From positions 1 through 23,012 of IMG/VR virus record IMGVR_UViG_3300020154_000017: DNA of 23,012 nt; one strand, 5' to 3'. The notes under the pieces were generated by a model that searched no databases, was not told the DNA's origin, and was given only the letters and a program-made list of their open reading frames with translations. Origin of the DNA: a virus. The number at the start of each line of letters is the position of its first letter. Position 1 is the first letter of the stretch. The position numbers and the translations under genes were made by a program. Positions 1 to 23,012 of this stretch are shown here, in pieces.

Positions 1-11
1 CTAACTGTCTT

Positions 12-149
12 TTACTTACCTCCTCCAAGGCAACCCGGCCACGTAGAGCTTCCCGGCGTACAGGGAGGGTCAGGATCGAGTACCGAGAACGCAGTTGCGC
101 CAAGGATAACAATAACAGCGAGGATAATAACCCACTTGAGCTTCCGCAT
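12..149 (-). CDS. Small single-pass membrane protein, 45 aa
   Basis: An N-terminal Met-Arg-Lys-Leu-Lys is followed by a hydrophobic helix (about residues 6-23, rich in I, V, L and A). A short tail follows, rich in Pro, Cys and Gly, with two cysteines (residues 30 and 40). This predicts a small inner-membrane protein with an exposed tail, or a signal-anchored secreted peptide. The frame stays open upstream to a TTG at 194, but the ATG at 149 places the charged residues and hydrophobic helix at the N terminus as expected, so I chose it. It is the last gene seen of the leftward operon that starts at 676, about 60 bases after the helix-turn-helix gene. No family is recognised. Phage genomes often carry such peptides in early operons, but nothing in the sequence assigns a role. 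Confidence 0.45.
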   Translation of the reverse strand: MRKLKWVIILAVIVILGATAFSVLDPDPPCTPGSSTWPGCLGGGK

Positions 150-209
150 GTTGTTGATTTTTGATGTTGAGAAATAGATGAGTTCATAAGTCAAATGTTT
201 TTGAGGTTT

Positions 210-482
210 CTATGATTTGAGGATCATCTTTTTGCACTCCGAGGCGAAGAAATACGTGCGGCCCTGCACCTTATGAAAGGGGATATCTCCGTCACGCATC
301 CACCTGTAAATCGTATCTTCTGATACAGAGAAATAAGAGGCGATCTCTTTTACACTTTTCGGCTTCTCCACGACCGCCTCTTTTAATTCTTTTTTTAATT
401 CATTGCTGATATGCTCTTTCAGTTCAGCCATTAAAGAGGCAACTGATAGTTCCGGTGTGAACTGTACTGTCTTGGCTTCCAT
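210..482 (-). CDS. Excisionase-like helix-turn-helix DNA-binding protein
   Basis: This 90-aa protein has a C-terminal winged-helix segment of the HTH_17/excisionase type (about residues 42-85). It contains the order S-V-x-E-I-A, S-E-D-T-I-Y-R-W, then I-P-x-x-K-V-x-G-R-T-Y-F. The N-terminal 40 residues are a charged, probably helical extension (ELKEHISNELKKELKEAV). Its start overlaps the stop of the upstream gene by one base (TAATG), so translation is probably coupled. The leftward operon diverges from the repressor, so likely roles are a recombination directionality factor for the integrase at 3201 or an early regulator. The fold is clear and the role is inferred; in Bacteroidota the same domain is also common in mobile-element regulators with no excision function. 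Confidence 0.75.
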   Translation of the reverse strand: MEAKTVQFTPELSVASLMAELKEHISNELKKELKEAVVEKPKSVKEIASYFSVSEDTIYRWMRDGDIPFHKVQGRTYFFASECKKMILKS

Positions 483-676
483 TATTCGATGCCCTCCGCT
501 TTAAGTCCGATCTTCGCTAATTCAACCACTGCCTGACCGCGCTTGTATTTTCTTCCGAATCGCTTTTGTTTTCCTCTCCATTCGTCAATCAAACCGTCTG
601 TTTGTTCATCAAACTCGACGTTCCTTACCTCAACTAGTTCCGGGGTTTCTGCTTCACCTGTTCCTTTTTTGCTCAT
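482..676 (-). CDS. Small charged protein, possible ribbon-helix-helix regulator
   Basis: This 64-aa protein is the first gene of the leftward operon. After an acidic N terminus, a short strand-like segment (V-x-V-R-N-V-E-F-D) is followed by a helix (TDGLIDEWRGK), a basic linker (KRFGRKYKRG) and a second helix ending AVVELAKIGLKAEG. That order resembles MetJ/Arc ribbon-helix-helix repressors, whose second helix often ends E-L-x-x-x-G-L. The resemblance is by eye only and the basic linker is longer than usual. The ATG at 676 lies 31 bases from the palindrome at 707-726, so the gene is well placed for control through that site. The stop overlaps the next start by one base. It could alternatively be an uncharacterised early phage protein. 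Confidence 0.5.
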   Translation of the reverse strand: MSKKGTGEAETPELVEVRNVEFDEQTDGLIDEWRGKQKRFGRKYKRGQAVVELAKIGLKAEGIE

Positions 677-706
677 ATCCGCTATATTGTGCTTGATGAT
701 GCTAAG

Positions 707-726
707 GTGTCAACTTTTGTTGACAC
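707..726. promoter_or_regulatory. Palindromic operator between divergent regulators
   Basis: GTGTCAAC and GTTGACAC are a perfect 8-bp inverted repeat around TTTT. The centre (716.5) is almost exactly midway between the leftward start at 676 and the preferred rightward start at 758 (midpoint 717). Both arms contain TTGACA, which also resembles a sigma-70 -35 element reading outwards in each direction. The symmetry and placement suggest a binding site for the repressor encoded at 758-1117, or for one of the two leftward regulators. Which protein binds is inferred. Confidence 0.7.
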
Positions 727-757
727 ATGCAACTATTTTGTCAAGAAAAGTTTTCAC

Positions 758-1117
758 GTGGAACCCGAATCAATAGGAAAGCGTATTAACGATTTGATTA
801 TCAGTAAGATTAATTCTGAAAAATCTGATCGAGAGGTAGCCAGAAAAACAGGCTTATCAAATACTGCTATAGGCAACGTTAAAAACGGCACGTCAATGAA
901 ACTTGACACGATGGATCAGATACTGAAAGCCTACCCATCATTGAAAGTCGAGATAGCGAACGTGTTTATGGGTGAAATAGCGGAAAAACATACAGCCGCA
1001 ACAAAAACGATTGAAGCGGCTGTTTGGCAAACATTAAATGATGACCTGGAAGCCTTTAGGTCAATGGCATTAAGTCAACAAAGAACAATCGAAGTCTTGT
1101 CATCGAAGATTAGCTAA
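758..1117 (+). CDS. XRE-like phage repressor
   Basis: The protein is about 119 aa. An N-terminal helix-turn-helix of the XRE/lambda-repressor kind spans roughly residues 5-55, visible as S-D-R-E-V-A-R-K-T-G-L-S, then T-A-I-G-N-V-K-N-G, then L-D-T-M-D-Q-I-L-K-A-Y. A helical C-terminal part (T-I-E-A-A-V-W-Q-T-L, then S-Q-Q-R-T-I-E-V-L) probably mediates dimerisation. No LexA-type protease domain is present, so induction by self-cleavage is not expected. The frame is open to an ATG at 689, but that start would leave 12 bases between divergent genes and place the operator inside the coding region. I therefore prefer the GTG at 758. It diverges from the excisionase-like operon and is the likely lysogeny switch. 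The start is uncertain; the fold is clear. Confidence 0.7.
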   Translation: MEPESIGKRINDLIISKINSEKSDREVARKTGLSNTAIGNVKNGTSMKLDTMDQILKAYPSLKVEIANVFMGEIAEKHTAATKTIEAAVWQTLNDDLEAFRSMALSQQRTIEVLSSKIS

Positions 1118-1333
1118 AACAAGTGACAGGAACGCGCCTTGATTTAGGATAGCCTGCATTTCGAATTTGTCATTTAATGACATGCTATCACCCATTAGGT
1201 CTAAATGATGTTGATTGGCTTCAATTGCAATGGTTACAAACTTATTGAGGCGTTCGTAATCAAGTCTGTTTGATAGTTTGGCGACGAGCGCTTCAGTGAG
1301 CGCATTACTGTTGTGAAAGCTACGCGTTGGCAT
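1100..1333 (-). CDS. Hypothetical protein, 77 aa
   Basis: A mostly helical 77-aa protein with no recognised family, starting at an ATG at 1333. Its 3' end overlaps the repressor's 3' end by 18 bases in convergent orientation. Its start faces away from the lipoprotein cassette at 1500, so positions 1334-1499 form a second divergent intergenic region. Composition is ordinary (many Leu, Ala and Asn, with paired His), without membrane segments or cysteine motifs. It may be an accessory lysogeny gene. It may also be spurious, since only the open frame, the ATG and the fact that it fills an otherwise empty gap support it. Confidence 0.45.
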   Translation of the reverse strand: MPTRSFHNSNALTEALVAKLSNRLDYERLNKFVTIAIEANQHHLDLMGDSMSLNDKFEMQAILNQGAFLSLVLANLR

Positions 1334-1464
1334 AGTGCATTAATATTAAGGTTGTACATCTGTTTACGAATCTTGCGCCACATTCAACCTCAACATTATT
1401 GCCATCATCAGGAGAGGAAAAAATAGTTTTTACCGTGGTAATAAATCGAAGTAAGTGCATAGAG

Positions 1465-1483
1465 GTGTCATTTAGTGTCAAAC
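1465..1483. promoter_or_regulatory. Tandem GTGTCA half-sites upstream of lipoprotein cassette
   Basis: GTGTCA occurs at 1465 and again at 1475 (the latter as GTGTCAAAC), one helical turn apart, 17 bases before the lipoprotein start at 1500. GTGTCA is the outer part of each arm of the palindrome at 707-726. This could be a secondary site for the same regulator, linking the lipoprotein cassette to lysogenic control. The match is short and there is no inverted partner, so this is only a candidate. Confidence 0.3.
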
Positions 1484-1499
1484 ATAAAACCCTTTATAT

Positions 1500-1694
1500 A
1501 TGAACCGTTTATTTTCTATTTTATTGCTGGTTGTAAGTCTTTCATGCTCGGAAGATGATCCCGGCGGCGTTCCGTGTGACGCAGACCACACGCAAAGGAT
1601 AGGCGCTATCTGCATGGATGGGAGTAGATCGGACGCGACAGGTTCGGGCGCATGCTCACATCACGGCGGAGTCGATTATTGGCTTTGTAAGTAA
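1500..1694 (+). CDS. DUF3761-like lipoprotein, predicted surface-exposed
   Basis: This 64-aa precursor has a signal sequence (residues 1-15) ending in a Bacteroidota-style lipobox, with the lipidated Cys at 16. The following S-E-D-D matches the Ser plus acidic-run export signal known for surface lipoproteins of this phylum. The mature part contains C-M-D-G-x-x-S, then G-A-C-S-H-H-G-G-V-x-x-W, which resembles the DUF3761 domain (a short Cys-rich domain with G-x-C-S-x-H-G-G-V). Four mature cysteines beyond the lipidated one could form disulfides. It heads a three-gene rightward cassette (1500-2639) next to the repressor. I infer that it is made by the lysogen and displayed on its surface, perhaps altering phage adsorption. 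DUF3761 function is not known to me. Confidence 0.7.
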   Translation: MNRLFSILLLVVSLSCSEDDPGGVPCDADHTQRIGAICMDGSRSDATGSGACSHHGGVDYWLCK

Positions 1695-1716
1695 ACCTTT
1701 AAACTCTCTATAATTT

Positions 1717-2016
1717 ATGAAAAACTTCTTTTGGGTAATCACAATCTTATCCTGCTTGGTTGGGGGGTTGTTTCTTGTTTCAGCGTTCTTTTCTACACAG
1801 GCACCACAGCAAGCCGCGAGCGCGGCGATGGCTTGCGCGTTTGCTATCATACCGTATGTTCTCGCCCGCGCAGCGGAAAAAGTTTCAGGAAACAGAACAG
1901 AGGAACAAAACGAACGTATCATTTCTGCGTTAAAGCGTATCAGTGAACCTCAATCCATTGAATCAAAAGCCGCGAAATACGACGCCCTGAAAGCAGAAAA
2001 CCAGTTTCAATCATGA
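1717..2016 (+). CDS. Small two-helix membrane protein
   Basis: The protein is 99 aa. Hydrophobic segments lie at about residues 4-25 (FFWVITILSCLVGGLFLVSA) and 36-52 (AAMACAFAIIPYVLARA), followed by a hydrophilic helical tail (about 53-99) with E-R-I-I-S-A-L-K-R-I. The predicted topology puts both termini on the same side, with the tail probably cytoplasmic. It lies 22 bases after the lipoprotein gene, and its stop overlaps the next lipoprotein start as ATGA, so the three are probably one transcript. No family is recognised. Small membrane proteins of this shape are common among prophage morons, including exclusion factors, but no motif points to a specific one. Confidence 0.6.
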   Translation: MKNFFWVITILSCLVGGLFLVSAFFSTQAPQQAASAAMACAFAIIPYVLARAAEKVSGNRTEEQNERIISALKRISEPQSIESKAAKYDALKAENQFQS

Positions 2017-2639
2017 GAAATCTACTCGTTGTTTTATTAGTCCTCGTTATAGCATGTTCAGAGGACGATGATAATCCTTATGTGTACACTCCTGATATTC
2101 CGTTTACAAATGTCTGGATAGCCTCGGAGTTTGATCTAACCTCAATAAATGGGGATGGAGTAACGGATATAAAATCGACCGAAATAACAATGTCATCCGT
2201 TCGTCCTGGAGACGAGTACTATCATTATTCAAGCGAAGACTTTGATATACAGTCAACATCAACCTCATCAACCGAATTTGAATTGACAATCAATGGAACA
2301 GCGCAAAGACAAGGCACAGAACTACCCGACGCGGCGATACATCCGGAAAAATGGGCGAATACAATGAATTTTGAAATAAGAGTGCCACTAAACTCAAACA
2401 CATTTCAAGTGATAGGGGCGCCAACCGCAAGATTTTATAGTGAAGGAAAATTTGATCAAACTATTGCGCTGGACAACTATCCAATTGTATTTGATAACGG
2501 CAATTGCCCCGGTACAGATGATAGGTGTATACTTAGTCATGAATGGATGATTGAGTGCGAAAGCAACATGAACGCAAATCCCGAAATTGATATACACCTT
2601 TTCATTAAAGATGTCCACGGAACTGAGTTTGGTAATTAA
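2013..2639 (+). CDS. Prophage lipoprotein, predicted surface-exposed
   Basis: The 208-aa precursor has a signal sequence M-R-N-L-L-V-V-L-L-V-L-V-I-A-C, giving a lipidated Cys at 15. It is followed by S-E-D-D-D, a strong match to the surface-export signal of Bacteroidota lipoproteins. The mature part alternates short strands rich in Thr, Ser, Ile and Phe, suggesting a beta-sandwich of about 190 residues. Cysteines near the C terminus (N-C-P-G-T-D-D-R-C, then E-C) may pair. It overlaps the membrane protein gene by four bases and ends the cassette. Two hairpins follow within 90 bases. No named family is recognised. The context suggests lysogenic conversion or superinfection exclusion, which is inference. 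Confidence 0.65.
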   Translation: MRNLLVVLLVLVIACSEDDDNPYVYTPDIPFTNVWIASEFDLTSINGDGVTDIKSTEITMSSVRPGDEYYHYSSEDFDIQSTSTSSTEFELTINGTAQRQGTELPDAAIHPEKWANTMNFEIRVPLNSNTFQVIGAPTARFYSEGKFDQTIALDNYPIVFDNGNCPGTDDRCILSHEWMIECESNMNANPEIDIHLFIKDVHGTEFGN

Positions 2640-2660
2640 GATTAATCACTACATTTACCC

Positions 2661-2679
2661 CGTCCTGAAAATCAGGGCG
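2661..2679 (+). terminator. Hairpin downstream of lipoprotein cassette
   Basis: CGTCCTGA pairs with TCAGGGCG around a three-base AAA loop, an 8-bp stem with one G-T wobble, starting 21 bases after the stop at 2639. No T run follows, so it is a weak terminator or an mRNA 3'-end stabilising hairpin. A better terminator lies directly downstream. Confidence 0.4.
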
Positions 2680-2698
2680 ATGAGAAGAGTAAGTCAAT

Positions 2699-2728
2699 AA
2701 AAGCCGGTCGTGAGAAAGCCGGCTTTTT
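2699..2728 (+). terminator. Rho-independent terminator of lipoprotein cassette
   Basis: AAAAGCCGG pairs with CCGGCTTTT, a 9-bp perfect stem around an 11-base loop, and runs into a T tract. It lies 60 bases after the lipoprotein stop and 17 bases before the next gene, separating the moron cassette from the integrase region. Confidence 0.8.
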
Positions 2729-2744
2729 CAGTTATCTTAGTGTT

Positions 2745-2990
2745 ATGAAAATAGAAGAGTTTGCAAAAAAGCACGGCGGCCATCCTGAGTTAGAGCAGGA
2801 GATACTTGAGATTTTTGAAGAAACTGGACTACCGGCCGACAACAAAGAGACAATTATTAAGGCGCTTCATAAAGCGTACAGTTTCGGGTGGTCAGACGGC
2901 GTCAAGGGGATTATGTCAGCGCAACAAAACGACTCTAATGATGCGTGTCGTTCCGGTGTCGCTAAACGAGATTACGACACAGACAAGTAA
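2745..2990 (+). CDS. Hypothetical small phage protein, 81 aa
   Basis: A charged, helical 81-aa protein with no recognised domain. The first 50 residues are acidic and Leu-rich (ELEQEILEIFEETGL, then IIKALHKAYSFGWSDGV). The segment A-Y-x-x-G-W-x-D-G-V resembles the ends of several short phage proteins of unknown role. The C-terminal 25 residues are polar and probably disordered. It is isolated between two terminators (2699-2728 and 3058-3097), so it is probably a single-gene unit with its own promoter. A second open frame on the same strand (2806-2994) is a shadow. Confidence 0.55.
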   Translation: MKIEEFAKKHGGHPELEQEILEIFEETGLPADNKETIIKALHKAYSFGWSDGVKGIMSAQQNDSNDACRSGVAKRDYDTDK

Positions 2991-3057
2991 ATAATTTTCA
3001 ATAGGTTATAAGAAAAATGAGGATTCCCCTACGGACTACAATACAGCAAGTAAAATA

Positions 3058-3097
3058 GGGTTGCATACAAGCTAAACGCGGTTGCAGCCCTTTTTTT
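3058..3097 (+). terminator. Rho-independent terminator before integrase
   Basis: GGGTTGCA pairs with TGCAGCCC, an 8-bp stem with one G-T wobble and a 17-base loop, followed at once by seven T. It lies 67 bases after the stop of the 81-aa gene and insulates the integrase from upstream rightward transcription. The rest of 2991-3200 shows no gene; it should hold the integrase promoter, but no clear promoter was identified. Confidence 0.75.
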
Positions 3098-3200
3098 ATG
3101 CGTTGTTTGTTGCATGCAGTTGCAAGGAGTTTGTATGTACTTGCAATAGTGTGTGCGCTTGGTGTCGCTAAGTGAATCCTTCCTTAATTCACATAAGCAA

Positions 3201-4709
3201 ATGGCGACAGTAAAGTTTTATCTCAACCATCCCCACGAAAAAGGAACCGACACTTTGCGGAAAGAGGAAGTTTCGATTGATCTTTTTTTCACCCTTAGCC
3301 GGACATCCAGGATCCGGATTTCCACAGGTCTACGCATCCAGCCGAAATATTGGAACTTCGACACACAGGAGAGCCGCGGTACTTATCCCGGGCACCAGAA
3401 ACTGAATATCCGACTCGGGCAGATGAAGCGGGATATTATAGAGTTGTGGATGTCGAGCCCTACTATATCGCTCAATCAACTTAAAGCGCAGATCATCCCT
3501 ATTGTTCGCGGCAAATCATCCACAGAAGAAAAGCCAGAAAAAAAAAGAATATGGCAAGCGTGGGATGAATTTGACAAAAGCAACCAGTCAAAGAAGAAAG
3601 AGAAAACCGTCAAGAAATACAATGCGCTGCTTTCCCATTTGATCGGATTTGAGCTATACAATAGCCAACACCAAAACCCGATTATCTTCGATATCGATAA
3701 ACTGGACAACAAGTTTGTCGAGCGCTTCAAGGAATATCTCTACAATCTAAAAGTCGAGTATTTCAGGAAGGACGGTAAAATACAGTATCACAAAGACGGC
3801 CGCCCAAAGCTGGTATTCCCAAACAGCCAATACGCATTCTATCGCCTCACCAAAATAGATGATATCTGGACGGCTGTATATGATCGGCATTTCGACATAA
3901 AAACAGATACGCCGGTACCGTTGATGGATGAAACCGTCAACAAGTACATCGCGAATATTAAAACCTTCCTGACTGAATCAAAAGGTCGCGGGTATGCAGT
4001 TGATCCAGTGTATGAGAAATGGGAGGTCACCAAACGCCGGTATCCGGTCATATCATTAACCGAAACAGAATTAATAAATCTTGAAACGCTCGATCTGAGC
4101 AAAGTTGACTTTGAGTTTAAGAAACACGCCCGCACCGATCAACGATTAAAAGCAGTCACACAAGGCCGCGACTATTTAACACAGGAATGCAGAACCGGGG
4201 CTCGGATATCGGACATTAAGAAGTTCAGTCCGATCAATGTCAAGGATATGGTGTGGCGGTTCCTGCCAACCAAGGGCGATCGTGAAAACAGCGTATTGGC
4301 CGAACTGCCTTTCAAGGGATTTTCCTTACCGGCATGGTTGACATTTCAGAAGTACAATTTCAAAATGCCGCGGGTAAGCGAACAAAAGATTAATGAGAAC
4401 ATGCGCCTCGCCTGCAAGTACGCCGGAATTACTGAGGCTATGTATATAGAGCGATGGGCGGCAAATAAGAAGATCCGCATCTACGGCGAAAAATGGGAGT
4501 TTATCAGCAGCCACACAGGAAGAAAGACATTCGTAACGATACTAGGCAACAAATACAAGGTGCCGATCAAGGTATTAATGAAGATGACCGGCATTCAGGA
4601 TATCAAAACCATTCAGCACTACCTCGGAGAATCAGAAGTTGAAGTATCTGAATATTACTTAGAACAAGCGGCGGTTAATACGCCGTCATTAATGAAGAAA
4701 GCAAACTAA
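3201..4709 (+). CDS. int: Tyrosine recombinase / phage integrase
   Basis: This 502-aa tyrosine recombinase should integrate the phage at an attachment site. Domains in order are an N-terminal arm-binding domain (about 1-100, starting M-A-T-V-K-F-Y-L, with F-D-T-Q-E-S and a final R-G), a SAM-like core-binding domain (about 125-290), and the catalytic domain (about 300-490). Catalytic residues are visible as Arg335 (T-G-A-R-I-S-D-I), His438 and Arg441 (S-H-T-G-R-K-T-F), and the nucleophile candidate Tyr474 (T-I-Q-H-Y-L). The position usually held by His or Trp before it (as in L-G-H) is Ile465, a departure from consensus. The frame is open from a GTG at 3153, but the ATG at 3201 gives the usual start of this family. 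The layout is typical of Bacteroidota elements. Confidence 0.93.
   Translation: MATVKFYLNHPHEKGTDTLRKEEVSIDLFFTLSRTSRIRISTGLRIQPKYWNFDTQESRGTYPGHQKLNIRLGQMKRDIIELWMSSPTISLNQLKAQIIPIVRGKSSTEEKPEKKRIWQAWDEFDKSNQSKKKEKTVKKYNALLSHLIGFELYNSQHQNPIIFDIDKLDNKFVERFKEYLYNLKVEYFRKDGKIQYHKDGRPKLVFPNSQYAFYRLTKIDDIWTAVYDRHFDIKTDTPVPLMDETVNKYIANIKTFLTESKGRGYAVDPVYEKWEVTKRRYPVISLTETELINLETLDLSKVDFEFKKHARTDQRLKAVTQGRDYLTQECRTGARISDIKKFSPINVKDMVWRFLPTKGDRENSVLAELPFKGFSLPAWLTFQKYNFKMPRVSEQKINENMRLACKYAGITEAMYIERWAANKKIRIYGEKWEFISSHTGRKTFVTILGNKYKVPIKVLMKMTGIQDIKTIQHYLGESEVEVSEYYLEQAAVNTPSLMKKAN
4685..4704. repeat. Direct repeat copy 1, inside integrase 3' end
   Basis: A 16-base identical block (GTCATTAATGAAGAAA), extending to 19 of 20 matches, recurs at 4965-4984, 280 bases downstream. 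Here it encodes the last integrase residues (S-L-M-K-K-A-N). It contains the perfect 10-bp palindrome TCATTAATGA. Confidence 0.85.
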
Positions 4710-4721
4710 AAATTTACATAT

Positions 4722-4958
4722 ATGCTAGGTAAGAAACTTAAAGACAAGATCACCGGATTTGAAGGCATTGCAACATCAATGCATATTTATTTGACCGGAT
4801 GTAGTCAGTACGCACTACAACAATCTATTGATAAAGACGGCAAGGTTCCTGACTTGAAATACTTTGATGAGGGAAGATTGGAGGTTGTTGGGGAAGGTAT
4901 CAGCAAAGAATCCGTTACCGCCATGGAAAACGGTTGTGATGAAAGAGAGCATCCGTAA
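4722..4958 (+). CDS. Conserved small phage protein of unknown function
   Basis: This 78-aa protein has the pattern L-G-K-K-L-K-D-K-I-T-G-F-E-G-I-A-T, then Y-L-T-G-C-S-Q-Y, then G-x-x-P-D-x-x-Y-F-D-E-G-R-L-E-V-V. I recall this as a widespread short phage and prophage protein, predicted all-beta and somewhat like a small SH3-type barrel. Its molecular role is unknown to me. It starts 12 bases after the integrase stop and is bracketed by the 20-base repeat. It may therefore have arrived as a small cassette, or the repeat may record a local duplication of the integrase end. It has no membrane segment. The family resemblance is from memory, not a search. Confidence 0.65.
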   Translation: MLGKKLKDKITGFEGIATSMHIYLTGCSQYALQQSIDKDGKVPDLKYFDEGRLEVVGEGISKESVTAMENGCDEREHP

Positions 4959-4964
4959 ACAGGA

Positions 4965-4984
4965 GTCATTAATGAAGAAATCAA
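4965..4984. repeat. Direct repeat copy 2, downstream of small cassette
   Basis: The second copy of the integrase-end repeat, 16 bases identical and 19 of 20 overall. It is non-coding here or reads as a five-residue peptide, and ends just before the ATG at 4991. A 16-base match this close is not expected by chance in a window this size. Confidence 0.85.
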
Positions 4985-4990
4985 GTTGAT

Positions 4991-5167
4991 ATGGAAGACA
5001 CACAAGTAATTGCATTGTTGCTCGCGATCATAGTTGTATTGCAGTGCATCAACATTTGGGTTGGTCTAAAAAAGACTACTATCAAATTTAAGAACGAAAC
5101 AAGGATATCAGGAGATGATATTATGTATCTAAGGAAGCGTAGCAAAGAAAAACCAATTAGAGAATGA
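4991..5167 (+). CDS. Small single-pass membrane protein, 58 aa
   Basis: A short gene reading M-E-D-T-Q-V then a hydrophobic helix (about residues 6-25, I-A-L-L-L-A-I-I-V-V-L-Q-C-I-N-I-W-V), followed by a basic tail with L-R-K-R-S-K-E-K. The acidic N terminus and basic C terminus predict an outside-N, cytoplasm-C single-pass protein. Its stop overlaps the next start as ATGA (5164-5167), good evidence that it is translated. No family is recognised. It is one of two short membrane genes in this region (the other is at 5720). Confidence 0.55.
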   Translation: MEDTQVIALLLAIIVVLQCINIWVGLKKTTIKFKNETRISGDDIMYLRKRSKEKPIRE

Positions 5168-5505
5168 ACGTGCAGAGCGAACTATTCAACCGAACAACAA
5201 CACAGTCTTTTTATAATACTATTTCCGCTACCGGAAAAGATAAGATAAGGAGAGAGCAAAAGGCTGGAAGTCAGGATAAGATTGTCCTCGACTTCTTCAC
5301 AATCACGCCACCGTACAAGTTCACAGCCAGCCAGGTTACAAATCATCTTCACGCACAGGGCCACAAGTTCTTAAAAGACTCAGTAAAGCGATCAATGAGT
5401 ACGCTTTCAAGCAAGGAATTGGAAAGGCCGTTCTTGAGAATTACAAAGAATCGGATTATGGGCCCGCACGGTTCACCTGAGCATATTTACGAATTGATAC
5501 GTTAA
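5164..5505 (+). CDS. Hypothetical protein, possible winged-helix DNA-binding
   Basis: This 113-aa protein contains a segment that looks like a winged helix-turn-helix (about residues 38-105). There is a helix ending I-V-L-D-F-F, then A-S-Q-V-T-N-H-L, then D-S-V-K-R-S-M-S-T-L, and a C-terminal wing G-S-P-E-H-I-Y-E-L. This order resembles phage replication or regulatory proteins that assess whether a long target contains a paired element. The N-terminal 35 residues are polar. The gene is translationally coupled to the 58-aa gene and followed five bases later by the coiled-coil gene. It may act in early control or replication initiation, but it is too small to be a full initiator. The fold is a judgement by eye. 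Confidence 0.55.
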   Translation: MNVQSELFNRTTTQSFYNTISATGKDKIRREQKAGSQDKIVLDFFTITPPYKFTASQVTNHLHAQGHKFLKDSVKRSMSTLSSKELERPFLRITKNRIMGPHGSPEHIYELIR

Positions 5506-5509
5506 AACC

Positions 5510-5710
5510 ATGAACACCGAAATACTAACCTCCAAAATATCAGAGATTGAACAGGACAATCTCGATAAAACTAAGCTAATAGACGGCTTAAAAGAGAACA
5601 TCAAAATGAACAACAAGCTCTTAAAAATATACCGTGAGGGATTGGATAAACTGAAAGATGCCAAACAAAATACAACCACACCACCAGTCCAAGACAGCGA
5701 AACAAAATAA
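5510..5710 (+). CDS. Small coiled-coil protein, 66 aa
   Basis: Residues 1-52 form a likely coiled coil, with hydrophobic residues at heptad-like spacing (I-L-T-S-K-I-S-E-I, then L-D-K-T-K-L-I-D-G-L, then L-L-K-I-Y-R-E-G-L-D-K-L). A polar Thr/Pro/Gln tail follows. It starts at an ATG five bases after the preceding stop, in the same short operon. No family is recognised. Its size and form suit a small scaffold or adaptor protein. Confidence 0.5.
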   Translation: MNTEILTSKISEIEQDNLDKTKLIDGLKENIKMNNKLLKIYREGLDKLKDAKQNTTTPPVQDSETK

Positions 5711-5719
5711 AATACTGCA

Positions 5720-5851
5720 ATGAGGAAGATAATCATTCAAATAGGATCATATGCAGTCAGCATAATTGCCGCTTACGTTGCTTTAGGTGCAATCGTATTC
5801 GCGGTTAAGCTGATCATCCGCACTGTTCAATTCTCCTGGAACCTTATCTAA
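5720..5851 (+). CDS. Very small membrane protein, 43 aa
   Basis: This short frame reads M-R-K-I-I-I-Q-I then a long hydrophobic helix (about residues 5-33, with A-A-Y-V-A-L-G-A-I-V-F-A-V), ending S-W-N-L-I. The N-terminal positive charge fits an inner-membrane signal anchor. It lies nine bases after the coiled-coil gene and 10 bases before the HNH gene, filling the gap. Its size and position in a tight operon favour a real gene. It resembles a small holin-like or anchor peptide only in size; no lysis neighbours are present, so I do not call it a holin. Confidence 0.45.
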   Translation: MRKIIIQIGSYAVSIIAAYVALGAIVFAVKLIIRTVQFSWNLI

Positions 5852-5861
5852 ATCACCCAGT

Positions 5862-6233
5862 ATGCCTGAAGTATTCAAGATAAGGAAACCAGCAGAGCAG
5901 TCATTCAAGAAAGTACACGATCCTTTCTATGACACACCAGCATGGCGTACTTTAAGCAGGGCACACAGGACAGCAAACCCAATGTGTGAGTATTGCATTG
6001 AGAAAGGTTATTACGTCAACGGCTACGCAACAGACCACAATCTTCCACGTAAGATATATCCAGAGCTTTCCCTCACACCAACCAACATGGCTACCATATG
6101 CCCTGGATGTGATGGAAAGAAAAGGAACATCGAAGCAAAGACTCAGGACAGAGAAGTTATAAAAAGATTGCTAAGGGAGGGGGGGTTCTATCTCTCGCGA
6201 GGTTGGGCTGATAACCGTCTTGCAGACAAATAA
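5862..6233 (+). CDS. HNH endonuclease next to terminase
   Basis: This 123-aa protein has an HNH nuclease fold with a zinc knuckle: C42-x-x-C45 (M-C-E-Y-C) and C80-x-x-C83 (C-P-G-C). The metal-finger Asp58-His59 (A-T-D-H-N-L-P) and Asn75 are visible. The third HNH position, often His after the last Cys, is Asp84 here. The N-terminal W28-x-x-L before the first Cys pair is usual for the phage HNH group. In HK97-type phages with cohesive ends, an HNH protein encoded beside the terminase assists specific cleavage at the packaging site. Its place just before the small terminase fits that role and suggests cos packaging, which is an inference. Confidence 0.85.
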   Translation: MPEVFKIRKPAEQSFKKVHDPFYDTPAWRTLSRAHRTANPMCEYCIEKGYYVNGYATDHNLPRKIYPELSLTPTNMATICPGCDGKKRNIEAKTQDREVIKRLLREGGFYLSRGWADNRLADK

Positions 6234-6265
6234 AGTGCGTGTCAGAATAAATTAAAGGGGGTAAA

Positions 6266-6754
6266 ATGAGAGGGGCAAAACCAAAACCACGGGATCAAAA
6301 GAAAGCAGCGGGTACCTTACGAAAGGACAGATCGTTTGCGGATGAAATGATTTTTGATTCCCTAACAGATAAACCAAAAGCACCAGAATTTTTAGGTGAA
6401 TATGGCCGCGCGGAATGGGATCGGGTAGTTACTCAGTTATTCGCCAGGGGGATTCTTTCGGAAACAGATTTAACGATCATTCAATCTTACTGCTATGAAA
6501 TGGAGCAGTATTATTCAGATCGTGACATTATTAAATCCGGCAACAAATACATTCGGATGACCAACAAAGCCGGCGAAACTTACCTAGCTGTTCACCCGGC
6601 CGTTAACGCAGGGAACAAACATTTAGCGAACGCGCTGAAAATAGCTACCGAGTTTGGGCTTACTCCATCGTCACGAACACGGATCAGCACAAGCGGGGCG
6701 AAAGAGAAAAATCCGGATGAAGCGAAGCTGATGAAGTTGACGAAAGGGGCATGA
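6266..6754 (+). CDS. terS: Terminase small subunit, P27 family
   Basis: This 162-aa protein matches P27-type small terminases (Terminase_4). It has an N-terminal basic M-R-G-A-K-P-K-P and L-R-K-D-R-S, then P-K-A-P-E-F-L with W-D-R-V-V-T-Q-L, then the helical core (L-T-I-I-Q-S-Y-C-Y-E). A conserved H-P-A-V-N-A-G-N-K-H-L-A segment and F-G-L-T-P-S-S-R-T-R-I follow, giving a full-length pattern. It recognises phage DNA and recruits the large subunit for packaging. The strong purine tract AAAGGGGGT before the ATG is one of the few clear Shine-Dalgarno-like sites here. The gene follows the HNH gene by 32 bases and is separated from the large subunit by one 74-aa gene. Confidence 0.9.
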   Translation: MRGAKPKPRDQKKAAGTLRKDRSFADEMIFDSLTDKPKAPEFLGEYGRAEWDRVVTQLFARGILSETDLTIIQSYCYEMEQYYSDRDIIKSGNKYIRMTNKAGETYLAVHPAVNAGNKHLANALKIATEFGLTPSSRTRISTSGAKEKNPDEAKLMKLTKGA

Positions 6755-6766
6755 AAAATATAATTT

Positions 6767-6991
6767 ATGGTGATATTAAAAATAGACAAAGGTTTTGTTG
6801 ATGATGATTTTGTCCACAGCCGCCAGACATTAATGGTGCTTACAAATGAAAGTCCTTTTCCGTTCGCGTGTAAACTTTACGACTCAGGGAGATTATGTTC
6901 ATACACGACCAAATATGAGTCGTCTGAGTACTCGGAGGAAGAAATACCATATGACATGCAGGCATCGATTAAAGCATTTTTAGGCATGTAA
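6767..6991 (+). CDS. Hypothetical protein between terminase genes
   Basis: A 74-aa soluble protein with no recognised motif, possibly alpha/beta (M-V-I-L-K-I-D-K-G-F-V, then L-M-V-L-T, then A-C-K-L-Y-D-S-G-R-L). Its acidic E-S-S-E-Y-S-E-E-E-I segment is notable. It sits 12 bases after the small terminase and one base before the large terminase, so it belongs to the packaging operon. Inserted small genes here are uncommon but known. It might modulate packaging or be a neutral passenger; nothing in the sequence decides. Confidence 0.6.
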   Translation: MVILKIDKGFVDDDFVHSRQTLMVLTNESPFPFACKLYDSGRLCSYTTKYESSEYSEEEIPYDMQASIKAFLGM

Positions 6992-6992
6992 A

Positions 6993-8669
6993 ATGAAACT
7001 ACAGGCCGCGGAGCAATTTATTAAAGACGTAATTTCAGGAAAAACTATCGCTTGTGAGTTCGTAAAATTAGCCTGCCAACGACACATCAATGATTTAGAA
7101 ACAGGCCATAAGCGCGGATTATTTTTTGATCCTATTGAGGCGCAGCGCTGGATAGATTTCGCTCATCTCTTCTACGCACACAAAAACAAAAGATTTGCCG
7201 GAAAGAAAATAGTTCTCTCCCCTCATCAACAATTTGAGTTTTGGTGTCAGATGGGATGGAGGCGAAAAGACGGCACCCGCAGATTTCGAAGCTCTTATAT
7301 CGAAGTCGCGCGAAAGGACGGAAAGACAACACGCGAAGCGATCAAGGCCAATGGGCATTTATTTCTTGACGGAGAGATTGGCGCACAGGTATGGTTCGCG
7401 GCCACTAAAAAAGATCAAGCGCTCATTGCCTTAAACGATGCGGCAAAAGTATCAATGGCGACTCCGATCATTGATAAGTATTACGAGTACACCAGATTAA
7501 AGGACAAGATACTTCGGATTATAAAACCAAGCACCGGATCGTTCATGTCTGCCATTGGACGTGATAGTAAGACAGAAGACGGTCATGATCCGAGCTGGGG
7601 TGTGATTGATGAAATGCACGAACACCCGACAATGGAGGCGATCCACATTTTAAAATCCGGATCCGGTTCCCGAGAACAACCGATGTTTAATATTATCACA
7701 ACGGCGGGATTCGATAAGAACAAACCATGTTATTCAGTAATCCGAAAGAACATATCGGATATACTGAATGGAGTCAAAGAAGATGATAGCTATTTCGGAA
7801 TAATCTACACGCTCGATGATCCTGAAAAATGGGAAGATGAAAGGGAGTGGATTAAGGCAAATCCGAATCTTGGAAGGATTGTAACGCTCGATGCGCTTCG
7901 CGACGAATACAAAAGCGCAAAGAACGAAGGAGGGGAAACGGAGGTAAACTTTAAAACCAAATACCTGAACATCTGGACGGACGCGGCTAAAGTTTGGATT
8001 CCAGACGCGAAGTGGATGACATGCGCATCGCAGCCGATACTAACACCGGGTAAGAAATGGTATGGCGGACTCGACCTTGCCAGCACTGAAGATTTTTGCA
8101 GTTATGTTCTTTTTTCCGAGCCCGACAGCGAAGGAGTCCATGATGTGTTAGCCTGGTACTGGATTCCCGAAGAAAGTCTACGCGAACGTCAGAAGAAAGA
8201 TAAAACCGTCAATTATCGCAGGTGGATTCAGGAAGGTTTATTATTCACCACGCCTGGCACCGCGACCGATTACGACTACATTGATCACTTCATTACAAAG
8301 AAACATCAGGAGTTTAATATAGTTGCAAGCGCGTACGATAAATGGAATGCTCAGATGCTCGTTAATAAATTCAATGAGCGCGGGATGAAGTTCATGGAGT
8401 TTGGCCAGGGCATCGCAGCGCAAAGCGAACCAACGAAATTACTAAAGCGCCTTGTCTTGAATGGCAAGATACGGCACGGCGGGCACCCGGTTCTCAGATG
8501 GAATATAAGTAACGTAACAATCCGCATGGATGCGAACGAAAATATAATGCTGGACAAGGCAAAGAGCAGTGAAAAGATCGACGGCGCGCGCGCAAAGGTA
8601 AACGCAGTCGGCATGTATAATAATAGAGCGCTAGTTCAATCGGGTGAAATAGGAATTGTATGGTTTTAA
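6993..8669 (+). CDS. terL: Terminase large subunit
   Basis: This 558-aa protein is a large terminase of the Terminase_1 / HK97 type, the ATPase and nuclease that packages DNA through the portal. The ATPase shows a deviant Walker A, A-R-K-D-G-K-T-T (106-113), and a Walker B, W-G-V-I-D-E-M-H-E-H (about 202-211, Asp206-Glu207). A coupling-type T-T-A-G-F segment lies at about 236-240. The C-terminal RNase H-like nuclease shows G-G-L-D361-L-A-S-T, then A-Y-D-K-W-N-A, then K-I-D-G-A-R-A-K. The length is normal and no truncation is seen. It starts at an ATG just after the 74-aa gene and reads into the small 70-aa gene and the portal. Confidence 0.95.
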   Translation: MKLQAAEQFIKDVISGKTIACEFVKLACQRHINDLETGHKRGLFFDPIEAQRWIDFAHLFYAHKNKRFAGKKIVLSPHQQFEFWCQMGWRRKDGTRRFRSSYIEVARKDGKTTREAIKANGHLFLDGEIGAQVWFAATKKDQALIALNDAAKVSMATPIIDKYYEYTRLKDKILRIIKPSTGSFMSAIGRDSKTEDGHDPSWGVIDEMHEHPTMEAIHILKSGSGSREQPMFNIITTAGFDKNKPCYSVIRKNISDILNGVKEDDSYFGIIYTLDDPEKWEDEREWIKANPNLGRIVTLDALRDEYKSAKNEGGETEVNFKTKYLNIWTDAAKVWIPDAKWMTCASQPILTPGKKWYGGLDLASTEDFCSYVLFSEPDSEGVHDVLAWYWIPEESLRERQKKDKTVNYRRWIQEGLLFTTPGTATDYDYIDHFITKKHQEFNIVASAYDKWNAQMLVNKFNERGMKFMEFGQGIAAQSEPTKLLKRLVLNGKIRHGGHPVLRWNISNVTIRMDANENIMLDKAKSSEKIDGARAKVNAVGMYNNRALVQSGEIGIVWF

Positions 8670-8684
8670 TAATTAGGAAACATT

Positions 8685-8897
8685 ATGGCAACAATTGAAC
8701 AGGTTGCAGCGGAGAAAAGAAAAGAGTTCAATGAGATATTTGAGCAGGAGTATGAAAAAGGCGTGAACATGGTCGACGCTTACGATGAAGCTGAAAAACG
8801 TTTCATTGAAAAGTATAATCACAGGGCCTACTCCAATTATCAAAGTTTCAACTCAGCAAAATTCAACCGCGCAAAAAGAGAATTACAAAAGAAGTAA
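8685..8897 (+). CDS. Small helical protein before portal
   Basis: This 70-aa protein is highly charged and helical (E-K-R-K-E-F-N-E-I-F-E-Q-E-Y-E-K-G, then A-Y-D-E-A-E-K-R-F), ending in a basic N-R-A-K-R-E-L-Q-K-K. It is soluble and small, placed 15 bases after the large terminase. It is separated from the portal by about 100 bases that contain a short direct repeat and a hairpin. No family is recognised. Position suggests a head or packaging accessory protein; a regulator is also possible given the basic tail. Confidence 0.6.
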   Translation: MATIEQVAAEKRKEFNEIFEQEYEKGVNMVDAYDEAEKRFIEKYNHRAYSNYQSFNSAKFNRAKRELQKK

Positions 8898-8915
8898 ACG
8901 CGTTAGTAAACGCGT
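8893..8915. repeat. Tandem AGTAAACGCGT repeat at end of 70-aa gene
   Basis: AGTAAACGCGT occurs twice, at 8893-8903 and 8905-8915, 12 bases apart; each copy includes the palindrome ACGCGT. The first copy overlaps the stop of the 70-aa gene. It opens the longest non-coding leader in the late operon and may be a protein-binding site, though it is short. Confidence 0.45.
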
Positions 8916-8965
8916 GAATGTCGAAATATCTGTGCGATAGATAGATTTTTACTCTCACAGGGTTT

Positions 8966-8984
8966 GACTTCATAAATAGAAGTC
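8966..8984 (+). other. Small hairpin in portal leader
   Basis: GACTTC and GAAGTC pair around the 7-base loop ATAAATA, ending 12 bases before the portal ATG at 8997. The 6-bp stem has no T run, so it is not a standard terminator. It could affect portal translation or mark an RNA-processing site. The sequence just after it (CCTCCT) resembles an anti-Shine-Dalgarno rather than a ribosome-binding site. Confidence 0.35.
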
Positions 8985-8996
8985 CTCCTGAATTTG

Positions 8997-10424
8997 ATGG
9001 GAGTATTCACGCCTTTAAACAGAGCGATTGACTTCACAAGCAAGCTATTTGAAAAACGTAGCGGTTCTCCCTTCTACTCTTATAATTCTACAGAAGCCTT
9101 TGCCGAATCCATTCGGATATTCTTAGGGCAAAATCCAGATTCAGATGTAACGATCACGCCAAAATCAGCGATGCGTATAAGCACGGCTTATATCTGCACG
9201 CTTGTTGGCGCTGAATCACTTGCATCTCTCCCCGCGCACGTATGCCAGTATACTTCAAAAGGAAGTCAGAAAGCATACAATCACCCCGCACATTATCTCA
9301 TTCACGACAGGCCAAACCCATTTCAGACAGCTTCAGATCTCTGGAAAATGGTTAGCGCGCAAATTGATAATGAAGGTGAAGCGATTGGAGTGATTACATG
9401 GGATGGGCGGTGGAGGCCGGTAGCAATTAATCTCGCAGTCGAACCTAGTCAGGTGGAAATCAAGATCGTTAAGGGGCTTCCGTTATACGACTTTTCAAAG
9501 ATCAAATCTGATATTATAGAGTCACGCGTATATCACCACTGGGAAATTCTGCACTTCAAACATCTATCCCTTGATGGGATTCGCGGTTGCAGCCGTGTAA
9601 GATACAATGCTGAAACGTTAGGTTACAACGCTAAACTGAAAGCCTACGGTAAAAAGCAGATCGGTACAAAACCGCCGGGCTACTTCTCATCTGATGCGCC
9701 ATTTGAATTGATTAAAACCCAAACGCCAGAGGTCGGCAAAAACTGGAAAGATAACATCGACAAAGGCATGGTGCCATTCCTACCATTGGGATTGAAGTAC
9801 CATCATTTGATGGTTAAACCCGATGATGCGCAATACCTCGATGCAATCAACGCGACAAAGGAGGACATCTACGGAATTTATCGCATCCCTCCGACGCTCG
9901 CGCAAAACTACGAGCGGGCCACATTCTCAAACGCAGAACAGCAGGACACAGTCTTTATAAAGTATACGATGCTACCACGCATCACCGCGATTGAGCAAGA
10001 ATTAAACGCAAAGCTTTTCGCGGAATCAAACAAGACAAGCCAGGAGCCTTACTACGTGAAGTTTAACGTCAGTGCATTTATGCGCGGCGACTTCAAATCT
10101 ACAGTTGAGGGTTTTGTGAGACTTCATAATGCCGGGCTGATCAATGGCGACACCGTTGCAGACTTAATGGAGTGGAACCGCTGGGAAGGTGGCGACAGAA
10201 GGTATATCCAAATGAACATGATGCCAACGGACAGGGTAGACGATGTCATTGATTCTATGATAGCAGGCGACACAGAGGCGGACACATCAGAACCAAAAGA
10301 AGGTGAACAGGAACCGAGAAAAAGGCGATCGATGACAATATCTGATCTGATTAAACTGAATGGTTACGATCACGCAAGCCAAGAATCTGATGGCGGAAAA
10401 ATGATTTTCAACTATGGAAAATAA
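8997..10424 (+). CDS. Phage portal protein, HK97 family
   Basis: This 475-aa protein forms the dodecameric portal at one capsid vertex, through which DNA enters and leaves. It matches the HK97-type portal family: N-terminal M-R-I-S-T-A-Y-I-C-T-L-V and L-A-S-L-P-A-H-V, H-Y-L-I-H-D-R-P-N-P, and a core with H-W-E-I-L-H-F-K-H-L-S-L-D-G-I-R-G. Near the C terminus are Y-G-I-Y-R-I-P-P and a long stem and crown region. The C-terminal extension (about 420-475) is acidic then basic. A TTG lies one codon before the chosen ATG. The gene overlaps the protease gene by 11 bases, typical of HK97-type head operons. Confidence 0.92.
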   Translation: MGVFTPLNRAIDFTSKLFEKRSGSPFYSYNSTEAFAESIRIFLGQNPDSDVTITPKSAMRISTAYICTLVGAESLASLPAHVCQYTSKGSQKAYNHPAHYLIHDRPNPFQTASDLWKMVSAQIDNEGEAIGVITWDGRWRPVAINLAVEPSQVEIKIVKGLPLYDFSKIKSDIIESRVYHHWEILHFKHLSLDGIRGCSRVRYNAETLGYNAKLKAYGKKQIGTKPPGYFSSDAPFELIKTQTPEVGKNWKDNIDKGMVPFLPLGLKYHHLMVKPDDAQYLDAINATKEDIYGIYRIPPTLAQNYERATFSNAEQQDTVFIKYTMLPRITAIEQELNAKLFAESNKTSQEPYYVKFNVSAFMRGDFKSTVEGFVRLHNAGLINGDTVADLMEWNRWEGGDRRYIQMNMMPTDRVDDVIDSMIAGDTEADTSEPKEGEQEPRKRRSMTISDLIKLNGYDHASQESDGGKMIFNYGK

Positions 10425-11022
10425 AATCGAAAAACGCTTTTCAAAAATCGAGATCCGGGCGAAGGAAGACAATTCCGAAAGCCGGACTATTCGCGGTTAT
10501 GCTGCTGTATTCAACTCAGATACACAGATAGGCGATTGGTTTATTGAGCGTATTGAGAAAGGAGCGTTTGATGATGTTCTGAAAGATGATGTGCGCGTTC
10601 TGTTCAACCATGACCCAAATCTGATTCTTTCAAGATCCGGCGCGGGCCTTACAATAGGCGTGGACGACACAGGACTATACTATGAGTTCGACGCACCCGA
10701 CACCACGGCGGGCAATGATCTTCTTTACAACATCCGGAACGGACTCATAAAAGAAAGTTCATTCTCCTTCACTGTAAAGTCTGAGAAGTGGGAAGATAAA
10801 GGAAAGGGCAAGCCGTCAATCCGTACCATACTAAAATTCGAAAGACTTTACGATGTGTCCCCTGTGACATATCCGGCGTACGCCGACACAACTGTTGCGA
10901 CTCGCAGTAAAAAACAATTCGACGACACTTATCAAAGTGACTTAGCAGAAATGGATCAATCAGAAATGAAAGCCAGTCTGCAAAGGGGCTATCTAAATAC
11001 AAAACAAAAATCAAAAGTTTAA
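10414..11022 (+). CDS. Prohead protease, HK97 S78 family
   Basis: This 202-aa serine protease should trim the capsid precursor during head maturation. The pattern is typical: R-T-I-R-G-Y-A-A-V-F-N near the N terminus, E-K-G-A-F-D-D, then the catalytic His66 in F-N-H-D-P, and Ser116 in E-S-S-F-S-F. A Y-D-V-S-P-V-T-Y-P-A-Y segment follows, the usual C-terminal hallmark. The length is normal for a stand-alone enzyme. The portal-protease-capsid order is the canonical HK97 block. The capsid gene begins four bases later. Confidence 0.92.
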   Translation: MENKIEKRFSKIEIRAKEDNSESRTIRGYAAVFNSDTQIGDWFIERIEKGAFDDVLKDDVRVLFNHDPNLILSRSGAGLTIGVDDTGLYYEFDAPDTTAGNDLLYNIRNGLIKESSFSFTVKSEKWEDKGKGKPSIRTILKFERLYDVSPVTYPAYADTTVATRSKKQFDDTYQSDLAEMDQSEMKASLQRGYLNTKQKSKV

Positions 11023-11025
11023 AAA

Positions 11026-12321
11026 ATGAGCAGATTAAAAGCACTTGGCGAGAAAAGAGCCAAAATACAGGAAGAGTTAGATGGTATCCGCGCTTCCTGT
11101 GAGAAAGAGAACCGAGCCAGAACAGCCGACGAAAAAACAAAGTGGGCATCACTGGAAAAAGAGCGCGACGAACTCGATGAGGAAATCGAAATCGAAGAAC
11201 GCGAAGATGCCAGAGCCGCGACAGAAGCGCGCAGCAAGAAACCTGTAATGAATGTCAACAAAACAGAACAGGAGCAAGAGCCGGCCGAAGAACATGTGCC
11301 AAGTGTTCGCGCACAAATCATTGAATGGCAAAAGCGCAACAAGGAAGCCATCCAGAAAATTAAGGCTGGCGGCAAAGCTGAATTGACACAGCTTGAAATC
11401 CGTGCTGCGGCATCACCACAAACGCCATCGAACACACTCACTAACACAATCACTGTGAATGCTGGTGTCGTGCCTCAGTTTGAGTCAGGTATACATGATC
11501 TACGCAGGGTTAAGCCTACGTTATGGGACTATCTACCAAAAGGCAGAACCGGGTCAGCGGCGTACTCATGGGTGAATAAAAAGAAAGACGCTGACACTGG
11601 CGAGGCTGCATTTATCGGCCCTGGTGTTGCAAAGCCCGGCATTTCATGGAAACTGGAAAGAGAAGTTTCTAACGCAAAGAAGATCGCAGTGAGCGACAAG
11701 ATTGCAATCGAGCTTTTGGATGACGTGGAGGGAATGGAGTCATACGTGAAGAACGAAATGGTTTACCAGCTTCGCGCCAAAGCAAACACAACCTTAATGT
11801 CTGGCACTGAGTCTTCAACCGTTCCCGGTGGTATTCAGGGAGAATCAGTGACATACTCGCTCACTGGAATCGAAACACAAGACCCTAACAACTTCGATTG
11901 TATTCGTGCGGTAGTCGCACAGTTGGCGGTCGGTCACTTCGGTGGACTTCCTGTTACCGTGTTCATCAATCCGGTGGACGCTGCGAACATGGATCTTGCA
12001 AAGTCAGGCACACAGGGAATTTACCTTCTTCCTCCTTTCTCAACTTCCGATGGAAGACAGATCGCAGGTGCTCTAGTTGTTGAAGACAACAACGTAACGG
12101 CGGGATATTTCCAGGCTGCATGTCTTGACCTTTTCAAGTGTCTTATCTACAAAGATATGTCTATCGCGCTTGGATGGGAAAACGATGACTTCACAAAGAA
12201 CCTTGTGACTTACATCTGCGAGATGAGACTGCACGTGTTCCACAGTGAAAACGATGCAGGGGCATTTATCTACGACACTTTCGCAAACGTGAAAGCGCTG
12301 ATCGACGCTGAGGCAGCTTAA
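11026..12321 (+). CDS. Major capsid protein, HK97 fold with delta domain
   Basis: This 431-aa protein is the main shell protein. The N-terminal 125 or so residues form a charged coiled-coil delta domain (E-L-D-G-I-R, then E-K-E-R-D-E-L-D-E-E-I-E). It acts as an internal scaffold and is probably removed by the S78 protease near R-A-A-A-S-P (about 126-131). The mature part contains G-V-V-P-Q-F at its start and the HK97 core (V-S-D-K-I-A-I-E-L-L-D-D, then D-C-I-R-A-V-V). An A-domain-like P-V-D-A-A-N-M-D-L-A-K segment and a C-terminal strand with F-I-Y-D-T-F follow. The cleavage position is inferred. The gene lies four bases after the protease gene. Confidence 0.93.
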   Translation: MSRLKALGEKRAKIQEELDGIRASCEKENRARTADEKTKWASLEKERDELDEEIEIEEREDARAATEARSKKPVMNVNKTEQEQEPAEEHVPSVRAQIIEWQKRNKEAIQKIKAGGKAELTQLEIRAAASPQTPSNTLTNTITVNAGVVPQFESGIHDLRRVKPTLWDYLPKGRTGSAAYSWVNKKKDADTGEAAFIGPGVAKPGISWKLEREVSNAKKIAVSDKIAIELLDDVEGMESYVKNEMVYQLRAKANTTLMSGTESSTVPGGIQGESVTYSLTGIETQDPNNFDCIRAVVAQLAVGHFGGLPVTVFINPVDAANMDLAKSGTQGIYLLPPFSTSDGRQIAGALVVEDNNVTAGYFQAACLDLFKCLIYKDMSIALGWENDDFTKNLVTYICEMRLHVFHSENDAGAFIYDTFANVKALIDAEAA

Positions 12322-12355
12322 TCCCATTTTGAAATTCTAAAAACAAAAAGTGAAA

Positions 12356-12805
12356 ATGAAAACATTGAATATCTTCTTTTTTCTGATCGCTGCTTTCCTG
12401 ACCCTCTCCTTCACGGGAGAGGCTCAGTCAGTGCGTGAAAATTTCTTTAATACAACATACGGCGCAGCATACGGAACGGACACGACAACCAATGCGGGTA
12501 CCGGATCGGTGAAAAGCGCTGTTATTAGTGGTGGTGGTACATCAACAACCGTTGTTGTGACCGTTACAAAACTTTCCGGCACAGTAGGCGGAACGTTGAC
12601 GCTGCTCGGATCACTCGACGGCACAAACTACAAAGCGTTAACCACACCCAACACCGCGACAGCACTAGCCACTTACACCGCGACGGATGCTACGAATAGA
12701 TACGTCTGGATTTTGTCCGGCAATCCATTCAGGTATTACAAAGTGGAACACGCCGGGACAGGCACGATGTCTTCAACGCTTGACGCGGATATTCTCAAAC
12801 ATTAA
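12356..12805 (+). CDS. Secreted-type beta-rich protein in capsid cluster
   Basis: The 149-aa precursor has a classic signal peptide. After Met-Lys there is a hydrophobic core (L-N-I-F-F-F-L-I-A-A-F-L) and a likely signal peptidase I site after G-E-A (about residue 23). The mature 125 residues are rich in Thr, Ser, Gly and Val, with T-T-V-V-V-T-V-T-K-L, S-L-D-G-T-N-Y-K-A-L and F-R-Y-Y-K-V-E. This pattern is common in beta-sandwich phage decoration or tail proteins. A GTG two codons upstream is an alternative start. Position between the capsid and the head-tail connector suggests a decoration protein, but a virion protein should not need export. It could instead be a moron secreted to the periplasm or cell surface. 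The call is unresolved. Confidence 0.65.
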   Translation: MKTLNIFFFLIAAFLTLSFTGEAQSVRENFFNTTYGAAYGTDTTTNAGTGSVKSAVISGGGTSTTVVVTVTKLSGTVGGTLTLLGSLDGTNYKALTTPNTATALATYTATDATNRYVWILSGNPFRYYKVEHAGTGTMSSTLDADILKH

Positions 12806-12826
12806 TAATCAAAAACGGAAAGTTTT

Positions 12827-13039
12827 ATGGCAGAAGTAAAGGAAAAAAAGGAAAAGGAGTTTGTAACCAACGCGAAGCCAAAGGTGAGCCTTGAGGGTGC
12901 ATACGAAAACCCGACAAAAAAAATAAAGCTACGTGCCCTTGACGGCGCGAAGTATCATAAGCCGGGATCAGTATTTCATGGCTCTGAAGTTCTCGCCCGG
13001 ATTATGGAAAAGAACGGAACAGCGGAACGCGTAAAGTAA
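12827..13039 (+). CDS. Small head-region protein, 70 aa
   Basis: This 70-aa protein has a very basic N terminus (E-V-K-E-K-K-E-K-E-F), then a compact part with K-L-R-A-L-D-G-A-K-Y-H-K-P-G-S and V-F-H-G-S-E-V-L-A-R-I. The latter half resembles short phage head or head-tail proteins containing a small beta fold with a K-P-G turn, but I do not recognise a named family. It lies between the secreted-type protein and the connector gene, with the connector start seven bases after its stop. It is likely a virion or assembly component; an alternative is a small accessory protein. Confidence 0.6.
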   Translation: MAEVKEKKEKEFVTNAKPKVSLEGAYENPTKKIKLRALDGAKYHKPGSVFHGSEVLARIMEKNGTAERVK

Positions 13040-13045
13040 AAGGAA

Positions 13046-13675
13046 TTGGGATCGTACGTTCTCATAAACCCGCCATCAGAGTTGCCGGTCACGCTGGATG
13101 ACCTGGTGGCGGTTCATTTGAAAGTCGATGATACTGATCCGGAGGCTGGACTGATCACTGAGTATATGAACGCTGCGACTGAATTAGTACAAGATTGTAT
13201 TCAGCGTCAACTCATGCAGGCAACTTTCGAATATAGAATGAAAGACTGGAATGAGACTGCGGCCTCAATGTATAAACCATCCGGTTATCTGAAGTTGGAT
13301 AAAGCGCCACTTGTTACAGTGGGATCAGTGAAATACGATGATACCGACAACGTAGAGCAAACACTATCAACATCAGATTATCAGGTTGACACAACAAGCG
13401 TTCCGGGGATGATCCGGTTCATAGGCAATTTACCAGCGGTGTACGACAAACCTAATGCAATTCGTATTCGATTTGTCGCAGGGTATGGTTCGGCGCTGGA
13501 CTCAGCAAGTGCGCAACGAACAGCGATCACAAGTTACGGAGCAAGCCGGGCAAAGATCGCGATACTAAGAGCAACGGCGGACTTCTACGAACAAAGAACC
13601 GATGAATCAAACAAGGCGAAATACAAACTGAATAACAGCGTGGAAAAACTTCTGATACCGCTAAAACTCTATTGA
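13046..13675 (+). CDS. Head-tail connector protein (gp6-like)
   Basis: This 209-aa protein matches the gp6-type head-tail connector family that binds the portal and forms the DNA exit channel. It shows P-V-T-L-D-D-L-V-A-V-H-L-K near the N terminus, then D-D-T-D-P-E-A-G-L-I, A-A-T-E-L-V-Q-D-C-I, and a beta region (F-E-Y-R-M-K-D-W). The C-terminal helix begins I-A-I-L-R-A-T-A-D-F-Y. The start is a TTG: no ATG lies near the conserved N terminus, and AAAGGAA just before 13046 looks like a ribosome-binding site. The stop overlaps the next ATG (TGATG). Confidence 0.85.
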   Translation: MGSYVLINPPSELPVTLDDLVAVHLKVDDTDPEAGLITEYMNAATELVQDCIQRQLMQATFEYRMKDWNETAASMYKPSGYLKLDKAPLVTVGSVKYDDTDNVEQTLSTSDYQVDTTSVPGMIRFIGNLPAVYDKPNAIRIRFVAGYGSALDSASAQRTAITSYGASRAKIAILRATADFYEQRTDESNKAKYKLNNSVEKLLIPLKLY

Positions 13676-14097
13676 TGCTTGAAGGAATTGAGATTGGCGA
13701 ACTGGACACGCGCATAAGAGTTGAAAGCTATTCAACATCGAATCACACGACAACGAATCAGGAGGTAAAAACATGGGCGACACTAAAAACTATTTGGGCT
13801 AAAGAACTCGGCCCATCAAGCCGGGAAAAGTTCGAAGCAAAGCAACAGGTGGCGATAGATGAAACGAGGTTTTTAGTCAGATCCGGTGCGGCGTTCTCTC
13901 TGTTAACGGCTGACAACAGCAACATAACAGTAGACAACACACAGATCACGGCTGACAACTTTGCAGGCACAGTCAGGATCATTGACGAGAAGATGAGAGT
14001 GGTAAGAAGGGGTGAAGTATTGTATATCTCAGGAATTGAAGGGACACCACGCAGGGGCTATGTGATACTGAAAGCAGTAAAGCGGGATAATGGCTAA
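13675..14097 (+). CDS. Head-tail adaptor / joining protein
   Basis: This 140-aa protein resembles the phage head-tail joining family: G-E-L-D-T-R-I-R-V-E-S-Y-S near the start, T-W-A-T-L-K-T-I-W-A-K-E, and E-T-R-F-L-V-R before the C-terminal strands (V-L-Y-I-S-G-I-E). These proteins sit on the connector and receive the tail. Residues 73-101 contain a repeated D-N-x-x-I-T pattern (N-I-T-V-D-N-T-Q-I-T-A-D-N), looking like an insertion in the loop region. A TTG one codon earlier is less likely than the ATG, which overlaps the connector stop. The C terminus overlaps the gp10-like gene by eight bases. Confidence 0.8.
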   Translation: MLEGIEIGELDTRIRVESYSTSNHTTTNQEVKTWATLKTIWAKELGPSSREKFEAKQQVAIDETRFLVRSGAAFSLLTADNSNITVDNTQITADNFAGTVRIIDEKMRVVRRGEVLYISGIEGTPRRGYVILKAVKRDNG

Positions 14098-14536
14098 GAA
14101 GGTTTCAGGGGTCGAGCTTGATGGATTGAAGGAACTGAGAATCTTATTTGAAAAGATGCCCGAAGAAGTCGATGCATCGGTAGTAAGAAATATTGCACGT
14201 AAGCCAGCGAACAAAATCGCGGCATGGGCACGAAAGAAATTCCGGTTTAAGAAATCCGGGAAATCAAAACGATCAATAGGAATACTGAAGGTGAAAAGCC
14301 TAAAGCAGACGTTCCTTGAGATCGGAGTCAAAGGAAGATCACTCGCCTACATCTTCATGTTTTGGCGAGGCATTGAAAGAAAGAAAAAGAGCGGTGCAAG
14401 TACCGGAGAGATTGAAGGTACAGGCAACGTAATCCAGGAGGCGGCCGGCGAACTGGAAACATCAGCGACAAAAGAAATCGCGGTGGACATAAGCAAGGTA
14501 ATAGCAAAGGCGGTTAAGCGCTACGGTAAAAAATGA
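14090..14536 (+). CDS. HK97 gp10-like head-tail / tail protein
   Basis: This 148-aa protein has the features of the gp10-like family found between the adaptor and the tail terminator. There is a basic N terminus (M-A-K-K-V-S-G-V-E-L-D-G-L-K-E-L), then A-R-K-P-A-N-K-I-A-A-W-A-R-K-K, then L-E-I-G-V-K-G-R-S-L-A-Y-I-F and a C-terminal helix (A-V-D-I-S-K-V-I-A-K-A-V). Its exact role in HK97 is tail completion or head-tail joining. It overlaps both neighbours by four to eight bases, so it is translated with them. The assignment is based on sequence pattern and order. Confidence 0.8.
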   Translation: MAKKVSGVELDGLKELRILFEKMPEEVDASVVRNIARKPANKIAAWARKKFRFKKSGKSKRSIGILKVKSLKQTFLEIGVKGRSLAYIFMFWRGIERKKKSGASTGEIEGTGNVIQEAAGELETSATKEIAVDISKVIAKAVKRYGKK

Positions 14537-14934
14537 GTAAAGGAGCGAACGCGGTTTTAGGAATACTTCGCGATGACGCAACGGTAAGCGGAATCATTGA
14601 GAACAACATTTACCGCAATGCCGCGCCACAAGGAAAGGCAGTACCGTACATCGTTGTGGAAGAAGAAAATACAGACCCATTCCCAACAAAGAGCGGGGCG
14701 AGCGCAAAAGATCATGTGTTTGTGAATGTGATTTACTACAGTGATTCGCTTGAAACACTTGACACACTCACCGAAGCAGGACGCGCCGCGCTAGATGAAA
14801 AGGTCGCAGGAACTTATAACAGCGTTCAAGTTGAACAGATAAGATTTCAAGGCCAGAACGATTACGACGAAGAAATTGAAAACCGAACGATATATGTAGT
14901 TGAACAGGCGTATATGGTGAGGGTTGTAAGATAA
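14533..14934 (+). CDS. Tail terminator / completion protein, DUF3168-like
   Basis: This 133-aa protein fits the DUF3168 tail-completion group. It has an N-terminal helix (V-L-G-I-L-R-D-D), I-Y-R-N-A-A-P-Q-G-K-A-V-P-Y-I-V-V-E, then V-F-V-N-V-I-Y-Y-S, and C-terminal strands (Y-V-V-E-Q-A-Y-M-V-R-V-V). Proteins of this type cap the tail tube and set the joining surface to the head. It starts four bases inside the previous gene (ATGA overlap). It is the last gene before the decoration-like and tube proteins, the usual place for this role. Confidence 0.8.
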   Translation: MSKGANAVLGILRDDATVSGIIENNIYRNAAPQGKAVPYIVVEEENTDPFPTKSGASAKDHVFVNVIYYSDSLETLDTLTEAGRAALDEKVAGTYNSVQVEQIRFQGQNDYDEEIENRTIYVVEQAYMVRVVR

Positions 14935-14963
14935 AAAAAGCATTTAAAAAAACATTTCATAAA

Positions 14964-15326
14964 ATGGCTACACTAACACGACAAGAGATAACACAGAGCG
15001 GTCTCGTTGCATCTTATGCAAGTGCTGGCGCGTCTGGCGATGTGGTTGACAACAGGGATGGGAAAACATTCCTGCATGTTAAAAATGAAAATGGCGGATC
15101 GGTCACGGTCACAATCGCAGCACAATCCGACTCACTGGAAGTTCCAGGGTACGGCACGTTAGCAATTGCGGACATTACAGAAGCGGTCGCAGATGGCGCA
15201 GAGGCGTTCATTGGCCCTGTCCCTAGAAACGCTTACAACAACGCAAGTCATCAACTTGAAGTCAGTTACTCGGCAACAAGCAGTGTAACAATTGCAGCCT
15301 TATACATCGACCAACAACCTGTTTAA
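14964..15326 (+). CDS. Decoration-like beta protein
   Basis: This 120-aa protein is predicted all-beta. It has D-N-R-D-G-K-T-F-L-H-V-K-N-E-N-G-G, then T-V-T-I-A-A, and a P-G-Y-G-T-L turn. The conserved-looking F-I-G-P-V-P-R-N-A-Y-N-N is followed by L-E-V-S-Y-S-A-T and a final hydrophobic strand. Similar small proteins occur in phage structural blocks and are thought to be head decoration or tail-associated. No signal peptide is present, in contrast to the gene at 12356. An A-rich leader without a strong Shine-Dalgarno precedes the ATG. It lies between the terminator and tube genes, suggesting a tail-associated role. Confidence 0.65.
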   Translation: MATLTRQEITQSGLVASYASAGASGDVVDNRDGKTFLHVKNENGGSVTVTIAAQSDSLEVPGYGTLAIADITEAVADGAEAFIGPVPRNAYNNASHQLEVSYSATSSVTIAALYIDQQPV

Positions 15327-15346
15327 CATAAAAACATCAAAAGACA

Positions 15347-15778
15347 ATGGCAACAGTAGCACCTACTGACGGAACAGACTTACCGCTAAAGATCAGCGAT
15401 ACCTCTACAGCAGTGGAGATTGTAAACCTGGTGAGTAATTCTACATCACGGACAACTGACACGCGGGGGACAACAACGAAACAATCCGGTACTCACAAGG
15501 AGTACGTCGCAACGCGGCACGACATGACTCATGAATTTGAGGGATTGTACACTACAACTGACGATGCTAGTAAAACATCATTTGATCAACTCGATACATG
15601 GAGACGCGCAGGAACTGTGATCTATTGGGAGAAAGGAACCGGTGTAAGTGGCACTCGTAAAGAATCAGGCCGTGGTATTATCGTATCACTTGATGATGAT
15701 GCGCCTGACGGCGATAACGTAACCTTCTCTGGTTCTATTCAGAACACAGGAGATCCGACAATAACAACCTACGCTTAA
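15347..15778 (+). CDS. Major tail (tube) protein, TP901-1-like
   Basis: This 143-aa protein fits the TP901-1-type major tail protein group that polymerises to form the tail tube. Features include an N-terminal T-D-L-P-L-K-I-S-D segment and V-N-L-V-S-N-S-T-S-R-T-T-D-T-R-G. The central R-H-D-M-T-H-E-F-E-G-L and L-D-T-W-R-R-A-G-T-V-I-Y-W-E are followed by a C-terminal strand pair (V-T-F-S-G-S-I-Q-N-T-G). The length is usual. It lies 20 bases after the decoration-like gene and just before the chaperone pair, the standard order. The assignment combines pattern and position; tube proteins are poorly conserved. Confidence 0.85.
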   Translation: MATVAPTDGTDLPLKISDTSTAVEIVNLVSNSTSRTTDTRGTTTKQSGTHKEYVATRHDMTHEFEGLYTTTDDASKTSFDQLDTWRRAGTVIYWEKGTGVSGTRKESGRGIIVSLDDDAPDGDNVTFSGSIQNTGDPTITTYA

Positions 15779-15794
15779 ACCGGAGTCGAACTTT

Positions 15795-16154
15795 ATGACT
15801 AGTGATTTAATAAAACTTTCCGGTAAAGATTACCCGATTCGTTTCGATATGGCTGCACTTAAAGAATACAAGGCTATAACGAACAACGATGTGCTTTCCG
15901 GTTTCGAAAACACCACTGACAATATCATTACGCTTGCGTACTGTGTTTTGAAAAGTGGACATCGTTTCAATAACCCGACAAATGAATTTCAGTTTTCAAT
16001 CGAACAAGTATCAGGACTGATTGAGGTTGCCGATATCCCCAAGATCACAAAGAAACTTTTACAGTCACTCGGTATTGATGTTGACAAAATAAACAAACAA
16101 GTAAAGGAAATCGAACCGACCGATGAGTCGGGGGAAGTATATGGGATAGCCTGA
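15795..16154 (+). CDS. Tail assembly chaperone G (zero-frame product)
   Basis: This 119-aa helical protein, following the tube protein and preceding the tape measure, is the expected tail assembly chaperone of long-tailed phages. It has S-G-K-D-Y-P-I-R-F-D-M-A-A-L-K-E-Y and F-Q-F-S-I-E-Q-V-S-G-L, then a long helix (K-I-T-K-K-L-L-Q-S-L-G-I-D). It ends in an acidic tail (E-I-E-P-T-D-E-S-G-E-V-Y-G-I-A). In lambda-like tails the chaperone G coats the tape measure, and a minor G-T fusion is made by -1 frameshifting. That arrangement is visible here: the tail overlaps a T-type reading frame and carries a run of five G followed by a stem. Confidence 0.88.
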   Translation: MTSDLIKLSGKDYPIRFDMAALKEYKAITNNDVLSGFENTTDNIITLAYCVLKSGHRFNNPTNEFQFSIEQVSGLIEVADIPKITKKLLQSLGIDVDKINKQVKEIEPTDESGEVYGIA

Positions 16155-16186
16155 TAAAAATTGCCATCGGGAAAATTGGGCTATCC
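16130..16186 (+). promoter_or_regulatory. Programmed -1 frameshift signal for G-T chaperone
   Basis: The heptamer G GGG GAA (16130-16136) has the zero-frame Gly codon GGG, which re-pairs perfectly after a one-base backward slip; the A-site codon re-pairs only in part. Seven bases downstream, GGATAGCC (16144-16151) and GGCTATCC (16179-16186) form a perfect 8-bp stem, extendable by three more pairs (two wobbles) around the G stop codon. The spacer fits known stimulatory structures. The T frame is closed upstream by TGA at 16124-16126, so the shift must occur between 16127 and the G stop at 16152. The efficiency is unknown. Confidence 0.8.
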
Positions 16187-16462
16187 GTCAGAGATTTTTA
16201 CGAGATGGAACTAAGGGAGTTATCCCTCGCAATAGATGGGTACAAAGAAGATAGGGCATCGCAGTTTCAAGACTTAATGTATGCTTCGCGCATTGTTGCG
16301 TTTTGGGCAGCAGCCCCACACTTACCAAAGAAAGCCAGGATAAAAAAGCCAGCAGACTTATTTGAGCTTCCCGGCGATAAGGAAGCTAAAAAGGATAGAG
16401 TTAAAAGAATGAAGCCGATTCAAAGGATAGACAGATCAGATGCAAAGCAATCTAACGGTTAA
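16133..16462 (+). CDS. Tail assembly chaperone T extension (GT fusion)
   Basis: This frame encodes the T part, read after a -1 shift from G. The frame is G-x-x-W-D-S-L-I-K-I-A-I-G-K-I-G-L-S-V-R-D-F-Y, then E-L-R-E-L-S-L-A-I-D-G-Y-K, A-F-W-A-A-A-P, and a basic tail. The W-D-x-L then L-G-L then R-E-L pattern is typical of phage chaperone T domains. There is no ATG near its start; the first is at 16205, in the middle of the conserved part, so annotation from that ATG would be truncated. The fusion would be about 222 aa (113 from G, 109 here). The gene overlaps the tape measure start by 23 bases. In lambda the fusion helps recruit the tube protein to the tape measure. Confidence 0.82.
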   Translation, partial: GSIWDSLIKIAIGKIGLSVRDFYEMELRELSLAIDGYKEDRASQFQDLMYASRIVAFWAAAPHLPKKARIKKPADLFELPGDKEAKKDRVKRMKPIQRIDRSDAKQSNG

Positions 16463-18149
16463 GATAGGCGCAGATGTAGATCAGCTACGAAAGGGGTTGA
16501 ATGATGCGACGTCGCATCTTAATTCATTCAATAAAAACATCGGAAGGATTGGAGGAATGATCGCCGGTGCGTTTGCTGTTTCATCGTTAGTAAGTTTCGG
16601 TAAAGAAGTATTCAACACAACCGCTAAGTTTCAAAAGTTTGAGGCGGTACTAACCAACACACTCGGAAGTAACGGAGCGGCAAAAGCGGCTCTAAATCAG
16701 ATCACAGAGTTTGCATCGAAAACGCCTTACCAGGTTGATGAACTCACCGCATCATTCGTAAAACTCGCTAATCAAGGGTTTATTCCTACAATGAATCAGA
16801 TGACATCATTGGGGGATTTAGCCTCAGCGATGGGTAAATCATTCGATCAACTAGCAGAGGCAATTATAGATGCTCAGACAGGGGAATTTGAACGCTTAAA
16901 AGAGTTTGGTATTCGCGCAAGCAAGCAAGGCGATAAAGTCACATTTACATTTAAGGGAGTCCAAACGCAAGTTGATTTCACCTCGCAATCAATTCGGGAT
17001 TACATCTTATCGCTAGGGCAGATAGAAGGTGTTACAGGTGGAATGGCCGCGCAATCGCAAACTTTAGGCGGCGGGCTTTCAAATCTTGAAGACTCTTTTG
17101 AGCAGTTGAAAAAAGCAATTGGTGAGGCTGCGAATAGTGGCGGTCTCTTTTCAATGGCTCTGGATGCTATCGCAGGCGGCGTTAATCGGATAACAAAAGC
17201 ATTAAGCACAACGCCGGAAGATGTAAAGAAAATGGCTGATGGCGTTCGTGTTCTTCAGGAGATGAGACGTGAAGCCGCGCGCGTAGGTGATATTGATAAG
17301 TGGGTTGAACTGAATAACATAATCAAGGCGGGAACGGAAGAAATCAGAAAATACTACGATGCACATATAAAAGGAGAGGAACAGCTCGATAAAAAGCGTG
17401 AAGAAGTAGAAAAGAAAAATCAAAAAAGGCGCGGCCCCGCACCTAACACTATGCTTTCAGTCGATCCTTCAAGGTTCGCTCCTGAAACCGGAATGACTAC
17501 CTCAACCCAAAAAGGATATGACTTTCTTGACGCAACAGCGGGACTTGCAAAAGCAACCGCCGCGATAAAAAAGAATTTTGCTGATCAGCAACAAGCGATG
17601 CTAACACATCAAATGAAGCTATCTGAATTTGGAATCTATTGGACAGAGTATTGGGCGGGAATGGGAGTCGCTGCGATCAACGCTGCGCCGATTATAAACC
17701 AAGCTTTCATTGACTTAGCATCTGGATTAGGGGAGGCTCTTGGGAACATGGCATCAGGTGTTGGGGGAGCGGAGCAAATATCAGCAGTCCTCTTAGGGAC
17801 ATTTGGTAATATGTGCGTTCAACTCGGTCAACTTGCTATCGCGACAGGTATTGGTGTTGAGGGGATCAAAAGAGCATTGCAGAGCCTTAACCCTTACGTA
17901 GCTATCGCGGCGGGTGTTGCACTCGTGGCACTTGGAAAAGTTGTGAGTAATAGAGCGGCTAAGATCGCAAAGGGTGGATCCGGTGGCGGTGGTGGTGGAT
18001 CAGTATCGGGGGGAGGCGCGCCTTCGCGATTAGAAACCCGTGATGCTGGCGAACGAATACAATTAGGCGGCGAGGTTGAAATCAATGGCGAAAAACTTCG
18101 CATTGTATTGAAGAACGTCGATAATAAAAATAAAGCAAGGCGTGGCTAG
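16440..18149 (+). CDS. Tape measure protein
   Basis: This 569-aa protein follows the chaperones and sets the tail length. The N terminus has the usual D-V-D-Q-L-R-K-G-L-N-D-A segment and a hydrophobic stretch (about 35-55, I-G-G-M-I-A-G-A-F-A-V). Then comes a conserved tape measure region with A-V-L-T-N-T-L-G-S, A-S-K-T-P-Y-Q-V-D-E-L and F-E-R-L-K-E-F-G-I. A charged coiled region (about 300-325) precedes a second hydrophobic region (about 450-505). A Gly-rich stretch (about 515-533) separates the last 35 residues. At roughly 1.5 angstroms per residue the tail would be about 85 nm, a general rule and not a measurement. The start is the ATG at 16440. Confidence 0.88.
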   Translation: MQSNLTVKIGADVDQLRKGLNDATSHLNSFNKNIGRIGGMIAGAFAVSSLVSFGKEVFNTTAKFQKFEAVLTNTLGSNGAAKAALNQITEFASKTPYQVDELTASFVKLANQGFIPTMNQMTSLGDLASAMGKSFDQLAEAIIDAQTGEFERLKEFGIRASKQGDKVTFTFKGVQTQVDFTSQSIRDYILSLGQIEGVTGGMAAQSQTLGGGLSNLEDSFEQLKKAIGEAANSGGLFSMALDAIAGGVNRITKALSTTPEDVKKMADGVRVLQEMRREAARVGDIDKWVELNNIIKAGTEEIRKYYDAHIKGEEQLDKKREEVEKKNQKRRGPAPNTMLSVDPSRFAPETGMTTSTQKGYDFLDATAGLAKATAAIKKNFADQQQAMLTHQMKLSEFGIYWTEYWAGMGVAAINAAPIINQAFIDLASGLGEALGNMASGVGGAEQISAVLLGTFGNMCVQLGQLAIATGIGVEGIKRALQSLNPYVAIAAGVALVALGKVVSNRAAKIAKGGSGGGGGGSVSGGGAPSRLETRDAGERIQLGGEVEINGEKLRIVLKNVDNKNKARRG

Positions 18150-20937
18150 GAATATCATCTATACGATCACATTACTTAAAACGAGGGCATTGTTTGCGCC
18201 TGGTACGGTGTTCCGTTCGTATTGGGATGATGTTGATGAAGCCATTGAGGTGACAGCAGCAACCAGCTACACAACGGAAGAAACAGATTATACCCCGGGC
18301 AGCGTTCCAACACTAGGAACCGAGAACACAGACTACACGCGTGTAGATCATAAGTTGGTTTTTTGTGATGGAACCACCCAAATATACTTTACACCAAAAA
18401 ACAATGGGCCCTACGCAGTAAAAAAAGAACTGTTAAACTCTCCTTTGTGTCAGGTCGGCGCGGCGTGTGATATTGAAATAGCCGACAATCCTGTGATCAC
18501 AAAAGCATCAAGTGAATCGGCGAATGACGGCGCGTTAGAGATCACGGTCACTAGTACAAACGGCATAATCAAAGTTGCTCTTTTTGATTTTGATTATGCA
18601 ACAGAGGGCACAACAGTTTCGACGGGCGCACCTTATACATTTTCTAATCTCGTCCCTGGTCAATACACAGTTTACGCTAAAGACGAAGGCGGATGTGTAG
18701 ATATTATGCCTGTAAGGATTTCTTATGAAGGTAATTATCAACTACGATATGTCTCTGAATGGAAAGACATTCACGCCAACGGCACCAACGGATTCGACCA
18801 TAAGATTGAAATCTTAGAACTGGATTACAGCGGTGATACCGAAACGCTGTTAGCAGATAACGAAGAAGGATCACCATTTACGCGTACACTTCACGCCAGC
18901 GGCGAGAATAAGTTTTACACGATCAGAGCAACAAGTATATCATTTCGTTTTATAACTACAACGAGTTTCGGTTATGAAAACCTTTTCGCTGAGAACGAAA
19001 GACAATTTCAGGTAAAACATTATATCGACTTTGGTTCTGGTTATGAAATGGATTTTAAGGGATATCAGATTCCGTTTCTATGGAATGCGCAATACATCAA
19101 AGAGCCATATACGATCACAATTGAAGCAACGGACGGTCTGGCTAATCTAAAAGATTTAGATTTTGTTGATGAGAGCGGAAATAATTACAGGACTAGTTTA
19201 CCTGCAATTGAAATCATCGCTTCAATCGTACGAAAATTGGATCTGGAGATTAATATCCGCTCCGCGATCAATATGTACGAAGATACTTTTGATGCCACCG
19301 ACGCAGATGGCCCACTTGCGCAAGCGCATTACGACACTTCGGTATTTTACGATAAAGACAAGCCGTGGAAATGTGACGAAGTTTTAATAAGCATTTTACA
19401 GGAATATCGCGGCGGCGCATGCATCGCGCAGGCAGACGGTAAGTGGGTTGTTTGGTGTCCAGAAGAATTGACTGGCGACACAGTGGATTACAGGGAATTT
19501 ACAGAACATGCCGTTTATGATTCAAACGGATCACTTGATGCCGCAGTAGATATTGATTGGGCTGGCGCAACAGATAGGCTAGTGTTTGCCGATCAAAGCG
19601 CAGTTATGGATATGCTTCCATCTTATGGAAAGATTATAATCACACAAAAACTAATTGCAAAAAAGAGCTTATTAAGGTCTTATTCTTTTGAAGAGACAGA
19701 TTTACCACCAGCAAATCTATTGCAGTTTTTTAGAGGATGGAATGTTTTGGTGGTAACAGGCACGAACATAACATGGGGACATGAAGACGTTGATCGCGGG
19801 GAAAGTAAGGGCGCACTTTATGTAAACTTCAACCACGGGGATCAGGCGGAACTACTGATTTACAACGTGCGTGATTCGTTGATGATAAGTAATACAGACT
19901 GGCTACTTTTTGGTTTTGACTACCTGGTAGACCAGGCAATTGCGCGTCCTTATACTCGATTCAGATATAAGCTAAAAATAGGGGACTACTATTATAACAC
20001 AATCGATCTCGGTGAAAATTGGAGTTCTTCTGATCCTGGTTATAACGAAATCTATTTCACTGAATACAACGCTTGGAAGACTTACGAGTTTCGTATACCC
20101 ATGGTGCAATGGCCAGGAGACTCATCCGATGATCAGGATATTGAGTTTTACATGTTGTTCGATAATCAATGGGATGAAGATCACGGCAGCCTTGCAAGTT
20201 TAAAAGGAGAGGTTACAATGAGTAAACATGTCGCGGTTAGAAGGGTAGTAAAAGACGGTGATGTATATAGGTTTTATAAATCACGTTACTCGCAGGGTGG
20301 AGCCAATGAACCGGAGTTAGTTTATCCAAATGATTATTCATCAACCGCTCCTGTAAATATAACAGCGTGGGAACAGACAGACGAAATCGATTCTTCCTTA
20401 CCGTCAACACGAGGATTTTTAATTGATAACGTAATTCTGCGTGTTCTTCCTGATGGACTCGAAACAAAATCGGAGAATGTAATTCCAATTGTTTTAAATA
20501 AGAATAATAAACGCGTTTATGAATTAACAATTCACCACGGTGATTGCCCTACGGATATTATCAACGCAAAATACGCGTACACAAACTACATAAGAGATCA
20601 AAACGGTAATCCTACAAGCGCATGGACGCGTGATGGTTTTCCGGAATCACAAACGATTCAAAGCATCTTACTAGCATCGTTAGCAGCACAGTTTAAAAAA
20701 TCCAGTCGCCGGCTTACCGGAACACTCATTGGTGATAAGTACCTGAAACCATATTCAGTGCTTCGCGAACAAGGCGATAGTGGGAGGAGGTATTTGTGTC
20801 AAGGTTACGATCAGCTTGCAAATATAAACGAGTATGTAATTGACGGGTACGAATTAAAAAATCCATCGGGTAGCGATAGTGTAGTTCCGTTTAGCGGAGC
20901 ATTTGACCCGCAGGCATTTGGTATTGATTATGATTAA
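18142..20937 (+). CDS. Large tail-tip / baseplate protein with SprB-like domain
   Basis: This 931-aa protein is the first gene after the tape measure, a place held by distal tail or tail-tip hub proteins. It starts at a GTG overlapping the tape measure stop by eight bases. Residues 1-105 are a variable N-terminal region with a Cys pair. Residues 108-195 resemble the Bacteroidota SprB repeat: N-D-G-A-L-E-I-T-V, then Y-T-F-S-N-L-V-P-G-Q-Y-T-V-Y, then G-G-C-V-D. The following part (about 200-530) contains a likely hub fold (H-K-I-E-I-L-E-L-D-Y and Y-T-I-T-I-E-A-T-D-G-L). The rest is beta-rich and ends in L-C-Q-G-Y-D. It probably opens the host envelope; no enzymatic motif was seen. Confidence 0.75.
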   Translation: MARNIIYTITLLKTRALFAPGTVFRSYWDDVDEAIEVTAATSYTTEETDYTPGSVPTLGTENTDYTRVDHKLVFCDGTTQIYFTPKNNGPYAVKKELLNSPLCQVGAACDIEIADNPVITKASSESANDGALEITVTSTNGIIKVALFDFDYATEGTTVSTGAPYTFSNLVPGQYTVYAKDEGGCVDIMPVRISYEGNYQLRYVSEWKDIHANGTNGFDHKIEILELDYSGDTETLLADNEEGSPFTRTLHASGENKFYTIRATSISFRFITTTSFGYENLFAENERQFQVKHYIDFGSGYEMDFKGYQIPFLWNAQYIKEPYTITIEATDGLANLKDLDFVDESGNNYRTSLPAIEIIASIVRKLDLEINIRSAINMYEDTFDATDADGPLAQAHYDTSVFYDKDKPWKCDEVLISILQEYRGGACIAQADGKWVVWCPEELTGDTVDYREFTEHAVYDSNGSLDAAVDIDWAGATDRLVFADQSAVMDMLPSYGKIIITQKLIAKKSLLRSYSFEETDLPPANLLQFFRGWNVLVVTGTNITWGHEDVDRGESKGALYVNFNHGDQAELLIYNVRDSLMISNTDWLLFGFDYLVDQAIARPYTRFRYKLKIGDYYYNTIDLGENWSSSDPGYNEIYFTEYNAWKTYEFRIPMVQWPGDSSDDQDIEFYMLFDNQWDEDHGSLASLKGEVTMSKHVAVRRVVKDGDVYRFYKSRYSQGGANEPELVYPNDYSSTAPVNITAWEQTDEIDSSLPSTRGFLIDNVILRVLPDGLETKSENVIPIVLNKNNKRVYELTIHHGDCPTDIINAKYAYTNYIRDQNGNPTSAWTRDGFPESQTIQSILLASLAAQFKKSSRRLTGTLIGDKYLKPYSVLREQGDSGRRYLCQGYDQLANINEYVIDGYELKNPSGSDSVVPFSGAFDPQAFGIDYD

Positions 20938-20943
20938 AGGAAA

Positions 20944-21699
20944 ATGGCACAGTTAAATAAAACAGACTTTAAGGCAAAATGGGCGACGCTGTTCGCGGAC
21001 AACGTATCGGGAGATATTGGCGCGAACGATATGCGGGACCTTAAAGAAGACATATCAGATTCCTTTCTGTCAATTGATGACAATTTCATTGATGAAGATG
21101 ACATGGCATCGGATAGCGCAACGAAAGCGCCGAGTCAACAAAGTGTAAAGGCTTATGCCCTTACCGGATCATCTGGCGCAACCGATAACGCAATCATAAG
21201 AGCGAATGGCGCAGGCGGGAAAACTGTGCAGTCCAGCACGCCAACAATTAACGATGATGGACGTATTCAAAGTGTAACCGACCCAACAGACGATCAGGAC
21301 GCGGCCACCAAAAAATACGTTGATGACAATTCATCATCCATAACCCACACAGAAGGTACTTATACCCCCACTCTCACTGGGGTGGCAAACGTGGCATCTT
21401 CCGTCGCATATGTATGCCAGTATGTTCGTATTGGTGCGAGAGTGTTTGTATTCGGAAGGATTGGAGTGCAGGCAACAGCAAGCACAACAAATACCGCAAT
21501 CACGTTAAGTCTGCCGATTGCATCGAACTTCAGTAGCGATATACAACTTGCGGGAGTGGCAAGCCAGAGTGATGCCAATAGGGACATGTCAGGGGCGATA
21601 CGATCAGATCCTACATCCGATGTGGCGGAGCTTTTGTTTAGATCTGAATCAACTAGCATGCGATCATTTTATTTTCAATTCATGTACCAAGTCTTGTAA
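20944..21699 (+). CDS. Tail fiber / receptor-binding protein
   Basis: This 251-aa protein shows a short helical N terminus (T-D-F-K-A-K-W-A-T-L-F, then D-M-R-D-L-K-E-D-I), a linker with A-P-S-Q-Q-S-V-K-A-Y, and a motif D-P-T-D-D-Q-D-A-A-T-K-K-Y-V-D typical of tail fiber shafts. The C-terminal domain (about 137-251) has G-T-Y-T-P-T-L-T-G-V, Y-V-R-I-G-A-R-V-F-V-F-G-R-I and L-S-L-P-I-A. This pattern is common in the receptor-binding heads of phage fibers and spikes. It lies seven bases after the tail-tip gene. It likely binds a host surface receptor; no chaperone or intramolecular cleavage motif was seen. Confidence 0.75.
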   Translation: MAQLNKTDFKAKWATLFADNVSGDIGANDMRDLKEDISDSFLSIDDNFIDEDDMASDSATKAPSQQSVKAYALTGSSGATDNAIIRANGAGGKTVQSSTPTINDDGRIQSVTDPTDDQDAATKKYVDDNSSSITHTEGTYTPTLTGVANVASSVAYVCQYVRIGARVFVFGRIGVQATASTTNTAITLSLPIASNFSSDIQLAGVASQSDANRDMSGAIRSDPTSDVAELLFRSESTSMRSFYFQFMYQVL

Positions 21700-21716
21700 A
21701 AAGGATTACAATTTTT

Positions 21717-22241
21717 ATGGCAAAGCAATCAATTAACATAGGAACAACAGCGAACGACAGAACGGGGGATAACCTCAGAGATGCGTTCGATAAAGTGAAC
21801 GACAACACTGACGAGCTATACACAAAAGACACAGAACACGACGCGGACATCGCGGCCATCGAATCTGATGTTACATCAATTGAGTCAGATGTCGCAGCAG
21901 TAGAAAGCGACGTTGCAACCTTAGAGGACAAACTTGACATCGATGTTGAATCTTTCGCTACTGAATTAACCTTTGATGAGGATAAAGATTTAGCCACACA
22001 GTCAGGCGGAACAACAACGTTTACCCTGGCAGCATCTGGACACGTGAACGGAGTCGGTATTGTCGCGAGAATAAATGAACCAGTTGCAGTAAACTTTCCA
22101 GCAGGATTTGAGGCATTGAACGGCAGCGATAGCATTTCAACAACGGACATGAATATTATCGTGTTCCGGTATTTTGAAAACTATGACGGTGCCGGAAATG
22201 GGAAGGTTCTTTACACAATCAAAAATCAAACTGCGGTATGA
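21717..22241 (+). CDS. Coiled-coil tail appendage protein
   Basis: This 174-aa protein starts with I-N-I-G-T-T-A-N-D-R-T-G-D-N-L-R-D-A-F-D, a recurring N-terminal module in phage tail proteins that seems to mediate attachment. It is followed by a run of seven-residue repeats (E-S-D-V four-residue cores at about residues 49-69, with hydrophobic residues in step), a short trimeric coiled coil. The C-terminal domain (about 80-174) is beta-rich, with T-T-F-T-L-A-A-S-G-H. The repeats use different codons, so they are kept at the protein level and are not a recent DNA duplication. The stop overlaps the next start as ATGA. Likely a fiber component. Confidence 0.72.
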   Translation: MAKQSINIGTTANDRTGDNLRDAFDKVNDNTDELYTKDTEHDADIAAIESDVTSIESDVAAVESDVATLEDKLDIDVESFATELTFDEDKDLATQSGGTTTFTLAASGHVNGVGIVARINEPVAVNFPAGFEALNGSDSISTTDMNIIVFRYFENYDGAGNGKVLYTIKNQTAV

Positions 22242-23012
22242 GAATCAGCCACTTTTTAGGATGGCTCACCTCTTCTTCATCTGAAGAAGAAATAGACCCT
22301 CGTGACGTGGCTACATTTAACGGGGGTACTTCAAAAGGCGTTGCTGCGGCAAGAGATTTAGATTATGAAATAACGTCTTCAAATCTTGCTATCAGTATTG
22401 AGTTCTGGATAAAGGGTAGCAATCTTTCAAAATTAGCAGAGACACCTTTAACAGTTACAGACGCAACGCGGGCGCAATGGGTGTTTTCGTGGGTTGGTGA
22501 AAACAATACAAGCGTACCTCGCAAACTTCAATTTCTCAGAGTAGGTAGTTCAACAGGTTCTATTTTTCAGCAAGTTCAAAGCACATCAAGGTTACTTCGA
22601 AATCGCTGGTATCACGTAGTTGTAACGTCGGCGGAAGGGGCTTCGAATGGGTTAAAAATGTATATCAATAGTGTTGAAGAAACAAACCTAAGCGCAGCCG
22701 GAACGTTTGTAAATTCTTATTCAACCGCGAACATGAGGTTAAGAATAGGCTCTGATCGTGGCGATACAAATTTCTTCCGGGGGAAGATGTGTAATGTCCG
22801 TTTTTGGAACCGGGTTCTCACACAATCGGAAGTAACAGAACTTTACAACAACGGAGTACATTTAGACGACGCGTCAGGACTTTCATTTTACGCTGATGCT
22901 TTTGTAGATCAATTCTCATGCACCGAGAATCTGACAAGTAGCGACGGCGTTGCCCTCACAGAGACAGCAATGACATACGCGGAATCGAGAGTTTCAGCAA
23001 ACAGGCAAAACA
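22238..23012 (+). CDS. LamG-like lectin tail protein, cut by window edge
   Basis: This frame of at least 258 codons starts at an ATG that overlaps the previous stop (ATGA) and runs out of the window. Residues about 25-225 have the pattern of a LamG/concanavalin-like domain (Laminin_G_3 type): V-A-T-F-N-G-G, I-S-I-E-F-W-I-K-G, N-R-W-Y-H-V-V-V-T, then G-L-K-M-Y-I-N. Next come L-R-I-G-S-D-R-G, F-R-G-K-M-C-N-V-R-F-W-N-R-V-L and E-V-T-E-L-Y-N-N-G. Such domains bind glycans, so this is a candidate for recognition of the host capsule or surface polysaccharide. It is the third of a run of recognition proteins after the tail tip. The C terminus is not seen. Confidence 0.8.
   Translation, partial: MRISHFLGWLTSSSSEEEIDPRDVATFNGGTSKGVAAARDLDYEITSSNLAISIEFWIKGSNLSKLAETPLTVTDATRAQWVFSWVGENNTSVPRKLQFLRVGSSTGSIFQQVQSTSRLLRNRWYHVVVTSAEGASNGLKMYINSVEETNLSAAGTFVNSYSTANMRLRIGSDRGDTNFFRGKMCNVRFWNRVLTQSEVTELYNNGVHLDDASGLSFYADAFVDQFSCTENLTSSDGVALTETAMTYAESRVSANRQN

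Follow-up and report, generated by a model that had tools for sequence, protein, structure and literature searches.

A putative lambda-type -1 frameshift between tail-chaperone genes G and T in an uncultured phage, and its counterparts in related loci

The G-T overlap and its surroundings

The window analysed here is a complete IMG/VR virus record (23,012 bases), for which ORF, Pfam and PHROG annotation indicated genes for an integrase, terminase, portal, prohead protease, capsid and a tail module. Within the tail module the genes run in the order major tail protein, G, T and tape measure, G and T forming an overlapping pair between the outer two (Table 1). The overlap covers 28 nt (16127-16154), with T in the -1 frame. 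The phage host is probably a member of Bacteroidota, because the best bacterial matches to the tape measure protein are mostly from this phylum.

Table 1. Features of the G-T region, in window coordinates
Feature	Position	Strand	Evidence and remarks
Major tail protein gene	15347..15778	+	Directly 5' of G; Pfam Phage_tail_2 (E 3.7e-7), PHROG 1407 major tail protein (E 5.5e-18)
Gene G, putative tail assembly chaperone, 119 aa	15795..16154	+	ORF; stop TGA 16152-16154; PHROG 2115 tail protein (E 6.9e-5)
T frame, -1 to G	16127..16462	+	Opens after TGA 16124-16126; PHROG 16333 (E 5.5e-9), weak Pfam Phage_TAC_6 (E 0.048)
Candidate slip heptamer G GGG GAA	16130..16136	+	0-frame codons GGG GAA; -1 codons GGG GGA
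Spacer from heptamer to stem, 7 nt	16137..16143	+	Sequence; family-wide hairpin peak 6-7 nt past slip site
Stem 5' arm, 12 bp, containing the G stop codon	16144..16155	+	Sequence and folding
Stem 3' arm, inside T-coding sequence	16175..16186	+	Sequence and folding
First ATG of T frame	16205..16207	+	Residue 26 from slip site
Tape measure protein gene	16440..18149	+	Directly 3' of T; Pfam TMP_3 (E 3.2e-11), several PHROG tape measure families

Sequence matches of G to tail-protein families are weak. Its AlphaFold model (pLDDT 74.6) gave fold matches in BFVD to several predicted or annotated tail assembly chaperones (E < 1e-3), and the weak sequence matches and the fold matches, added together, suggest that the G product is such a chaperone. 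A fold search of the PDB with G returned no significant match, the only tail chaperone (HK97, 2ob9) standing at a non-significant rank 16. On the T side, Pfam Phage_TAC_6 was matched by 6 of the 16 aligned T relatives (best 1.4e-4). One viral protein of 247 aa, A0A0K1LMC7, was a match for the G model as well as for the T model, as would be expected of a GT fusion.

Only one site in the overlap, the heptamer G GGG GAA, allows full re-pairing of the P-site codon; in the G frame it is read as TCG GGG GAA. In the approximately 7000 codons of the window ORFs GGGGGAA occurs in frame once, at this site, and GGGGGAT twice, so that about 0.004 sites of these two kinds would be expected by chance in the nine-codon overlap. 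Canonical X XXY YYZ heptamers re-pair fully in both the P and A sites; here GGG moves to GGG but GAA to GGA, and the heptamer, while predicted to work like a tandem heptamer through the P site, is not classed as canonical. Elsewhere in the window, a small ORF upstream of the terminase genes (5862-6233) contains the in-frame register sites GGGGGGG and then GGGGTTC, which could be slippery.

Downstream of the spacer, GGATAGCC (16144-16151) pairs perfectly with GGCTATCC (16179-16186) over 8 bp, and the full stem, 16144-16155 with 16175-16186, includes two G-U pairs. The features on which the original prediction had been built, namely the TGA at 16124 closing T, the 28-base overlap in the -1 frame, the heptamer, the 7-base spacer and the 8-bp stem, were thus all found in the sequence, and the stem, which had been expected to extend over the G stop codon, does so with 12 bp rather than 8. 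It starts 7 nt after the heptamer, within the 5-9 nt usual for the -1 sites that have been studied (PMC5009743), and offset 7 is among the strongest bins of the window's own hairpin profile. Taken alone, the hairpin is weak and not exceptional: its energy is -17.1 kcal/mol (z -1.74), 13 of 200 shuffles were equally good, and over 75 nt z is -1.47. The significance of the signal comes from the comparison with relatives and not from this hairpin by itself. A pseudoknot between the loop AAAAAT (16156-16161) and ATTTTT (16194-16199) was considered implausible from the loop lengths.

At about 10 nt before the heptamer, where a Shine-Dalgarno-like stimulator would lie, no pairing energy was detected in the window. 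The only stretch of this kind, AAAGGAAA near 16103-16110, was rejected as an internal Shine-Dalgarno stimulator because, at about 20 nt upstream, it is too far away. Shine-Dalgarno pairing near -10 in the relatives described below was likewise no higher than at control slip-like sites, with no enrichment.

Frame, slip site and hairpin in related loci

When the G-T fusion, G, T or the major tail protein served as direct query against viral contigs and phage records, no relatives were recovered. Around 240 related loci were gathered via the tape measure gene, the N-terminal region of which matched 80 viral loci and 47 loci in bacterial genomes, the best of them mostly in Bacteroidota (Desertivirga, Flavobacterium, Spirosoma, Chryseobacterium and Dyadobacter). 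Further loci were reached through two of these (L011 and L132) and with a T profile in genomes of the Spirosoma family. A phylum-wide search of 395 genomes gave five matches, and a family-level search around Spirosoma gave 23 in 200. Frames were counted with the T profile, and loci were made non-redundant at 80% T identity.

Of 96 loci, 92 have T at -1 relative to G; among non-redundant loci the count is 42 of 44, and a later set gave 30 of 30. A single Spirosoma arboris prophage, seen in three views, accounts for three of the four exceptions, and Cellulophaga phage phi39:1 for the other. All 42 of the -1 overlaps contain a slip heptamer in the proper register, either with two triplet runs (canonical) or with a run of four identical bases. 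Candidate slip sites number 89 per 1125 codons in the overlaps versus 120 per 4563 in the rest of G. Homologues in which T has its own start and the slip run and stem are not kept were named in the original prediction as what would speak against it; the related loci, with 42 of 44 in the -1 frame and a slip heptamer in all 42, do not show that pattern.

The slip site is present throughout the relatives while its letters vary between A-, G- and C-types. Most heptamers are A AAA AAG or A AAA AAA at the extreme end of G, some are C CCA AAC or G GGA AAG, and many relatives have runs of 8-10 A at the slip-site position. Closest in form to the window are L011, L015, L211, L132, L139, L201 and L205, which have G GGG GAG at the equivalent place, directly followed by GCC TGA or GCC TAA. 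Lambda's own heptamer, GGGAAAG, was seen in the G-T overlaps of two loci (L144 and L216).

Two cultured phages and one prophage deserve separate mention. In Flavobacterium phage 11b (NC_006356; L169, 2157-2821) the G and T homologues are annotated as the separate hypothetical proteins PHG11b_38 and PHG11b_39. The overlap has A AAA AAA in register, and for this reason a G-T fusion has probably been missed by annotation. In Cellulophaga phage phi39:1 (NC_021804; L170, 2430-2560) the T homologue is instead +1/-2 relative to G, at an A8 run (TATAAAAAAAAGAAGG), and annotation gives the pair as two genes, gp19 and gp20; this frame may reflect a -2 shift, slippage during transcription or an error in the sequence. 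The Spirosoma arboris prophage (L092) has tandem G-T units upstream of the tape measure gene (2315-3043, 3027-3491 and 3446-3817), beginning with one 242-aa ORF that joins a G-like and a T-like part in the same frame; next come a G of its own and a T in the -1 frame, with A AAA AAC. It would be a natural instance of both solutions, in-frame fusion and -1 pair, within a single prophage.

The position of the hairpin was assessed in a meta-profile of 37 non-redundant loci, in which the best hairpin was recorded at every offset between -60 and +119, counted from the heptamer end. One sharp peak was observed at offsets 6-7, with a mean of -7.7 kcal/mol at offset 6. The lowest values reached by rotated profiles averaged -4.4 +/- 0.4 and none of 3000 rotations was as low as -7.7, a result that was the same without the window. 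At offset 6 the mean was -8.3 kcal/mol for 41 sites versus -1.4 for 62 matched control heptamers, slip-like in sequence and taken from the other genes of these loci; hairpins of -10 kcal/mol or lower were found at 25 of the 41 sites and 10 of the 62 controls (P 3e-6), and the controls lacked a peak. In the C CCA AAC/G GGA AAG class alone (n=8) there was no significant hairpin peak, and six A-run relatives (L007, L063, L082, L158, L162 and L165) have no hairpin at the expected place.

Compensated pairing was observed in two groups. The G GGG GAG relatives (six distinct sequences) share an 11-bp stem with 98.5% of cells paired, in which two pairs are compensated by C-G/A-U and G-C/U-A exchanges; when the partner was slid as a control, pairing fell to 23-55%. 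Eight prophages of Flavobacterium, Epilithonimonas and Chryseobacterium with A AAA AAG have a stem at offset 6 in which six of eight pairs are changed on both sides, and the covariation score of these stems was reached by none of 500 shuffles. The conserved stem pairing sought in related phages was found as compensation in the relatives' own stems, the flavobacterial prophages being of a more distant tail type; the stem of the window has no close enough homologue, and the position of its 3' arm does not correspond exactly to that in the relatives.

In these prophages of Flavobacterium, Epilithonimonas and Chryseobacterium (L088, L091, L093, L095, L098, L099, L101 and L102) the G-like gene belongs to PHROG 19076 (unknown function) and ends in A AAA AAG CTN TAR, with the strongly compensated stem-loop immediately after it. 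Very likely these signals represent a tail-chaperone frameshift that annotation has missed, in a different type of tail.

Expression of T and the proposed ribosomal shift

In the T frame, no ATG, GTG or TTG precedes the ATG at 16205, which lies 75 nt downstream of the slip-site start. If T were a separate protein, initiated at this ATG or at a non-AUG codon near the overlap, the G run and the hairpin would be incidental. The ATG does exist, in the cultured phages 11b and phi39:1 gene callers make the T homologue a short gene of its own, and adjacent tail genes in the window abut or overlap in the manner of translational coupling. However, a start at 16205 would forfeit 25 residues that include conserved T positions (WD...AIGxxGL...F): in the window, the stretch SIWDSLIKIAIGKIGLSVRDFYE aligns with the best-conserved region of T and makes up the first two helices of the T model (pLDDT ~90). 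With conserved residues and two predicted helices upstream of it, this ATG is an unlikely start for T.

The same point can be made from the relatives that have no T-frame ATG, GTG or TTG in the overlap and for at least 42 nt past the G stop. From the G stop up to where T could first start, their variable columns fall at T-frame positions 3, 1 and 2 in the numbers 34, 4 and 3 (n=41; P 9e-11), and because 34 of the 41 variable sites are T-frame third positions, this stretch bears the mark of being translated in the T frame ahead of any usual start codon. Such coding constraint is not what an internal start would leave there, and it agrees with the original claim that T has no start of its own near its conserved N-terminus. 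Independent genes, moreover, would not be expected to keep the -1 relation in 42 of 44 loci, nor a slip heptamer and a hairpin at a fixed distance. Separate initiation of T is accordingly held to be highly improbable.

Slippage of RNA polymerase on the run, which would yield mRNAs with G and T in one frame, might be entertained for the many relatives with 8-10 A, where it is plausible. The run in the window consists of only five Gs, however, and the hairpin follows not A-runs alone but also C CCA AAC, G GGA AAG and G GGG GAR sites. Its fixed distance of 5-8 nt fits the ribosome entry channel (PMC5009743), and the preference for the -1 frame fits tandem tRNA slippage, so that a transcriptional origin of the window signal appears even less probable than an internal start. 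Least probable of all is a chance overlap with no programmed event, T being nonfunctional or made by low-level error, for although the window hairpin alone is only modestly better than shuffles, every comparative result (frame, slip site, hairpin position, compensation and codon constraint) stands against it.

Since the frame, the slip site, the hairpin position, the T-frame constraint and the compensation in relatives all agree, the window signal is very probably a lambda-type G-GT programmed -1 ribosomal frameshift. The original reading of a -1 shift from G to GT is borne out by these comparisons together with the gene order. The following account of the shift, of how often it occurs, of the steps at the tRNAs and of what the proteins do is inferred. 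Most ribosomes would end at 16152-16154 and release G. A minority, held by the 12-bp hairpin with its base 7 nt downstream at the mRNA entrance, would slip one base back on G GGG GAA. In the P site the Gly-tRNA on GGG (16131-16133) would re-pair fully, GGG to GGG. In the A site the Glu codon GAA would become GGA, to which the Glu-tRNA might re-pair partially (G-U at the middle position) or which a fresh Gly-tRNA might read; this A-site step is the less certain part of the proposed slip. There is described evidence that a slip of the peptidyl-tRNA alone suffices (PMC5009743), and G-U re-pairing has been suggested for GGGGGAA by PRFect (PMC10885494).

The shifted ribosome would then read T to 16462, giving a GT fusion of approximately 222 aa. 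The junction would be ESGG-SIWD or ESGE-SIWD, with a predicted tryptic peptide of EIEPTDESGGSIWDSLIK after a P-site slip or EIEPTDESGESIWDSLIK after a tandem slip. By analogy with lambda, G may coat or bind the tape measure protein while the T part may recruit or bind the major tail (tube) protein (PMC5009743).

Relation to known frameshift systems

If this reading is right, the G-GT frameshift reaches an uncultured lineage of Bacteroidota phages, whose G and T stand in databases as two separate hypothetical genes, and gene callers could apply a concrete rule: T in the -1 frame, a slip heptamer and a hairpin 5-8 nt later. A broader generalisation, tentatively offered and given slightly less than even chances, is that tail-chaperone frameshifting in tailed phages of Bacteroidota generally relies on a stem-loop 5-8 nt past the slip site with an exchangeable heptamer (A AAA AAR, G GGG GAR, C CCA AAC or G GGA AAG), G GGG GAR being the most stem-dependent and working mainly through the P-site tRNA. 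Shine-Dalgarno sequences go unrecognised by the ribosomes of Bacteroidia (PMC9976891), and it is hypothesised that the stem substitutes for a Shine-Dalgarno stimulator in these phages. The recurring compensated hairpin, in hosts without Shine-Dalgarno pairing, would offer a testable case of stimulators adapting to the host ribosome. Among the papers searched, none dealt with frameshifting in flavobacterial phage tails. The common, positioned and compensated stem-loop in this Bacteroidota phage group appears to be a little new.

The E. coli dnaX signal shares with the window a heptamer, a short spacer and a simple stem-loop. It differs in its gene and purpose and in its Shine-Dalgarno stimulator about 10 nt upstream, which the window and, on average, the relatives lack.

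The identical heptamer in the same gene pair is known from actinobacteriophages. PRFect (PMC10885494) treats GGGGGAA as the 'fivetwo' motif, carried by every one of about a thousand sites of this kind in the annotated tail-chaperone frameshifts of these phages (SEA-PHAGES), and in corynephage phi16 it has been proposed as the slip site, together with a 3' RNA structure, a pseudoknot, and an internal Shine-Dalgarno element that is absent at that spacing in the window (PMC5506516). Those phages infect Actinomycetota, and their frameshifts were predicted by annotation. Of the original remarks on G GGG GAA, two stand, that it is not lambda's heptamer and that its A-site re-pairing is partial; it is not, however, an unusual slip site, being the common 'fivetwo' motif, the proposed site of phi16 and, as GGGGGAG, present in relatives.

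The programmed -1 frameshift of lambda G/GT was reportedly established in work by Levin in 1993 and by Xu in 2004, 2013 and 2014. A review of it is available (PMC5009743). In systems of this type the fusion is made at a low, fixed ratio to G, and tails are assembled only with both proteins. The lambda heptamer G GGA AAG re-pairs in both sites, whereas that of the window re-pairs fully in the P site and partially in the A site. Compared with lambda, the window also has a strong hairpin 7 nt downstream; a statement in one paper citing Xu 2004 has it that downstream structure in phages has been identified only in rare cases (PMC3091744). In its gene order, the -1 direction, a putative shift just before the end of G, a T without its own start and the presumed chaperone roles of the products, the window resembles lambda G/GT.
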